Translations under genes and position numbers: made by a program | Assembly (NCBI RefSeq): GCF_000756655.1 | Contig: NZ_ARXU01000009.1 | Location: 1-64,000, forward strand | Length of the DNA: 64,000 nucleotides | From: Alcanivorax jadensis T9 | GTDB lineage: Bacteria > Pseudomonadota > Gammaproteobacteria > Pseudomonadales > Alcanivoracaceae | Reading direction: 5' to 3' | Shown: positions 1 through 64,000 of the stretch, in pieces | Numbering within the stretch: the first letter of the stretch is position 1 | How the letters are laid out: every line of letters begins with the position of its first letter | The notes under the pieces: model-generated | What the model saw: only the letters and a program-made list of their open reading frames with translations | Told to the model about the DNA's origin: nothing | Database searches by the model: none

Positions 1-2158
1 TAAAGTCTTCTGCCTCCAGTTTTTGTCGGGTGCTTTCCAGGTTGATTTGCAGATCTTGGGCCTGACTCTGACTGATGCCTTGCAGGTTCAGCGCCAGGGC
101 TCTGTATTCGCGGGGAACGGCTTCGTTCTGACTGGTGCGCCACCCCTGATTAGGCTGCCAGTAGCCCATTTCGGATTGCAGCTCGGACCCCATGGCGGTA
201 TTGGTGGTCGCTGTGGCTACTACCTCATTGCCAATGGTGAACTCACCAGTTAGATCGATCAGGTAGCCCGGCAGGGTATCGGGAATATCGTTGGGGTCGA
301 CCTCGCCGTTTTCATCCGGCTCTGGAAGATAACTGGCCAGGGTCTCCTCATCTTCCGGGGTGGCCGGTTTGAAGGACAGGGCGAGTTTGCGACCGGCCAG
401 GGCTACGGTGGGCTGCTGGATGCTGATCAACTCGCTGCCTTGCCGACCGAACTGGTTAGTATAGAGCTGGTAACGGAATTTCCAGCGCAGGCTATCCGAT
501 AACTCGGACGCTACCAGCTTGCGTGTCAGCAATTGATAAGGAAGCCCCGCGGCCAACTGCTGGTGGATCACTGTCTTGATGTTCTGAGTGCCCAGCACTT
601 CCCCTACTGTGGCGTCAGGGGCCTGGTTTTCCAGAAAGGCCTCCAGCTGGGCGCGATAGTCGGCAAAGGCATCTTCCATAGCCTGCTGGGGCACACCCTG
701 CACCCAGCCTTCCTCTTCGTTGATGGTGCTTTGCTGTTCGATGGTCTGGGCCAGACCTTGAGCATCGAAGGGCACCTGCTCTTCCAGGGCCATGCCCTCT
801 GTGTATTCATATTGCTTGAAGCTGGCATCCATGGGCACCCAGCTATCGCCCACGCTATGCTTGGCACCACGACTGGGGTGATAGTCGATCCAGGCCTCCA
901 CCCACACATGCTCCAGGTTGATGTGGGTGATTTCCCCTCCGCTGACCATGCCAACATTGGGGATACCGCCCTGCCCCAGAAGATCGCTGGCGGCTTGCGG
1001 CGTATTGACGTTGCCTACCCAATTCATCACCTGATCGGCAGGCATTTGCACGGTACCGAACGTGTAGCGGGCAGGGATGTTGGCCGCACGGAGCAAGGCA
1101 ACCAGCAAGCTGGCTGTGTCGTAGGCATTGCCCTTACCGTGTTGCAGGGTGTAATCCGCGCCCTGGATGGAACCATGGCTGGGAATAAACTCGATGTTAT
1201 TGCGAACCCACTGGTAGATTGCCACTGGGTCGTGATCCAGCGCTTGCGCCTTCGCACGGACGGCATCGGTGAGCTGGGCATCCAGCGTGGCGGCCAGATC
1301 GCCTTCGGTGGGGCCTCCAGGCTGACCGAGCATATCTTGGGTAATGACGTTACTGGCCAGTTGCACGCCACGCTCGAACAAGGGGAGCGCATTCCTGGCG
1401 CTTAATTCTCTGGCGGTGGTGGACGGCTCCGGTGTCAGGTTCGGGTCCGGGGTGCCCCATGGCAAGTTGTTCGGGTCAAAAGGATCACGGGGTTTTTCCA
1501 GGGTGAAGCTGTCCATCCACTCTTTCAGCGACGCCGCTGCGTCCTGCTGCTCCTGCAGACTCTCTGCTTCCAGCATGGCAGCCATCCGAACTTGCATGGT
1601 CTGGTAGCGTTCCCGGTATTGTTGGCGAGCCTCGGCGTGCCGCTGCTGAATTTTTTCTGGTAACTGCTTCTCCCGCAGCCGCTTGCCGGTGGCATCAAAT
1701 TCTTTCAGCGCCTGCTGATGCAGATTATCGGCCCGACCAGCTAACCAGCTCAGGTCCTCAACACTTTCCAGCGTCAACTGGCTCAGCCCTATGGCCGAAA
1801 GCATGTTATCCAGCATACCTCCTTCCTTGGCCAAACGCTGGTCAATAGCCGCCTTACGGTCATGGACTTTATTGCGGACATGCTTGAGCACCTGATCCAG
1901 GTGCTGGTTATTCGCTTCCCAGCGGGCCTGCTCGGCAATGTCTTTCTGACGCTCTACTTCCAGTGCGACTGCCCAGGATGGCCAGATCACCCCGTTGAGC
2001 AGAAGCAGCACTGCCGCCATCGCAATGGTGCGGGCAAATCGACCGGACTCACGGATTTTCTCCATGGCTGGCGCGTCTACGTTATGCACCTTTTCCCTGT
2101 GCTCCATGAGTCCATTCCCCCGTAACATACGCTTAGCCTCGATTCTTGTTCCGTTCAT
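1..2158 (-). CDS. Transglutaminase-like envelope protein, C-terminus beyond window
   Basis: The reading frame is open from an ATG at 2158 to the left edge, so about 719 residues are visible and the C-terminus is missing. The N-terminus has one hydrophobic segment (about residues 46-66), then a Glu/Gln-rich helical stretch, then a transglutaminase-like core at about residues 310-445. The core shows GNAYDTASLLVALLR followed by IPARY, then HVWVEAW (about 415) and VPMDASF (about 441). The His and Asp of the usual Cys-His-Asp triad are present, but Ala occupies the cysteine position, so cross-linking or protease activity is doubtful. The gene starts 17 bases after the stop of the 2069-residue protein and is probably co-transcribed with it. 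Similar domains occur in large secreted proteins. The biological role is unknown. Confidence 0.75.
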   Translation of the reverse strand, partial: MNGTRIEAKRMLRGNGLMEHREKVHNVDAPAMEKIRESGRFARTIAMAAVLLLLNGVIWPSWAVALEVERQKDIAEQARWEANNQHLDQVLKHVRNKVHDRKAAIDQRLAKEGGMLDNMLSAIGLSQLTLESVEDLSWLAGRADNLHQQALKEFDATGKRLREKQLPEKIQQRHAEARQQYRERYQTMQVRMAAMLEAESLQEQQDAAASLKEWMDSFTLEKPRDPFDPNNLPWGTPDPNLTPEPSTTARELSARNALPLFERGVQLASNVITQDMLGQPGGPTEGDLAATLDAQLTDAVRAKAQALDHDPVAIYQWVRNNIEFIPSHGSIQGADYTLQHGKGNAYDTASLLVALLRAANIPARYTFGTVQMPADQVMNWVGNVNTPQAASDLLGQGGIPNVGMVSGGEITHINLEHVWVEAWIDYHPSRGAKHSVGDSWVPMDASFKQYEYTEGMALEEQVPFDAQGLAQTIEQQSTINEEEGWVQGVPQQAMEDAFADYRAQLEAFLENQAPDATVGEVLGTQNIKTVIHQQLAAGLPYQLLTRKLVASELSDSLRWKFRYQLYTNQFGRQGSELISIQQPTVALAGRKLALSFKPATPEDEETLASYLPEPDENGEVDPNDIPDTLPGYLIDLTGEFTIGNEVVATATTNTAMGSELQSEMGYWQPNQGWRTSQNEAVPREYRALALNLQGISQSQAQDLQINLESTRQKLEAEDF

Positions 2159-2175
2159 AACACTCTCGCCCCCCA

Positions 2176-5100
2176 TTACCGGTTCAAGGCCCAAATTGCC
2201 CAATCCAGATCTTCGCGTAGTGATGGGGCATCCGGGTGACTTGAGCCTGCCAAGGCCGATGTGGCTTTCAGGGCTTTCTTGATGGCCAGGGCTTCATGCC
2301 CATGGCTATTGGCCACCACGGCCATTTCCAGCAAAAGCGCCGCTTTCTTCAGCTTCAGGTCAAACAGGGACTGGCCGTAGGCCGCCTGCACGGCCTGGGT
2401 CACGTCCATGAGGGTCTGGGTGTCCGGCCCTTCCTGCAGTGGCAGCATTTCCGACAGCGTTAGCGAGGCACCGCTACCAAGGCTGGCCGTCACCTCCGCG
2501 CTTAATGTGGCCGAGCCTTGCGAGAAGTTCGGAACCAGCCAGGCGTGCAGATTACGCTGCTCGGCCTCGGCCAAAGACAACCTCCACGACAACGAGCCAT
2601 TCTGTGTGGCAGGCAAAGTGTTCAGCACCTCGCCTCCTGAAGACATAGCCAGATCTGCCTGGACATCGACAGCGGGCCCCGTGTTTTGCAACGACAGAGA
2701 GACAGGTAACACTGCGCCCGGGCGATTTATCAGATTTTCTGCTGTGGTGTACTCCAGTGCCCGCGACAACAACCGGGCATGGTGATCACTGTTACTTTCG
2801 GCTACCGCTTCGGCCAGCAGGTCGTAACCCACATACACTGCCCGCCCCTCGCCGTAATCACGATAGGTAACGGCATCGTGCTGACTGGAATAAGCCAGGC
2901 ACTGAAGCGAGTGGTCACTGACTCCCTGATACAAGGCGGCAACATTGGCTTGATGGTGATGTATGCGCGGCAATCGACGATCCAGAGCCAGTGGCAGGTA
3001 GGCCGGTTCGGAGAGCGGGGATTGCATAAATTCCACGCCATCCGCCCTGTGGCCATCCCTACCCAGCAGACTAAACAGATAGTTGCCAAGCAGACTCTCA
3101 TGTGGATGAACCCCCAGGGTCTGATACAGGGGCAGAGTGCGCGGCCTGTCACCGGCGGCATACACCAGGCCATCACCCCGATTAACCGCTTCCCGCAGTT
3201 GCTTGGCGCTCCAGTGGCCCAACGGCACCCGGTCTGCCAGCAACAGATACTGTTGATAATTTCCCGATAACAAGGCATCACGGAAACCACCCAGAGAATC
3301 CACCAAGGTGTAGCTGTAGCCATTTTCAGTGAGGAAGGCATCCAGCCATTGTTGTTGCTGTGCCAGTGAGGGTATTTCTGACTGTTCATGTACAGACGAC
3401 CCACTTTCGCTTTCCTCGACCTCGATATCCACGACTTCGAAGTCGCCGAGGCGCTGGCCAAGTGCCGGAAAATGCCCGCACTTGAATCCTGTCAGACCGG
3501 TTTCCAACTTTCCTTGCAGGAAAAGGAATATGGGGTACTTGGCAACAATATTGTGTTTGCCCCCTAGCAGCGCTGAGCCAGATACCCGAACCTCAACGGC
3601 CTCCCGGGTAAGGCTGGTCACCGCCACATTCACATCGGCGCCGATATTGCTGTCCAGCAAGTCGGTAAAGGCTTGAGGTGTCGATGCCTCCAGATCAAGG
3701 GTGAAGAAGAGGGAATTCAGCGCTTTCACGCTTACCAGGGTGCTCGCCGATAGCGGCTTGGGGAATTCTGCACGCAAAGTCAGCCAGTCCACAGCGGTAC
3801 AGGCATCTTGCTGTTTGTCCGTCAGCACCAACAATCTCGGCTTCCCTGACAGGGAGAGCGTGGCCTCCAGAGAAATCGGTGGCTCCACCATCTGGAATAT
3901 CGCAGTGTCCACATCCCGCTGCTCACCATTTTCTTCCACCTGCAGGGCGCAGGCATGGCGAGTCAGATTAAAGCCTGCCGTACCAAACACATCCGAGAAA
4001 GTGGTTGTCTCACCCGGCTGCAAACTCACTGTTCGTGTATCGCGATGCAGCTCGGCCTGGTTATCCACATCCAGTCGGGTGTTGATCACTGTCAGGTTCT
4101 GTATTGCCTCGCTGCTGATGTTACGGAGCGTGAAATCACAGGTTTGCGGATCCCCCTGGTACACGCTAGCAGCGCGGGCCTGGACCTCACCTTCCACGGC
4201 TCTGATTGAGCTGATGCTGACGGTGAATGCCTGCCTGTCACTGGCCAGCACATCCCCATCATCGTCAGTCAAGGTGCCTACCGCTTCATAGCTGCCGGCG
4301 GTCACATCTTCCAGAGACAGGTTTTCGTAGAGCTGCACAACTTGGCCAATAGCCAGACCGGCCAATACATATTCTTTATTGAGCAACACGTCGCCGCTCT
4401 CGTCACTGACAACCAGGCGATAGTTGGCAGGCTGTATCAGTGTGCTACTACTGCTATTGAGCAGGGTATTCTCAATGACAGCCTTGTCACCCAGGTAATA
4501 ACTGGCGTTATCAGTACCCACCCCCACCGTCGCAACGGGGGCAGACACATCGCCACCTTCCCGGATTGAGATGGGCACCGTCTGCGAGTCAAGCCGCTCT
4601 CCACTTTGGCTATACAGTTCGGCAATCGCCTGATAATCACCTGCCAGTGTCACCCCACTATTCCAGACCACGCCCAGCAAACGCTGCTCACCGGATGGCA
4701 AAGCTGGCACCGGTTTACTGCCAAGATTTGCAACCAGGGCGCCGCTACTATCGAGAATGCTATGTTGCACTGAATAGTCTGCTTCCACCCCACCGGTATT
4801 GGTCACCAGGGAGTCCAAGTTCAGCGCTTCGGTTGGAGCTAGCAGGCTATCTGACAGCGTCAGCGTGAGCGATCCTCTGCGTGCGGCCACTTTCTTCTGA
4901 GCGAGATTATTGGTGTTATTGCATTCTGCCACCTGGCCCTCGATAGCAGCACGAGCATAAAGAGTGACACCCTGCAGCTGGTCGGGATCAACATCGTCCA
5001 TCACCGCATTTTTGTGAGCGCCACTTTCAACTCCGCCACTAACAACCAAATCACCAATTTCTGCACCGGTGTCAGGGTGACCATCAAACAGCGTGATATG

Positions 5101-8100
5101 GATATCTTCTGAAATGTCGGCAGATCCCGCATTACCGATAACCATGGCAACTGAGGCCAGCTCTCCCACGCCATTGTCCACGAACTGAAGGGCACCAAGA
5201 GTCAAATCAGGGATCTTTGTTTCTTTTGCAACTTTCGAGGAAATACCTTCGATGTATTCCTCATAGCTATCCACCATGAGGACAAAACCGCGCTCTCCGC
5301 CCGCCGGTTTGGGGAATACTATATAATTTAAAAGGCTTTCATTAGCTCCTCGGCCAACACCAATGGCGTTGATCACATCTATTCCAGCATTCCTGGCTCT
5401 CTCTGAAGCTGCCACTGCAAGAGCTTGGCTGGATTGGCCATCCGTTGATACATCAATCACCTGCAGCGCAGTTTCAGGGGAGGCGTCACTTAATACCTCT
5501 GTGGCCCTATCGATACAATGATGAATTGCCGTTCCGCCAGTATTTCTTCGAACTGACCGGATCGCATCAGCCAATTCAGAAACATTATCTTCTTCCACTA
5601 TTGTTGGATCAATTTCAAGATAGCCGTTATTACTAAATTGAAACAGGGTTAGCCGCATTGAACCATCTCGTGGCACAATATTTGGATTTTCTATAGCCTG
5701 CGCGGTTCCCTCTAGTTGCAAAATGAACTCTGGAGAACTGACGCTACCGGAAGAATCCAGACACAAGGCCAAATCCAGATAGGGCTTCTGATTGCTAGCA
5801 CACTCACCAGCCGTGCTTTCAATATTGTTGGTTTCCGATAGCTCGGAAATAGCCTCGCCCGCATCAAGCAGGATATGTAAAGGAGCATCACGGAACGGCA
5901 AATCACCCTGAACCGGCACACTGATACGCTGAATGGTATCTACCTCCAATATCCCCTCAACGGTGGTTTCGCCAAGAACCGCATCATGGTCCGGACTAAA
6001 CGCACCGTCACGGTTTGAATCGCTGAACACCCGTACAGAGAAAGGCTGCGTCAGATCAGCATTCCCGCGATTAATAATCACAACATCAAGTTCACCCGAC
6101 ACCTCGAAGGTGTCCGGATCTGAAAGCAAACCTCCAGACTGAGTGCTTTGCACTGCAAGATCAGGCAACAAGGCATCAATCCCTGGTTGGCGGAGACGGA
6201 CTTCACCCAGATCAAGATCGCCACCTGTTGCGATGACAACCGGGAACGACAGGGGCTGATAATCTACTTGTGAAAATTCGAGCGTGTATTCGCCCTGAGG
6301 CAGGCCTTTCACTTCAAAACGACCCGAGGAATCCGTCATTGCTTCGCCGGCCACTGTCGAGGATGAAACCTTGACCTTAACCAGAACCCCCAGCAACGGA
6401 TCCTGAGTACGCACCTCCACCACCTTGCCGCTGATACTGTTCACCGCACTATCCAGTGGCACCAGCTCCAGCTCCCCAAGGTCATTGATAACACCCGCCT
6501 CAACGCGTGCAGTGGCACCAATGGCACTATAGCCGGAAGCGGTAATGGTAATTTCTACCTCAGCCGCCAAAAGCTCCCTGAGCTGGAAACGCCCATCACT
6601 GTCGGTAGCAACGGTTATCGGTGCAGTACCATCCAGGTAATCGACGGATACTTGCGCTCCCATAACTCCCCGGCCGGTAATCGCGTTAATGACAACACCT
6701 TGGAATCCACCCGGCTGCTGTTGTGGTGCATCGCCAGAGGGGGCAAGCAGCGGGGAAAACTCCACGCTGGCCCCGTCAGATACCTCTGCTTCAGCGGATA
6801 CACTCTCAAAACCTGCTGCCGACACCCCCAACGTCAGGTTACCTGCAGGTAAGTCCTCTAGACGATATTGACCCTGTGCATCCGTAGTGACCGATTTGGC
6901 AACACCCTGCACTTCAGCGCTGACCATTGCACCGCTAATCGAGGCTCCCTGGTGACTGCTGCTGATGGTGCCAAAAACACTCACACCCTCCGGCACCGAC
7001 GCCTTCAATCCGGGGGAAAACAGCAGGGTTTGGCCGGCCACCATTTCCGCATTACCGGTTACTGACTCATAGCCTTGCGCTGAAACGGTAATACTAAGCG
7101 GTCCCGCCGGCACCTCACTGAACAGGTAGGAGCCATCAGTCGCCGTGCCAGAGGAAAGGCCCGTGCCGGTCAACGTTACCGTTGCCTGCGCTAACGGAGC
7201 CCCGCTATCCCGATCTGTGATGGTCCCGCGGACAATGCCGGTTTGCAGGGGCTCGCCGGTATCCGGATCAGTTTCCTGGATATTAAGCGCCAACATACCG
7301 ACATCACGTTTGTCACCGGTTTGCAGGACCGTGTTGAGTACCAGGGTGCTGTAACCTCCTTTGCTCATGGAAAGCTGGTAATGGCCTGGCGTCAGTCGAT
7401 TGGCAAAAAATCCGCCATCTGCATCGGTGACAAGCTGACGGGACTCAGGGCCGGCAAGAGCAATATCAACGTCTGCAAGAGGCTGGCCGCTCTGGGCATC
7501 CACGAGGGTACCGGTAAGGCTTGTTATGTCTGCAGCGGGACGGGACGCCGCTGACAGTACACGCAGGGCCAGAGCCGTAACATACACATCCTGCTCGAAA
7601 TCCCCACCCGGGTTCTGCCTGTTTTGCAGCGCATCCAGTGCCTGCTGGAGGGAAGTCCGGTCAACTGCCCGCGACACCAGTGCATACAACGCCAATGCAG
7701 AACTTTCAGTATCGCCCCAGAGTTGCCCCTCTTGCTGGGCCAGCAAGAAATCCTCGGCGGCTTGCAGAGGAGACTCCACATCATAGACATGGCGATACTG
7801 CCAAAGCGCATGCATAGTCAGAGCGGTAGTCTGGACTTGCCCCACATCGCCAGCCAATGCCCAGCTGCCATCATCATTCTGGACATTGATCAGATATTGC
7901 AACGCATAGGCAGCAGGCTCCTGAGTAATGCCCAACAAGGATAGTGTTTCCAGTGCGTAGGCTGTGCTTAATGGGTCTGGGTCATAGCCAGGAAATGCCC
8001 CAAATCCGGAACCGGCTATTTGGCGCTTAAGCAATTCGTCCTGTGCCTCACCAAACTCCTGGCCCAGCGCGTAAGCCGTCCGGATACTACGGGACAGGTT

Positions 8101-8385
8101 CTCCGCACTGTGGTCTGCATCGACGCTGGCAAGATAGCTGGTCACACCACTCAAATCACCGACAAGACTCTGATCCGCATCAAGCAGATTGATTGTGGCT
8201 TCCGTGGTGGACTGAAAAGTGATGGCTTTGGAGGCAGGGGAATCCAGACTGCCATCGGCCTGGATTTGATCAACAAGCCACTGCTTTTCAGCCTCCTGAC
8301 TGCCCACCCCCAATACAGGAAAAAACAACAACAGACAGAAAAGAGCCCGAACCCAGCCCCAGATACCTGAACGTGACGCAGCCAT
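2176..8385 (-). CDS. Giant secreted multidomain protein: alpha/alpha-toroid, CarboxypepD_reg repeats, CARDB, VWA
   Basis: This 2069-residue protein begins with a signal peptide (about 1-29). Residues about 50-285 form helical repeats of the prenyltransferase/squalene-cyclase alpha/alpha-toroid kind, with a QW-like NDDGSWA. About five carboxypeptidase-regulatory-like beta-domains follow (roughly 290-715), each of the pattern G-x-V/I-x(5-8)-G-x-P/V-L-x-x-A/V with a TD-x-x-G-x-F/Y core. A CARDB-like domain (about 740-865) precedes a von Willebrand A domain (about 870-1070) with the metal-binding motif DSSGS, GGTAIH and STDG. A second CARDB-like domain and further beta-rich domains complete the protein. 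It is likely exported and used in surface binding or scaffolding; no enzyme active site is seen. It heads an operon with the transglutaminase-like gene. The domain calls are by eye, and the VWA is the surest. Confidence 0.85.
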   Translation of the reverse strand: MAASRSGIWGWVRALFCLLLFFPVLGVGSQEAEKQWLVDQIQADGSLDSPASKAITFQSTTEATINLLDADQSLVGDLSGVTSYLASVDADHSAENLSRSIRTAYALGQEFGEAQDELLKRQIAGSGFGAFPGYDPDPLSTAYALETLSLLGITQEPAAYALQYLINVQNDDGSWALAGDVGQVQTTALTMHALWQYRHVYDVESPLQAAEDFLLAQQEGQLWGDTESSALALYALVSRAVDRTSLQQALDALQNRQNPGGDFEQDVYVTALALRVLSAASRPAADITSLTGTLVDAQSGQPLADVDIALAGPESRQLVTDADGGFFANRLTPGHYQLSMSKGGYSTLVLNTVLQTGDKRDVGMLALNIQETDPDTGEPLQTGIVRGTITDRDSGAPLAQATVTLTGTGLSSGTATDGSYLFSEVPAGPLSITVSAQGYESVTGNAEMVAGQTLLFSPGLKASVPEGVSVFGTISSSHQGASISGAMVSAEVQGVAKSVTTDAQGQYRLEDLPAGNLTLGVSAAGFESVSAEAEVSDGASVEFSPLLAPSGDAPQQQPGGFQGVVINAITGRGVMGAQVSVDYLDGTAPITVATDSDGRFQLRELLAAEVEITITASGYSAIGATARVEAGVINDLGELELVPLDSAVNSISGKVVEVRTQDPLLGVLVKVKVSSSTVAGEAMTDSSGRFEVKGLPQGEYTLEFSQVDYQPLSFPVVIATGGDLDLGEVRLRQPGIDALLPDLAVQSTQSGGLLSDPDTFEVSGELDVVIINRGNADLTQPFSVRVFSDSNRDGAFSPDHDAVLGETTVEGILEVDTIQRISVPVQGDLPFRDAPLHILLDAGEAISELSETNNIESTAGECASNQKPYLDLALCLDSSGSVSSPEFILQLEGTAQAIENPNIVPRDGSMRLTLFQFSNNGYLEIDPTIVEEDNVSELADAIRSVRRNTGGTAIHHCIDRATEVLSDASPETALQVIDVSTDGQSSQALAVAASERARNAGIDVINAIGVGRGANESLLNYIVFPKPAGGERGFVLMVDSYEEYIEGISSKVAKETKIPDLTLGALQFVDNGVGELASVAMVIGNAGSADISEDIHITLFDGHPDTGAEIGDLVVSGGVESGAHKNAVMDDVDPDQLQGVTLYARAAIEGQVAECNNTNNLAQKKVAARRGSLTLTLSDSLLAPTEALNLDSLVTNTGGVEADYSVQHSILDSSGALVANLGSKPVPALPSGEQRLLGVVWNSGVTLAGDYQAIAELYSQSGERLDSQTVPISIREGGDVSAPVATVGVGTDNASYYLGDKAVIENTLLNSSSSTLIQPANYRLVVSDESGDVLLNKEYVLAGLAIGQVVQLYENLSLEDVTAGSYEAVGTLTDDDGDVLASDRQAFTVSISSIRAVEGEVQARAASVYQGDPQTCDFTLRNISSEAIQNLTVINTRLDVDNQAELHRDTRTVSLQPGETTTFSDVFGTAGFNLTRHACALQVEENGEQRDVDTAIFQMVEPPISLEATLSLSGKPRLLVLTDKQQDACTAVDWLTLRAEFPKPLSASTLVSVKALNSLFFTLDLEASTPQAFTDLLDSNIGADVNVAVTSLTREAVEVRVSGSALLGGKHNIVAKYPIFLFLQGKLETGLTGFKCGHFPALGQRLGDFEVVDIEVEESESGSSVHEQSEIPSLAQQQQWLDAFLTENGYSYTLVDSLGGFRDALLSGNYQQYLLLADRVPLGHWSAKQLREAVNRGDGLVYAAGDRPRTLPLYQTLGVHPHESLLGNYLFSLLGRDGHRADGVEFMQSPLSEPAYLPLALDRRLPRIHHHQANVAALYQGVSDHSLQCLAYSSQHDAVTYRDYGEGRAVYVGYDLLAEAVAESNSDHHARLLSRALEYTTAENLINRPGAVLPVSLSLQNTGPAVDVQADLAMSSGGEVLNTLPATQNGSLSWRLSLAEAEQRNLHAWLVPNFSQGSATLSAEVTASLGSGASLTLSEMLPLQEGPDTQTLMDVTQAVQAAYGQSLFDLKLKKAALLLEMAVVANSHGHEALAIKKALKATSALAGSSHPDAPSLREDLDWAIWALNR

Positions 8386-8546
8386 GCGATCCCCCGCTTG
8401 AAAACCCTACGCTTCTTTTATGAGATAGCGCGCAAAGGTTACCAGCAAGGCACAAGCCATTATGTAGGACATCTCTTAAGCAAGGGGTAAGCGTTTTACC
8501 TAAAGAGTCGGTAAACCCTTACGGCTGAAGAAACATTGGAATGGAG
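8386..8546. other. Intergenic region upstream of the giant secreted protein
   Basis: This 160-base gap is AT-richer than its surroundings and must hold the promoter of the large minus-strand gene, unless that gene is read through from the cytochrome c5 genes. No clear terminator hairpin or operator was recognised. Confidence 0.4.
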
Positions 8547-8894
8547 TTATTTAGCGCCGCTCAACTGCAGCATGTAGATGACAGTGTTGCGGATTTCGTC
8601 GTCGCTGCAGTCGAAGCAGCCTCCACGAGGGGGCATGGAGTTGATGCCGGCGATGGCTTCATGGACGATGGTATCGAAACCTTCTTCTTCGATTTCGTGG
8701 GACCAGTAAAGGCGGTGTTCCTTGCCGACCCGGGGAGCACCGAGGGCGCCGGAACCGTGGCAGGTAACACAGTATTGGCGATACAACTGCGCCCCGTCAC
8801 GCGTCTGCGAAGCATCCGCAGTGGCCGGAGCGCTATCGTCGGAACAGGCTGCCAGCCAAAGGGCCGACAGCAGGATCCCCAGGGATCGCAGCAA
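8547..8894 (-). CDS. Cytochrome c5-family lipoprotein
   Basis: A 115-residue periplasmic monohaem cytochrome. The N-terminus is a lipoprotein signal (LWLAAC lipobox, Cys about 17). The haem motif CVTCH is at about residues 42-46, and the axial Met is expected in SMPPRGG. A second cysteine pair (GGCFDCSDDEI) matches the disulfide region typical of cytochrome c5. It starts with TTG two bases after the stop of the upstream cytochrome gene, so translation is probably coupled. The role is presumably electron transfer at the membrane; the redox partners are not visible here. Confidence 0.85.
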   Translation of the reverse strand: MLRSLGILLSALWLAACSDDSAPATADASQTRDGAQLYRQYCVTCHGSGALGAPRVGKEHRLYWSHEIEEEGFDTIVHEAIAGINSMPPRGGCFDCSDDEIRNTVIYMLQLSGAK

Positions 8895-8896
8895 GG

Positions 8897-9364
8897 TTAC
8901 TGGCTCTGCTCAACCATATACTCGACGGCGGCCTTGATCTCGTCGTCAGAGCAATCCATGCACATGCCCTTGGGCGGCATGGCGTTGAAGCCTTCAATCG
9001 CGTGCTTGACCAAGGTGGCATTACCCTTGGCGATACGCGAACCCCAGGCAGCGGAATCGCCGGTCTTCGGGGCACCTGCAGCACCAGTGGTATGACAGGC
9101 CGCACAGGCAGACTGGTGCACTTGCTCACCGCTGCGGGGTCCACTGGCCACTTGCTCTTCGGCTGCGGCAGCGGTGCCACAATCTTCACCCTCGACACAC
9201 ACAGAACCCACCGGCTGAAGACGCTCGGCGATGGCCCGCTCACTGAATACAGAACGCTCACCCAGCGGATACGGGGAAATTTCCTTGGTGCTCTTGGCAG
9301 CCACGCTACCGGCGGCAAACAGGGTAGCGACCAGTACCAGGCTGGCAGTCAGCATCTTTTTCAC
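8897..9364 (-). CDS. Cytochrome c5-family protein, periplasmic
   Basis: A 155-residue protein with a Sec signal peptide (cleavage near AAGSVAAK), a linker of about 65 residues rich in Ala and Glu with two extra cysteines (CVEGEDC), then a cytochrome c5 domain. The domain has haem motif CAACH, a Met-containing AMPPKGM and the paired cysteines GMCMDC. It appears to start with GTG, preceded by AGAGGTGG; an ATG lies three codons downstream. It is a close homologue of the next gene, so the two probably arose by tandem duplication. It is expected to act as a soluble electron carrier to a terminal oxidase. Confidence 0.87.
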   Translation of the reverse strand: MKKMLTASLVLVATLFAAGSVAAKSTKEISPYPLGERSVFSERAIAERLQPVGSVCVEGEDCGTAAAAEEQVASGPRSGEQVHQSACAACHTTGAAGAPKTGDSAAWGSRIAKGNATLVKHAIEGFNAMPPKGMCMDCSDDEIKAAVEYMVEQSQ

Positions 9365-9464
9365 GATTCCACCTCTATTCTCTGTGATTCGCCCGAGGGC
9401 GCTGCGGCGGCATTATACCCGCTCAGGGCGTGGGGACAAAACGCTTGCTGTTACACAGCTTGAT

Positions 9465-12059
9465 TTAGTCTATCTCCACCCGAGGTAATGACAGGGTGAA
9501 GCGGCTACCTTCGTTTGGCGCACTATCCACCTGAATGTCACCACCGTGGCGCTCCGTCACTACCTTGACGAAGCGCAGTCCCATGCCCGCGCCGCGGGTG
9601 CGGGCGCCACCACTGGTGCTGGCGCGACTGAAACGCTGGAACAGCCGCTCCAGGAATTCCGGCGGAATCCCCACACCCCGGTCGCGCACCTCACAGAGTA
9701 CGGCCTCTTCCCGGGCATACAGTCGCACATCAACGGAACTGCCCGCATGGCTGTATTTGATGGCATTGGTGAGCAAATTCACCATTAACCGCTCGAGCAA
9801 TTCGTTATTACCCAGCACCCAGACCTCCTGATGGGGGTCATAATCAAAGCGCAGGGTGATATCGGCCTGCTGAGCCTGGATCTGCACCATGTCGATGGCG
9901 CTCTCCACCACGTCGAGCATGTCCTGCTCGTTCATTTCCACCGTTTCCACCGCTTCCACCCGGGCCAGCTGCAGGAACTGCTCGGCGATACTCAGGTTGC
10001 GCTGGGCATAATGCTGCACGTTATCGAGGAAGCCATCCAGGGACTGTCCATCACCCTGCTGACGCATTTTCTCGGTGAGAGCCAGCACTGAGACCATGGG
10101 GGAGCGCAGGTCGTGGGAGAGAAAATCCAGCATTTCCGAGCGGGCCCGCAGGGCCTGCTTCACGTCGCTGATGTCCTTGAAAGAGATGATCATCATCCGG
10201 CCCGGATTATCACCGGCATGCACCAGCAGGAGATCCAGGTAAAGGTCTGCGCCCTGGCGATTGCGGCATTCCAGCTGGGTGCGCCCTTCCGCCAGGGACT
10301 GACGTAGCAGCTCGTCCCAGCTGTGCTCGCGCAGGTCCAGCTCCCGACCCAGATCCGTCACCATGGGCTGGCCCGCATCCAGCGCCCCCATTTCCAGGCC
10401 AAGCAGGAAGGAGGCCTGGGGGTTGGCATAGACAATGACGCCACAGGCATCAGCGATCACCACTCCTTCGCGGATCTGTGCCAGGGTCACCTGGAAGAAT
10501 CGGGTCAGGGCCTCCTGACGAGCCTCTTCCCGACGTAGCCGGTCGATATGTTTTTCCAGCACTTCATAGCGGGGCCCCACGGTGGGAGCATGGGTGCGCA
10601 CCCGTACCAGCATCGCCCTCACCCAGTAATCATAGGTATCCGCATGCAGCGCCTGATGCCACACCAGGTCAAGCTCGTAGCGGCGCCCCTCATGCTTGAA
10701 GCGGTACTGGCGCGCCAGCGACCCTTTCCAGGTGGCTGCGGGCAGGCTGTCGCCACCGCGCCAGGGCTTTTCCCCACCCAGCAGTCGCCAGGCACGCACC
10801 GGTAGCACCTGATCGAACATTCGCCCCATTTGCTCCAGGGTAGACGGCCGGGTCAGGCGCTGATTCAAATCGCTGTATTCGGATAACCGCTCCAGGGCAT
10901 GGCGCATATAGGAGAGGGAATATTCCAGGCGCCGCCAGGTCCACAACGGGTAGCCCATCAATGCCGCCGCCATGGCACCGGATGGCGGGAACCACAGCCG
11001 CAACACGACCAACACCACCATGCTTGTCAGCAGACAGAGCAGAATCACCCCGGCCACCAGCGGAATACTCCAGCGCGGCAGCACATAGGGCAGCAACAGC
11101 GGCGCCAACAACGCCAGTACGGCCCCCAGCACCAGCACACTGCTCATGGGCAGCTCCCGGATCAGCCGATCCGAGCGCAGTGCATCCAGCAGATTGGCGT
11201 TGACCTCCACCCCGGCCATCAACTCACCCTGGCTAGCCATGGGCGTGGGCAGCATGTCACCCAGGCCGGCAGCGGTGGCACCAATCAGTACGATCTTGTC
11301 GCGGATCAGCTGCTCCGGAATCAGGTTGTTCAGCAACTCCACCGCGGACACCTGCGGGTAGCTATTGGGACCGCTGACAAAGGGCACATAACGGTGGTAG
11401 CGACGCACATTGGCCAGCCCGGAGAATTCCTCGCCTTTGTTCGCCGGGAAGGTATTTTCCGGCAGCATCCCTTCCTGGATCAGCAGGGTCTGGGTGATAT
11501 GCGGCCACCAGGCCTGACCGATACCCGAGCGCATGTACACAGAGCGGGCTACCCCGTCGCTGTCCAGCTCCAGGTCCACGTGCCCCAACCCGGCGGCGGC
11601 ACGGGCGAACGGTGCATAGGGCAAGACTTCGATGAGCTGGCCACCGGCCCGCAGTTGCTCCACGTGCACCGGCAGATAGACATGGCCACTGGCCGCCATG
11701 GCCTGCACCAGGGCCAGATCGGAATCCGGGTTGTTGCGGTCCGGCTCGGACAGGATCAGATCCACCAGTATCGCCCGTGCCCCCATATCGGTAAGACGGT
11801 TGATCAATTGGGCGTGGACCTTGCGATCCCAGGGCCAGCGACCGATCTCCCGCAGACTGTATTCGTCGATGCCGACGATAACCAGATCCGGGGACGGGTC
11901 GTCCGGGAGGGTTTTAAGAAGGTTGTCGTAAATGTAGCGGTCAACGAAGGACAAAGCCCCGCTGAGACTCAGCAGGGCGCAGAGGCCGACCACCAGAAAC
12001 AGCACTGATATGTGTTCAGCCAGATAGCGGCGCTGATAGGCATTCAGGCGCGAGCGCAT
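9465..12059 (-). CDS. CHASE2-domain sensor histidine kinase
   Basis: 864 residues. TM1 (about 17-37) is followed by a large extracytoplasmic CHASE2 domain (about 45-300) and three closely spaced membrane helices (about 305-385). Next come a linker, a PAS-like domain (about 520-630), the HisKA phospho-acceptor LSHDLRSP with His near 649, and an HATPase domain with LLTNAIKYS, RDRGVGIP and GAGMGL. The protein senses an unknown envelope signal and phosphorylates its partner, most likely the OmpR-type regulator two genes upstream in the same operon. It begins four bases after the FecR-LysM gene stop codon. Confidence 0.93.
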   Translation of the reverse strand: MRSRLNAYQRRYLAEHISVLFLVVGLCALLSLSGALSFVDRYIYDNLLKTLPDDPSPDLVIVGIDEYSLREIGRWPWDRKVHAQLINRLTDMGARAILVDLILSEPDRNNPDSDLALVQAMAASGHVYLPVHVEQLRAGGQLIEVLPYAPFARAAAGLGHVDLELDSDGVARSVYMRSGIGQAWWPHITQTLLIQEGMLPENTFPANKGEEFSGLANVRRYHRYVPFVSGPNSYPQVSAVELLNNLIPEQLIRDKIVLIGATAAGLGDMLPTPMASQGELMAGVEVNANLLDALRSDRLIRELPMSSVLVLGAVLALLAPLLLPYVLPRWSIPLVAGVILLCLLTSMVVLVVLRLWFPPSGAMAAALMGYPLWTWRRLEYSLSYMRHALERLSEYSDLNQRLTRPSTLEQMGRMFDQVLPVRAWRLLGGEKPWRGGDSLPAATWKGSLARQYRFKHEGRRYELDLVWHQALHADTYDYWVRAMLVRVRTHAPTVGPRYEVLEKHIDRLRREEARQEALTRFFQVTLAQIREGVVIADACGVIVYANPQASFLLGLEMGALDAGQPMVTDLGRELDLREHSWDELLRQSLAEGRTQLECRNRQGADLYLDLLLVHAGDNPGRMMIISFKDISDVKQALRARSEMLDFLSHDLRSPMVSVLALTEKMRQQGDGQSLDGFLDNVQHYAQRNLSIAEQFLQLARVEAVETVEMNEQDMLDVVESAIDMVQIQAQQADITLRFDYDPHQEVWVLGNNELLERLMVNLLTNAIKYSHAGSSVDVRLYAREEAVLCEVRDRGVGIPPEFLERLFQRFSRASTSGGARTRGAGMGLRFVKVVTERHGGDIQVDSAPNEGSRFTLSLPRVEID

Positions 12060-12062
12060 CCG

Positions 12063-13145
12063 TTACAGCGCCAGCAACAACGCGGCTCCGCCGAGGAAGA
12101 CCCACAGGTCCCATTTGGAATCCTTTTCAGGCACAGGCTCTGGTGCGGGTTCAATGGAGAAATTGGTCCAGCTTTCGTGGCCACGCAGGCCGTTTTCATC
12201 CACCGCACGCACCAACAGACGGTAATCGCCTACCGGTAAATCCTGTTGCCAGTGACCGGCCTGCAAGGACGCCTGGCCCAACAACAACCCATCGCGCTGG
12301 CGATACCACTCCAGCCAGTAACTGGCCGCATCCGCCTGGGTGGGCCACGCCGCCGTCACATCCTCGTGGGTTACTGCCAGCTCCACCGCCGGGGCCGGCA
12401 ACAGAGGCACCGGTTCAATGGGCGGCCGGTCAAGCCGGGCCAGGGTGGCGAAACCGGCTTGCACATCACGACGGGTGCCCCGGGCACTGACATCCACCCG
12501 GCCATCCACCACTTCGTTGCGGGTGGTTTCACCGGCGTCCACGCTGACGTAGTACTCGGTACCACGCACCGCCGCGACCGCGCCAGGGGTGAAGACCTTG
12601 AAGGTACGATCATCGTTACTGGCCGGGGTTACGGTGTTGCGAATATTACCGCGCTGCAGACGCAGTTCGGTCTGCTCGCCCTGTTGATCCAGAAAACGGC
12701 GATAGCGGTTGACCACCAGCAAGCTGCCAGGCTTGATCACCACTTCGGACTGGTCGGCAAACTGTAGTCGGGCACTGGCGCCGGTAGCGGTTTCCAGCGC
12801 ATCGCCAAAGGCCACTGTCTCACCACTCTGCACCTGACGGGCCTCGCCACCGGCAGCGGGATACAGCATCACCTCACCGCGAACTGCGACAATCCTCGCA
12901 GGAATCGGCTTTTCCTTCAGCCAGGCAATGGGGACAAGCAGGTTCTGGCCCGGTTCGACACTATGAGGGTTTTTCAGCGAATTATGGCTGGCCAGATCAC
13001 GCCAGCAGGCAGCCGGTTCCTGGGCAAACTGCTGGCAGACCTTCCACAGGGTATCCCCCGGGCGCAGGGTGTAATGCCAGTCGTCGGATGCTGCTGCGGC
13101 AGTCGTCAGTCCCAGCAGCAAGGCTGCACACAACCAGACCCTCAT
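12063..13145 (-). CDS. LysM- and FecR-domain envelope protein
   Basis: The start was placed at the ATG at 13145, which opens a good signal peptide (VWLCAALLLGLTTAAAA); this gives 360 residues. A LysM domain (about 22-75, HYTLRPGDTLWKVC) suggests peptidoglycan binding. A FecR domain follows (about 80-230; QLRLQRGN-like core, GAVAAVRGTEYYVSV), then a fibronectin-like beta region and a C-terminal hydrophobic segment (WDLWVFLGGAALLLAL). FecR domains usually relay signals across the periplasm. Here the protein lies between a response regulator (4-base gap) and a CHASE2 kinase (3-base gap), not beside a sigma factor, so it may pass cell-wall information to the kinase. That role is inferred from context. 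Confidence 0.88.
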   Translation of the reverse strand: MRVWLCAALLLGLTTAAAASDDWHYTLRPGDTLWKVCQQFAQEPAACWRDLASHNSLKNPHSVEPGQNLLVPIAWLKEKPIPARIVAVRGEVMLYPAAGGEARQVQSGETVAFGDALETATGASARLQFADQSEVVIKPGSLLVVNRYRRFLDQQGEQTELRLQRGNIRNTVTPASNDDRTFKVFTPGAVAAVRGTEYYVSVDAGETTRNEVVDGRVDVSARGTRRDVQAGFATLARLDRPPIEPVPLLPAPAVELAVTHEDVTAAWPTQADAASYWLEWYRQRDGLLLGQASLQAGHWQQDLPVGDYRLLVRAVDENGLRGHESWTNFSIEPAPEPVPEKDSKWDLWVFLGGAALLLAL

Positions 13146-13149
13146 AGCG

Positions 13150-13851
13150 TTATTCCTCAATCGGCTCCAGGCGGTAACCATGCTGGTAAACCGTCTTGAT
13201 GCGGTAGCCCTGCTCCGGGCGTATCTGCAGGCTGCGACGGATGCGGCTGATATGCACATCCACAGTACGAGATTCGATCGGAGTCATGATACCCCAGACC
13301 TTTTCCAGCAGGTGGGCACGACTCATCAGCTTACCCACATTCTGGAACAGATAGCTGGCAAGCTCATAATCCTTGTCGGTCAGCTTCACCGGCTCGTCCG
13401 CCAGCAGAATCTGCCGTCGCGACCGGTCCACCGTCCAGGGCCCCACAGTCAGGGCAGTGTCATCATCCATATCCGATACCCCCGCCCGACGCCCTAACGC
13501 GGCTATCCGGGCCAGCAATTCCGCTTGCTTGGTAGGCTTGACCATATAGTCGTCCGCACCCTGACTGAGTGCTCCCACAATGGAGGACTCATCGTCCCGC
13601 TGGGTGGCAAACAGCACCGGGGTGCGGTTGCCGCTGGCCCGAACTTCCTCTAGCACGGCGTAGCCATTCATATCCGGCACTTCCCAATCGAGCACCAGAA
13701 TGTCGAAGGTGTCACGCCGCAACAGGGACATGAACTCGCGCCCGCTGGCCAGGTGAATGCAGTTATGGCCCGCTTCCTTAAGCCAGTGAGTGACAAGCTC
13801 AGCCTGAGCCATGTCATCTTCCAGATAAGCAATGCGCACAGTTTTCTCCAT
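13150..13851 (-). CDS. OmpR/PhoB-family response regulator
   Basis: Receiver domain with the acidic pocket YLEDD, the phospho-acceptor Asp in VLDWEVPDMNG and the conserved Lys in MVKPTKQ. A winged-helix DNA-binding domain follows (LTDKDYELASYLFQN, VDVHISRIRRSL, GYRIKTVY). The ATG at 13851 gives MEKTVRIAYLEDD, the natural beginning of a receiver (233 residues). The frame stays open upstream to an ATG at 13905 and a GTG at 13932, but neither adds a recognisable domain. It is the first gene of the operon with the FecR-LysM protein and the CHASE2 kinase. Confidence 0.9.
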   Translation of the reverse strand: MEKTVRIAYLEDDMAQAELVTHWLKEAGHNCIHLASGREFMSLLRRDTFDILVLDWEVPDMNGYAVLEEVRASGNRTPVLFATQRDDESSIVGALSQGADDYMVKPTKQAELLARIAALGRRAGVSDMDDDTALTVGPWTVDRSRRQILLADEPVKLTDKDYELASYLFQNVGKLMSRAHLLEKVWGIMTPIESRTVDVHISRIRRSLQIRPEQGYRIKTVYQHGYRLEPIEE

Positions 13852-13956
13852 CAGTTGGCGGCCAACATCTGCCCGCAGAGGGTACCGATTAATCGGGGAA
13901 TTCATGGGAAAAGATTGTAAAATGGACGGCACAAGCGTGCGGGCCCAAACTCGTCA

Positions 13957-14286
13957 TCAGGTCGGTGAAGCCGTCAACTTGAGGCCGATAATGCCGACCA
14001 CCACCAGCCCCATGAAGGCCAACCGTGGCAGGCTGGCCGGGTCCTTGAAGAACAGAATGCCCAACACGGTAATGCCCACAGCCCCGAGTCCGGTCCAGAC
14101 CGCATAGGCGGTACCCACCGGAATGCCTTTCATGGCATAGGACAGCATCAGCATGTTCAGGGCGGTGAGCACCAGCGCCGTGCCAATGGACGCCACCCCG
14201 GGCTGCACCTGAATCCATTTGAGACTCATGGCCCAGGCAATTTCCACGATCACTGCCAGTAATAGCACAATCCAGTACAGGTTCAT
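13957..14286 (-). CDS. gdx: Small multidrug resistance protein, guanidinium exporter (Gdx/SugE type)
   Basis: 109 residues with four membrane helices. The essential glutamate is at residue 15 (VEIAWAMSLKW), and the loop IPVGTAYAVWTGLGAVG is the signature of the SugE/Gdx branch rather than of EmrE. Members of this branch export guanidinium coupled to protons. A Shine-Dalgarno GGAGG precedes the ATG. No guanidine riboswitch could be recognised upstream. It stands alone, converging with no partner, and is transcribed away from the tRNA. Confidence 0.9.
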   Translation of the reverse strand: MNLYWIVLLLAVIVEIAWAMSLKWIQVQPGVASIGTALVLTALNMLMLSYAMKGIPVGTAYAVWTGLGAVGITVLGILFFKDPASLPRLAFMGLVVVGIIGLKLTASPT

Positions 14287-14556
14287 CCTGTTTCCTCCGA
14301 TACAGTTGTCTGGTCACAGACACGGGCTCGTAAGGAAAACAGTACTGCCGGAAACCCGAAAGAGGCAGACTGCCGCGAAATGACTGCCGTGATCACACGG
14401 CGCGCGCAGATTATAAGCATCTGCGCCCACAATGCATCCCATCCATGGACGCCAACGCCACAACCGGCTATCATTCTCGCCCGTTGAACCCCCAAGTTCT
14501 TCATCTGCAGATCGTCGGAACTGACCAACCTCATCCGGTCGACTGCAACAGGTTTT

Positions 14557-14633
14557 GCGCCCGTAGCTCAGCTGGATAGAGCGTTGCCCTCCGGAGGCAA
14601 AGGTCAGAGGTTCGAATCCTCTCGGGCGTGCCA
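14557..14633 (+). tRNA. tRNA-Arg (anticodon CCG)
   Basis: A complete cloverleaf with encoded CCA. The acceptor stem GCGCCCG pairs with CGGGCGT. The D-arm contains AGCTCAGCTGGATAGAGC, and the anticodon stem TTGCC/GGCAA closes loop CTCCGGA, giving anticodon CCG for codon CGG. The T-loop is TTCGAAT. It is followed directly by a terminator. Confidence 0.97.
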
Positions 14634-14644
14634 TATAAAAGAAA

Positions 14645-14675
14645 GGGGCCTCCTTACTGGGAGGCCCCTTTTTTG
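14645..14675 (+). terminator. Rho-independent terminator after tRNA-Arg
   Basis: Perfect stem GGGGCCTCC / GGAGGCCCC with loop TTACT followed by seven T. It ends the tRNA transcript and faces the 3' end of the AraC gene on the other strand. Confidence 0.93.
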
Positions 14676-14691
14676 TGTCCCACGGTGGATT

Positions 14692-15708
14692 TCACCCAGG
14701 CAAATCCCCCCTGTACTCACTGGGCGAGCAGCCCTGCCAGCGCCGAAAGGCACGAACAAAGCCGCCGGCATCGGTATAGGCCAGATGGGCGGCGATCTCT
14801 TCGATTTTCATGGTGGTGTTGCTGAGCAGCTGCAAGGCCAGTTGGCGGCGCTCCTCCTCAACCAGGTCGCGGTAGCTGGTGCCTTCCTGTTCCAGTTTGC
14901 GACGCAGACTGCGGGAAGAGAGGGCCAGCTCGCTGGCCATGTCGTTAAGGGTAGCGCCCAAGCCCAGCTCTCCGAGCAGTTTCTGGCGAACCTTGCCGGC
15001 GACGCCACTGCTTTCCACGGTGTCCATACGCTGCCGACACTGCTGCTCGAGCATGCGGGTTAGCACCGGATCGTAGCCGGGGAACGGCTGGTTGGCCCCG
15101 GCACGGTTGACCAGGATACGGTTGGCGCGGGCATGAAAGGTGGGCATCACGCCGCACAGCTCCGCCACGGCGGACGCCGCCACATCCGGTTCGCCAGTGA
15201 ACTCGATACCCGTAAACGCCACCCCCTGAAGCGTGATTTCCCTGACCAGATTGAGGGCGGTAGCCATGTCTCGCTCGAGCAAAAACTGGCGCAGGTGCGC
15301 CGGTATCGGGTCAGGATCGAATGTCACGCCGAACGTATCGCCCTGCTCACAGACCGTAATCCGGCAGTAGGCCGTGCTCAACGGCAGGTAACGTACGCCC
15401 AGGGCGGCGGCATCGCGCAGGGTCTTGCAGGTGCGCAGGGCGAATCCCCATACCCCGAAGGTGGCCAGGTTGTATTGCCGACCCAGCTCAAAACCGCCCA
15501 CTCCGGCTGCCGGCAGGGCCAGCATGAGATTTTCGATCAGGCGCATTTCCTGGGTGCGGGTAACCAGACCCTCGCCACTGGACAGGGCTTCGTCGGCAAT
15601 ACCGGTGCCGAGCAGGCAGGTTTGCCGGTCGATGCCATGTCGCTGGGCGAAGTTGAGCATGACCTGACTGATGGCCACCGGATGAAGCTTGTCGTCTGAA
15701 TGCTGCAT
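14692..15708 (-). CDS. AraC-family transcriptional regulator (arabinose-binding-like N-domain)
   Basis: 338 residues. The N-terminal about 190 residues resemble the Arabinose_bd domain seen in OruR-type regulators (GGFELGRQYNLATFGVWGFA). The C-terminal about 100 residues carry two helix-turn-helix motifs (LNDMASELALSSRSLRRKL and EEIAAHLAYTDAGGFVRAFRRW-type). It is divergent from the desaturase gene, whose start lies 130 bases away, so that gene is its likely target. Such regulators in hydrocarbon degraders often respond to lipids; the ligand is unknown. Confidence 0.9.
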   Translation of the reverse strand: MQHSDDKLHPVAISQVMLNFAQRHGIDRQTCLLGTGIADEALSSGEGLVTRTQEMRLIENLMLALPAAGVGGFELGRQYNLATFGVWGFALRTCKTLRDAAALGVRYLPLSTAYCRITVCEQGDTFGVTFDPDPIPAHLRQFLLERDMATALNLVREITLQGVAFTGIEFTGEPDVAASAVAELCGVMPTFHARANRILVNRAGANQPFPGYDPVLTRMLEQQCRQRMDTVESSGVAGKVRQKLLGELGLGATLNDMASELALSSRSLRRKLEQEGTSYRDLVEEERRQLALQLLSNTTMKIEEIAAHLAYTDAGGFVRAFRRWQGCSPSEYRGDLPG

Positions 15709-15838
15709 TGCCCGTCCCGCAGATACCGCCCCGTCACACTCTGGCCACTTATGCAGGGCGATTGGCCACGGCGGCTATTCTGGTTGTTGTGGGAGCACCG
15801 TAGTGTTGAGCCTGATGAAACCAACAAGAGGCGACACC

Positions 15839-16738
15839 ATGGATTCGGCCACACTGAACAAGCAGGCCATTGCCTGCGCCAAGCACTATATGGGGAAAAC
15901 CGCCTGGCCGACAATATTACTGACCCTGGCCGTGGTAGCCGCATTTGTTGCCACACTCTCTCTGTTTGCCAGCGGCTCCCTGCCGGCCTGGGGTGCTTAT
16001 CTCTTGGTGGCAGCGCTGACCTATATGTCCTATACGCCGCTGCATGAGGCGGCCCACGGCAACATCCACGGGCAGAATGACAGTCATAAATGGATCAACG
16101 ATCTGTGCGGGTACCTGGTGGCTCCGATCATTGCGATTCCCTATGCCTCCCACCGCATCGAACACTTTACCCACCACCGCTACACCAACCAGCCGGACAA
16201 GGACCCGGACTTCATTATCAGCGGAATGCAGAAAGGGCCGCTGGGTTTACTGGCCGCCGGACTACGTTTCCAGTGGGTGCAGAATACATTTTTTGTGCAG
16301 CACAGCTGGGCCAGCGCGTCGCTGAAAGAAAAACTGATTTATTGCGCCGAGCTGGTGGCATCGCTGGGCTGGCGGATTGCCTTTCTGGTCATGGTGGATC
16401 AGCCCGGCACGGTGGCGGTGATTCTGCTCGGCTATTATACCGGCGGACTCTTCACCGCCTACTGGTTTGCCTATCGTCCGCATCACCCCTACAAGGTCAG
16501 TGAGCGCTATCGCAATACCAACAGCCTGATCATGCCCCGCTGGATGAAACCGCTGGAGTGGTTCTGGCTGGGCCAGAACCTGCATTCCATCCATCACTTG
16601 TTCCCACGAGTGCCGTTTTACCGGTACCACGCCCTGCACCGGGACATCGAGCCGATTCTGCAGGATCAGGGCACGCCCATCATCGGGATATTCACCCGCA
16701 AGGCCGTTAACCAGCCCGGCAGACGTCCCGGCCTGTAG
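15839..16738 (+). CDS. Membrane fatty-acid desaturase / hydroxylase family protein
   Basis: The start is set at 15839, where AAGAGG lies seven bases upstream; this gives 299 residues. Three histidine clusters bind the di-iron centre: HEAAH, HRIEHFTHHRY and HSIHHLFPRVPFYRYH. Hydrophobic segments at about 22-60 and 170-210 anchor it in the membrane. The clusters match the fatty-acid desaturase / carotene hydroxylase superfamily and not AlkB (no HELGHK or NYIEHYG). The substrate is probably a fatty acyl chain. The neighbouring FadL gene and the divergent AraC gene fit a lipid role. Confidence 0.85.
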   Translation: MDSATLNKQAIACAKHYMGKTAWPTILLTLAVVAAFVATLSLFASGSLPAWGAYLLVAALTYMSYTPLHEAAHGNIHGQNDSHKWINDLCGYLVAPIIAIPYASHRIEHFTHHRYTNQPDKDPDFIISGMQKGPLGLLAAGLRFQWVQNTFFVQHSWASASLKEKLIYCAELVASLGWRIAFLVMVDQPGTVAVILLGYYTGGLFTAYWFAYRPHHPYKVSERYRNTNSLIMPRWMKPLEWFWLGQNLHSIHHLFPRVPFYRYHALHRDIEPILQDQGTPIIGIFTRKAVNQPGRRPGL

Positions 16739-17137
16739 ATCCCTGGCAAGGCGGACAGCCTGCCTCTGGCAACAGCAAATTCTCCATTGTCCCATTCCGG
16801 CGCGGCAGCACCATCCATTGCCGCGCCCATTCCTCCTCGCAGTCCCGACCATTGCATCCGCAAATACCTGAATGGCGCCGAAACGGGTTTCCTCCCGCCC
16901 ACGCTGACTGTCCCTCATTCCACCATTCCGCAACACCAGCAAGCCCTCACACGCAGAGCCAAACAGCGGTAAACACTCAATTTACTCCCGAACCACCTTC
17001 ACAACAATAAACATCATGTTTCCGCAATAATGACGCTTTTATCCTGTTTTTTCGGCGATATTGACGATAAACACTCTGTAATAATTTGTGTCCGAATGTT
17101 AACTTGCGCGCGCAAAAAACAACTCGGGAAAGCTATC
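16739..17137 (+). promoter_or_regulatory. Intergenic region upstream of the FadL gene
   Basis: The 399 bases contain no frame with coding character. The last 150 bases are AT-rich and presumably hold the fadL promoter. No specific operator was identified. Confidence 0.4.
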
Positions 17138-18445
17138 ATGAAGTATTCGAACAACGTCCTGCTGGCAGCAGCCATTGCCGCGGCTTCCGGCCAGGCCCTG
17201 GCCAACGGCCTGGCCCTCAACGAACAAAGCGCCAGCAGCGCCGGCTCCGCCTACGCCGGTCGCGCTTCCAGCGCTGCCAACGCCAGCACCCTGTATGGCA
17301 ACCCGGCCGGCATGAGCCGCCTCAAGCGCGCCGAGATCAGCGGCGGCCTGGCCTTTATTGACGCCAGCACCGACATCCGTAACCCCCAGGGAAAACTGGG
17401 CCAAGGCGGCAGCAACGACGGTGACATGGTGCCCTTCACCACCATTCCGTTTGGCTATTACGTCACCCCGCTCAACAACCAATGGCATGCCGGCATCGGC
17501 GTGTACGCCCCCTTTGGCGTCATCAGTGATTACGAGGATGGCTGGCAAGGCCGCTACAACGGCCTGAAAAGCGAAGTGCAGGTGGTCACCATCCAGCCCA
17601 CCCTGAGCTACGCCTTCACCGACAAGGTATCCGTAGGCTTTGGCCCCACCTTCAACCGCATCGACGGTGCCCTGAGCAGCAATGTGCCGAACGCGGCCGT
17701 GCCCGGCCCAATCCCCGGCAGCGGCGATGCCGAGGTGGATATCGAAGGCGACGATCTGGCCGTGGGCTATACCCTGGGCCTGCTGGTAGCAGTGAACGAC
17801 CGGCTGGACTGGGGCCTGACCTATCACTCCAAGACTGACTACTCACTGGAAGGTCGCACCAAGGTCAGTGGCGCCAACGGCATGCTGGGCCCGATCCCAC
17901 CCAATCCGATGATTCCCACCGGCCTGCCCGGGCTCAATGGCAGCTACGATGCAGAACTGGACATCACCATGCCGGAATCCGTGGATACCTCCGTCAGCTT
18001 CCGGGCCACCGACAAACTGACTCTGAACCTGGGCACCACCTGGACCCGCTGGAGCCGCCTGAGGGGTATTGAAGTGAACAACAGCGGCGTACACCCGGCC
18101 TACGCGGGCAGCTTCGCCACCATTTCCGAAGAGCTGAAATGGGAAGACACCTGGGCAGTTGCCTTCGGCGGCGCCTACCAGCTGAACCCGCAATGGGTGG
18201 TGCGTGCCGGCTACGCCCGGGACAACTCGCCCACCAACGATGCCCACCGCACCGTGCGGATTCCGGTCAGCGACCGGGACATCTTCACCCTGGGCGCCGG
18301 CTGGAGCCCCACCGCCGACCTGACCCTGGATGCGGCATACGCGTATCTGCAAGAGAAGAAGGGCAAGGTGGATCAATCCAGCTACCGGGCGGAGTTTGAA
18401 AACAGCGCCCACGGCCTGAGCCTGCAGGCGACCTATCGCTTCTGA
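17138..18445 (+). CDS. fadL: FadL/OmpP1/TodX-family outer-membrane hydrophobic-compound transporter
   Basis: The ATG at 17138 opens a clear signal peptide (LLAAAIAAASGQALA), giving 435 residues, as usual for FadL. The mature N-terminus NGLALNEQSASSAGSAYAG with the following TLYGNPAGMSRL is the family hallmark: the hatch helix and NPA motif. Alternating beta-strand pattern continues to a terminal aromatic (TYRF). The protein forms a 14-stranded barrel for uptake of fatty acids or hydrocarbons. Which substrate it carries cannot be told from sequence. Confidence 0.93.
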   Translation: MKYSNNVLLAAAIAAASGQALANGLALNEQSASSAGSAYAGRASSAANASTLYGNPAGMSRLKRAEISGGLAFIDASTDIRNPQGKLGQGGSNDGDMVPFTTIPFGYYVTPLNNQWHAGIGVYAPFGVISDYEDGWQGRYNGLKSEVQVVTIQPTLSYAFTDKVSVGFGPTFNRIDGALSSNVPNAAVPGPIPGSGDAEVDIEGDDLAVGYTLGLLVAVNDRLDWGLTYHSKTDYSLEGRTKVSGANGMLGPIPPNPMIPTGLPGLNGSYDAELDITMPESVDTSVSFRATDKLTLNLGTTWTRWSRLRGIEVNNSGVHPAYAGSFATISEELKWEDTWAVAFGGAYQLNPQWVVRAGYARDNSPTNDAHRTVRIPVSDRDIFTLGAGWSPTADLTLDAAYAYLQEKKGKVDQSSYRAEFENSAHGLSLQATYRF

Positions 18446-18473
18446 AGTGAGGGAGCCTATCGCCAACAAAAAA

Positions 18474-18499
18474 GGGCCGGATATTCCGGCCCTTTTTTT
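18474..18499 (+). terminator. Terminator between fadL and the PepSY gene
   Basis: Stem GGGCCGG / CCGGCCC with loop ATATT and seven T. An A-run on the left side means it could also serve the converging minus-strand PepSY operon. Confidence 0.92.
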
Positions 18500-18514
18500 G
18501 TGCAAGCGTCTTCG

Positions 18515-20128
18515 TTACCTGGCTGAATCCGAGGCCACCGCATCGGCTTCCCGCTCGGTGTCGGTCAGGTGCCTGGGATCGCCCTCGGAGACCTTACCCA
18601 CCCACAACGGATGGGGCTCGGCCTGACGTATCCGCTTGCGGAACTGGCGGCGCACCACCCACAGGCAGGCCGCCACGGCCAGCAATACCAGATTGATCAG
18701 CCGGTTATCCGCTTCCAGCCAGGCATGGCTGCCTTCCAGTACCGTCTGCAACAGGGGTATGGAGAGATAGCAGAACGGCGCAACACGAAGCATCTGACTG
18801 CTGAATCGCAGCGGCGACGCGCGCAGACTCCAAGCCACCAGCAACACCAGAATCACGGCAAACACACCCCGTTCAGCCAGGGCCACCAGCCCGCTCAACG
18901 GGGTATGCGGCAACAGCTTGCTGACCAGGAAGCTGAAAGCAACGCCGATCACCACACCCGCACAGACCCCCAGAGTCAGGCGCAACAGAAAGGCCGAGGA
19001 TCGCCCCGGGCCGGTGCGATCCGAACGGCGCTCGCACCAGAGAATATTGCCGGAGACAAACAGTAGCGAGCCCAGCAGCCCCAGGAGGAAATACAACAGT
19101 TTTACCAGCAGGCCGCCGTAATCACCGAAGTGCAGGGAGTAAACCGGTGACAGGCTGGCAAAGTTGAGGCTGCGCTGCCCCGGCGCAATCACGCGCAACG
19201 GCCCCAGAGTCGGGTCCAGCACCACATGGGCATGATGCCCCACATACCCCGGCACGGAGCCGGCCACATCAATCCAGCCGGCGGCATCGCCATAGCCGCG
19301 GATTTCCAGCCAGTCCACGGTCAGTTCCGGCAGCTCATTACGGGCGGCGGACAGCACATCGCCCATGCGCGGCATGATTACGGTGTTGCCCTGGCTCTCC
19401 ACCGCCGACCACACTTCGGTTTGCTCGGTGATCACCCCGCGCAACTGGGGCCCGAAGACCAGCGCCCCCAGCAACACCGCCACCACGGTAAACATGCCCA
19501 TGGCAGCACCGGTCACCGACATGATCAGATGGAACGGGAAGCTGATAATGCCGATCACGTTGTGCAGGTTTTTCCAGTAACGGCGCATGTTGCCCTCGTG
19601 CTTGAGAGCAAAGAATTCCTTGCGGATTTTCGGCCAGTGGATCAGCAGCCCGCTGAAAAGCGCGACCCCATACATCACCGAAATCAGCCCCATGAATGTC
19701 ATGCCGATATTGATCGGCCAACCGGGATTGGGAATACCCAGGGCAAAATGCAGTTCATTGATAAAATCCGCCAGCGCCGAGCGGGGAGTCGCTTCGTGCA
19801 CCCCTTCGGCATTGAAATCCGTGGCGTGGGCGGTGACCCAATCACTGTCGGCGGACTCAAACCACATCACACCGGGATCGTCATCGTCAGGAAGCAGGTA
19901 CAGACGCTTTCGGGCATCCGGGTACTGTTCGGTGACACGTTCCAGCAGCCGGTCCATGCCCATGGGCGTGGCGGCCTGCTCCGCGAAATGTGGCTCCTGC
20001 CAGTGATGCAGCTCGTGGTGAAACACATTGATGGCGCCTGCGAAAAAGGCCACAAACAGCGCCAGGCCGCTGGCCATGCCCAGCCAGGCATGCAGATCGA
20101 TCATCCGGCGCAAACGCTCTCCTTTCAT
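18515..20128 (-). CDS. PepSY-associated TM protein, probable iron-siderophore reductase
   Basis: 537 residues with an N-terminal helix IDLHAWLGMASGLALFVAFFAGA containing the conserved His, then a periplasmic PepSY-like region and several further membrane helices, including HNVIGIISFPFHLIMSVTGA. This is the PiuB / PepSY_TM family, linked to ferric-siderophore reduction at the inner membrane. It ends a three-gene operon preceded by a Fur-box-like site, with a 4-base ATGA overlap to the small gene upstream. Confidence 0.88.
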   Translation of the reverse strand: MKGERLRRMIDLHAWLGMASGLALFVAFFAGAINVFHHELHHWQEPHFAEQAATPMGMDRLLERVTEQYPDARKRLYLLPDDDDPGVMWFESADSDWVTAHATDFNAEGVHEATPRSALADFINELHFALGIPNPGWPINIGMTFMGLISVMYGVALFSGLLIHWPKIRKEFFALKHEGNMRRYWKNLHNVIGIISFPFHLIMSVTGAAMGMFTVVAVLLGALVFGPQLRGVITEQTEVWSAVESQGNTVIMPRMGDVLSAARNELPELTVDWLEIRGYGDAAGWIDVAGSVPGYVGHHAHVVLDPTLGPLRVIAPGQRSLNFASLSPVYSLHFGDYGGLLVKLLYFLLGLLGSLLFVSGNILWCERRSDRTGPGRSSAFLLRLTLGVCAGVVIGVAFSFLVSKLLPHTPLSGLVALAERGVFAVILVLLVAWSLRASPLRFSSQMLRVAPFCYLSIPLLQTVLEGSHAWLEADNRLINLVLLAVAACLWVVRRQFRKRIRQAEPHPLWVGKVSEGDPRHLTDTEREADAVASDSAR

Positions 20129-20382
20129 GCGCCCACCCCGTATAGCGGTGTAGCCTGCAGGACCAGCCAGGCAGCCAGGTTACCGACCACCAGGGCGATC
20201 AGCGGCGGCCAGGTCTTTGCCGGCAGGGCCACCAGCAACGCCAGAAGCATCCATAGCACGATGGCCGCAATCAGTTGCAGCACCAACCATCCCTGCCAGG
20301 GCATCGGCAATGCCGCCGCCAGCAGCCCGATCAGCATCAACGACAAGGGAAGGCTGAGCAGAACGCCCAGAAAATATCTCAT
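20125..20382 (-). CDS. Small inner-membrane protein of iron-uptake operon
   Basis: 85 residues with two to three hydrophobic helices covering nearly the whole length. It overlaps both neighbours by four bases, so it is translationally coupled with the PepSY protein. Small DUF3649-type membrane proteins accompany PepSY iron reductases in Pseudomonas; assignment to that family is likely by position only. Confidence 0.75.
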   Translation of the reverse strand: MRYFLGVLLSLPLSLMLIGLLAAALPMPWQGWLVLQLIAAIVLWMLLALLVALPAKTWPPLIALVVGNLAAWLVLQATPLYGVGA

Positions 20383-20648
20383 CCGCGCAGCCCCCGCTGG
20401 AAGCTGTCACGGTAATGCCCGGCCATCAACGGCAACAGCATCGCCGGCAGGGCAAACACCCAGAGCCCCACAAAGAGCCCGACACCCACCCCCAGAGTCA
20501 CCATCCAGAGGACAGCGGAAGCAGCCAGCAACAACAAGGCCAGCAGCCGCGACAGCCCCGGAAGTGGCTGATCCAGCCAGCGCTGCTGGCGATCACTAAG
20601 ATAAAAAAGGACAACACTGGCCAGGGTGGCCAGAACGGCAAACCACAT
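20379..20648 (-). CDS. DUF3325-like membrane protein of iron-uptake operon
   Basis: 89 residues with three helices and the motif YLSDRQQRWL near the N-terminus, as in DUF3325 proteins that sit beside PepSY iron reductases. It is first in the operon, 22 bases downstream of the putative Fur box. The molecular function is unknown. Confidence 0.77.
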   Translation of the reverse strand: MWFAVLATLASVVLFYLSDRQQRWLDQPLPGLSRLLALLLLAASAVLWMVTLGVGVGLFVGLWVFALPAMLLPLMAGHYRDSFQRGLRG

Positions 20649-20670
20649 GGGAAAAGAACCCTGAAGAACT

Positions 20671-20689
20671 GATAATGGTTCTCATTTAA
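20671..20689 (-). promoter_or_regulatory. Putative Fur box
   Basis: GATAATGGTTCTCATTTAA matches the 19-base Fur consensus at 13 of 19 positions, with both half-sites recognisable. It lies just upstream of the PepSY iron-uptake operon, which is the expected target. Confidence 0.65.
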
Positions 20690-20709
20690 TAACAGTCCGG
20701 CAGGCCCCG

Positions 20710-21312
20710 TCAATCCGTGCGGACACCCCCCTCCTCACGCAGCGGCAGCAAGTGCTGGGTGGCCTCACTCAGTTTGGCGGTAGACAGCTGGTTCCAATCC
20801 ACCGCGCCCCGATCCGGCATCCACACATCCCGGAATGCCGCCGCATCGGCCAACGCCATTTCCGGGGTCAGCATGGCCACACCGTGGTGATCGCCGGCAA
20901 TCCCCCCGGCCTGTCGCACCGCAGCCCACCAGGCCGGTGGCCGCCAGCGCAGGGCCACGCCCGGCAGGTTGCAGTTCAATTCACCCTCCGACACACAGCA
21001 TTCCAGCAGTGTGTCGCGCTGGGCACTGAGACCCTGCCGCCACAGGACCGAACCTGCCACCATCACCAGTGAGGGAAAAGCCCGCAACAAGCCACGGCAG
21101 CGATCCACCTCATCCAGTTCCTCGCCCAGTATTACCTTGAAGAAAACCGGCCGCGGCGGCGCCACCTGCTTGATGACGCCAGCTTCCAGCCAACGCAATG
21201 CCACATCCAGCGCCTGGTCTTCCTCTCCGGGCAGCAACTGCTTCAGGTCTGACAGGGCAAACACCCGCGGCAGACTTTCCAGAGCCGGGGCCAGTCGATT
21301 CGCTGCCAACAT
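20710..21312 (-). CDS. Unknown protein, possible AbiEi-like winged-helix regulator
   Basis: 200 residues. The N-terminus (about 15-58, VFALSDLKQLL ... WLEAGVIKQV) looks like a winged helix. Further on, GSVLWRQGLSAQRD and TPEMALADAAAF recall the SALxxxGLT and PExALxDL segments of AbiEi-type antitoxins. The similarity is faint and by eye. Its ATG overlaps the stop of the preceding gene by one base (TAATG), so the pair is translationally coupled. No AbiEii-type nucleotidyltransferase is adjacent. The function is unknown. Confidence 0.6.
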   Translation of the reverse strand: MLAANRLAPALESLPRVFALSDLKQLLPGEEDQALDVALRWLEAGVIKQVAPPRPVFFKVILGEELDEVDRCRGLLRAFPSLVMVAGSVLWRQGLSAQRDTLLECCVSEGELNCNLPGVALRWRPPAWWAAVRQAGGIAGDHHGVAMLTPEMALADAAAFRDVWMPDRGAVDWNQLSTAKLSEATQHLLPLREEGGVRTD

Positions 21313-21923
21313 TAACGGTCCACCAGGTTAGCCAGAGGTAACTGCAGACCCAACCACTGGCGCACCGTCATTACCCGATGCAGAAGATGGCAAATGGCGG
21401 TCAACCGGCGCGGCTCGGGCAACCCGCTGCTGCGCAGGCCAGCCACTTCTTCCAGTTGTCGTTGCAATCTGTTGATCTCTCGACTGCGGCTTTCCGTGGG
21501 GCGCTGGTACTGGGCCAGCCGCAGGGTCAGCAGCTGCCCCTGGAGATCGTCCTCAAGGGCCGCATAAGCCCGTTCGATCAGGCTGTGGCTGGTCAGGTGG
21601 CGCAGCATCCCTGAAGAATGGCGACGACGTCCACCACGACGAACCGGACTGACAAACACCGCCAGCAACCCCACCACACGGTGCAACAGCGGCAACCAGG
21701 TAGCCCCTCTACGAGTCGCCTGCAGATACCACCACCAGGCCCGCAAGCGACCAATGTCCTTGCGCAGCATTCGCACCCTGGCGTAGTGGCGCCCTTCACC
21801 GCTGGAGGCATAACTGGCGCGATATACCGCCAGATACTCACCCAGCGCCTGAAGGCGATGTTCTACGGCGGTAAGCGCCAACTCCTGCTGACGCCACCGA
21901 TCCGTTTCCGTTTGGCTTCCCAT
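21312..21923 (-). CDS. Unknown Arg-rich helical protein
   Basis: 203 residues, strongly basic and mostly helical, with one hydrophobic stretch (LLHRVVGLLAVFV, about 80-92) followed by a cluster of arginines (RRGGRRRH). A Glu/Arg-rich, possibly coiled-coil segment covers residues about 140-170. I do not recognise a family. It is coupled by a TAATG overlap to the AbiEi-like gene, and the two form an isolated operon between the Fur-regulated operon and the HNH nuclease. Confidence 0.65.
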   Translation of the reverse strand: MGSQTETDRWRQQELALTAVEHRLQALGEYLAVYRASYASSGEGRHYARVRMLRKDIGRLRAWWWYLQATRRGATWLPLLHRVVGLLAVFVSPVRRGGRRRHSSGMLRHLTSHSLIERAYAALEDDLQGQLLTLRLAQYQRPTESRSREINRLQRQLEEVAGLRSSGLPEPRRLTAICHLLHRVMTVRQWLGLQLPLANLVDR

Positions 21924-22183
21924 AGCCGAGACTCCTGCAACTGCTACTACTCAAAATGCACTGCAAACAACGCCCTGGACAAACCGCACGCATGAAGCGG
22001 CTACAGCCCGGCAGCTTCACTCTAGCGACGAGCCGGAGCTATCCACAGTGGAATTTCGTTTTGCCTCGTTGCCGTTTGTATCTTGCTGCTATCGGACTAT
22101 TGCCTTAATTTGCACTGCAAGATATCGCCTACATATTAGCGTGGTAATATCCTGATCATATTGCTGCTCTCTGGACTTCCCTT

Positions 22184-22882
22184 TTGCTCAATCGACTCTT
22201 TGCTGGTTTCCTGATCGTTATCGCCAGCCTCGCCCACAGCCACCCCGGCGGCCTGGACAAGCAGGGCGGCCACACCAACCGGACCACCGACCAGTATCAC
22301 TGCCACCGTGAACCCTGCCTGACCCTGCATCGCCAGCAACAACAGGCGGAACAGGAAGCCCGCCAACAGCAACGGGCCTTTTCCGGCCTCTATGAGCGTA
22401 GTGACTGGCCCCACTGGCTGGATGAGGATGGCGACTGCCAGGACACCCGCGCGGAGATCCTGATTGCCACCAGCCAGGTGCCCGTGACCTTTACCCGGGA
22501 TGATCGATGCACCGTGGCCCGCGGACGCTGGCACGATCCCTACAGCGGAGAGACCTTTACCGCCGCAGGCGACCTGGATATCGACCACTTGGTGCCACTG
22601 CGCCATGCCCACGGCCATGGTGGCGATGGTTGGGATGAACGCCATCGGCGCCAGTTTGCCAATGATCCGGGCAATCTGTTGCCCGTCTCTGCCAGCGCCA
22701 ATCGCAGCAAGGGCGCGGGCAGCCCGGACCAGTGGCTACCGGAAAACCGGGATTACTGGTGCCAGTACGGGCAGCACTGGCAACAGATCAAACAACGCTA
22801 CCGGCTACTGATCACGCCACCGGAACAGCAAGCTATCGATAGATTGCTGTCAACCTGCCAGGTGACAGAAAGGCACCCATAA
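22184..22882 (+). CDS. Secreted HNH-type nuclease with N-terminal YHYH-like motif
   Basis: 232 residues starting with TTG and a signal peptide (LFAGFLIVIASLAHS). The mature protein begins HPGGLDKQGGHTN ... YHCH, the small His/Cys motif found in exported proteins. The C-terminal half carries a DUF1524/HNH nuclease signature: DIDHLVPLRHA, then NDPGNLLPVSASANRSKG. Cysteine pairs suggest disulfides, fitting a periplasmic or secreted location. It is probably a DNase used in nutrient scavenging. No immunity gene is evident next to it. Confidence 0.87.
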   Translation: MLNRLFAGFLIVIASLAHSHPGGLDKQGGHTNRTTDQYHCHREPCLTLHRQQQQAEQEARQQQRAFSGLYERSDWPHWLDEDGDCQDTRAEILIATSQVPVTFTRDDRCTVARGRWHDPYSGETFTAAGDLDIDHLVPLRHAHGHGGDGWDERHRRQFANDPGNLLPVSASANRSKGAGSPDQWLPENRDYWCQYGQHWQQIKQRYRLLITPPEQQAIDRLLSTCQVTERHP

Positions 22883-22885
22883 AAA

Positions 22886-22909
22886 AAGCCGCCCGAAGGC
22901 GGCTTTTTC
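22886..22909 (+). terminator. Bidirectional terminator between nuclease and lipoprotein genes
   Basis: Stem AAGCCGCC / GGCGGCTT with loop CGAA, flanked by an A-run on the left and a T-run on the right, so it can stop transcription from both converging genes. Confidence 0.93.
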
Positions 22910-22927
22910 AGCATGTATCCGCTGCCA

Positions 22928-23158
22928 TTACTGCTCGGCGGCGTCTTTCATGCTCTCGGCTGATTCTTCAGCGCTATCATAGGCATTGTCGAGATCTTCG
23001 CCCATTTCTTCCATGGGACCTTGCGGGTTCATGGAGTCTACCGCTTCGTCCACTTTTTCACCGGCCTTTTCCACCGGCCCGTCGCTGCTGTCGCAACCCG
23101 CCAGCAGGGCGGAAGAGGCAAACAATGCTGCTAAAGCTGCTTTACCGAAAGTATGCAT
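22928..23158 (-). CDS. Small acidic lipoprotein
   Basis: 76 residues from the ATG at 23158, which has AAGGAG correctly spaced. A lipoprotein signal (FASSALLAGC) is followed by a very acidic, Ser/Ala/Glu-rich helical stretch (KAGEKVDEAVDSM ... DAYDSAEESAESM-like). Such entericidin/YtxH-like small lipoproteins are often stress-related, but no function can be assigned. Confidence 0.78.
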   Translation of the reverse strand: MHTFGKAALAALFASSALLAGCDSSDGPVEKAGEKVDEAVDSMNPQGPMEEMGEDLDNAYDSAEESAESMKDAAEQ

Positions 23159-23370
23159 AGACTCACTCCTTGAAATATCAGTCATTAAGACAATCCAGAC
23201 TGTATCGTCATCATGGGCCGCACACCAAGAACAAACACGCAAAGCGCGGGCATTTTACGAATCATTACGTTGCCAGCCCAATACGCCGAAGGATTTTTAC
23301 GCAGCCACGCCCGTCGTTTCCGACAGACTGGCAGCGCCCTGCTATGATGCAGGCAAGATAAGGAGAACCC

Positions 23371-24465
23371 ATGAAGCAAATAGGCCGAAATGTGGGCGGG
23401 CTGGCGCAACTGGTTACCCGTGTGGGCAACGAAATCACCCAGGTGGTGCAGGATATTCATGGCACCGTAGCCAATCCGTTCGGCCTGCGCGGCAACGACT
23501 ACACCCCCGCGCCGATGGTCTACAACCTGATCCGTTACGGCTTTCGCCAGGCGGGCAATGTGGCAGGCATGGCGGACTTGCTGGCGGACCCCAACCGGGA
23601 ACTTCGTGACAGCCTGGACCTGCAAAGTATCGTCAACGGCATTTTCGGTCAGCTGCTGGCCGAACAGAATAGCCCCTACTCCCTGCCGATGGCTCTACTG
23701 CCCACCGGTCCGGTGCAGGGCGACACCCTGGTGGTGTTTATCCATGGCTTGTGTATGAACGATGCCTGCTGGAACAACCCGGCGGCTGATGCCTTCAGCC
23801 ACTGGGCCCGCGGTGAGATGAAAGCCGATGTGCGCTATCTGCGCTATAACACCGGCCTGCACATCTCCGACAATGGCCGCAAACTGGCCGGGCTGCTGGC
23901 CCATACCGCCCTGCCCCGGCGGGTCATCCTGATTGGCCACTCCATGGGGGGGCTGGTGGCCCGCAGCGCCCTGCATCAGGGCCGCCAGCGCGGCGACGCC
24001 TGGACCGACAAGGTCACTCACCTGGCCTGCCTGGGCTCCCCTCATCAGGGCGCCATGCTGGAACGCGCCGGCAATCAGGCCAACCGCCTGCTCGGCGCGA
24101 CTCCCTACTCCCGCCCTCTGATGCGGCTGGCCAATCTGCGCTCCGACGGCATCCGCGACCTGCGCTTTGGTTATGTGCTGGAAGACCAGTGGCGGGACCG
24201 TCCCCTGGACGAATCACGCCCCAGCAGCAAGGTGCCGCTGGATAGCCAGGTGGAGCAACTTTTCATTGCCGGCAGTGTCAGCGAACCGGGCCACCCACAA
24301 CCCCGCGGCGACTGGCTGGTAACCGTGGACAGCGGGCTCGCCACGCGTCTCTATCCCCAGGCCGACGGGCTCACCCGAGAGCTGTTCTACCAGATGGGCC
24401 ATATGACCATGATCGAGGAAAGCCGCACTTATGCGCGCATCCAGCGGTGGCTGGAATCAAGCTGA
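23371..24465 (+). CDS. Alpha/beta-hydrolase, lipase-like esterase
   Basis: 364 residues. The alpha/beta-hydrolase core has the oxyanion strand VVFIHGLCMND, the nucleophile elbow GHSMGG (Ser191) and a likely His in GHMTMIEES near the C-terminus. The N-terminal about 110 residues form a helical region without a signal peptide. It is probably a cytoplasmic or peripheral esterase/lipase acting on acyl esters. The methyltransferase gene begins one base after its stop codon, so the two are co-transcribed. Confidence 0.85.
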   Translation: MKQIGRNVGGLAQLVTRVGNEITQVVQDIHGTVANPFGLRGNDYTPAPMVYNLIRYGFRQAGNVAGMADLLADPNRELRDSLDLQSIVNGIFGQLLAEQNSPYSLPMALLPTGPVQGDTLVVFIHGLCMNDACWNNPAADAFSHWARGEMKADVRYLRYNTGLHISDNGRKLAGLLAHTALPRRVILIGHSMGGLVARSALHQGRQRGDAWTDKVTHLACLGSPHQGAMLERAGNQANRLLGATPYSRPLMRLANLRSDGIRDLRFGYVLEDQWRDRPLDESRPSSKVPLDSQVEQLFIAGSVSEPGHPQPRGDWLVTVDSGLATRLYPQADGLTRELFYQMGHMTMIEESRTYARIQRWLESS

Positions 24466-24466
24466 T

Positions 24467-25114
24467 ATGCTGCATTGCACGCTCTGCGGCAACCTCGCAC
24501 AACCGTTTGCCCAGCTGGATGTCCGTGACTTTTTTCGTTGCGGCACCTGCCAGCTGACCTTTGCAGACCCAGCCACACTGCCAGACCCGGAAACGGAAAA
24601 AGCCCACTATGACCATCACGACAATACCCCCGGGGACGCCGGCTATCGGCGATTTCTGTCACAGCTGGCGGACCCGCTATGCGAGCGCCTGAAACCCGGC
24701 GATTGCGGCCTGGACTTCGGCTGCGGACCGGGCCCGGCGCTGGCACAGATGCTGAACGAGCGCGGGTTTGCCTGTCGCACCTATGACCCGATCTACGACC
24801 CGGATCCGGCACCGCTGGATCAGCAATACGACTTTGTCACCTGCACGGAAGTGGTGGAGCACTTGCACCGCCCTGAACGGGAATGGCAGCAATTCGCCCG
24901 GCTGTTGAAACCCGGCGGCTGGCTGGGCATCATGACCCACTGGCTGGTCGACGATAACGCCTTTGCCCACTGGTATTACCACCGCGACCCGACCCATGTG
25001 TGTTTCTGGCAGCCGGACACCTTCGCCTGGCTGGCCCGGAAGCAGGGCTGGCACATCACGCTGGTGGACAATCCGGTGGTGTTGATGCAGAAGGCGCCCG
25101 ACACCGATCGGTAA
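24467..25114 (+). CDS. Class I SAM-dependent methyltransferase with zinc-ribbon N-terminus
   Basis: 215 residues. An N-terminal CTLCGN ... CGTC arrangement looks like a zinc ribbon. The methyltransferase fold follows, with motif I LDFGCGPGPALA, motif II-like VTCTEVVEHL and LLKPGGWLGIMTH. The ATG at 24467 follows the esterase TGA by one base. The substrate is unknown; the family includes methyltransferases of small molecules. Confidence 0.83.
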   Translation: MLHCTLCGNLAQPFAQLDVRDFFRCGTCQLTFADPATLPDPETEKAHYDHHDNTPGDAGYRRFLSQLADPLCERLKPGDCGLDFGCGPGPALAQMLNERGFACRTYDPIYDPDPAPLDQQYDFVTCTEVVEHLHRPEREWQQFARLLKPGGWLGIMTHWLVDDNAFAHWYYHRDPTHVCFWQPDTFAWLARKQGWHITLVDNPVVLMQKAPDTDR

Positions 25115-25175
25115 ATAAATGCCCCTAGATCTCGCGTTTCAGATTTTTATCCGGCGCCCTGCATCGAACCTGTCG

Positions 25176-25292
25176 TTACCCTGCCACCATCACCGCGACA
25201 CCCACCGCCAGCAATGCCAGCGGCACGATAATCATGGCCTGTCGGGGAAGGCGAGCCGCCCAGTGTTGATGAGTGCGGTAATCACGCTCCAT
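25176..25292 (-). CDS. 38-residue single-pass membrane protein
   Basis: A short frame starting at ATG 25292, preceded by AAGGGGGG at good distance. It encodes a basic head (MERDYRTHQHWAARLPRQ) and one hydrophobic helix (IIVPLALLAVGVAVMVAG). Composition and the ribosome-binding site make it credible. It is too short for any family assignment. Confidence 0.5.
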   Translation of the reverse strand: MERDYRTHQHWAARLPRQAMIIVPLALLAVGVAVMVAG

Positions 25293-25539
25293 GCCCCCCT
25301 TCACAACAAATTCACACTCGAGGCACCGAGTATAGGAGGCACAAGTTGACGGTTAATCGCTCATATAGATGAAAGATTGATGGCAGCGCCACACAAACGA
25401 AATACGCAAATATTGCAATATTAAAAACGCGCAAAGCTGCATATCTGGCAGCAGAGAAGAAAACTCGGCAAAAACAGTCATCTACAAACAGACATCCGCC
25501 GGCGGATTGCCGCTGAGCCACCCTTTTTCTTAGGCCCGA
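25293..25539. other. AT-rich intergenic segment
   Basis: About 245 bases, clearly AT-richer than the surroundings. Apart from the likely promoter of the 38-residue gene no feature is recognised, and minus-strand frames here lack coding character. Confidence 0.35.
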
Positions 25540-26130
25540 TTAAAGACTGTGTAGCCAGAACTGCATGGCCTTGCGGGTAGGTGTCACCTCGCCCACGTCA
25601 GTCCAGTCGAAATGGGCCACCAGCTGCTTCTGGGGGAAATAGCCCCGGCCGCGCCAGAAATCATCCAGCGGGCGATAACTGTCAGGGCGCAGAGGGTGGT
25701 CATCCGGGCGCTCCACGGCACAGAACGCCGTGTGCAGAAATCCAAAATCCGCCGCGTACTGCTCGCGTAGATCAAAGAAGCGGTGGCCAACCCCCTCACC
25801 CCGATAAGGTTGTAGCAATACCGACTCGCCAAAATAGAATACCGAACCCAGCTCCGCGCCCAGTTGCCGGAACGGTGCCTGAAATTCCTCGTCCGCATCC
25901 ATTAGCGGCAATGCCGTGGCCGCCCCCACCAGCCGGTTGAACTCCAGCGCCAACACAAAGACGCTGCGATCAGACTGGGCATAGCGATCCAGATAACGAC
26001 GCTCGTAGTCCCGATCCCCCTCGTACAAATAGGGAAAATCCCGAAATACCTGAATGCGCAGTTCAGCCAGCTCATCCAGCCAGGGCTCTACGGCAAAACC
26101 GGTAACCGGACGAATCTCCACATGGGACAT
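25540..26130 (-). CDS. GNAT-family acetyltransferase-like protein
   Basis: 196 residues from ATG 26130, which has CAGGAG upstream. The pattern of a GNAT fold is visible: an N-terminal helix-strand (ELAELRIQVFRDFPYLYEG), a central strand with FVLALEFNRLVGAATALP, and the acetyl-CoA loop YRGEGVGHRFFDLREQYA. The acceptor substrate is unknown. A single gene, separated by a 320-base gap from the next operon. Confidence 0.83.
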   Translation of the reverse strand: MSHVEIRPVTGFAVEPWLDELAELRIQVFRDFPYLYEGDRDYERRYLDRYAQSDRSVFVLALEFNRLVGAATALPLMDADEEFQAPFRQLGAELGSVFYFGESVLLQPYRGEGVGHRFFDLREQYAADFGFLHTAFCAVERPDDHPLRPDSYRPLDDFWRGRGYFPQKQLVAHFDWTDVGEVTPTRKAMQFWLHSL

Positions 26131-26453
26131 GGCAACTCCTGAACATAAACCGGACGACAGGAAACCAATAGCATGATGACAGAGGAAAGGAAAATTGCCT
26201 TTTGGGCTACAGAGTGAGGCCATGAGGCACCTGGTCGCTGCCGGGCGATCCAATCCACATCGGGCTGGGTATGGGCTGGTTGTGTTTGGATAGACCTGTC
26301 GAGTTCTGAATGGCCTGATCGCCCTACGGTCGATTTCCGCGCAAGCGCGGTTCGCACCTCAAGAGGTACTCCTACAGGGGCTTCGTAGAAATACCGACAT
26401 CCGGGGAACTTGCCAGACCCTCACTATCCAACGAGCGTAGCTCGTAGCTCATC
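26131..26453. repeat. Gap with degenerate repeat remnants
   Basis: 323 bases without a gene. It includes a degenerate copy of the GTAGGAGCG-type palindrome (GCGCAAGCGCGGTTCGC ... CCTCAAGAGGTACTCCTAC, about 26338-26380) and a short tandem GAGCGTAGCTCGTAGCTC (about 26432-26449). It marks the 3' end of the TauE operon. Confidence 0.5.
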
Positions 26454-27197
26454 TCACCCCGGCCAGGCCAGAATCCCCCCGGTCACGGCCAGCACCACAA
26501 ACACCGCCTGCCGGAATCGCTGCTCGTTGACCCGGTGATGCAACACTTCCCCCACCACCATGGCAACGATGACCACCGGTACCAGCATGGCAATACGGGG
26601 CGCTGCTGGCAGCAGGCTGCCATCCAGCAGGAACACCAGGGTGAGCAGGCTGTTGAGAGCCAGCCACACCAGAATCAGGGTGGCGCGGAAGCGTTGCTTG
26701 TCCAGGGACAGGCCGCTGAGGGCATAGACCAGCAGCGGGCCACCGGAGGCAAACAGACCATGGGTGATACCCGCCAGAAACATCCACACGCGGGCCCACA
26801 GGCCGCCATGGGCTGAGGCAGTCGCGCCACGCCACATTCGCCACAACTCCCGTCCGCTGAACCACAGCACCAGCACACCGAAGGCATTCTTGAGCAACTG
26901 GTCTCCCAGCCAGGGACGCAACCCGTAACCGGCCAAAGTCCCCACCACCATCAATGGCAGGATCAGTTTCCACAGGGTGGGCCAGTGAATGGCGCGGCGG
27001 TGACGCCAACTCAGGGTGCTGCTCATGACAATATTGAGCGGCACAAGCACCGGCAGAATCTCCGCAATCGGCAACACCAGCGCCCCCAGCGACAGGGCAA
27101 TGACGATGCTGCCAAACCCGGTGGCGGCTTCGGTGGTGAAGGCCAGAAAGATAAACAGCCCCAGCAGCAGCCAGGGCAGCGTGATCATCTCTGCCAT
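26454..27197 (-). CDS. TauE/SafE-family membrane permease
   Basis: 247 residues from ATG 27197, which shares a base with the stop of the SDR gene (TAATG). It has about eight hydrophobic helices, with the family motif FTTEAATGFGSIVIALSLGA near the N-terminus and a second related half (HGLFASGGPLLVYALSG). The family exports or imports sulfonates, sulfite or organic acids. As last gene of the flavin-monooxygenase operon it may export an organic acid product, which is inference only. Confidence 0.85.
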   Translation of the reverse strand: MAEMITLPWLLLGLFIFLAFTTEAATGFGSIVIALSLGALVLPIAEILPVLVPLNIVMSSTLSWRHRRAIHWPTLWKLILPLMVVGTLAGYGLRPWLGDQLLKNAFGVLVLWFSGRELWRMWRGATASAHGGLWARVWMFLAGITHGLFASGGPLLVYALSGLSLDKQRFRATLILVWLALNSLLTLVFLLDGSLLPAAPRIAMLVPVVIVAMVVGEVLHHRVNEQRFRQAVFVVLAVTGGILAWPG

Positions 27198-27994
27198 TAA
27201 TGCGGTTCCAATTCGGAAGCGAACTTGCGCACCATCATGCGCTGGTAGAAGTCCGGCGCCAGTCGCCACAACAGGCTGGCGAACCAGGTAAAACGATCCG
27301 GGAACAGGCGCTTTTTCTTGCGGTAATAGGCCTCGAACACTCGCTCTGCCATCCACTCCGGCGTCTGCATGGCACCCACCATGGAACGGGGGTGTGCGGC
27401 AGGCTGACCATCATGGCCCAAAGCATTGGTTTCAATAGGCGTGTCGAGGAAGCTGGGATACACCATCAGGATATGCACTCCATACTGCGCCACCTCGCCG
27501 CGCAGCACCTCGAAAAACTGGCTCAGGGCACTTTTCGCACTGCAGTAGCCGGCTCGCCCCAGCACCGGCATCCAGCCCGCCATGGAACCGATATTGATGA
27601 TACCGCCCCCGCTAAGCTTGAGCAGCGGCAAACAGGCCACGGCCATTTCCACCGGCGCCTGCCAGTCCACCGCCATGACCTTGCGGAATACGGCAATGTC
27701 AGTCTTGTCCGCCAGGGAACGGTGGGTAATACCAGCATTGTTGATCAGCACATCCAGGCCGCCTTCCTTTTCCTTGAGCAAGGCCACCAGTGCGGTGATG
27801 GCCTCACTGTCGGTCACATCCAGCCGGTGAAAAGAAACCCGGGATGGATCCTGACTGGCCAGGGCATCGGCCCGTGCTGCCAGCAGCAAGGCGTTCATAT
27901 CGGTCATGATGACCCGATGGCCCAGCGAGAAGGCTTGCTGGGACAAGGCCCAACCGAGGCCGGACGCGGCCCCGGTAATCAGTACGGTTTTCAT
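27197..27994 (-). CDS. Short-chain dehydrogenase/reductase
   Basis: 265 residues. Classical SDR with the cofactor motif TGAASGLG, NNAG (INNAGIT), catalytic Ser in IINIGSMAG and YCSAK (Tyr-x3-Lys). It oxidises or reduces an alcohol/ketone with NAD(P)H. It overlaps the upstream epimerase-like gene by four bases (ATGA) and the downstream permease by one base. Confidence 0.9.
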   Translation of the reverse strand: MKTVLITGAASGLGWALSQQAFSLGHRVIMTDMNALLLAARADALASQDPSRVSFHRLDVTDSEAITALVALLKEKEGGLDVLINNAGITHRSLADKTDIAVFRKVMAVDWQAPVEMAVACLPLLKLSGGGIINIGSMAGWMPVLGRAGYCSAKSALSQFFEVLRGEVAQYGVHILMVYPSFLDTPIETNALGHDGQPAAHPRSMVGAMQTPEWMAERVFEAYYRKKKRLFPDRFTWFASLLWRLAPDFYQRMMVRKFASELEPH

Positions 27995-28929
27995 TCATCC
28001 TTCCTCTGTTGTTGCCCGGCCATATAGAAGCGAAATACCTGCTCCGAGGTCTTGCGGGGGATATAGCCGAAGTCTTCCTTGAGTCGTCGATTGGCCAGCA
28101 CCGGCCGGTAGCGCAGGAAATTCACCTGCGCGGGCGTGTAACGGGTAAGGCTCAGGCGGTTGCCGATCCAAAGGGCCGCGCGAATCAGGCCGGCAGGCAC
28201 GGAGACCACCGGTTTATCCAGCAAACGGCCCAACTCATGAATGCTGAGGGCGCCGTCACCGGCCAGGTTGTAGCGACCGGTTTTGCCTTCCAGAACGCCC
28301 TTCTGAATGATCGCCACCACATCCTGATCCCAGATAAAGACAAAGGGCGATGGCGAACCGGCCACCGCCACCAGGCGGGGTTTCTCGAACAGACGGGTAA
28401 TCAGGTTACGGGTATTGGCGCCCAGCACGGTGCCCGGGCGCAGCACCAGTTGCTTCAGTGCCGGGTGTGTCTGGCGATACTCCGCCAGCAGGGTTTCCAC
28501 CTGGCGCTTGTGATCCGAGTAGGGAAATTCCGGGTTTCCGCGCAGGGCATCATCTTCATCCAGCCAGGCGGGATTATCCGGGTGATAGCCGTAGGCGGCG
28601 CCGGAGCTGGCCACCACCAGTTGTTCCACGCCGGCCGCCACACAGGCATCCAGCACATTGCGGGTACCGTTCACATCGATATCGAAATCCCGGGCCCGGT
28701 CGCCGGAATCCTCCAGCACGGCGGCCAGGTGGACCACCTGCTGAATCTGGTGCTCACCCAGCAGGCGCCCCAGATCCGGGTCACGAATATCCATCTCGTA
28801 AAACGGAAAATCGGCACTGTCATCCGCGCGAATATCCACCCCTACCACATGGTGGTCCTGGCTGAGTCGGCGAGCCACCTGGCTACCGATATAGCCGGCA
28901 GCGCCAGTAATCAGGATACGTCGTCGCAT
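27991..28929 (-). CDS. NAD-dependent epimerase/dehydratase-family protein (extended SDR)
   Basis: 312 residues with the Rossmann motif ITGAAGYIG, acidic NAD-binding VGVDIRADD, SSGAAYGYHP with the catalytic Ser/Thr region and a downstream Tyr-x3-Lys-like YSDHK. Such proteins include 3-beta-hydroxysteroid dehydrogenase-type and sugar-modifying enzymes. The operon has no sugar genes, so a steroid- or terpene-like substrate is more likely. It overlaps the transporter gene by 19 bases. Confidence 0.85.
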   Translation of the reverse strand: MRRRILITGAAGYIGSQVARRLSQDHHVVGVDIRADDSADFPFYEMDIRDPDLGRLLGEHQIQQVVHLAAVLEDSGDRARDFDIDVNGTRNVLDACVAAGVEQLVVASSGAAYGYHPDNPAWLDEDDALRGNPEFPYSDHKRQVETLLAEYRQTHPALKQLVLRPGTVLGANTRNLITRLFEKPRLVAVAGSPSPFVFIWDQDVVAIIQKGVLEGKTGRYNLAGDGALSIHELGRLLDKPVVSVPAGLIRAALWIGNRLSLTRYTPAQVNFLRYRPVLANRRLKEDFGYIPRKTSEQVFRFYMAGQQQRKDE

Positions 28930-29819
28930 GCGCCCTCCTCACAGCCATGGCCTCGTGACCACCACCAGGCCAGCAACAATCCGGAAATCAGATGCCAGAC
29001 GCCCCAGAACGCAGCGATCAAGATCATGCCGCTGGCTTGCGGGAAAAACGTAAACAGAATGGCCAGGCCCAGGCCGGAATTCTGAATCCCCACCTCCATG
29101 GTGATGGCACGTCGATCCTGCCGGGGCAGGCCCGTGAGCATGCCGGCAAAGGCGCCCATGCCCAGCGCCAGCATATTCTGCAGTACCACCAGAATGACGA
29201 TGCGATCCGCCGTGGCCAGGAACACATCCATGTTGTTGCTGAACGCCACCCCAACAAACAACAGCAATACCAGCAGCGTGATCACCCGCATGGGCTTCTC
29301 GGCTTTGGCGGCAAAACGCGGAAACAGCTTGCCGGTCATCATTCCCACCAGCAGTGGCAGCCCCAACACCAGCACCACCAGGATCAGGATGTTCATGCTG
29401 TCCAACTGGATTTCGGTGAGCATGGAACGGGTATTGGGGTTGAGCCAGCCATAGAGGGCAAAGTTGAACGGTGTCATCACCATAGCCACCAGGCTGGAGA
29501 TGGCCGTCATGCTTACCGATACGGCCACATTGGCCCGCGCCAGCCAGGTCATGATGTTGGAAAACGAACCGCCCGGGCAGGACGCCACCAGAATCATGCC
29601 CAACGCCATTTCCGGCTCCACTTCAAAGAACCAGGTGGTCAGGCAGGTGGCGGCGGGCAACAGTACGAACTGGGCAAGCAGACCGACAATGGGGGCATCC
29701 GGGCGCTTTAGCACGCGCCGGAAATCCTCACCGGTGAGCGACAGGGACACCCCGAACATCATGAATGCCAGGATGACGTTGAGAATCAGCAGATTCTCGC
29801 TACTGAACTGAACCTCCAC
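28911..29819 (-). CDS. Bile acid:sodium symporter (BASS)-family transporter
   Basis: 302 residues with about nine to ten hydrophobic helices. The family regions LVASCPGGSFSNIMTWLA and MEVGIQNSGLGLAILF hold the sodium-binding residues. BASS proteins carry bile acids, keto acids or similar organic anions. Its place beside a flavin monooxygenase and two SDR enzymes suggests uptake of the substrate that this operon degrades. Confidence 0.9.
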   Translation of the reverse strand: MEVQFSSENLLILNVILAFMMFGVSLSLTGEDFRRVLKRPDAPIVGLLAQFVLLPAATCLTTWFFEVEPEMALGMILVASCPGGSFSNIMTWLARANVAVSVSMTAISSLVAMVMTPFNFALYGWLNPNTRSMLTEIQLDSMNILILVVLVLGLPLLVGMMTGKLFPRFAAKAEKPMRVITLLVLLLFVGVAFSNNMDVFLATADRIVILVVLQNMLALGMGAFAGMLTGLPRQDRRAITMEVGIQNSGLGLAILFTFFPQASGMILIAAFWGVWHLISGLLLAWWWSRGHGCEEGACDDVS

Positions 29820-29820
29820 C

Positions 29821-31113
29821 TCACACCCCCTGTTTCAGGTCGGCGATGTGGGCGTTGACCGCCTTGCGATAGCTGTCCTTGTGCACGTAGTAGGCCATAC
29901 GTTCCAGCTTCAGGTAGTCGAAGCCGCCATCCAGGGTCTGTCCGGCTTCCACGCTGGCTTTCTTCTCCAGCTTGTCTGCCTCCGGGTGCTTGTTCTGCCG
30001 GGCCTTGATGTAGAGAGCCACCATCTCCGCCTGCTCATTGCGCCCTTCCCAGCCCAGGCCGGCGGCTTCCACCATGCCCATCATGAACAGGTTACGGTTC
30101 TGCGGGTGGAACACATTCAGGTATAACTGCGGCGCATCGGCGTTGTGCCAGTTCAGCTCCGAGGCATCGATAAAGGGGTAATCCAGTTTGTAGCCCGTGG
30201 CCATCAGGACCAGGTCATAAACCCGGGACTGGCCGTCGGCAAAGGTCACCGTGTCACCCACCACCCCGACAATGTCGCCGTGGGGTGTGATGTCACCATG
30301 ACCGAGATGGTGCAGTACCAGTGAATTGATCACCGGGTGGGATTCATACATCCGGTATGACGGCTCCGGCAGGCCGTAGTCACTGGGCTTGCCGACAATA
30401 AGACGAATCAGCCGGGCATCCAGTCGCTGCTTGAGTCCGCGGGGCAACTTGAGCTTGCCACCGATGCTGTCGGTGGGTTTGCCGCCGATAAACTTGGGCA
30501 GGAAGTAATACCCGCGACGTACGGACAGATCCACACTGGCCGCCCGGTGCACCGCGTCCACCGCAATATCACAGGCAGAGTTGCCACAGCCCACGATCAG
30601 CACCCGCTTGCCATCAAACACCGCCGCATCGCGATAATCGCAGGAATGCATCAGCTCACCCTCGAACTTGCCAGGCAGGCTGGGCTGGTTGGGTGTGTGC
30701 AGGGTGCCATTGGCGATCAGGACACCGTCGAAATAACGGCTTTGCGTTTCCCCATCCCGTTCGGTGGTGATCTGCCAGCCGTCACCGTTGCGCTCCACAC
30801 GCACCACCCGGGTGGAAAATTCGTAGTGCCGATACAGATCAAAATGGCGCGCATAACTCTGGAAATAGCGCTTCATTTCACTGTGATGGGGATAGGTGGC
30901 CACCTCATCCGGCATGGGGAATTCACTGAATTCGGTCATTCCCTTGGAGGAAATCAGATGCGCGGACTGATACATGGTGCTGTGGGGATTATCGATGTCC
31001 CACAGGCCACCCACATCGCTGTTCAGATCGAACCCGATGAAAGGAATATCGTACTTGTTAAGATTTCTGGCGGTGGCCAGGCCCATGGGGCCGGCGCCTA
31101 TCACTGCGTACAT
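29821..31113 (-). CDS. Flavin-containing monooxygenase
   Basis: 430 residues. FAD motif AVIGAGPMGLATA at the N-terminus, the FMO fingerprint FEGELMHSCDYRD and a second Rossmann motif VLIVGCGNSACDIA for NADPH. The ATGY-like motif (LMATGYKLDYPF) is present. The enzyme oxygenates soft nucleophiles or ketones. It differs in length and N-terminus from the long-chain alkane hydroxylase AlmA, so that name is not used. It is first in the operon and divergent from an AraC regulator. Confidence 0.88.
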   Translation of the reverse strand: MYAVIGAGPMGLATARNLNKYDIPFIGFDLNSDVGGLWDIDNPHSTMYQSAHLISSKGMTEFSEFPMPDEVATYPHHSEMKRYFQSYARHFDLYRHYEFSTRVVRVERNGDGWQITTERDGETQSRYFDGVLIANGTLHTPNQPSLPGKFEGELMHSCDYRDAAVFDGKRVLIVGCGNSACDIAVDAVHRAASVDLSVRRGYYFLPKFIGGKPTDSIGGKLKLPRGLKQRLDARLIRLIVGKPSDYGLPEPSYRMYESHPVINSLVLHHLGHGDITPHGDIVGVVGDTVTFADGQSRVYDLVLMATGYKLDYPFIDASELNWHNADAPQLYLNVFHPQNRNLFMMGMVEAAGLGWEGRNEQAEMVALYIKARQNKHPEADKLEKKASVEAGQTLDGGFDYLKLERMAYYVHKDSYRKAVNAHIADLKQGV

Positions 31114-31138
31114 GGCTGTCCCGATAACTATTATTATG

Positions 31139-31154
31139 AACCCGGATCCGGGTT
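31139..31154. promoter_or_regulatory. 16-base perfect palindrome in divergent promoter
   Basis: AACCCGGATCCGGGTT reads identically on both strands and sits 25 bases upstream of the monooxygenase start codon. It may be an operator or overlap the promoter of that operon. Confidence 0.5.
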
Positions 31155-31221
31155 GGCCGAGTTGGACTCAGCATTTGGTATGATGTCTACTCTACGGTCC
31201 ACCGGGTGCAGGCTCACGGCC

Positions 31222-31255
31222 AATTCGGGACCTTGCCACGGTTAATTCGGGACCT
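31222..31255. promoter_or_regulatory. Direct repeat pair, probable AraC-type operator
   Basis: AATTCGGGACCT occurs twice, at 31222 and 31244, exactly 22 bases apart (two helical turns). This is the spacing of two half-sites bound by an AraC-family protein. The pair lies nine bases before the AraC start codon. Confidence 0.65.
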
Positions 31256-31264
31256 CATAACAGC

Positions 31265-32233
31265 ATGACGCACACCCCCACCGTTACAGTGCGCTTCACC
31301 CAGGCCATCAGCCACGCAGCAGAACAGCTGGGATTCGCCCTGCCCGCCACGCTGCAACAGGCGGTCGGGGAACAGGACCGTGTCAGCCTGGCGCTGCAGG
31401 GCCAAATCTGGGAAAGCTTCTGCGAACAGGCCCGCGACCCGCTGGTGGGCATCCAGTTCGGGCTGGCCCTGCAGGTCGGGCATCTGGACACCGTGGGCAT
31501 GGTGCTGATGAGCTGCGATACGGTGGAAGATGCCCTGGATTCGCTGATGGATTACTACCCCATTGTCGGCGAAGGGGGGGCCTTTTCGTACCAGGTACAC
31601 AACGACGAATGCGAGATTCGCTACCAGCCCCAGTACACCGTGCGCCAGCGGGAGCGGGTGGAAGCCGCGATGACAGCCCTGCTGCAGCTGTCACGCTGGA
31701 CCACCGGCGATCATCTACAGGCAATCCGCATGACCTTTTCCCATCCGGCGCTGGACGATAATCGGCGCTACGAATCCCTGCTCGGATTACCGGTACGCTT
31801 TGCCACTGACCATAACACCCTGGTGTTGCCCGCCAGCGATTTGAGCCTGCCGTTGATCCATGCCAACCCGTCCCTGTGCCATCACCTGCGCACCCTGGCC
31901 GATCAACTGCTGGACAACCTGGGCAGCCAGTCTCTCAGCGCCACCGTCCGCGACCTGCTCCGCCAGCACCCGCACTGGGGCAAGGAAAAAGTGGCCGACC
32001 AGTTGGCCATGAGCGGACGCCATCTGGTGCGCAAACTGGGAGAAGAAGGTAGCAGTTTCAAACTACTGCGCGATGCGTTGCTGCAAGGCATGGCAGAAAA
32101 GGAATTACAGGCGGGCACCCGTCTCGCCGACATTGCTGACAAGCTGGGCTTTTCCGATGAGAGTGCGTTTTCCAAGGCCTTCAAACGCTGGACCGGCATG
32201 ACGCCGGCAAACTACCGCGAAGAAAAACGATAA
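31265..32233 (+). CDS. AraC-family transcriptional regulator
   Basis: 322 residues with an Arabinose_bd-like N-domain (VGIQFGLALQVGHLDTVGMVL) and a C-terminal AraC DNA-binding domain (VADQLAMSGRHLVRKLGEEG, LADIADKLGFSDESAFSKAF, RWTGMTPANYR). It is divergent from the flavin monooxygenase operon and likely controls it. No clear Shine-Dalgarno precedes the ATG, and the 12-base direct repeats lie where it should be, so the protein may also restrain its own synthesis. Confidence 0.9.
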   Translation: MTHTPTVTVRFTQAISHAAEQLGFALPATLQQAVGEQDRVSLALQGQIWESFCEQARDPLVGIQFGLALQVGHLDTVGMVLMSCDTVEDALDSLMDYYPIVGEGGAFSYQVHNDECEIRYQPQYTVRQRERVEAAMTALLQLSRWTTGDHLQAIRMTFSHPALDDNRRYESLLGLPVRFATDHNTLVLPASDLSLPLIHANPSLCHHLRTLADQLLDNLGSQSLSATVRDLLRQHPHWGKEKVADQLAMSGRHLVRKLGEEGSSFKLLRDALLQGMAEKELQAGTRLADIADKLGFSDESAFSKAFKRWTGMTPANYREEKR

Positions 32234-32251
32234 CGCCAATTTCGCCCCGTC

Positions 32252-32397
32252 TTTTGTAGGAGCGCAGCTTGAGGCGCGAAACGAGCGAAGCGAGTAACGA
32301 GGTTCGAGTTGCGAAAAGCAAAACCGGTGGTGCTTTTCGCAACTCGTTACTCGCTCCTCGAAACTGCTTTCCCTCCTCAAGCGGCGCCCCTACAAAA
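32252..32397. repeat. Long nested inverted repeat
   Basis: The outer arms TTTTGTAGG / CCTACAAAA continue imperfectly through GCTTGAG / CTCAAGC, and an inner perfect 14-base stem GAGTTGCGAAAAGC / GCTTTTCGCAACTC closes a 12-base loop. The outer arm belongs to the GTAGGAGCG repeat family also seen near 47.2 and 49.0 kb. It separates an AraC gene and a crotonase gene that converge here. Confidence 0.8.
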
Positions 32398-32431
32398 CAC
32401 GGGCTTCGCAGAAAATATTCCGGGCGTCCTG

Positions 32432-33298
32432 TTAACCAAGCTCTGGCTCATGCCAGAAATCGAACTGTGTCGGAATATCCGCCAGTGGCGTTTCGAAGCG
32501 CGGTTCGCGTTTTTCCAGGAAGGAGGTGAAGCCGTCGCGGCCGTCCCAGAATTCGTTGGACCAGTAGATCATTTTTGATTCCACCGCATGGGCCTGCATG
32601 GGGTGGGCAAAGTTGGGGTTACGCCAGAGCATCTGTTTGGCCAGCGCCGCCGCTACCGGGGAACTCTTGGCGATCATCTTGCGGGCAATGCAGCGAGCCA
32701 CATCCACCACTTCACCCTTGTCATGGGCACTGTGGAACAGCCCGGCCTCCACGCCTTCTTCGGCCATGAAGATATCACCGCTGATGACCCATTCCATGGC
32801 TTTCTGAATACCCACCACCCGCGGCAAGAACCAGGAGGAACAGGCTTCCGGGGTCAGCCCCCGCTGGGTGAAGACAAAACCGATCTTGCTGTTGGCCGCC
32901 ACCAGGCGAATATCCATGGGCAGGGTCATGGTGATACCCACGCCTACGGCGGCGCCATTAATTGCGCCAATCACCGGTTTGCGGCAGTTGTAGATAGCCA
33001 GAGACACCTCGCCACCGGAGTCACGAATCTGCTCCAGGGGCGGATCCATACCCTCGGCCTCGTCGTAGCCGAACACATTGCCGCCCTCTTCCGGCTGCAT
33101 TTCCATGCCGGCACAGAACACCTTGCCGGCACCGGTAACGATCACCGCCCGCACCGCGTCATTCTGATCCGCTTCGCCAAAGGCATGCACCAGCTCATCC
33201 TTCATACGCAGGGTAAAGGCGTTGAGCCGGTCCGGGCGATTCAGGGTAATGGTAAGAATTTTTTCATCCAGATCAGTGCGAATATGCTGGTAATCCAT
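32432..33298 (-). CDS. Enoyl-CoA hydratase/isomerase-family protein (crotonase)
   Basis: 288 residues. Crotonase fold with the oxyanion-hole segments KVFCAGMEM and NGAAVGVGITMTLPMDIR, and GLTPEACSSWFLPRVVG near the position of the catalytic Glu. It probably acts in fatty-acyl-CoA beta-oxidation or a related degradation route. The AraC gene 13 bases upstream on the same strand may be co-transcribed with it. Confidence 0.9.
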   Translation of the reverse strand: MDYQHIRTDLDEKILTITLNRPDRLNAFTLRMKDELVHAFGEADQNDAVRAVIVTGAGKVFCAGMEMQPEEGGNVFGYDEAEGMDPPLEQIRDSGGEVSLAIYNCRKPVIGAINGAAVGVGITMTLPMDIRLVAANSKIGFVFTQRGLTPEACSSWFLPRVVGIQKAMEWVISGDIFMAEEGVEAGLFHSAHDKGEVVDVARCIARKMIAKSSPVAAALAKQMLWRNPNFAHPMQAHAVESKMIYWSNEFWDGRDGFTSFLEKREPRFETPLADIPTQFDFWHEPELG

Positions 33299-33311
33299 GG
33301 GGCCTCCATAA

Positions 33312-34070
33312 TTATTCTTTCAGGTGCACGACCTGCACCGGCAGACCCCGAGCATACCGCGATGGCAGGGCGTCGAACATGGCGCGCAGGGTGCGATTGA
33401 GATGGGGTTGGTCGTAAAAGCCGGCAGCCACCGCCAGGTCGGTGAAATTCATGCCGCTACGCCATAATGCCAGCGCTCGCTGACACTTGAGATGCAGCTG
33501 ATAACGCTTGAGGGATACGCCGAGTTGTTCGCGGAACAGATGCCGGAATCGGGAGGCAGACAGGTTGGCGTGCGCCGCCAGGGTATCCATGGAAGGCACC
33601 GCCTCCCCGGCACGCATCAGGCTGCAGGCATCGGCGATACGCGGGTCCAGCGGCAAGGGGTCAGCCACGCCGCGCAGGCCGTGCAGAAATTGCCGTGCCT
33701 GGCTCTCGCTGCCAGTCTGCACCAGGGCCGCAATCTGTTCACCGCACCAACGCTGCTGCTGTTCATCCAGCCCGTCCAGACGGCACAGGGCCCGCCAGGC
33801 CGGTTCATCCGGATCCAGGTGAACCACCGCCACCGGCCCCTGGCTGTTCAGACTCTGGGGCACATCCGGCGGCACCAGCACCACCCGCTGCTGGCACAGA
33901 CGCCCCTCCACGGTGACCCGAATCGGCTGCTCCAGCCCCACCAACAGGGATGCGGCCACATGCTGGTGGGGCTGGTTGTCGATGGCAGGCATCACCATCA
34001 GCCAGCCCCCCTGCCAGAGAAACAGGGGGGTTAGCGGCACATCCGGTAAGGGTGGGGTGTTGTCATCCAT
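33312..34070 (-). CDS. AraC-family transcriptional regulator
   Basis: 252 residues with a short cupin-like N-domain (about 1-110) and a C-terminal AraC DNA-binding domain: DTLAAHANLSASRFRHLF, then LALWRSGMNFTDLAVAAGF and YDQPHLNRTLRA. It lies just upstream of the crotonase gene with a 13-base gap and probably controls it. The ligand is unknown. Confidence 0.9.
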   Translation of the reverse strand: MDDNTPPLPDVPLTPLFLWQGGWLMVMPAIDNQPHQHVAASLLVGLEQPIRVTVEGRLCQQRVVLVPPDVPQSLNSQGPVAVVHLDPDEPAWRALCRLDGLDEQQQRWCGEQIAALVQTGSESQARQFLHGLRGVADPLPLDPRIADACSLMRAGEAVPSMDTLAAHANLSASRFRHLFREQLGVSLKRYQLHLKCQRALALWRSGMNFTDLAVAAGFYDQPHLNRTLRAMFDALPSRYARGLPVQVVHLKE

Positions 34071-34083
34071 AACCGCCGATCAT

Positions 34084-34105
34084 GCCCGCCCGTGAACGGG
34101 CGGGC
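34084..34105. terminator. Strong GC hairpin without T-run
   Basis: Perfect 10-base stem GCCCGCCCGT / ACGGGCGGGC with a two-base loop between two minus-strand genes. There is no T-run on either side, so it may terminate weakly or only attenuate. Confidence 0.45.
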
Positions 34106-34114
34106 AATGGACGA

Positions 34115-34603
34115 TCAGGCCGATACGCGGCGGCCAAACCCCAATTTATGTGCCAGCTCGATGCTGACAAACATGGGGCCTACCAGCAGGAACACCAGAT
34201 CATCGACAAAGGACGGTTTCTTGCCTTCCACCTTGTGGCCCCATACCTGCACCGCCCAGGCCAGCAGCCATACACCTGCAGCACTCCAGGCCAGAGACAA
34301 ACCGCTGCGATCCACCGCCACGATGACCGCCAGGGACGCCGCCAACCAACCGGTCATCAGCACTGTCATGCCCAGTGACATGCGCAGATAAAACGGCATG
34401 CAGATTACCGCCAGCAGGGTGCCACCATTGACCCAATAGGCAGCAGTGCCCTCCAGGCCCAGCCAGCGCCCCAGGGGCAGCAGCCAGAACAGGCCGATGG
34501 TGGAAACAAAGATGGCCGGCACACAGAGGATATGGACCCACTGGTTAACCGGGTTCTGATGGCTCTCGCCGTAATCGGCCAGAAAGGTTTGAAGGTTACG
34601 CAT
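34115..34603 (-). CDS. Mpo1-like (DUF962) membrane protein
   Basis: The ATG at 34603 is preceded by GGGAG and gives MRNLQTFLADYGESHQNPVNQWVHILCVP, the usual start of DUF962 proteins (162 residues). The conserved H-x-N-P-x(4)-H iron-binding motif is present in SHQNPVNQWVH. About four hydrophobic helices follow. The yeast homologue Mpo1 is a dioxygenase for alpha-oxidation of 2-hydroxy fatty acids. A similar lipid role is plausible but unproven here. Confidence 0.85.
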   Translation of the reverse strand: MRNLQTFLADYGESHQNPVNQWVHILCVPAIFVSTIGLFWLLPLGRWLGLEGTAAYWVNGGTLLAVICMPFYLRMSLGMTVLMTGWLAASLAVIVAVDRSGLSLAWSAAGVWLLAWAVQVWGHKVEGKKPSFVDDLVFLLVGPMFVSIELAHKLGFGRRVSA

Positions 34604-34724
34604 GACAGCTCTCCCGAGTTGTTGTTTTGAGCTGTCATGGAATGTAACGCCCGTCATGGATGCGGGATTGTACGCAGGGGTCACGCCGTTGCGCGCTCGC
34701 GGTTTTTCGTATGACCCGCTTTCC

Positions 34725-35132
34725 TCAGTCGCAACCCCGCCGGCTGTCCTTGAGGGCGCGCAGCACCTGCTCCCGGGTCAGCAAGCCCACCAGAATGCCC
34801 TTGTCGTCTACCACCGGATAGATCTTGGGTTTCTGGGTGACCATCAGCTCGGCCACATTCACCGCAGAATCGTCCTCGTGCACAGTGAGAGGCTGGCTAT
34901 GCATGAATTCTTCCACCACCAGACTGCCCTCGCAGTGATAGCTGGATATCAGCAGCTTGCGCAGGCAATCCTGCTCGGACACAAAGCCCACCACCTTGTT
35001 GTGATCATCCACCACCGGCAGGCCGGTGAATTTGTGCTGCAACAGGATGTCCACCACCGCCGTCAGCTCCGTGCCGGTCTTCACCGCCGCCGGGTGCTTG
35101 GCCATCAGGGCCCGCACAATCAGTTCGCTCAT
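34725..35132 (-). CDS. Two-CBS-domain protein
   Basis: 135 residues made of two CBS domains (about 5-60 and 72-128), recognisable by KFTGLPVVDDHNKVVGFVSEQD-like and IYPVVDDKGILVGLLTREQV segments. Such proteins bind adenine nucleotides and act as energy sensors. A clear AAGGAG precedes the ATG. It is divergent from the AAA ATPase gene, but no functional link is evident. Confidence 0.9.
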   Translation of the reverse strand: MSELIVRALMAKHPAAVKTGTELTAVVDILLQHKFTGLPVVDDHNKVVGFVSEQDCLRKLLISSYHCEGSLVVEEFMHSQPLTVHEDDSAVNVAELMVTQKPKIYPVVDDKGILVGLLTREQVLRALKDSRRGCD

Positions 35133-35289
35133 GGCTGTCTCCTTGGAACCTGTTTAAACCTTTCTTGACTATAGCACTCCGCTACCTTGGTATCTTCCGG
35201 GCTGCTACAAAACCCATGGGCAATATCAATGGATGACGGCATGGCTACCGGTTCCTACAATGGACTCTGCTGAGGAGAAGGAATTGCGA

Positions 35290-38016
35290 ATGGTATCGCC
35301 ATGTTTACGGCTGTGTGTTGCTCTTATCGTTCTGGCCCTGACCGCCACGGTGCAGGCCAACGGGGTGGCCGCCTGCGAGGCGGCCGGTCAGACCCTGGAA
35401 CAGCTCCAACAGGAGAAACAGCAGCAGGCAGCGCAGCTGCAGCAGCTACAGGACTATCTCAATGGTCAGGTGCCGGACCCTGTTCAGCTGGCGGCCTTGC
35501 TTGGCCACCCCCTTGAGGAGACCGCCCCCCTGTCCCAGCGCCGGCCGGGTCAGCGCAGCGTGCCGGACAACAAGTGCGACGCCCTGCAAAACGACATTGA
35601 TACCCTGCTGGGACAACTGAGCCGGCAGGACCAGAAACTGCATACTCTGCGCCAGCAATTTACCCAGCTCCCCGACACCCAGCGCCAGGCCTTCTCGTCC
35701 CTGGCTGCGCTCTACCAACATCTGCAGACACTGACCGACCCGCAAGACACCCAGGAGGCGGTGAGCCTGGCGGCCACCACACTCAGCGACCATGTCCGGC
35801 AGGCCTGGGCCATTCTTCCCCTGCTCGGGTTATCACCACAACAGGCCCTGCAACAACTGGATCAGCTCTGGTATCAGAGCCCGTCCCTGACGCCGCCACC
35901 CCAGCCCACAGCACAATGGCGCGACCTGCTGCGCACTCGCCTGGAGATGCAGAGCCAGCTGCGCCAGCTGCGTGCTGACCTGTGGCAGCGACGCTCCCTG
36001 TGGAGCCAGATTGACGCCATGGGCGGCCCCGCCCAGGCGCCGGCATTGCTCCACCACGAAGCAGAGCGCATCGGCCAGCGGCTGCTGGATACCGCCCATG
36101 TGATCGATCTGGATCTGCAGGAATCGGCCAAGAACAAACGCTTTCTGCCGCTGGTGCAGAACAGTGTGGCGCTGATCCTCGGCATCGCCGGCTTCATGCT
36201 GCTGATCCGACTGGCCCGGCGCACTCGCCAATGGACCCTGACCCTGCACGAATCCGTGGTCCGGGCCAGCGGTGAGCACCGCTGGCTGCGCAACGCCAGC
36301 CGCCTGATCAGCGGCCTGGCGCCCATGCTGCCCTGGGTGCTGTTATGGCTGATGCTGGATCTGCTGGCCCCGTATCTGGACACCCCGTCCACCCGCATTC
36401 TTGTCTGGCTGCTACCGCTGGCCCGGCTTTATGTGATTTACGGATTGTTCTGCCTGGTCGGCGAATGGCTGGTGATCCGGGTGGCACAGAGTGCCAACGC
36501 CTATCTGAGCAGCGATCAGTCCCGACAGGTCCATGACCACGCTCGGTTTATCTCACGCTGGCTGATACTGCCCTGGTTGCCGTTGTTGATCGTGTGGGAA
36601 AGCCTGGGCCCGTCACTGCTCTATTACCTTTGTCTGGGCATTTTGCTGGTAGCTATTTACTGGGGACTGGGCCGACTGCTGGCGCTTCGCCCCCAGGATT
36701 ATCAGCGTTGTCTGCAGGCCATCCTCCCTTCGCGGCTGGATCCGCTGGCGGAAAAATTGCTCACCCCGGTCCTGTTCTGGCTGTTTGCACCGCTGCTGCT
36801 GCCGGTGGCCCTGGCCAGCTTCCTGGTGGGTTTTGTGGATCGGGTGCTGGCAGATTTCGACTGGTACATGCGCTTCAAGGCCCGCCTGTTTCGGCTGCGC
36901 ACCCGCATCAACAACGATGAAGAAGACCCCGACAATGAGCAGCCAGTGGATGAGCATTACGAACGCTGGTTTGCCACCGCCCTGCCAGAGGGCAGCAAAA
37001 CGCCCTTTGTGGATACCGGCCTGGTGACGGCCATGGAAAAGAATATCCAGCGCTGGCACGAGGACAAGACCGACGAGAATGCCCAGGTGGTAGTGGGCGA
37101 AAAGGGCTGTGGCAAAACGGTCAGCATTGAGCGGCTGGAGCGGGCGCTGTCGGAAAGCTGCAAGGGCCTCAATCTGGTCAAGCTGACAGTGCCGGCCAAG
37201 ACCATCGACCCGGATGCCATTCTTTCCCTGGTCGGCGATGCCCTGGACGTGGACCTGGCAAGTGAAGGCCCGGCGGCCCTGGTGAAAAGTGACGAGGAAC
37301 GCCAGCCTACCCTGGTGGTCCTCGACGAGGCACAGAACTTTTTCCTCAAGGAAATCGGCGGCCTGGAAGGCTGGCGCACGGTACTCAGCCTGGTCAATGC
37401 ACGGCTGGATAATGTGTTCTGGTTGCTGATGATCAACAACCAGAGCTGGGCCTATTTGTGCAATGTGTTCGGCCGTGATTACCAGTTCCGCAACGTGGTG
37501 AAAGTGAAACGCTGGGGACAGACGGATATCCGCTCACTGATCCTGGCGCGCAACCACCTCAGTGGTCATCGGGTTCGTTATGACGAGGTGCTGCTGTCTT
37601 CCCGTGGACCGGAAGCGGGCAATGTGCGCAACGCGGAGCAACGCTATTTCAGCCTGCTGTGGGATGCCTGCCGCGGCAACCCCATGGTGGCCCTGCGACT
37701 ATGGCTGACTTCGGTGAAGCCCAAGGGTCGACAGGTGCTGGTGGGCCTGCCCACGCCGCCCTCTGCCAGCATTCTCGACAGCATGGGCGAGAACGCCCTG
37801 TTCGTGTATGCCGCCATTGCCACCCATGAAAACCTGACCAGCCAGGAAATCAGCCATGTCACCAATCTGCCGGGCAATGTGGTGCGCTACGCCCTCAAGG
37901 GTGGCTTCGATGCCGGTTTCCTGAATAAATCCGAGGATGGCCGCTACCGGCTGAAGCCCCTGTGGTATCAGCAGGTGATCAGTTACCTGACAAGGAAGAA
38001 TCTGCTCAATGAATGA
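35290..38016 (+). CDS. Membrane-anchored AAA ATPase with MscK-like N-terminal part
   Basis: 908 residues from ATG 35290, which follows AAGGA and opens a signal peptide (LRLCVALIVLALTATVQA). Residues about 30-270 are a Gln/Leu-rich periplasmic coiled coil. About five to seven membrane helices occupy roughly 280-560. The cytoplasmic C-terminal third is a P-loop ATPase: Walker A GEKGCGKT (603-610), Walker B TLVVLDEAQ (674-682), then a winged-helix-like end (ENLTSQEISHVTNLP). The layout of coiled coil plus many helices resembles large MscS-type channels without their pore, and the pore gene follows with an 8-base overlap. It is probably a nucleotide-dependent regulator of that channel. A STAND- or ExeA-like NTPase is the nearest family type. 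Confidence 0.8.
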   Translation: MVSPCLRLCVALIVLALTATVQANGVAACEAAGQTLEQLQQEKQQQAAQLQQLQDYLNGQVPDPVQLAALLGHPLEETAPLSQRRPGQRSVPDNKCDALQNDIDTLLGQLSRQDQKLHTLRQQFTQLPDTQRQAFSSLAALYQHLQTLTDPQDTQEAVSLAATTLSDHVRQAWAILPLLGLSPQQALQQLDQLWYQSPSLTPPPQPTAQWRDLLRTRLEMQSQLRQLRADLWQRRSLWSQIDAMGGPAQAPALLHHEAERIGQRLLDTAHVIDLDLQESAKNKRFLPLVQNSVALILGIAGFMLLIRLARRTRQWTLTLHESVVRASGEHRWLRNASRLISGLAPMLPWVLLWLMLDLLAPYLDTPSTRILVWLLPLARLYVIYGLFCLVGEWLVIRVAQSANAYLSSDQSRQVHDHARFISRWLILPWLPLLIVWESLGPSLLYYLCLGILLVAIYWGLGRLLALRPQDYQRCLQAILPSRLDPLAEKLLTPVLFWLFAPLLLPVALASFLVGFVDRVLADFDWYMRFKARLFRLRTRINNDEEDPDNEQPVDEHYERWFATALPEGSKTPFVDTGLVTAMEKNIQRWHEDKTDENAQVVVGEKGCGKTVSIERLERALSESCKGLNLVKLTVPAKTIDPDAILSLVGDALDVDLASEGPAALVKSDEERQPTLVVLDEAQNFFLKEIGGLEGWRTVLSLVNARLDNVFWLLMINNQSWAYLCNVFGRDYQFRNVVKVKRWGQTDIRSLILARNHLSGHRVRYDEVLLSSRGPEAGNVRNAEQRYFSLLWDACRGNPMVALRLWLTSVKPKGRQVLVGLPTPPSASILDSMGENALFVYAAIATHENLTSQEISHVTNLPGNVVRYALKGGFDAGFLNKSEDGRYRLKPLWYQQVISYLTRKNLLNE

Positions 38017-38827
38017 AGGCAATATCGTCAATGATCTGGCGGTGGTGGTTGAGCTGTTCAACATCTACGCCCTGTTGCTGCTGTTTATCGGCGGCTTTGT
38101 GCTGTGGGCACTGAACTGGGGCATCAGCAAGGCCAGCCTGAAGATCACCGAAAAGCTGCCCACCCGGCGCTTCCTGATTCTGCAGATTACCACCCTGATC
38201 GGCTTTGTGCTCTACACCGTAGGCTCCGCCGCGCTGATCATCGGGGTGCTGCAGCCGCCCAAGGAATTCATGCTGGCCGCCGGTGGTTCCATCGCCGTGG
38301 CCCTGGGTTTTGCCCTCAAGGACATCGCCGCCTCCCTGGTGGCCGGCCTGCTGCTACTGTTCGATCGCCCCTTCCGGGTGGGCGACCGGGTCAGCTTCGC
38401 GGATGTCTACGGAGAGATCGTCTCCATCGGCCTGCGTACCGTGCGACTGCAGACCCTGGACGACAACCTGGTGACCATCCCCAACTCACGCTTCATCACC
38501 GATGTGGTGGCCTCCGGCAATTCCGGCGAACTGGACATGATGATCGTCACCGACTTTCACGTGGGCCTGGATGCGGACCTGGAAGACGCCAAAGCGATTA
38601 TCGAGGAAGTGATTGTCACCAGCCGCTACGCCTATCTGAAAAAGCCGGTGTCTTTTGCCATTGAGGAAGTGGAAATCGGCGACATGCTGGCCATTCGCCT
38701 GCGCTCCAAGGCCTACGTGCTGGACGTGCATTACGAGAAGGCCTTTCAGAGCGATATTGTGGTGCGGGTTTCCAAGCGTTTTCAGGAACAGCAGATTCCC
38801 CGGCCCCGCCGCGGCAGCGATGCCTGA
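38009..38827 (+). CDS. MscS-family mechanosensitive channel
   Basis: 272 residues with three membrane helices. The pore-lining helix and following beta-domain show GGSIAVALGFALKDIAAS, then LLLLFDRPFRVGDRVSF and the conserved NLVTIPNSRFI. Its start lies within the end of the AAA ATPase gene, with AAGGAAGAA as ribosome-binding site, so the two products are made together. MscS channels release solutes on hypo-osmotic shock. Coupling to an ATPase suggests an added control. Confidence 0.92.
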   Translation: MNEGNIVNDLAVVVELFNIYALLLLFIGGFVLWALNWGISKASLKITEKLPTRRFLILQITTLIGFVLYTVGSAALIIGVLQPPKEFMLAAGGSIAVALGFALKDIAASLVAGLLLLFDRPFRVGDRVSFADVYGEIVSIGLRTVRLQTLDDNLVTIPNSRFITDVVASGNSGELDMMIVTDFHVGLDADLEDAKAIIEEVIVTSRYAYLKKPVSFAIEEVEIGDMLAIRLRSKAYVLDVHYEKAFQSDIVVRVSKRFQEQQIPRPRRGSDA

Positions 38828-38843
38828 CAGCCTTGGCGGGGGG

Positions 38844-39080
38844 CTACTTTTTATCTTTGCGGTTTTTCGACAACGCCTCTTCCAGCTCTTCGCGGGGCAT
38901 GTAATCCAGATCCCAGTGGCTGGTAAAGGTTTCCTTGATACGGTGTCGGCCACGGTGAAGATCATCCGGGGTTTCCCCTTCGTGGGCCGGGTGATAGTCC
39001 AGCGGCTCGTGGGCCGACTCAGCATCGGGCTGATGACGAGAGGGAAAGAGCTTTTCTTTCAATGTAGTAAACCAGCGCAT
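38844..39080 (-). CDS. Small acidic hypothetical protein
   Basis: 78 residues from ATG 39080, preceded by GGAGGT. It is hydrophilic and Glu/Asp/His-rich, with SHWDLDYMPREELEEALSKN at the end. No family is recognised. The frame stays open upstream, but that part lies inside a MITE-like repeat and is not counted. The gene converges with the MscS gene, 16 bases away. Confidence 0.6.
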   Translation of the reverse strand: MRWFTTLKEKLFPSRHQPDAESAHEPLDYHPAHEGETPDDLHRGRHRIKETFTSHWDLDYMPREELEEALSKNRKDKK

Positions 39081-39093
39081 AAACACCTCCATA

Positions 39094-39374
39094 GGGAGCC
39101 TCCGAATAACTCCTTGCATGCTCAGTCTTTCAGGCTGGCTCGCCCCCTCGGCCAAGGTAAAGAGGGGCGCAATGTTGAAGGTGTGTGTCCACCCATCGAG
39201 ACATTGCAACAACGAGTGCGGGCCAGCCTGAAAGACTCGTAGGGCGCGGCCTGAAGGACACATCTGCTGCGCTTTATCGCTAGGAAAGGGAACCACCCTG
39301 CCCGTCGCGACAAAACACAACAGCTGCACCCTTCAGGCCACGCTGAGTATGCAAGGAGTTATTCAGAGGCTCCC
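39094..39374. mobile_element. MITE-like element, copy 1 (281 bp)
   Basis: Terminal inverted repeats of 32 bases (30 matching), beginning GGGAGCCTCCGAATAACTCC and ending GGAGTTATTCAGAGGCTCCC. The sequence TA flanks both ends, as for a TA target duplication. Sub-terminal arms AGTCTTTCAGGCTGGC / GCCAGCCTGAAAGACT form a second palindrome. No transposase is encoded. A second copy lies at 41989-42162. The ends resemble those of some IS5-group elements, but the parent is not identified. Confidence 0.85.
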
Positions 39375-39438
39375 TAGTATTTTCCCACCGTAACACGCCA
39401 GCACGACAGGAAAACATGAAGGGCATGCGCAGGGACGA

Positions 39439-40314
39439 TCAGGCAGTCAGATCCGGGCGATCCAGTAGCCGCGACAGTTTCTTCAACCCTTGCTTGCGCA
39501 GGAAGGTACTGTCGCGCTTGGCCGGGTGAAAATCCCGCTTGTAATACGCCAGGTAGGATTTGCCCAGTTTACGCAGCCAGCCCGGCTTGCCGAGTAGCCA
39601 GTTGACGCCGCCGCGCACGGATCGCCAGTCGGTGGCATCGTCCATGCCCTTGCGCAGCTGGTAGTAATGGAAAATGGTGAAGCTGATAAATTCCACCGTG
39701 GTAAAGGCCATTTCCGAGGTGCGTACCCAGTAGCTGTCCACCTGGTCCTGGTACACATCAAAGGCCACGGCCTTGTGCTCGCTTTCTTCCACCGCATGCC
39801 ATAACCACAGTGGCAACATGCGTTCGTCCATGCCTTTGAAAAAATCCGGATGCTCCAGCATCAATTCCGCCAGCATGGCGGTGAAGTGTTCCAGGGCGCA
39901 GGTCTTTGCCAGCTGTCGTTGCGGTGACAGATGCTTGGCCATGAAGCGCATGCCGCGATTGACGAACTCATCCACCTTGCCGGTGGGCACGCCCTTGGAC
40001 TCCATGAAGTGATTGAAGGCATCGTGCTCGTTGCCATGATGGGCTTCCTGGCCGATAAAGCCTTTCACCTGCTCGCGCAGCAGCGGGTCCTGGATCTGTT
40101 TCTGGTAATGGCGCACTGAGCGCACGAAGAAGCGCTCACCTTCCGGGAAGGTGCAGGAAAGGGCCGTCAGCAGAATGGTCTTGAACTGATCGTCGTCAAA
40201 CCAGTAACGCGGCATGGCCGGATCAAACGAGAAATCCATCTTGCGGGGCTGGATATCGCTGTTATTCAGTTTTTTTGGCGTTTTCGGCGATGTGGCAACC
40301 GCTTTGCTAGTCAT
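39439..40314 (-). CDS. Predicted metal-dependent hydrolase (PF10118)
   Basis: 291 residues, with AGGAGGG before the ATG. Helical ferritin-like pattern with probable di-iron ligands in GERFFV, GQEAHHGNEHD, EHFTAMLAE and EESEHKAVAF, as in the PF10118 family. The family is common in hydrocarbon- and wax-metabolising bacteria, and its reaction is not established. A single gene with no operon partner. Confidence 0.85.
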   Translation of the reverse strand: MTSKAVATSPKTPKKLNNSDIQPRKMDFSFDPAMPRYWFDDDQFKTILLTALSCTFPEGERFFVRSVRHYQKQIQDPLLREQVKGFIGQEAHHGNEHDAFNHFMESKGVPTGKVDEFVNRGMRFMAKHLSPQRQLAKTCALEHFTAMLAELMLEHPDFFKGMDERMLPLWLWHAVEESEHKAVAFDVYQDQVDSYWVRTSEMAFTTVEFISFTIFHYYQLRKGMDDATDWRSVRGGVNWLLGKPGWLRKLGKSYLAYYKRDFHPAKRDSTFLRKQGLKKLSRLLDRPDLTA

Positions 40315-40458
40315 GGCAAACCCTCCTGCGTATGAGCACAGTATTCGCCAGCGAGAAATGGGACACTAGTTCAGGTTGTGCCATTTCCTACCTGCCGGCG
40401 TCACTGGGAGCACATTGATTGTGAGGGGCCGCAGAGTGATTGTGCCTGGGCGCCACCG

Positions 40459-41424
40459 CTAACCAGCGTCCGCCCTGGGTGGATCTGACTGACCGGACAG
40501 AGCCGCATGCACCGCCTGATCCCGCCCGCGCTGCTTGGCCAGGTAAAGACCTCGATCCGCTTGGCGCATCAGCTCACGGCCGGTGATGTTACTGCCAGGC
40601 AGGCGGGTCGCCACACCCACGGACAGGGTCACCGGCTGCCAACTCTCACCAGACGGACAGCCCGCATTATGATTGCGAAGGGTCATCACCAACCGCCAGG
40701 CCACTTTCAGCGAGGCATGGATATCTGCCCCCGGCAGCAATATCCCGAACTCTTCACCGCCGATTCGGGCCACCTGATCACCACGGCGGGTAAGGGTCCC
40801 GCTCAGCAGCCGAGCCACACGCTGCAACACCTGGTCGCCCAGATCATGGCCGTGGGTGTCATTGATGGCCTTGAAGTAATCCAGATCCACAATCATTACA
40901 GACAATTCTTGCTGCTGATCGGCCAGCGCCGTCGCCAGCCAGTCATCAAACGCGCGGCGATTGGCAATACCAGTCAGCGCATCCCGGGAAGCCTGGGTCT
41001 GCGCCACCAGTGCGGTTTTCTCCGCGGCCGCTCGCTCCCTTTTCAACGCCGTGGTTCGCTGGACCATCTGGGAAAGTTGATGCATGCCGCCCACTACCCA
41101 CTGTCTTGGCAACAGCTCCAGCAACCAGAAATCCAGAACCTCGCCCTGCCGGGCAATCCGGGTACTGGCAATGTAACTATCTTGCATGGGTGCACCGAGA
41201 TGCAGTGCGAGGTGGGAAAATGCCTGATTGCGGCGCATGGACCGCAAAAATTCCTCACTGCGTGAGGGCGACGCCAACAGACACTTAATCGTTTTCGGGA
41301 CGCGATCGCCTAGCAACTGGCTGGCCCGGCGGTTCAACCACTCTATGTGGCCATCGGCGTGGACCACAAACACCGGCATGGACATGGCATTGATCAGGGC
41401 CCGACAGTCCGCTGACCATGGCAT
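40459..41424 (-). CDS. PAS-GGDEF diguanylate cyclase
   Basis: 321 residues. A PAS-like N-domain (MPVFVVHADGHIEWLNRRAS, about 1-110), a short coiled linker with ALKRERAAAEK, and a GGDEF domain with DALTGIANRRAFD, VDLDYFKAINDTHGHDLGD and active-site GGEEF. Active-site residues are intact, so c-di-GMP synthesis is expected. Its ATG shares bases with the stop of the upstream methanogen-output-domain gene (TGATG), making a two-gene sensor operon. Confidence 0.92.
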   Translation of the reverse strand: MPWSADCRALINAMSMPVFVVHADGHIEWLNRRASQLLGDRVPKTIKCLLASPSRSEEFLRSMRRNQAFSHLALHLGAPMQDSYIASTRIARQGEVLDFWLLELLPRQWVVGGMHQLSQMVQRTTALKRERAAAEKTALVAQTQASRDALTGIANRRAFDDWLATALADQQQELSVMIVDLDYFKAINDTHGHDLGDQVLQRVARLLSGTLTRRGDQVARIGGEEFGILLPGADIHASLKVAWRLVMTLRNHNAGCPSGESWQPVTLSVGVATRLPGSNITGRELMRQADRGLYLAKQRGRDQAVHAALSGQSDPPRADAG

Positions 41425-41948
41425 CAGTCACCGGAGCGAAAATATTCCCGCCCCGCCCCCGTTTCGCTGGCTTCCAGAGAAATGACCACATGACAGTGGC
41501 CATCGCCATTGGCAATGGACTTCTGGATATCCACACGGCCATAACCGGCATTTTCTGCCGCGATCACGCCGAACACGTTGGATGTCATCATGCAAAGCGC
41601 CGGACGCCCAATCACCTTGTCGCCGAACGGGCATCGCCGATTGCCCAGCACCAGTTGCCGCTCATCCGCATGGATCAGGTAAAAGTCGCCGTCGATACGA
41701 CGTTTGAGATCGACCAGTACTGCCGGAATTTGATAACGATCCAGCGTTGTCAGATTCAGGGATTGCAGGTAGTGACCATTCAGCTCATCTCCAATTTTCT
41801 GGCCCACCAGGGAGATAAACCCTTCCGCCTGATCCATGCCGGTAACCTCCTGCAGAGACTCGGCCAGATAGCCCAGCAGCTGACGCAGAAAGCGATCCTT
41901 ATCCAAACCAATCGATACAGTGTGAATCCGTTCCGGTATCTTTTCCAT
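41424..41948 (-). CDS. MetOD1-like sensory domain protein
   Basis: 174 residues from ATG 41948; an in-frame ATG six codons upstream (41966) is an alternative. The C-terminal half, with RCPFGDKVIGRPALCMMTSN, FGVIAAENAGYGRVDI and a final GDGHCHVVISL, matches the methanogen-output-domain type found in signalling proteins. Several cysteines could bind metal or a ligand. It is translationally coupled to the diguanylate cyclase, so it likely senses a signal for it. The MITE copy 2 starts about 40 bases upstream. Confidence 0.7.
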   Translation of the reverse strand: MEKIPERIHTVSIGLDKDRFLRQLLGYLAESLQEVTGMDQAEGFISLVGQKIGDELNGHYLQSLNLTTLDRYQIPAVLVDLKRRIDGDFYLIHADERQLVLGNRRCPFGDKVIGRPALCMMTSNVFGVIAAENAGYGRVDIQKSIANGDGHCHVVISLEASETGAGREYFRSGD

Positions 41949-41988
41949 TATGCCGCCCCGCCCCATCCATGCGCCGTTGATGGCGCCT

Positions 41989-42162
41989 GGGAGCCTCTGA
42001 ATAACTCCTTGCGTACTCAGTCTTTCAGGCTGGCTCGCAATCTAGGCGCGATTTTGAAGGGCTATGTCCATCCATCGAAAAAGCGCAACAACGAGTACGT
42101 GCCAGCCTGGAAGACCCGGAGGGCGCGGCCTGAAGCGTGCAAGGAGTTATTCAGAGGCTCCC
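41989..42162. mobile_element. MITE-like element, copy 2 (174 bp)
   Basis: Shares with copy 1 the ends GGGAGCCTCTGAATAACTCC and its inverse, the sub-terminal AGTCTTTCAGGCTGGC / GCCAGCCTGGAAGAC palindrome and GGGCGCGGCCTGAAG, but is shorter by about 105 bases. Flanking TA is not conserved here. It lies between the MetOD1-like gene and rsmD. Confidence 0.83.
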
Positions 42163-42316
42163 TTATCCTTCATCCCCGGCCATTCCTAATGGCTTAATAC
42201 ACATGATTCACCGGCATGACTGCGACATCAATCACGTTCACTCAAGCGGTCATACCGTTTACACGGGAAATTGTGCCGATTGTCCGTGAAGTCGACACAA
42301 ACCCGACGAATGGGAG

Positions 42317-42916
42317 TCAAATTTCTTCCCGGCGGAATAAACGGGCACGAATATCACCGCCGCTCTTCTCCCGGTGCAGCTGCCAGTTCGATGGCACAAC
42401 CGGTTCTTCAGCGTGCCGACGGCTTTCCACATAGATCCAGGCTTGTGCCGCCAGCAACCCCCGTTCTTCCAGCGCCGCACAGGCGGGCTCCGCCAGCCCC
42501 AGGTCGTAGGGCGGGTCCACAAACACCAGGTCGAACTGCAAGGCGCTTTGCCCTGCCCATTGCAAGGCATCCGCAGTGTGGATCTCGATGCGATCGTCAA
42601 ACAGGGGCAGCAACTGACGCTTCAGGTCGGCGGCCCGTTCGCGCTTTTTTTCCACCAGCACTGCCCGCTGAGCACCGCGGCTCAGGGCCTCCGCCCCCAG
42701 CACCCCGGAACCGGCAAACAGGTCCAGTACCCGCAGGCCCGGCAGCTCGAACTGCAGCCAGTTAAACAGGGTTTCGCGCATGCGATCGGAGGAGGGGCGC
42801 AGATCGCCCCCCTGATCCACGAACTGCAAGCGATGGCCACGCCGCTCACCGCCGATAATGCGCACCTGGCCCTTGCTGGTGGCGCCGCCTTTGCGATTCG
42901 GACCTCTACTCGCCAC
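42317..42916 (-). CDS. rsmD: 16S rRNA (guanine(966)-N2)-methyltransferase
   Basis: 199 residues starting with GTG at 42916, preceded by AAGGAAG; the upstream open frame lies inside the M16 gene and is not translated in this frame. Family marks: VRIIGGERRGHRL at the start, RPSSDRMRETLFNWL, SAM motif VLDLFAGSGVLGAEALSRG and the catalytic VDPPYDLG. It methylates G966 of 16S rRNA during 30S assembly. It overlaps the M16 gene by 11 bases, the order seen in Pseudomonas. Confidence 0.95.
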   Translation of the reverse strand: MASRGPNRKGGATSKGQVRIIGGERRGHRLQFVDQGGDLRPSSDRMRETLFNWLQFELPGLRVLDLFAGSGVLGAEALSRGAQRAVLVEKKRERAADLKRQLLPLFDDRIEIHTADALQWAGQSALQFDLVFVDPPYDLGLAEPACAALEERGLLAAQAWIYVESRRHAEEPVVPSNWQLHREKSGGDIRARLFRREEI

Positions 42917-44474
42917 TGCGCTCTTCCTTCTCACCGGGGTTCCCACTGTCCTGATCCTGAAGGATTTGTGGTGCCTCCGGACCAATACTGACGATGGCCA
43001 GATCCTCCACATCCAGGGTTCTGCGGAAAGCCTCGCGGATATCCGCCACGGTGACCTGTCGCACCTGATCGTTGAACCACTGCAGGTAATCCAGCGGCAG
43101 ATCGTAGAAACCGATGGCACCCAGCTGGCCAATAATATCGCTGTTATCGGCGGTGCTCAGGGCAAAGCTGCCAAGGATATTGGCCCGCGCCTGTTCCAGC
43201 TGTGCCTGGCTGGGTCCCTCTTCAACAAACTTACCGACCAGATCCAGCGTCAGGGTCAGCGCTTCGTCGGCATTCTCATTGGCGGTCTTGAACTGCACCT
43301 GGAATGGGCCGCCCGCTGCCATGGCGGAGAAACCGCTGCCGATGCCGTACACATAGCCACGCTGCTGGCGCACCTCGTCGGTGAGAATGGACGCGAAGCC
43401 GCCACCGCCGAGAATCTGGTTGCCCACGTGCAGAGCCACATGATCCGGGTTGCCCCGCCAGGTGGCCTGGTTGCCCAGCAAAATATGGGTCTGCGCGGAG
43501 GGGAAATCGATGTGCTCGCGTTTGCGCTCGCTGAGCACCTCTGCCCGAGGCAACGCTGGTGCCGCGGCTCCCGCCGGCAGTGCTGCACTGATCTGTGCGG
43601 CAATCTCCTCGGCCTCGCTGCGCGACAGGTCCCCAACCATGGCAATCACGGTATTGCCGGCGGCGTAATAGGTGTCATAGAAATCCACCAGCTGCTGTCG
43701 CTGTATCTGCGGCAGACTCTCCAGGGTCCCTTCGCTGGGCTGGCCATAGGGGTGATCGGCAAACACCGTGGCCATGAACGCCTTGCTGGCCTGCGGCCCG
43801 GGCACCTGTTGCTCCATGCGCAGCCCCTGCATGGCGCGGGTACGCAGACGATCCAGCGCGTCCTGGGGGAAGCTGGGCGAACCAATCACCTGATTGAACA
43901 GCGCCACCACCGGCTGGCGATATTCCGCCGCCGACAGGGTACGCAGGCTGATGATGCCCATGTCCCGGTAACTGCTGGAGGAAAAACTGGCGCCACGATC
44001 CTCAAAGCCCCGGGCGATGTCATCCACACTGAGAGCCTCGGTGCCCTGACCGATCAGGGCACTGGTCAGGGAGGCCACACCGGGTAAGCCGTCATCCTGG
44101 GAACTGCCCGCCGCCATCACCAGACGAATATCCAGCATGGGCAAGGCATCGCTTTGCACGAACATGACCTTGGCACCCTGCCCGGTCTGCCAGGATTGAA
44201 TATCCAGCTGCGGCGCCTGGGGCTCGCTGGCCGCCACCTGTTTTTCCGTCGTCGGAAAGCTGGTACAGGCGCTGAGCATCAGCGCTGCCGACACTGCCAG
44301 AAGGCGCAAGCTGCAAGCTACAAGCTGCAACGCGCGCAAACCTTTCAGCCAATCGAATAGCGCAGGAGCCGCGCCCCCGACACTGTCAGCGCGGAACACC
44401 GCCCTGCGAGGAGAGGAAGCCGACATCTTCGCGCCTTGCAGCTTGTAGCTTGTAGCTTGTAGCTCGGTTTTCAT
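42906..44474 (-). CDS. M16 peptidase-like lipoprotein, non-catalytic partner, with inserted repeat in its signal sequence
   Basis: 522 residues. It has the M16 fold but no HxxEH motif, so it is the likely inactive partner of the adjacent catalytic M16 protein. Codons 4-57 are formed by a palindromic repeat (44306-44464). Removing it would leave MKT directly before LLAVSAALMLSAC, a normal lipoprotein signal with a Cys lipobox. The ATG overlaps the stop of the upstream gene (ATGA). An internal ATG within the repeat (residue 17) is also possible as a start. Confidence 0.88.
   Translation of the reverse strand: MKTELQATSYKLQGAKMSASSPRRAVFRADSVGGAAPALFDWLKGLRALQLVACSLRLLAVSAALMLSACTSFPTTEKQVAASEPQAPQLDIQSWQTGQGAKVMFVQSDALPMLDIRLVMAAGSSQDDGLPGVASLTSALIGQGTEALSVDDIARGFEDRGASFSSSSYRDMGIISLRTLSAAEYRQPVVALFNQVIGSPSFPQDALDRLRTRAMQGLRMEQQVPGPQASKAFMATVFADHPYGQPSEGTLESLPQIQRQQLVDFYDTYYAAGNTVIAMVGDLSRSEAEEIAAQISAALPAGAAAPALPRAEVLSERKREHIDFPSAQTHILLGNQATWRGNPDHVALHVGNQILGGGGFASILTDEVRQQRGYVYGIGSGFSAMAAGGPFQVQFKTANENADEALTLTLDLVGKFVEEGPSQAQLEQARANILGSFALSTADNSDIIGQLGAIGFYDLPLDYLQWFNDQVRQVTVADIREAFRRTLDVEDLAIVSIGPEAPQILQDQDSGNPGEKEERSGE
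44306..44464. repeat. Palindromic repeat inserted in coding sequence
   Basis: Inverted arms of about 25 bases (GCAAGCTGCAAGCTACAAGC at the left, TTGCAGCTTGTAGCTTGTAG at the right, near-complementary) enclose about 105 bases. The total of 159 bases is a multiple of three, so the M16 reading frame is kept through it. Confidence 0.75.
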
Positions 44475-45799
44475 TGTTCTTCCTCCTGCTCAGGCACCAC
44501 ATGGGCCACCGCCAACCGCTCCGGCACCAGCCACTGGCGGGCCACCCGCTGCACATCCTCAGCCGTGACCTTGCCCAACTGTTCCTCGAACTGATCGGCC
44601 AGATCGATATCCAGCCCCAAAGTGCTGAGCATGCCCAGCTCCATGGCCTGGCCCATCACCGAATCCTTTTCAAACACCTGGCTGGCCAGCACGCCGGCCT
44701 GTACCCGCGCCATTTCGTCCTCACTCGGCAAGGTGCTCTGCAGGGTCTTGATCTGCTCGCGCAGAGCTTGCTCTACCTGATCCAGCGTGACACCCGGGTT
44801 CGGAGTCGCGGTAAGGGTAAAGGTGCCATCGCCGCGCTGGATGCCGCTGTAGCTGGCCCCGGCGCCGGCCACCAGCTTCTCGCCACGTACCAGCTCGGTT
44901 TCGATACGGGCACTCATGCCGCCATCGAGCACTCCCGCGAGCATGGTCAAGGCGTAGAAATCCTCTTTCTGCTCGGCAGTCACCAGGGAGGGCACGTTAT
45001 AAAGCATGTAGAGGGCGGGCACCTGCACGGCCATGGCCAGATCCAGGCGGCGCTCACCGGCAGGGGGGGTGACCGTCTGCGTTGGCCGCGGCGGCGTGGT
45101 ACCGGCGGGCAAATTGCTGAAGAAGCGGCGTACCAGTGGTTCCACCTGATCGCGGGTCACATCACCGGCAACCACCAGGGTGGCATTACCCGGCACATAG
45201 AAGCGGTCGTACCAGCTACGAGCCTGTTCCGGCTGCAGCTGGGCCAGCAGGGAGCGCCAACCGATGATCGGGTGGGCATAGCCGGTACCCGGGCGGGCCA
45301 CCGCCTGGAATTTTTCCCAGGCCAGGGCATTGGGGTTGTCGTCGGTGCGGGTACGGCGCTCTTCCAGCACCACCTGCAACTCGCGATGGAACTCGTCATC
45401 GTCGATCTTCAGGTTGCCCAGTCGCTCCGCTTCCAGCTCCAGGGCCAGCGGCAGGCGCGACACCTCATACTGCTGGAAATAGGCGGTGTAGTCATAACTG
45501 GTGAAGGCATTGTCACTGCCCCCATAACGGGCCACCAGTTTGGAGAAATCCCCCGGCCCCAGCCTCTCGGTGCCCTTGAACATCATGTGCTCAAGCACAT
45601 GGGCCAGGCCGGTTTCATAGGGCGCTTCGTCGAAGCTGCCGGCCTTGAACCACACCATCACGGTAACCACAGGAGCCCGATGATCCTCGCGGATCAGCAC
45701 CTTGAGACCGTTATCCAGGGTAAAGCCGTGGGTGGGCAGCTCGGCCCGAGCGGTCAGACTCCAGAGAATGACCACCAGTGCCACCATGAGTTTTCTCAT
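44471..45799 (-). CDS. M16-family zinc metallopeptidase (catalytic)
   Basis: 442 residues with a signal peptide (MRKLMVALVVILWSLTARA). The inverted zinc motif HVLEH is at residues 67-71, and the third ligand Glu is expected near the ELQVVLEERRTR segment. The usual two-lobed peptidase core and C-terminal domain follow. It pairs with the next gene, as in two-component M16 systems, acting in the periplasm on peptides or misfolded proteins. The pair is divergent from ftsY, the same placement as in Pseudomonas. Confidence 0.92.
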   Translation of the reverse strand: MRKLMVALVVILWSLTARAELPTHGFTLDNGLKVLIREDHRAPVVTVMVWFKAGSFDEAPYETGLAHVLEHMMFKGTERLGPGDFSKLVARYGGSDNAFTSYDYTAYFQQYEVSRLPLALELEAERLGNLKIDDDEFHRELQVVLEERRTRTDDNPNALAWEKFQAVARPGTGYAHPIIGWRSLLAQLQPEQARSWYDRFYVPGNATLVVAGDVTRDQVEPLVRRFFSNLPAGTTPPRPTQTVTPPAGERRLDLAMAVQVPALYMLYNVPSLVTAEQKEDFYALTMLAGVLDGGMSARIETELVRGEKLVAGAGASYSGIQRGDGTFTLTATPNPGVTLDQVEQALREQIKTLQSTLPSEDEMARVQAGVLASQVFEKDSVMGQAMELGMLSTLGLDIDLADQFEEQLGKVTAEDVQRVARQWLVPERLAVAHVVPEQEEEQ

Positions 45800-46009
45800 G
45801 CATTGTCCTCATTGTGTCGCCCCCGGAAGCTGCTCCCCCGTGAGCGAAGTGTTAGGATAGCCGCGCGTTCGTTAGCGAACGTCCAGCCTGCAGGAGGGCG
45901 CATTTTATTTATCGCCGGCATAGCATACCGGTTTACCGCCCTGTCCTTGCAGCCTCATTGCAAAGGAAGAGGCCCGATTTACCCTCTTCGCGATTGGATA
46001 AGACTGAAC
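45800..46009 (+). promoter_or_regulatory. Divergent promoter region of ftsY and the M16 genes
   Basis: Contains the inverted repeat CGTTCG-TTAG-CGAACG (45866-45881), which may be an operator or a hairpin in the leader. The ftsYEX promoter must lie here. The 5' leader before ftsY shows no clear Shine-Dalgarno. Confidence 0.5.
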
Positions 46010-47206
46010 ATGAGCGACGAAGTTTCCCGCGACGACGACAACGCCCCCAAGCCGGAAGAAAAAAAGACCGGTTTCTGGAAGCGCATGTTTACCGGTGTGG
46101 ATGCCGATGAACTGAACGACACCGACTCGGCACCCGCCCCGCAAGACAATGCCTCTGGCGAACCCGAGCCCACAGTCACTCCCCCGGCAACTGCACACGT
46201 TGAAGCCCCTGCCGCTGACCCGCAACCATCGCCACAGGCCGAGAGCCAGGCCGAACCGGCGGATGACAGTGACAATGGTGAAGGCTTCTGGACACGCATG
46301 AAGCTGGGCCTGGGCAAGACCCGCAAGGGCTTGGGCAAGGGCCTGGCTGACCTGCTGGTGGGCGCCAAGGAAATCGACGACGAGATTTTCGAGGAAATCG
46401 AGACCCAGTTGCTGGTCGCCGATGTGGGCGTGGAAGCCACCGACGTGATCATCGAGGCACTGACCGGCCAGGTCAGTCGCGAAGAACTGGTGGATGCTGA
46501 CGCCTTGTACGAGTCCCTGCAGAACGAACTACGCAAGCTGCTGGTGCCAGTGGACCAACCGCTCACCATCGACGGCAGCAAGAAACCCTATGTGATCCTG
46601 ATGGTCGGCGTGAACGGGGTCGGCAAGACCACCACCATCGGCAAGCTGGCCTGCCGCTTCAAGGCGGAAGGCAAGAGCGTGATGCTGGCCGCTGGCGATA
46701 CCTTCCGCGCCGCTGCCGTGGAGCAGCTGCAGGTATGGGGCGAGCGCAACGACATCCCGGTGGTGGCACAACACACCGGCGCGGATTCCGCCTCGGTAGT
46801 CTATGACGCGGTCCAGGCCGCCCAGTCCCGCGGCGCCGACGTGCTGATCGCCGACACCGCCGGTCGCCTGCACACTCGCGGCAACCTGATGGAGGAGCTC
46901 ACCAAGGTCACCCGGGTGATGAAGAAACTGATCCCGGATGCGCCCCACGAAGTGCTGCTGGTACTGGACGCCGGCACCGGCCAGAATGCCATCCAGCAGG
47001 CGGAACAGTTTCGCGATGCCGCCGGCGTGACCGGGTTGGCACTGACCAAACTCGACGGCACCGCCAAAGGGGGTATCCTGTTTGCCTTGGCCAAACGCAC
47101 TGGCCTGCCGATTCGCTTTATCGGCGTAGGGGAACGACTGGAAGACCTGCGCCCCTTCCATGCGGAAGAATTTGTGCAGGCATTGTTTGAAGACGTGGCG
47201 GGGTAG
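46010..47206 (+). CDS. ftsY: Signal recognition particle receptor FtsY
   Basis: 398 residues from ATG 46010. An acidic, Pro/Ala-rich N-domain (about 1-95) precedes the NG GTPase: G1 GVNGVGKTT (about 200), DTFRAAA, DTAGR (about 282) and TKLDG (about 346). It docks ribosome-SRP complexes at the membrane. A long open frame continues upstream of the ATG but is antisense to the M16 gene and is rejected. It starts the ftsYEX cluster. Confidence 0.97.
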   Translation: MSDEVSRDDDNAPKPEEKKTGFWKRMFTGVDADELNDTDSAPAPQDNASGEPEPTVTPPATAHVEAPAADPQPSPQAESQAEPADDSDNGEGFWTRMKLGLGKTRKGLGKGLADLLVGAKEIDDEIFEEIETQLLVADVGVEATDVIIEALTGQVSREELVDADALYESLQNELRKLLVPVDQPLTIDGSKKPYVILMVGVNGVGKTTTIGKLACRFKAEGKSVMLAAGDTFRAAAVEQLQVWGERNDIPVVAQHTGADSASVVYDAVQAAQSRGADVLIADTAGRLHTRGNLMEELTKVTRVMKKLIPDAPHEVLLVLDAGTGQNAIQQAEQFRDAAGVTGLALTKLDGTAKGGILFALAKRTGLPIRFIGVGERLEDLRPFHAEEFVQALFEDVAG

Positions 47207-47232
47207 CAACACCACACCTCGCCGATAGCACC

Positions 47233-47303
47233 GTAGGATCGCCGCTTGAGGCGCGAACTGTACTCGCGACAACGGTTGTTCGCGCCTCAAGCGGCGCTCC
47301 TAC
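47233..47303. repeat. Long inverted repeat (GTAGGAGCG family)
   Basis: A 26-base stem with one mismatch: left arm GTAGGATCGCCGCTTGAGG..., right arm ...CTCAAGCGGCGCTCCTAC, with a loop of 19 bases. It lies between ftsY and ftsE and could weaken read-through. Confidence 0.85.
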
Positions 47304-47331
47304 TGCGACATAACACATCCCAAGGGACGTC

Positions 47332-48015
47332 ATGATTCAGTTTGACCGGGTCAGCAAACGCTACCCGAACGGCAAAGACGCACTCAGCAAGGTGAGCTTC
47401 ACGCTCCCCGCCGGGCAGCTGACGTTTTTGACCGGTCATTCCGGGGCGGGCAAATCCACCCTGTTGAAACTGATCATGATGCTGGAGCGTCCCACCCAGG
47501 GTCAGGTACTCATTGATAACCAGAATCTGAATGGCTTCGGCAACCGGCAGATCCCACTGCTGCGCCGCAAGATCGGCATGGTTCACCAGAACCACCAATT
47601 GCTGTTCGATCGGACCGTGTTCGACAACGTGGCCCTGCCGCTGATTATCGCCGGCTATGCGCGCAGCGATATCGGCAAACGGGTGCGGGCCGCACTCGAC
47701 AAGGTGGGCCTGTTGGACAAGGAAAAGTTAAACCCGATCATGCTCTCCGGCGGCGAGCAGCAGCGCGTGGGTATCGCCCGGGCGGTGGTCAACAAGCCGC
47801 CGCTGCTGCTGGCGGACGAACCTACCGGTAACCTGGACCCGGCCCTCTCCGAGGAGATCATGGACCTGTTCAAGGATTTCGCCCGGGTTGGTGTAGCCGT
47901 GCTGATCGCCACCCACGACCTGAGCCTGATCGCCCGCTATAACCACCGCCTGCTGACCCTGCGTGAGGGGCGCCTGATCCACGACGGCGACGAAGGGGGC
48001 CACCATGGCAGCTAA
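47332..48015 (+). CDS. ftsE: Cell division ATP-binding protein FtsE
   Basis: 227 residues, ABC ATPase with Walker [10 protein letters not shown], signature [13 protein letters not shown], Walker [13 protein letters not shown] and the H-switch ATHD. With FtsX it forms a complex that activates septal cell-wall hydrolases during division. It overlaps ftsX by 11 bases, indicating coupled translation. Confidence 0.96.
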
Positions 48016-49033
48016 CAAGGGGCCCAGAAACGCCACCCCGATCAAGGCCAGCCGCCAGAAACCGGAGCGAGTGCGCCGGGTGGCCGGGGCGCACAGTGCC
48101 CGCACCTCCCTGCAGGACCGTTTCCGCAGCTGGCGTCAACACCATCAAGACTCCTTCAAGGATGCCCTGCAACGGCTTAACGCCGCACGTACCAGCAGTG
48201 CCATGACCATTCTGGTGATCGCCATCGCCCTGGCACTGCCTGCCGGGCTGGCGGTGCTGCTGGATAATGCCCGTGCCATTACCCGCGGCTGGGACGGCAA
48301 TGCCCACCTGTCCGTGTTTATGGAAATGAATATCAGCGAGCAGCGGCAAAGGGATCTGGCCAGCGACTGGCAAGGGCTGGACAACATCAGTCGCACCGAG
48401 GTGATTACCCGGGAGCAGGCGTTGGCGGAATTCAAGGCCCTGTCCGGCTTTGGCGACGTGTTGGAGGCCCTGCCGGACAACCCGCTGCCGCCGCTGATTG
48501 TGGTCTACCCGGACGAGACCGACCCGGTCACCCTGCGCGCCCTGGAAAACCGCCTGGCGGAGGCAGACGGGGTGGATCTGGTACAGCTGGATGTGGAATG
48601 GGTACGCCGCCTGCATGCCCTGATTGAACTGGGCGAACGGCTGATTTCCGCTCTCACCCTGGCGCTGGCTGCCGCGGTGGTGCTGGTGGTGGTGAACACC
48701 ATCCGCCTGGCCATCGAAAGCCGCCGGGAGGAAATCGTGGTGGTGAAGATCGTCGGCGGCACCGACGGCTTCGTGCGCCGGCCCTTCCTCTACTCCGGTT
48801 TCTGCTTCGGCTTTGCCGGCGGCGCAACGGCGGTCATCCTGGTACAGGTGGCCCTGTGGTGGCTCGGCGGGCCAATCGACGAACTACTGGCGCTGTACAA
48901 TAGTGAGGAATCACTCACATCAATGGCCGCATCCAGCCTGATCATCCTGCCCGTATTCAGTGGCATCCTGGGGCTTCTGGGCGCCTGGTTGGCCGTGGGT
49001 CGGCATCTGGGTGATATCGAGCCGAATTTTTAA
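48005..49033 (+). CDS. ftsX: Cell division permease FtsX
   Basis: 342 residues. A basic cytoplasmic N-tail, TM1 (about 60-80), a periplasmic loop of about 110 residues and three C-terminal helices typical of FtsX. It contains RLAIESRREEIVVVKIVGGTDGFVRRPF-type coupling motif before TM3. It partners FtsE; the periplasmic loop contacts EnvC-type activators. Confidence 0.95.
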   Translation: MAANKGPRNATPIKASRQKPERVRRVAGAHSARTSLQDRFRSWRQHHQDSFKDALQRLNAARTSSAMTILVIAIALALPAGLAVLLDNARAITRGWDGNAHLSVFMEMNISEQRQRDLASDWQGLDNISRTEVITREQALAEFKALSGFGDVLEALPDNPLPPLIVVYPDETDPVTLRALENRLAEADGVDLVQLDVEWVRRLHALIELGERLISALTLALAAAVVLVVVNTIRLAIESRREEIVVVKIVGGTDGFVRRPFLYSGFCFGFAGGATAVILVQVALWWLGGPIDELLALYNSEESLTSMAASSLIILPVFSGILGLLGAWLAVGRHLGDIEPNF

Positions 49034-49037
49034 CCGC

Positions 49038-49134
49038 TGCAGGAGCGGCGCTCTCTGTGGCCCGCGGGTATGAGCCGCCACGGCCTGGCACGGCTTGTCG
49101 CACGTATGTTCGCGGCTCGAGCGCCGCTCCTACA
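49038..49134. repeat. Long inverted repeat (GTAGGAGCG family)
   Basis: Arms CTGCAGGAGCGGCGCTC and GAGCGCCGCTCCTACAG are near-perfect inverse copies and enclose about 63 bases with a further smaller palindrome (GCCACGGCC/GGCACGGC). It lies between ftsX and rpoH. Confidence 0.8.
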
Positions 49135-49262
49135 GCAGACACCCCAGGAACCTTCCACTTTCATGCACGTCCAACCCTGTGTTCATCACCGGTTCACATG
49201 GCCGGCCTAGACTTGGTGATTGCTCCATCGACCCTCTCAATCGGCGGGAACCTTTTTGCCTA

Positions 49263-49289
49263 TTAGCACTCCAAAGAACCGAGTGCTAA
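49263..49289 (+). promoter_or_regulatory. CIRCE operator (HrcA site) upstream of rpoH
   Basis: TTAGCACTC (49263-49271), nine bases, GAGTGCTAA (49281-49289) is the exact CIRCE consensus. The site ends 53 bases before the rpoH start codon. A weak promoter TTAGCA ... TAAGAT (18-base spacing) would overlap it, so HrcA binding should block transcription. The repressor gene itself is not in the window. Confidence 0.9.
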
Positions 49290-49342
49290 GATCAGCGGCA
49301 CATACAGGACATAGACTGGTCTTCAACGAGGAGACAACGCGC

Positions 49343-50206
49343 ATGACAAACCCTTCAACGCAAGCACAGGCGCTGATGTTGGCCGTACCGGGTAATAACC
49401 TGGACGCCTACATGCGAGCCGTTAATGCCGTGCCGGTTCTCAGCGCAGACGACGAACAACGTTTGGCAGGACAGTATTTCTACGAACAGGACGTGGATGC
49501 CGCCCGCAACTTGGTACTCGCGCACCTGCGGTTCGTAGTGCACATCGCCCGCAGCTACACCGGCTATGGTTTGCCCCTGGGCGATCTGGTCCAGGAAGGC
49601 AATGTGGGCCTGATGAAAGCGGTGAAACGCTTCGACCCCACCAAGGGCGTACGCCTGGTGAGCTTCGCGGTGCACTGGATCAAGGCGGAAATCCACGAAT
49701 ATGTGATCAAGAACTGGCGCATCGTCAAAGTGGCCACCACCAAGGCCCAGCGCAAACTGTTCTTCAACCTGCGCGGGCAAAAGAAGCGCCTGGGTCGCCT
49801 GAGCATGGAAGAAGCGCAACGAGTGGCCGATGATCTGGGCGTTACTGCCATCCAGGTAAAAGAAATGGAAGGCCGCCTGGGTGCCTACGACGCCAGTTTC
49901 GATGGCCCCACCAACGACGACGAGGACAGCACCGTAGTGTCCCCGGCCGCGTACCTGCACAGCGACAACAGCGATCCCGCGGACCTGCTGGCCGAACAGG
50001 ATCAGCAGGAACGGGAAAGCCGCCAACTGGGCTCAGCCCTGATGGCGCTGGACGAACGCAGCCGCGACATCCTCGAGCGCCGCTGGCTGGCCGATCAGAA
50101 GTCCACCCTGCAGGACCTGGCGAACGAGTACGGCGTGTCCGCCGAGCGTATCCGCCAGCTGGAAAACAACGCCATCAAAAAGCTGCGTAACGCCATCGCA
50201 GCGTAA
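49343..50206 (+). CDS. rpoH: RNA polymerase sigma-32 factor RpoH
   Basis: 287 residues from ATG 49343 with GAGGAG upstream. Region 2 (NLVLAHLRFVVHIARSY, DLVQEGNVGLMKAV), the RpoH-specific box QRKLFFNLR, and region 4 (LQDLANEYGVSAERIRQLE) are all present. It directs heat-shock gene transcription. It follows the ftsYEX cluster, as in other gammaproteobacteria, and is preceded by a perfect CIRCE site. Confidence 0.97.
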   Translation: MTNPSTQAQALMLAVPGNNLDAYMRAVNAVPVLSADDEQRLAGQYFYEQDVDAARNLVLAHLRFVVHIARSYTGYGLPLGDLVQEGNVGLMKAVKRFDPTKGVRLVSFAVHWIKAEIHEYVIKNWRIVKVATTKAQRKLFFNLRGQKKRLGRLSMEEAQRVADDLGVTAIQVKEMEGRLGAYDASFDGPTNDDEDSTVVSPAAYLHSDNSDPADLLAEQDQQERESRQLGSALMALDERSRDILERRWLADQKSTLQDLANEYGVSAERIRQLENNAIKKLRNAIAA

Positions 50207-50216
50207 CGCCGACCGC

Positions 50217-50245
50217 AAAAAGCCCCTCCTTCGAGGGGCTTTTTA
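50217..50245 (+). terminator. Terminator after rpoH
   Basis: Stem AGCCCCTC / GAGGGGCT with loop CTTC, flanked by A-run and T-run. Confidence 0.94.
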
Positions 50246-50298
50246 TTTTCACCGGTTACGTGCTGCGCGCATGCCTGCAAGCGGGTAACATACCGTCC

Positions 50299-50667
50299 AT
50301 GAAAATTCTCCTCGTACTCGGCGCCCTTAACGGCGCACTGGCCGTTATCCTCGGCGCCTTCGGTGCCCATGGCCTGAAATCCCGCGTGGATGAATCCATG
50401 CTTGCCGTGTGGTCCACCGCCAGCGAATACCATTTCTACCATGCCCTGGCGATGCTGCTGTGTGGGTTGCTGGCCAGGGCGTTTGGCGCCAGCGGCATGG
50501 TCACCGCTGGCTGGGTGCTGTTTGCCGGCACCCTGGTTTTCAGTGGTAGCCTGTATGTGCTGGTGCTCAGCGGTCAGAAATGGATCGGCGCCATTACCCC
50601 GCTGGGCGGCACCGCACTGATCATTGGCTGGCTGATGCTGGCCTGGTCCCTGTTCAAGGCAGTTTGA
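50299..50667 (+). CDS. DUF423 membrane protein
   Basis: 122 residues from ATG 50299 with four hydrophobic helices. The pattern GALNGALAVILGAFGAHGLK and later SGSLYVLVLSG fits the YgdD/DUF423 family. The function is unknown. It is followed after eight bases by thiS, so the genes are likely co-transcribed. Confidence 0.85.
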   Translation: MKILLVLGALNGALAVILGAFGAHGLKSRVDESMLAVWSTASEYHFYHALAMLLCGLLARAFGASGMVTAGWVLFAGTLVFSGSLYVLVLSGQKWIGAITPLGGTALIIGWLMLAWSLFKAV

Positions 50668-50675
50668 TCTCTATC

Positions 50676-50873
50676 ATGAAGCTTACCGTCAACGGCGATA
50701 CCCTGACTCTGGATGGCACCACCATCGCGGATCTGGTCACTCAGCTGAATCTGGCCGGCCGCCGCCTGGCGGTGGAAGTGAACCGGGACATCGTCCCGAA
50801 AAGTCAGCATGACGATTTCACCCTGAACGATGGCGATGTGGTGGAAATCGTCCATGCCATCGGCGGTGGCTGA
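50676..50873 (+). CDS. thiS: Sulfur carrier protein ThiS
   Basis: 65 residues with ubiquitin-like beta-grasp pattern and the required C-terminal Gly-Gly (HAIGGG). ThiF-type adenylation and sulfur transfer make its thiocarboxylate, which donates sulfur for the thiazole ring of thiamine. The ATG at 50676 has no strong Shine-Dalgarno, but length and homology decide the start. It is followed by thiG. Confidence 0.94.
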   Translation: MKLTVNGDTLTLDGTTIADLVTQLNLAGRRLAVEVNRDIVPKSQHDDFTLNDGDVVEIVHAIGGG

Positions 50874-50925
50874 CACCACCCGGACCCTATTTATTACGCA
50901 GTAACCCGAACCGAGGCGAGGCCCC

Positions 50926-51705
50926 ATGTCCGACCTGCTCACTATTGCCGGCAACACCTATTCTTCCCGACTGCTGATCGGCACCGGCAAGTACAAGGAT
51001 TTCGAGGAAACCCGCGAGGCTATCGAAACCAGTGGCGCCGAGATCGTCACCGTGGCCATTCGCCGTACCAATATTGGCCAGAACGCAGACGAGCCCAACC
51101 TGCTGGATTTCATCAACCCGGACAAGTACACCATCCTGCCCAACACCGCCGGCTGTTTCTCCGCCGAGGATGCGGTGCGCTGTTGCAAGCTGGCGCGGGA
51201 ACTGCTGGACGGCCATGATCTGGTAAAGCTGGAAGTGCTGGGTGACCAGAAAACCCTGTATCCGAACATTACCCACACCCTGCGAGCGGCCCGGGAACTG
51301 ATCGATGACGGCTTCAAGGTGATGGTCTATACCAACGATGACCCGATTGTGGCCAAGGAACTGGAAGACATGGGCTGTGTGGCGGTAATGCCGCTGGGTT
51401 CACTGATCGGGTCCGGACTGGGCATTCTCAACCCGCACAGTATCCGCCTGATCCTGGAAGAGGCGAACGTGCCCATCATCGTGGATGCCGGCGTCGGCAC
51501 CGCCTCCGACGCCGCCCTGGCCATGGAAATGGGCTGTGACGGCGTGCTGCTCAACTCCGCCGTGGCCCATGCACAGAAACCAGTATTGATGGCTTCCGCC
51601 ATGAGAAAAGCGATCGAAGCCGGGCGCGAAGCTTTCCTGGCCGGGCGCATGCCCCGAAAGGCGTATGCCTCAGCCTCTTCACCGCTGGACGGCATCAGTC
51701 GATAA
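50926..51705 (+). CDS. thiG: Thiazole synthase ThiG
   Basis: 259 residues, TIM-barrel enzyme with the catalytic Lys in VKLEVLGD, and phosphate-binding segments PLGSLIGSG and [18 protein letters not shown]. It makes the thiazole phosphate from deoxyxylulose 5-phosphate with ThiS. It lies in an operon after thiS. Confidence 0.96.
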
Positions 51706-51740
51706 AAAAAAGGCGCCGATCTTGGGGGAGAGTCGGCGCC
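51704..51740 (-). terminator. Minus-oriented terminator-like hairpin after thiG
   Basis: Stem GGCGCCGA / TCGGCGCC with a 13-base loop. The T-run lies on the minus strand, so the hairpin would stop transcription coming from the right. No minus-strand gene is near, so it may work as a bidirectional barrier or as a weak plus-strand terminator. Confidence 0.6.
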
Positions 51741-51871
51741 GGGGTAATGGGGTTTTCAATACCATGACTTGCAGGGTGATAATCACCCACTTGCCATCAA
51801 GGTGACGTGAACCCCACCCACTCGCGGTTTTTGCTACAATCGCTCCCCGCTTCAACTCACCTGGCAGCCCC

Positions 51872-52588
51872 ATGCTCGATTTCATCAAACAGGATCAAGA
51901 CCCGGAAACCGGCAAGGTCATGCGCAAGGTGCGCAGCTTTGTGTTGCGCGAGGGCCGCCTCACCGCCGGACAGCGTAATGCGCTGGATAGCCTCTGGCCG
52001 CAATTTGGCCTGGAGCGCGCCGATGGAGTGCTGGATCCACAAGCGGTCTTCGGTCGCGATGCCCCTCGGGTTCTGGAAATTGGCTACGGCATGGGGCACT
52101 CCCTGGCGGATATGGCGCAGGCCGATCCAGACAAGGATTTTATCGGCATCGAAGTGCATCGCCCGGGAGTGGGGGCCCTGCTGATGGAAATCCAGCAGCG
52201 CGGCCTGAGCAACCTGCGCAGCTATTGCGATGACGCGGTGGAGATTCTCGAGCTATGCATCCCGGATAACAGCCTGGCCCGGGTGCAACTCTACTTCCCC
52301 GACCCCTGGCACAAGAAAAAACACCATAAGCGCCGCATCGTTCAACCCGCCTGGGTGGCCCTGGTGCATCGCAAGCTGCAGCCCGGCGGCGTGCTGCACA
52401 TGGCCACGGACTGGGAGAATTACTCCGAATACATGATGGAAGTGATGAACGACGCCGAAGGCTTCACCAATACCGCCGGTACCGGACAATTCTCACCCCG
52501 GCCATCATGGCGCCCGGAAACCAAATTTGAACGGCGCGGTGAAAAACTGGGGCACGGGGTGTGGGATCTATTGTTTGAAAAAAGCTAA
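51872..52588 (+). CDS. trmB: tRNA (guanine(46)-N7)-methyltransferase
   Basis: 238 residues. TrmB marks are the SAM motif [31 protein letters not shown], and the catalytic region [20 protein letters not shown]. It methylates G46 in the tRNA variable loop. It is a single gene within the conserved Pseudomonas-like block. Confidence 0.96.
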
Positions 52589-52597
52589 GCCCTCCCC

Positions 52598-52674
52598 GTT
52601 GGAGCTTTGTTCACAAAGCGAAAAGTGGACGCCCTTGCCTCTCTCGCTCTTCGCTTTGTGAACAAAGCTCCAAC
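52598..52674. repeat. Perfect 25-base inverted repeat
   Basis: GTTGGAGCTTTGTTCACAAA + GCGAA and its exact inverse at 52650-52674, with a 27-base loop. It lies between trmB and a converging MFS gene. Each arm itself contains the smaller palindrome CTTTGTTCACAAAG. Confidence 0.92.
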
Positions 52675-52685
52675 AAATACGCGTA

Positions 52686-53987
52686 TTACACGTCTTTCAG
52701 CAATCTCGCACTGAGCACTCCCACCGCGCCCATACCCCCCAACACCAGCAAGGCCCAGTCATTGCCCAACAGTGCCACCCCCGCACTGATGCCACCCACT
52801 GCCAGCAACAGAAAGCCAATAACGGTATTACTCACTGCGGTGTAGTCCGTGCGCTTGGTGCCACCCGCCATGTCCACCATGTAGGTCTTGCGACCGATGC
52901 GCACGCCGGCATGGGCAATGGCCAGCACGAAGAAGGCCAGCGGATACAGCCAGTGGAGCCAATCCGCCTGCGGACCCCAGGCGGCGAACCCACCGGCCAG
53001 CAGACAGACCAGCGCCGCCAGCCCACCGCCCCGCACCATCACATTACGGCTGGAGGTGTCGGCCATATAGCCCCAGACCGTGGCGCTGACGGTACTGGCC
53101 AGGCTGGAGGCCAGCACGAAGCTGCCCAGCAGCAGCGGCAGCGAGGCCTGCTCCTGGGCCACCAGTACCAGGAACGGCGAGGCCAGCGACGACGCCATCA
53201 GCAAGGCGCGGGTGATCACGAAACGGCGGAAAGGGGCATCGGTTTTCAGCAGGCTGAGACTGGCCAGCGCTTCCTTGAAAGCGTTATTGCCGCCTTCGCT
53301 GGCCCCCGGATACTCGTCTACGCTAAAGAACACCGCCGCAGCCACTAACCAGGCCACCCCTGCCGACGCCAACAACGCACCATAGAACGCCATGGACGGA
53401 TCCTCACCTCCGCGGAAGATCACCAGTGACAGTGCGAACGTGATGGCGCCCGACAGCGTGGCAGACAGCCCGGTAAGGCGGCCACGGCGAGACTTGGGGA
53501 TGCACTTCCCCTGCACATCCTTCATGGCCACGGAACAGAAGCCGCGACTGATACTGAACAGAACCAACAAACCGATAATCGCCAGACCTGCCTGCATGCC
53601 CTCCAGCAACCAGACCGCTGCGGCCATTGCCAGCACGGCGATACCCTGCAGCGCCGCCCCCAGGGTCCAGAAGCCCTTGCGTACCGGGTAGCGACGCACC
53701 AGCGCACCGATCATCAACTGGGGAATCAGCGAGCCGGATTCACGAATGGGCACCAGTAACGCGGCAAGATAAGACGGCGCCCCTACCGCGGTGATCAGCC
53801 AGGCCAGCACGGTTTTCGGGTTGATCAACAGATCGCCGATCTTGGTCAGGGTATTGGCGCAAATGATACGAAAGAAATTCCCGGGCACCTCCCGACAGGC
53901 GGCATCACTGATGTCCGTGCAGGTACGTGCGTCTTCCTCGTTGGCCACCTGGGCGTAGAGGCGGTCGAGAAGATCCTGTTTTGCCAT
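52686..53987 (-). CDS. MFS-family transporter
   Basis: 433 residues with about twelve membrane helices and a short basic N-tail. The loop between helices 4 and 5 contains CSVAMKDVQGKCIPKSRRGRLTG, and the opposite half has GYMADTSSRNVM. The substrate is unknown. It stands alone, converging with trmB. Confidence 0.85.
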   Translation of the reverse strand: MAKQDLLDRLYAQVANEEDARTCTDISDAACREVPGNFFRIICANTLTKIGDLLINPKTVLAWLITAVGAPSYLAALLVPIRESGSLIPQLMIGALVRRYPVRKGFWTLGAALQGIAVLAMAAAVWLLEGMQAGLAIIGLLVLFSISRGFCSVAMKDVQGKCIPKSRRGRLTGLSATLSGAITFALSLVIFRGGEDPSMAFYGALLASAGVAWLVAAAVFFSVDEYPGASEGGNNAFKEALASLSLLKTDAPFRRFVITRALLMASSLASPFLVLVAQEQASLPLLLGSFVLASSLASTVSATVWGYMADTSSRNVMVRGGGLAALVCLLAGGFAAWGPQADWLHWLYPLAFFVLAIAHAGVRIGRKTYMVDMAGGTKRTDYTAVSNTVIGFLLLAVGGISAGVALLGNDWALLVLGGMGAVGVLSARLLKDV

Positions 53988-54077
53988 GCTTCACCCCATC
54001 TTGATCACTTTTTGACCCGGCACTCACTGTGGCAGGCTTAGCGTGAACCCAACATATAACGACGGAGGGTAAGACGC

Positions 54078-54593
54078 ATGTATCGGGTTTACTATCTCGT
54101 TCCCAACCTGCAACAGGTCTCCAACGCGATCACCCGCCTGGATACCGCCGGTATCGGTGGAGATCGTATTCATGTCATGGCACGGGATGCCGGTGAGCTT
54201 GATCGTCACGGCATCAACGCCACCACCCCCTGGGAAGATACCGACATCATGAGTAATGGCTACAGCGGCGCCACCCGCGGCCTGCTGATCGGTCTGCTTG
54301 CCGGTTATGCCATCGCGTTCATTGATCCATGGGGCGTGGATGCCCATCTGGGAGTATGGCTGCTGACTGCCCTGTTTTTCACCTGCTTCGGTGCCTGGGC
54401 CGGCGGTCTACGCGGTATTTCCCAGTCCAATCATCATCTGGCCCCCTATCTGCAGTCAGTGAAAAACGGCAATTACCTGCTGCTGATTGATGTGGATCGA
54501 AAACATGAACGCAATCGCGTCCACCAGGCGCTGGATCATCACATCGACATCCGCAACCAGAGCGAAGAGGAACATTTCTCCCCTCTGGGATAA
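54078..54593 (+). CDS. DUF1269-like membrane protein
   Basis: 171 residues. A soluble N-domain with beta-alpha-beta pattern (VYYLVPNLQQVSNAITRLDTAG) precedes two hydrophobic helices (about 72-125), and a short soluble end follows (NYLLLIDVDRKH). A similar layout occurs in DUF1269 / stress-related proteins, which is a tentative match. The function is unknown. Confidence 0.65.
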   Translation: MYRVYYLVPNLQQVSNAITRLDTAGIGGDRIHVMARDAGELDRHGINATTPWEDTDIMSNGYSGATRGLLIGLLAGYAIAFIDPWGVDAHLGVWLLTALFFTCFGAWAGGLRGISQSNHHLAPYLQSVKNGNYLLLIDVDRKHERNRVHQALDHHIDIRNQSEEEHFSPLG

Positions 54594-54689
54594 ATCATCC
54601 ACTGATTAACAGGCCAACCGCCCGGTCGCCGATTGCACGGCCACCGGGCGGGCTTTAGACTTTGCGGCATCCTTTGCAAGCGAGTCATC

Positions 54690-55892
54690 ATGCCGCAACA
54701 GATCCCCGACGACGCTCCATGGTCTGCTGAAGACTCTGTAGGTCTGGTCGAGCCCAGAACGCTCCAGTTTGATACTGCTCTCGAACTGGAATGCGGCCGT
54801 ACCCTGACGTCCTACGAGCTGGTCTATGAGACCTATGGCACCCTCAACAGCAACGCCTCCAATGCGGTGCTGATCTGCCATGCCCTGTCCGGCCACCACC
54901 ATGCCGCCGGCTATACCAGCAAGAGCGACAAGCGCCCCGGCTGGTGGGATGCCTGCATCGGGCCCGGCAAGGTGATCGATACCAACCGCTTTTTCGTGGT
55001 CAGCCTGAACAATCTGGGTGGCTGTCACGGCTCCACCGGCCCCGCGTCCATCAACCCGGAAAGCGGTCAGCCCTGGGGGCCGGACTTCCCCATGATGACG
55101 GTGAAGGACTGGGTGAACAGTCAGGCCAGGCTGGCAGATGTGCTGGGAATTTCCCGCTGGGCGGCGGTGATCGGCGGCAGCATGGGCGGCATGCAGGCAC
55201 TGCAGTGGTCCATCGACTACCCGGACCGACTCAGTCATGCGGTGGTCATCGCCGCGGCGCCGAAACTGTCTGCCCAGAACATTGCCTTCAATGAAGTGGC
55301 GCGCCAGTCGATTCTTACCGACCCCAACTTCCACGGCGGGCGCTATTACCTGCACGACACCTATCCCCGTCAGGGACTAATCCTGGCGCGCATGGTCGGC
55401 CATATCACCTACCTAAGCGACGACGCCATGCGCATGAAGTTCGGTCGCGACCTGCGTGCCGGCCGCTTCCATTTCGGCTTCGACGTGGAATTCCAGGTGG
55501 AATCCTATCTGCGCCATCAGGGCGAAGTGTTCTCGCGCAATTTCGACGCCAACACCTACCTGCTGATGACCAAGGCGCTGGATTATTTCGACCCGGCCCG
55601 GGAGTTCGATAATTCCCTGGAAACCGCCCTGGCAAAGCCGGAGTGCAAGTTCCTAGTCATGTCTTTCACGTCGGATTGGCGCTTTGCGCCGGAGCGCAGC
55701 CGGGAAATCGTCAACGGCCTGGTCCATGCCGGCCGTGATGTGAGCTACGCGGAAATCGATACGCCCAAAGGCCACGACGCCTTCCTGCTGGATATTCCCG
55801 AATACACCAAGCTGTTCGGCGCCTACATGCACAGGGTCGCCAACGAAGTGGAAAACGGCGTCAACAATGTGGAGGCAGGCGACCATGCGTGA
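54690..55892 (+). CDS. metX: Homoserine O-acyltransferase MetX
   Basis: 400 residues from ATG 54690. Alpha/beta-hydrolase fold with nucleophile motif GGSMGGMQ (Ser164), the Asp in [11 protein letters not shown] and His in GHDAFLLD. It transfers an acyl group from acetyl- or succinyl-CoA to homoserine in methionine synthesis. MetX with adjacent MetW often uses succinyl-CoA; the specificity cannot be decided from these residues alone. No SAM riboswitch was recognised upstream. It overlaps metW by eight bases. Confidence 0.95.
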
Positions 55893-56475
55893 TGACCTGC
55901 AACTGATCAGTGACTGGATCCCCGCTGACGCCAGCCTGCTGGACCTGGGCTGTGGTGACGGCACCCTGCTGGCCCACCTGCAACACCACAAGCAGATCCG
56001 TGGCTACGGCCTGGAGATCAACCAGGACAACCTGGCGGCCTGTTTTGAAAAAGGCGTCAATGTACTGGAACAGGATCTGGACGAAGGCCTGGGCAATTTC
56101 CAGAATCATCGTTTCGATTATGTGGTGATGACCCAGGCCCTGCAGGCCGTGCTACGCCCGGACCAAATCCTCAATGAAATGCTGCGCGTGGGTCGCGAAG
56201 CGATTATCACCTTCCCCAATTTCGGCCACTGGCGGGTGCGCGCCTACCTGGGTCTGAAAGGACGCATGCCGGTGTCTTCCACGCTGCCCTACGAGTGGTA
56301 CAACACGCCCAACATCCACTTGTGCACGGTGCAGGATTTCGAAACCCACTGTCGCAAGAGCAATATTCGCATCCTGGAACGGCAGGTAATCAACCGCCGC
56401 CATCGCAGCGGCCTGTTGGCAAGACTATGGCCGAACCTGTTCGGAGAAATTGCGATCTATCGGGTGACGGTATAA
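55885..56475 (+). CDS. metW: Methionine biosynthesis protein MetW
   Basis: 196 residues from ATG 55885, which has GGAGG ten bases upstream. SAM-binding pattern [15 protein letters not shown] and [14 protein letters not shown], then [20 protein letters not shown], typical of MetW. It is coupled to metX by overlap and helps MetX activity. Confidence 0.94.
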
Positions 56476-56594
56476 AAGCAGCTACGAGCTAAACAGTTGG
56501 ATAACAAAGAGCCGGGCACTCAAGTTCCAGGCTTTTCTCTTTTCCTCGCAGCTCGTCGCTAGAAGCTCGCCGCTAACGACGTCAGGAGTTTTCC
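56476..56594. repeat. Spacer with AGCTCG-type repeats
   Basis: AGCTACGAGCT near 56481 and GCAGCTCGTCGCTAGAAGCT near 56550 form a loose inverted pair between metW and rdgB. Its relation to the AGCTTGTAGC repeat of the M16 gene is possible, not shown. Confidence 0.45.
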
Positions 56595-57182
56595 ATGGAA
56601 AAAATCGTTCTTGCCTCCGGCAACGCCAAAAAACTCGCCGAAATGCAGCAACTGCTGGCGCCACTGAATATTGAGGTGGTGGCCCAGAGTGAGTTTTCCG
56701 TGCCGGAAGCGGATGAAACCGGTACCACCTTTGTGGAAAACGCCATTATCAAGGCCCGCAATGCCAGCAAATACACCGGCCTGCCCGCCATCGCCGATGA
56801 TTCCGGCATTGAAGTGGCAGCACTGAAAGGAGCCCCTGGGGTGTACTCAGCGCGTTTTTCCGGGGTCGGCGCCACCGATGCCAAGAACAATGCCTTGCTG
56901 GTGGAAATGCTGACCGATGCGCCGGACGTCTCCCGTAACGCCCGCTACGTAGCCGTGATCGTGCTCATGCGCCACGAGGATGATGCCACCCCGCTGATCT
57001 GCCAGGGCACCTGGGACGGAGAAATCGTACTGGAACCCCAGGGAGAGCAGGGCTTCGGCTATGATCCGCATTTCTTTGTTAAAGAAAAGCACTGCACCGC
57101 CGCCCAGTTGCCCGCGCAAGAAAAAAACGCACTCAGCCACCGGGGCAAGGCCATGGCCCAGCTGATCCAGGCCCTGCAGTAA
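56595..57182 (+). CDS. rdgB: XTP/dITP diphosphatase (RdgB/HAM1)
   Basis: 195 residues. Family motifs VLASGNAKKLAEM, DETGTTFVENAIIKA, IADDSGIEV and GFGYDPHFF, with SHRGKAM at the end. It cleaves non-canonical purine nucleotides such as dITP and XTP, keeping them from DNA. A Shine-Dalgarno AGGAG precedes the start. Confidence 0.96.
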   Translation: MEKIVLASGNAKKLAEMQQLLAPLNIEVVAQSEFSVPEADETGTTFVENAIIKARNASKYTGLPAIADDSGIEVAALKGAPGVYSARFSGVGATDAKNNALLVEMLTDAPDVSRNARYVAVIVLMRHEDDATPLICQGTWDGEIVLEPQGEQGFGYDPHFFVKEKHCTAAQLPAQEKNALSHRGKAMAQLIQALQ

Positions 57183-57257
57183 TGTTCTCCAGTCACCTTC
57201 ACCCGTGTATCTTCCAGGCCTGTTAGCATGGACTTCACGTGCAGCAGGGATGCCATT

Positions 57258-57945
57258 ATGCGAACACGACAACTTGCCGTCGCCAGTGCCCTGACATCAC
57301 TCGTCTCACTGGCCCAAGGCAGTGGCCTGGAGGGCAGCTTCCAGTCTCAGTGGCAAAGCCGCTATGTGACCGAAGGGCGAGACAACCTGGACGGCAACCC
57401 TCTGGTCTCCGCTGCCGTTGACCTGACCCGCCAGGCCCATCACCGCCGGGGTCTGGCAGGCCTGGGCCAATGGCAGCGATTACCGGGAAAACAATCTCTT
57501 CGTGGAATACGCTCCCTACGTGGAGCACTGGAGCCCCTACCTCAACGTCACCTACCTGCAGTTTCACCCGCAGGGTGCGGATGATGTGGAAACCGGCGCC
57601 GGTTTTACCGCGCCGCTTCAGCCCTGGCTATCCGTATCTCTGGATGGCACCTGGAGCAAACAGGCCTCTGGCGCTTTCTATGCTCTGACACTGCACGCCC
57701 GGAGAGAACTGGCCCCCGATTGGACCGGTAAACTTCATATCACCCAGACCTACGATGACGGCTATGCCAGTGAGGATTACAACGGCCCGAATCACAGGGA
57801 GGTGGGCGCTCATTTACTCTGGGACGTACTGCCGGCACTGGAACTGCATGCGGGCTGGCAACATAGCTGGGCCGGGGAAGACGTACGCCGGGACGGCGGT
57901 AATGACCTCAGCTGGGGCCAGATCGGCCTGACCAGCTATTTCTGA
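57258..57945 (+). pseudogene. Frameshifted outer-membrane protein gene (TorF-like)
   Basis: The first frame begins at ATG 57258 (signal peptide AVASALTSLVSLAQG; then SFQSQWQSRYVTEGRDNLDG) and runs into a different frame at a CCC run (57436-57438). Dropping one C joins DLTRQA to ITAGVWQAWANGSDY and a continuous beta-barrel-like C-terminus ending in LTSYF (about 228 residues in total). It may be a pseudogene, a phase-variable frame or a sequencing error. Similar proteins have SRYVSEGRDNL-type starts. Its end overlaps the converging yaiI-like gene. Confidence 0.8.
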
Positions 57946-58388
57946 ACACGAGCCAGCCAGCGATCCAGGGCATTGGCGAATCTCGCCTTGTCCTGACCCG
58001 AATAACTGCTGGGGCCGCCGGTCTGCATACCGGCCGAGCGCATCTCTTCCATGAAATCGCGCATATTCAACCGCTCGCGCACGGTATCCTTGTCCAACCA
58101 ATGCCCGTGTGGCGTTACCGCCTCCGCCCCCTTGGCGACCACCTCTGCCGCCAGCGGGATATCCTGGGTCACCACCAGGTCCCCCGGCTCGCAGCGGCGC
58201 ACAATCTCGTTATCGGCCACGTCAAAGCCCTGTCTCACCTGAATGGCACGGATCAACGCAGAGCGCGGCACTGCCACCGGTTGATTGGCCACCAGAGTGC
58301 ACGGAACCTGCACCCGCTGAGCCGCCCGAAACAACACCTCTTTCACCGGCCGCGGACACGCGTCGGCATCTACCCAGATATGCACCAT
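57936..58388 (-). CDS. YaiI/YqxD-family protein (DUF188)
   Basis: 150 residues. Marks of the family are WVDADACPRPVKEVL at the start, DLVVTQDIPLAAE and THG-like TPHGHWLDKDTV. The fold is PIN-like, so a nuclease-type role is possible but not shown. Confidence 0.92.
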   Translation of the reverse strand: MVHIWVDADACPRPVKEVLFRAAQRVQVPCTLVANQPVAVPRSALIRAIQVRQGFDVADNEIVRRCEPGDLVVTQDIPLAAEVVAKGAEAVTPHGHWLDKDTVRERLNMRDFMEEMRSAGMQTGGPSSYSGQDKARFANALDRWLARVQK

Positions 58389-58390
58389 AT

Positions 58391-58503
58391 AAACCAGTTG
58401 ATAATTGACAGTGAACAGTTGACAGCGAAAACCCTGGAAGCCCCATAGCTCGACGCAACTCTTTGTTTTTCCCTGTCAATTGTCAACTATCAACTGTCAA
58501 CTA
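58391..58503. repeat. CAACTGTCAACT-type inverted repeat
   Basis: Left arm AGTTGATAATTGACAG plus ACAGTTGACAG, right arm CTGTCAATTG plus TCAACTATCAACTGTCAACT, an imperfect inverse pair with about 50 bases between. It fills the gap between the DUF188 gene and hemW. Confidence 0.8.
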
Positions 58504-58555
58504 TTCTGCTACCATGCCCACACTTTCCCATTGCTACAGCGCTCCTCCAACTCTC

Positions 58556-59704
58556 ATGCCCCTCAAGAACCCACCCCTCTCCCTGTACATCCACACTCCC
58601 TGGTGTGTGCGCAAATGCCCCTATTGCGATTTCAATTCCCATGAGCGGGGTGAATTGCCAGAGGCGGCTTATCTGCAGGCATTGCTGAAGGATCTGGATC
58701 AGGATCTATCGCTGATCGGGGATCGGCCAGTGGAAACCGTGTTTATTGGTGGCGGCACGCCGAGTTTGCTGTCCGGGGATTTTTATCAACAATTGTTTCA
58801 GGGTATCCGGCAACGGCTATGCCTGACCGATCAGGCTGAAATCACTCTAGAGGCCAATCCTGGCACGGTGGAAGCGGGTCGCTTTGCCGGCTTTCGGGAG
58901 GCTGGCATCAACCGGCTGTCTATCGGGGTGCAGAGCTTTAACAATGCGCACCTTCAAGCCCTGGGCCGCATCCATGATGCCAGTACCGCCATTGATGCCG
59001 CCCGCCAGGCCCGGGAGGCCGGCTTCACCACCTTCAACCTGGATATCATGCATGCCCTGCCCGGCCAGAGCCGGGCCCAGGCCCTGGATGACCTGCAACA
59101 GGCCATTGCGCTGCAGCCGACACATCTGAGCTGGTACGAGCTAACCATCGAGCCGAACACCGTCTTCTACCGCTCCCCCCCCGACCAGCCCGCACCCGAC
59201 AGCATGGCCGATACCGAAGAGGCCGGCTTTGCCCTGCTGGCCAGCGAGGGGTTTCAGCGCTATGAGGTTTCTGCCTTTTCCCTGGACGGCCATGCCTGTC
59301 GGCATAACCTGAATTACTGGCAATTCGGCGATTACCTGGGTATCGGCGCAGGCGCCCACGGCAAGATCACCGATGCCGCCCGGGGCACCATCCACCGCTA
59401 CCAGAAAACCCGTAAGCCGGAAGACTATCTGGCCCACCCGGAACAGGCCCGCCGCCAGTTCCAGCCAGTGACAGAAGATGACCGCTTGTTCGAATCCCTG
59501 ATGAACGGCCTGCGACTCGTGGAGGGTATCCGGTTACAGACTGTAGAGGACAACACCGGCCTTCCTGCGGCACAATGGATAAAGAATCTGGGGGAACTCC
59601 GGCAACAGGGACTGCTGGAGGTCACCGCTCAGCGACTGCATTGCACCGACAAGGGCATGCACCACCTGAACGGGGTATTGGCGAAGCTGGCAGAGGCGCT
59701 ATGA
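58556..59704 (+). CDS. hemW: HemW-like radical SAM protein (haem chaperone)
   Basis: 382 residues from ATG 58556, the family length; a second ATG at 58514 is possible and neither has a clear Shine-Dalgarno. The radical SAM cluster motif CVRKCPYC (Cys17, 21, 24) is intact, followed by VFIGGGTPSLL and a C-terminal HemN-like domain. It is related to coproporphyrinogen dehydrogenase but its CxxxCxxC lacks the fourth Cys typical of true HemN, fitting a haem-handling role. Confidence 0.92.
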   Translation: MPLKNPPLSLYIHTPWCVRKCPYCDFNSHERGELPEAAYLQALLKDLDQDLSLIGDRPVETVFIGGGTPSLLSGDFYQQLFQGIRQRLCLTDQAEITLEANPGTVEAGRFAGFREAGINRLSIGVQSFNNAHLQALGRIHDASTAIDAARQAREAGFTTFNLDIMHALPGQSRAQALDDLQQAIALQPTHLSWYELTIEPNTVFYRSPPDQPAPDSMADTEEAGFALLASEGFQRYEVSAFSLDGHACRHNLNYWQFGDYLGIGAGAHGKITDAARGTIHRYQKTRKPEDYLAHPEQARRQFQPVTEDDRLFESLMNGLRLVEGIRLQTVEDNTGLPAAQWIKNLGELRQQGLLEVTAQRLHCTDKGMHHLNGVLAKLAEAL

Positions 59705-59770
59705 CAAAGCGCTTGAACCACTCCCCAATGCTATCCACACTGTTTCCATGCATCACAACAGATACCGACT

Positions 59771-60526
59771 ATGATCAAGACACGGAGCGGGCGCGAACAG
59801 GCGCTGGCAGAGCGCGAACAACTGTTTATCGAAGCCACCCGCCAGCAATTGTGCAACGAAGGCCTGCTCGGCATCCAGATGGCTGCCATTGCCCGGAGAT
59901 GTAATTTCGCTACCGGCACGCTGTACCACCACTTTGCCTCGAAAGAGGATCTGCTTATCGCGGTCTGCACGGAGTTGACCACGACTCGCCGGGACTACTT
60001 CCAGCGCGTCGCCGACTCCGAGCTCAGCACCCGTGACAAGATGCTGGCCTTCGCCGTGGCCTATGCCCTGTTTGCCCAGCACTACCCGGAACACTTCCGG
60101 CTGGAACAATATGTAATGACCGAAGTGGTCTGGCACGCAGCGTCTGCCAATCGCCGCGAACAAATGCTGGAAGCAACCCAACCCATCGGCCGCATGGTGG
60201 AGCAGGTAGTCAAGGACGCCATGGAAAATGGCGAACTGGAAACCCACGGCCTGGCGCCGCTGGCTTTCAGCATCGGCCAATGGTCCATGAGCATGGGCAT
60301 GCACACCCTGATCCATGCGGAAGGGATTCTGGACATGTATGACCTGAAAGACCCCTACCGGATGCTGCTGCGCAATATCCAGCTACAGCTCAATGCCATG
60401 AAGTGGCAGCCGCTGGCTGGCGATCCCTTTGACGATGCTGAACTCGACCAGAAAGTGGATGACTTGTGCAGAACGCTCTTCAGTGATCTGTGCAGTGAAA
60501 AGAAGCATTGCCTGGCTCTGGGATAA
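59771..60526 (+). CDS. TetR-family transcriptional regulator
   Basis: 251 residues, long for TetR. The N-terminal helix-turn-helix is NEGLLGIQMAAIARRCNFATGTLYHHFASKEDL (positions about 30-65, in parts). The long ligand-binding domain is helical and hydrophobic. No divergent partner lies next to it, so its target is unknown. Confidence 0.9.
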   Translation: MIKTRSGREQALAEREQLFIEATRQQLCNEGLLGIQMAAIARRCNFATGTLYHHFASKEDLLIAVCTELTTTRRDYFQRVADSELSTRDKMLAFAVAYALFAQHYPEHFRLEQYVMTEVVWHAASANRREQMLEATQPIGRMVEQVVKDAMENGELETHGLAPLAFSIGQWSMSMGMHTLIHAEGILDMYDLKDPYRMLLRNIQLQLNAMKWQPLAGDPFDDAELDQKVDDLCRTLFSDLCSEKKHCLALG

Positions 60527-60657
60527 TTCACCTACCCACTACTAGTGGCAGACTCTCCCCCACAGGCCCAAGCGACCAGTTTGGGCTGCATACTATATGT
60601 TACAACAAGCACAGACCCCAACCCGCCCTCGCAATCTGAATACTTGAACCCATAAAA

Positions 60658-60690
60658 AACGGCCTAGGCACTTAGACACCTAGACCGTTT
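60658..60690 (-). terminator. Terminator after the Ig-like lipoprotein gene
   Basis: Reading on the minus strand, AAACGGTCTAGG ... CCTAGGCCGTTT forms a stem with one mismatch, followed by T-run. It closes the large lipoprotein transcript. Confidence 0.85.
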
Positions 60691-60710
60691 CAAAAACCGC
60701 AACTATTGAA

Positions 60711-63641
60711 TCAGTTTACTGGCACGATCCGGCTTATTGCGCGACCAGTAGGCGGATCCACCGTAATCACCAGCGGCAAGAAATTTTGCCCCTCGGGGTT
60801 TTTGGTGAATGCGAATGAGCAGAATTCTGGCTCGGAAGTCGAACCAATCGTACATTCTGTTGCACCTGCCGATAGCAGCATATCCCCAGGATCGACCGAA
60901 ATGGTTGTGCCCTCCTCAGGAGCGTTACCGTTCAGATCTGCCACCATTGGAGAAATGGTAAAACCACCCACATCGGCATAAGTGACGCTTTGAATAAACC
61001 CTTCTGAGGATACGGTTACCCCGCTCACTGGGCTGCCTGCTACAGAATCAACAAAAAGCGCGTCAGCCCACCCTTGCGGGGAATCGTTACTTCCACTGGC
61101 AAGCCAGGCCTGCTCAGAAACCCATTCGGCGCTGCTCAAATCCGCATTGGCCATAAAAGGATACAGCTGAACATTTGCGGTAGAAGATACGATCACCAGC
61201 TGTCGTCTTACGTAGATCCGGCAATCCCCTCCCTGAGCACAATCGCCATTGATGCCGTTATACTCACCATTACGCTGCTGGTAGCTTCCTGCATTTTCAA
61301 TATTGAAGAAAACATTATTAGGCGGAGCACCATACAACCCGGTTTCATTGGCATCCACGAATGGGTCTGGCAAATCCACATAGACCCGATCACTATTATC
61401 CGCCGCCGTTCCCCAGATTGAATCACCATTGGTGTCGATAAAAGATTCGACGCCAGGCGTATAAGCGAGAACCGTACTACGACCAAAACGATCATGGAAA
61501 CCACACCCAAATCGGGCCACACCATACTGAGAGACAAACTCTCCAGGCTGCGCAGTCACACAGGTCCGCCCTTTCTTAGAGGCATCGAACTTTTCTTCTC
61601 GCAAACCCTGGCTGGTCCAGGTTACCGAACAGGTACCATCTACTGTCTGACAACTGGATCCAATTTTTCCCAACTCGGACACAAACTGAACATTAGTGCC
61701 ATCCGGCACAGGGTTGCCGAATTGATCAGCCGCACTGGCGATCACCTGAGTCGGTGTATTTAGAATACTGCCACCAGCAGGAGATGGGTTTTGTGAACCA
61801 ACAGCAATTCGAAAGTTCTCCTGTACCGGCAGCCCGGCACTGATTGATAGCGCATTTGTACTAGTGGTGACTGCAGGGAGAGCGGTGAGCGTCGCCTGGA
61901 CTGCCAACGAGGTGGGCACAGTACCGGAGTTCACCTGTACACTGACCTCACCCTGGGAATTGCTCTGACGGACAATTTCCGTCTGGCCACCGGCAAATAC
62001 AATACCGCCGATGGTCGTGGAGAGGGTAAACGTCACATCCGCAGGGGAGGTGAGCGGCGTACCGTTCTCGTCTTTCAGCAGGAATAGCAAGGTAGCACTT
62101 TCCTGGCCACCCACAGATGCAGAGCCCTTGATGCTCAGCTGACCGTCAGCCGGATCCGAACCAAGATATTCGATGGAAGACGGCGCCGCATTCTCGATGG
62201 CGATTGTGCCGGACTGGGCTTGAAGCTGCTCGCCGTTCACGGTTGCAAACGCACGGATACTGTCAGAATCACAACCCGCACCGGCAGTATAGGTCACCGT
62301 GACGACGCCGCTGCGAGCAATCTTGCTGGCCTCCACCTGAGAGGTACCACAATTTACGCTCTGGAAAGTCACTTCCGTTTCGTCGGTGTAGGCTGTACCC
62401 GCAGTCACATTACGAAGGTTACCGGTGACGGTAATCGTGCTACCGGCAGCAATGTCATCGTTGCTGAGGCCCAATACCCCTTCCTGAAAGCTGGCGCCAT
62501 CATCGAAACCAAATTGCACTTCATCCTGAACCGCATTGAAAACCCGCTCTTCGACCACGGTCTGGTTATCAAAATCAGTGGTTGCCTGAAGCGTACCCGC
62601 ACCAGAATCATTGCCGATATCCAGTGACACCGTTGCCTGTCCTGACGCATTGGTCAGCACTTTACCGGTAGAGGGCGACAGAGTGCCCAGATCGGTGGAG
62701 AAAACCACGATCTTGTTCTGCTGGGTCGCCCCCGAGGAATTCCTCACCTCAACCGTAATATTTTCGGGCTGAGAAGAATTGATCTCCGTGGGCATCTGCA
62801 CAAACGAAATGGTGCCAACCTGCACATCACTGCCGGAACCATCGGTAACGAAATTGACCGTAGCGTTCAAATTGCCATAGGAGGCGGCGGCGGCGGCGGC
62901 ACCCGCGGAAGAACCCGCCGAGAGATTCGCGCTGGCACAGCCATTATTCTGTGTAAGGGCGGTACCGGAGGCTGGAGAAATCACCCCCAGGGAAGTCTGG
63001 AAGAAGATGACTTCACCCGGTACCGGGTCACCCTCCGAGTCCACCAGGCAGGCTTTTAACAACCCTAATTGATCACGACTGACTTCGGAGATGTTCACCG
63101 TATCATTCTGGTCACGCAGCACCAGGGACAACGCATTACTATTATCCACCGTTCCACCGCCGCCAGTCGCATCGCCCAGGGTTTCAAAGTTCACAATGCC
63201 CAGCGAGTCGGTGTTCGGAATACCTGCCACCAGTTGACCGGCGCCTTCTACATCACCAGCGCGAAGAACAATGGTCGCGACACCACTGGCATTCGTCAAA
63301 GCTGTACCGCCTTCTGGCGACAGCTCGCCCAGTGATGCCTGGAACTCGACAATGACACCTTCCTGGGGCACCCCATTTTGCGCAACAAATGCTCTTGCCC
63401 TTGCCGGGTTATCCGCTGAAATAGGGTTCATCGCGCTGCCAATGGCACCACCAGAAAGATCATTCAGACTAACGGATATGGAGAACCCGGACCCATCATC
63501 ACTACCGGGGGTTCCTCCGTTTCCGGGGATCAGATCCTGGCTACTACCACCACCGCCACAGGCGGCCAGCATTAGCACCAACAGGCCCATCATAAAGCCT
63601 GGCAACAACCGCAAGGACGCCGCCTTATTCATCTCAGACAT
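60711..63641 (-). CDS. Large Ig-like (Big_1/invasin-type) surface lipoprotein
   Basis: 976 residues from ATG 63641 (GGGGGAAGGAA upstream; ATG 63632 is an alternative). Lipoprotein signal with lipobox LMLAAC followed by a Gly/Ser spacer. At least five repeated bacterial Ig-like domains follow, each with the pattern ASLGELSP / TSLGVISP / TDLGTLSP, then G-x-A-x(2-4)-N-x-x-G-x-A-T/S. The C-terminal third has several cysteines and FHDRFGRSTVLAYTPGVESF. It probably acts as an adhesin or matrix protein on the outer membrane. A beta-barrel gene ends 14 bases upstream. Confidence 0.88.
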   Translation of the reverse strand: MSEMNKAASLRLLPGFMMGLLVLMLAACGGGGSSQDLIPGNGGTPGSDDGSGFSISVSLNDLSGGAIGSAMNPISADNPARARAFVAQNGVPQEGVIVEFQASLGELSPEGGTALTNASGVATIVLRAGDVEGAGQLVAGIPNTDSLGIVNFETLGDATGGGGTVDNSNALSLVLRDQNDTVNISEVSRDQLGLLKACLVDSEGDPVPGEVIFFQTSLGVISPASGTALTQNNGCASANLSAGSSAGAAAAAASYGNLNATVNFVTDGSGSDVQVGTISFVQMPTEINSSQPENITVEVRNSSGATQQNKIVVFSTDLGTLSPSTGKVLTNASGQATVSLDIGNDSGAGTLQATTDFDNQTVVEERVFNAVQDEVQFGFDDGASFQEGVLGLSNDDIAAGSTITVTGNLRNVTAGTAYTDETEVTFQSVNCGTSQVEASKIARSGVVTVTYTAGAGCDSDSIRAFATVNGEQLQAQSGTIAIENAAPSSIEYLGSDPADGQLSIKGSASVGGQESATLLFLLKDENGTPLTSPADVTFTLSTTIGGIVFAGGQTEIVRQSNSQGEVSVQVNSGTVPTSLAVQATLTALPAVTTSTNALSISAGLPVQENFRIAVGSQNPSPAGGSILNTPTQVIASAADQFGNPVPDGTNVQFVSELGKIGSSCQTVDGTCSVTWTSQGLREEKFDASKKGRTCVTAQPGEFVSQYGVARFGCGFHDRFGRSTVLAYTPGVESFIDTNGDSIWGTAADNSDRVYVDLPDPFVDANETGLYGAPPNNVFFNIENAGSYQQRNGEYNGINGDCAQGGDCRIYVRRQLVIVSSTANVQLYPFMANADLSSAEWVSEQAWLASGSNDSPQGWADALFVDSVAGSPVSGVTVSSEGFIQSVTYADVGGFTISPMVADLNGNAPEEGTTISVDPGDMLLSAGATECTIGSTSEPEFCSFAFTKNPEGQNFLPLVITVDPPTGRAISRIVPVN

Positions 63642-63655
63642 TTCCTTCCCCCACT

Positions 63656-64000
63656 TCAGAACTGATGAACCAGGCCTACTGATGGGCCTTTATAAGTTAC
63701 ATCCCCGATATCGTAATACTGGGTATATTCCACATTGACACCGAGACGTTCACCAAATATAAAATCGGCCCCTACACCATAGGAGACATCCTCAATGGTA
63801 TTCTTGAAAGACCAGGATGCTCCTTCAAACTCTTCCTCCCCTGCGGTGAAACCGACTAATGCATAGGGACGAACCAAACCAAGCTGATAACCAAGAGACA
63901 GATACCCGCCGGCATGGTAGTTAAAGCGATATTCCGCATTGTTTTCAGAATGATCCGACAGGGTTGTGCCGAGCCGCATTTCAGCACTGACATACTCGTT
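63656..64000 (-). CDS. Outer-membrane beta-barrel protein, N-terminus beyond window
   Basis: The open frame enters from the right edge, so only about the last 115 residues are visible. Alternating hydrophobic/polar strands (YHAGGYLSLGYQLGLVRPYALVGF, in parts), Gly and aromatic girdle residues, and a terminal Phe (VGLVHQF) are typical of OmpA/OmpW-type eight-stranded barrels. It is just upstream of the Ig-like lipoprotein in the same direction. Confidence 0.75.
   Translation of the reverse strand, partial: NEYVSAEMRLGTTLSDHSENNAEYRFNYHAGGYLSLGYQLGLVRPYALVGFTAGEEEFEGASWSFKNTIEDVSYGVGADFIFGERLGVNVEYTQYYDIGDVTYKGPSVGLVHQF

Follow-up and report, generated by a model that had tools for sequence, protein, structure and literature searches.

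The window considered here is a stretch of 64,000 nt from the genome of Alcanivorax jadensis T9. Within it, rpoH, encoding sigma-32 (287 aa; P0001), occupies positions 49343..50206 of the forward strand, an assignment given by the NCBIfam equivalog model TIGR02392 (rpoH_proteo; 393.6 bits, with a cut-off of 323.1). A Shine-Dalgarno sequence, GAGGAG, can be read directly at 49328..49333 (+). The TTG at 49220, which would open a reading frame running through the operator described below, was considered as the start of rpoH and rejected as not credible, since similarity to relatives begins at the ATG. Upstream and on the same strand lies an ORF (48005..49033) that reads, by position and translation, as ftsX. 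I take that name from the order ftsYEX-rpoH, and the locus as a whole reads as ftsY-ftsE-ftsX-rpoH, with the fts names assigned by way of the translations. A terminator-like site was sought in the interval between ftsX and rpoH and none was found; transcription of ftsX could read through into rpoH. The same interval contains, at 49036-49136, two GTAGGAGCGGCGCT-type elements in inverted orientation to each other, with 18-nt arms 65 nt apart. The core motif of this type has 174 copies genome-wide (reversed control: 0), often as close inverted pairs, and the repeats are a REP/BIME-like family.

Directly upstream of rpoH, at 49263..49289 (+), is a perfect CIRCE operator, the predicted binding site of HrcA: a TTAGCACTC-N9-GAGTGCTAA palindrome with 0 mismatches, in full TTAGCACTC-CAAAGAACC-GAGTGCTAA. 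No other CIRCE occurs in the window when as many as 3 mismatches are allowed, and shuffled sequence gives an expectation of 0. The first-pass annotation had described an exact CIRCE 53 bases before rpoH, and the sequence bears out both the coordinates and the distance, the gap to the ATG at 49343 being 53 nt.

The same annotation proposed a promoter, TTAGCA-N18-TAAGAT, overlapping the operator. The overlap holds, and so does the position of the -10 element, which is conserved across species, but the promoter as proposed is weak: each hexamer matches at 4/6 positions, and a consensus scan reported neither above background. The -35-like TTAGCA (49263..49268, +) is a direct reading, 18 bp before TAAGAT. 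The -10 element is better described as an extended -10 of the sigma-70 type, TG-C-TAAGAT at 49284..49292 (+), which is composed of the right arm of CIRCE followed by GAT; in most of the genus the hexamer is TAATAT. What the earlier reading overlooked is a second, predicted promoter of the sigma-E/AlgU type, whose -10 element shares bases with the left arm. Its -35 element, GGAACCT (consensus GGAACTT), lies at 49247..49253 (+) in a conserved position relative to CIRCE, and its -10 element, TCCAA, at 49270..49274 (+), the TC being the last bases of the left arm. The two are separated by 16 bp, within the range of 15-17 bp for such promoters and as in the AlgU consensus, GAACTT-N16/17-TCTNN (PMC7641640). 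Both GGAACCT and TAAGAT in the window fall below consensus.

The proteins needed to use these elements are encoded in the assembly (3.63 Mb, from an Alcanivorax-type gammaproteobacterium). It contains an RpoE/AlgU orthologue (TIGR02939, 305.6 bits, cut-off 236) and one copy of hrcA, located just 5' of grpE and dnaK. The HrcA protein is a full equivalog match (TIGR00331, 309 bits) with the Pfam C-terminal domain at 215 bits; its winged-helix DNA-binding domain is a weak match, 21.2 bits at a curated cut-off of 21. A search for further CIRCE sites, suggested along with the search for hrcA as a check on the first reading, found one: at up to 3 mismatches the whole genome has exactly two, both perfect, one before rpoH and one 70 nt 5' of groES. 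No CIRCE precedes hrcA itself in the same scan, unlike the case in some gammaproteobacteria (L212, L220), where the operator stands before hrcA too (autoregulation). Sigma-32-like promoters (CTTGAAA-N13-CCCCAT, 1-2 mismatches) precede groES, grpE and dnaK and were not found upstream of hrcA or rpoH. A lone match to this pattern turns up in 3-18% of shuffled regions.

The site has been kept in close relatives. Perfect CIRCE arms are present at all 16 readable rpoH loci of the same genus (that of the window included), the 9-nt spacer varying freely among them while the arms are invariant, and perfect arms also precede rpoH in both of the other family members examined (G017 and G425). The locus of Alcanivorax sp. 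S6407 is of the same type, and the printed part of its upstream region matches that of a member of the genus (G011).

Conservation reaches beyond the operator, as seen in an alignment of 151 dereplicated rpoH CIRCE loci. The sequence GAAC starts 14 to 16 nt before CIRCE in 72 of the 151 loci and at exactly -15 in 52, where chance would provide about 0.6 per position, and the bases following the TC of the left arm favor T-A-A (TCTAA). A second register is found in 16 loci, mostly of the Comamonadaceae type, in which the -35 element is four bases closer, with GAAC at -11. In these, TC occurs at CIRCE positions 12-13 in 16/16, as against 0/72 in the first register (p = 7e-18, the two registers partly following taxonomy). 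Since the TC covaries with the register of GAAC, the sigma-E -35 and -10 elements moved together, keeping their 16-bp spacing. In the remaining 63 loci no GAAC is clear at either expected position, and most of them retain the extended -10. That element is completed on the right arm by A at +29 and T at +30 (3 nt past CIRCE), giving TGnTANNNT, and T at +30 is present in 147 of the 151 rpoH loci but in only 3 of 22 groES CIRCE sites. Nearly all of those 22 sites are without the sigma-E -35 and the extended -10 features. Given the distribution of GAAC positions, the contrast with groES and the covariation of the two registers, I reject the notion that the sigma-E match is due to chance. In four loci (L097, L098, L127 and L149), a whole sigma-E-like promoter can be read directly 5' of CIRCE with no overlap, a third arrangement.

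The arrangement is not peculiar to the genome of A. jadensis, as had been considered. When 84,980 species genomes were scanned for a CIRCE with the RpoH core motif 261-321 nt beyond it, at least 119 such loci were found. Among the matches listed are Comamonadaceae, Rhodocyclaceae, Nitrosomonas, Alcaligenaceae, Dyella, Halieaceae, Woeseiaceae, Methylococcales, Thioalkalivibrio, Rheinheimera, Pseudoalteromonas and others, with one locus each from Geobacteraceae (L079) and Zymogenaceae (L083) outside the Beta- and Gammaproteobacteria. Among 370 genomes sampled across the class Gammaproteobacteria, CIRCE precedes rpoH in 112, representing 87 of 273 genera, and a reversed control pattern gave 0 matches. 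The pattern used at class level demands perfect inner arms and a distance of 261-321 nt to the RpoH core motif, so that mismatched or differently spaced sites (that of G046, for example) escape it, and the resulting 30% is a lower bound. The first-pass annotation had taken this wiring to be unusual for gammaproteobacteria, a claim that must be given up: the arrangement is widespread in Gamma- and Betaproteobacteria, accounting for at least 30% of the class sample, and HrcA control of rpoH is already a known idea, CIRCE before rpoH having been predicted for Geobacter sulfurreducens in 2004 (PMC545781). Two loci (L201, G075:C21:35156; and G359:C16:35471-35820) seem to have a second CIRCE-like half site (GAGTGCTAA) before rpoH, a few dozen bases 3' of the first CIRCE.

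The presence of the site tracks that of hrcA. The gene was found in 277 of the 370 class-sample genomes, and CIRCE precedes rpoH in 110 of these as compared to 2 of the 93 genomes in which hrcA was not found (Fisher p = 1.6e-14). Only about 40% of the genomes with hrcA thus match the strict pattern. At the level of the order (57 genomes from about 40 families), every rpoH upstream region was read and up to 3 mismatches were allowed, and here CIRCE was found in 19/19 genomes with hrcA and 1/38 without (p = 3e-14). The tests treat related genomes as independent, making the p-values of both samples optimistic, but the split in the order sample is almost clean across the families spanned. Five genomes (G145, G304, G401, G019 and G438; 75-97% complete) have a complete or almost complete CIRCE before rpoH and no hrcA detectable by profile and protein search; in these exceptions the assembly may be incomplete, or hrcA may have been lost recently. 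The locus of one of them (L258, from G438) has perfect CIRCE arms with a spacer of 10 nt, as would fit an insertion that abolished its function.

Genomes without hrcA also show what becomes of the operator. When their rpoH upstream regions are anchored on the best sigma-E-like match, the consensus of the arms is seen to be lost (of 26 regions, 3 match at position 3 and 5 to 8 at positions 20-24), while genomes with hrcA retain nearly every arm position, a comparison that is qualitative, since some of the sigma-E anchors may be chance matches. The sigma-E-like promoter often remains where the CIRCE arms have decayed or the operator is gone, and some of these genomes have a remnant operator, such as TTCGCACTC-N9-GGATGCTAG-AAT in G427.

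HrcA control of rpoH, as the first-pass annotation proposed, is the best reading of the locus, because hrcA is present, the site is kept in the genus and family, and its presence tracks hrcA in the samples of 370 and 57 genomes. Two of the three findings that the annotation named as fatal to its proposal, a genome lacking hrcA and a site lost in close relatives, did not materialize. Very probably, then, the CIRCE is a working HrcA operator within a composite rpoH promoter, at which HrcA would block transcription by both sigma-E and sigma-70 polymerase. That HrcA binds and represses here, and that both promoters are used, I infer from the layout of the elements: GGAACCT-N16-TCCAA uses bases of the left arm and the extended -10, TGCTAAGAT, uses bases of the right arm, and so bound HrcA should block polymerase with either sigma factor. 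HrcA needs GroE in order to bind DNA, and unfolded proteins titrate GroE, freeing HrcA (reviewed in PMC6032397). If this activation, carried over from work in other species, applies here, then HrcA matured by GroEL would hold rpoH low in the absence of stress. Unfolded proteins would occupy GroEL, HrcA would leave the DNA, and rpoH would be expressed from the vegetative promoter and, under envelope stress, from the sigma-E promoter as well. The resulting sigma-32 would transcribe groESL, grpE and dnaK, and new GroEL would re-arm HrcA, closing the loop.

It is possible, but I think doubtful, that repression by HrcA is confined to the vegetative extended -10 promoter and leaves the sigma-E input to rpoH ungated, either because sigma-E polymerase out-competes HrcA or because envelope stress inactivates HrcA too. 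Both promoters overlap the operator and the sequence does not say which is blocked, and the constancy of T at +30 (147/151), together with the retention of the extended -10 by most of the 63 loci without a clear GAAC, would suit this reading. The location of the sigma-E -10 element argues against it: whether within the left arm, as in the first register, or within the spacer, as in the second, it should be blocked by a bound dimer.

A reading in which the palindrome works at the RNA level, through a hairpin in the 5'-UTR that sets the stability or translation of rpoH mRNA, is rejected as very improbable. CIRCE forms a hairpin in some groE mRNAs, and a transcript reading through from the ftsX operon would include the palindrome, but the predicted starts fall inside or past CIRCE, so that transcripts from them would not contain the full hairpin. 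Moreover, the arms are invariant rather than covarying, as befits protein binding, the site tracks hrcA, and a search of Rfam gave no match. E. coli rpoH has a thermosensor; in the window, the leader and first codons of rpoH (49290-49430) fold only modestly better than shuffled sequences (z = -2.4). Less probable still, to the point of being negligible, is the notion that the CIRCE does nothing today, being either a remnant or a product of chance. A minority of genomes without hrcA do keep CIRCE-like remnants in the same place, but none are expected by chance, and the perfect arms found throughout the genus and in hrcA-bearing lineages far from it, as well as the decay in lineages without hrcA, already contradict the idea strongly.

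In the usual accounts of the bacterial heat-shock response, HrcA repression and sigma-32 figure as alternatives or as controls that work side by side. If the control by HrcA of both rpoH promoters is real, then many Beta- and Gammaproteobacteria run the two in series: the load on GroEL would act through HrcA to set the supply of sigma-32, and envelope stress would increase sigma-32 only while HrcA was inactive. There would also be a simple origin for the sigma-E-only rpoH promoters of lineages that lack hrcA. I would give even chances to the further idea that the merged HrcA/sigma-E/sigma-70 promoter is ancestral, or at any rate very old, among Gamma- and Betaproteobacteria, and that loss of HrcA left the sigma-E-only promoters behind. 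Were this so, rpoH promoters such as those of Pseudomonas and Shewanella, and perhaps E. coli, would be such remainders, and the status of the chaperonin would gate the input of envelope stress to sigma-32. A literature search, which covered earlier heat-shock regulon surveys only in part, found no description of the overlap of sigma-E promoter and CIRCE and no account of the spread of CIRCE-rpoH in Beta- and Gammaproteobacteria. Permina and Gelfand, in 2003, reportedly treated heat-shock regulons among the beta-, gamma- and epsilon-proteobacteria, and may already list some of the sites.

Several known systems bear comparison. The HrcA/CIRCE control of groESL, including that of the groES gene in this same genome, employs the same operator and presumably the same repressor. 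Its sites, however, have a promoter of the TTGACT/TATTAT type to the left of the left arm or over it, lack the sigma-E -35, and do not conserve T at +30. In Pseudomonas and at promoter P3 of E. coli, a sigma-E/AlgU-dependent promoter stands directly 5' of rpoH, the same type of element as here, with no overlap with CIRCE reported. Similarly, sigma-E control of rpoH has been reported in Shewanella (PMC4336711), where an element of the type GAACTT-N16-TCTAT lies directly 5' of rpoH, and overlap with CIRCE was not reported. Closest in its proposed wiring, from HrcA to sigma-32, is Geobacter sulfurreducens, for which a perfect CIRCE shortly 5' of rpoH was predicted (Rodionov et al. 2004, PMC545781, Table 8) and which possesses both hrcA and sigma-32; unlike Alcanivorax, it is a deltaproteobacterium. 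The Geobacteraceae and Zymogenaceae loci found in the present scan have neither the sigma-E -35 nor T at +30, and the promoter layout therefore differs there; CIRCE before rpoH outside the Beta- and Gammaproteobacteria may be an independent arrangement. Finally, in Agrobacterium tumefaciens the two regulators coexist and converge on groE, with differential and independent roles, according to Nakahigashi et al. (1999) as cited in PMC11764788. To the extent of that citation, the two act there in parallel, whereas in Alcanivorax HrcA would act upstream of sigma-32.
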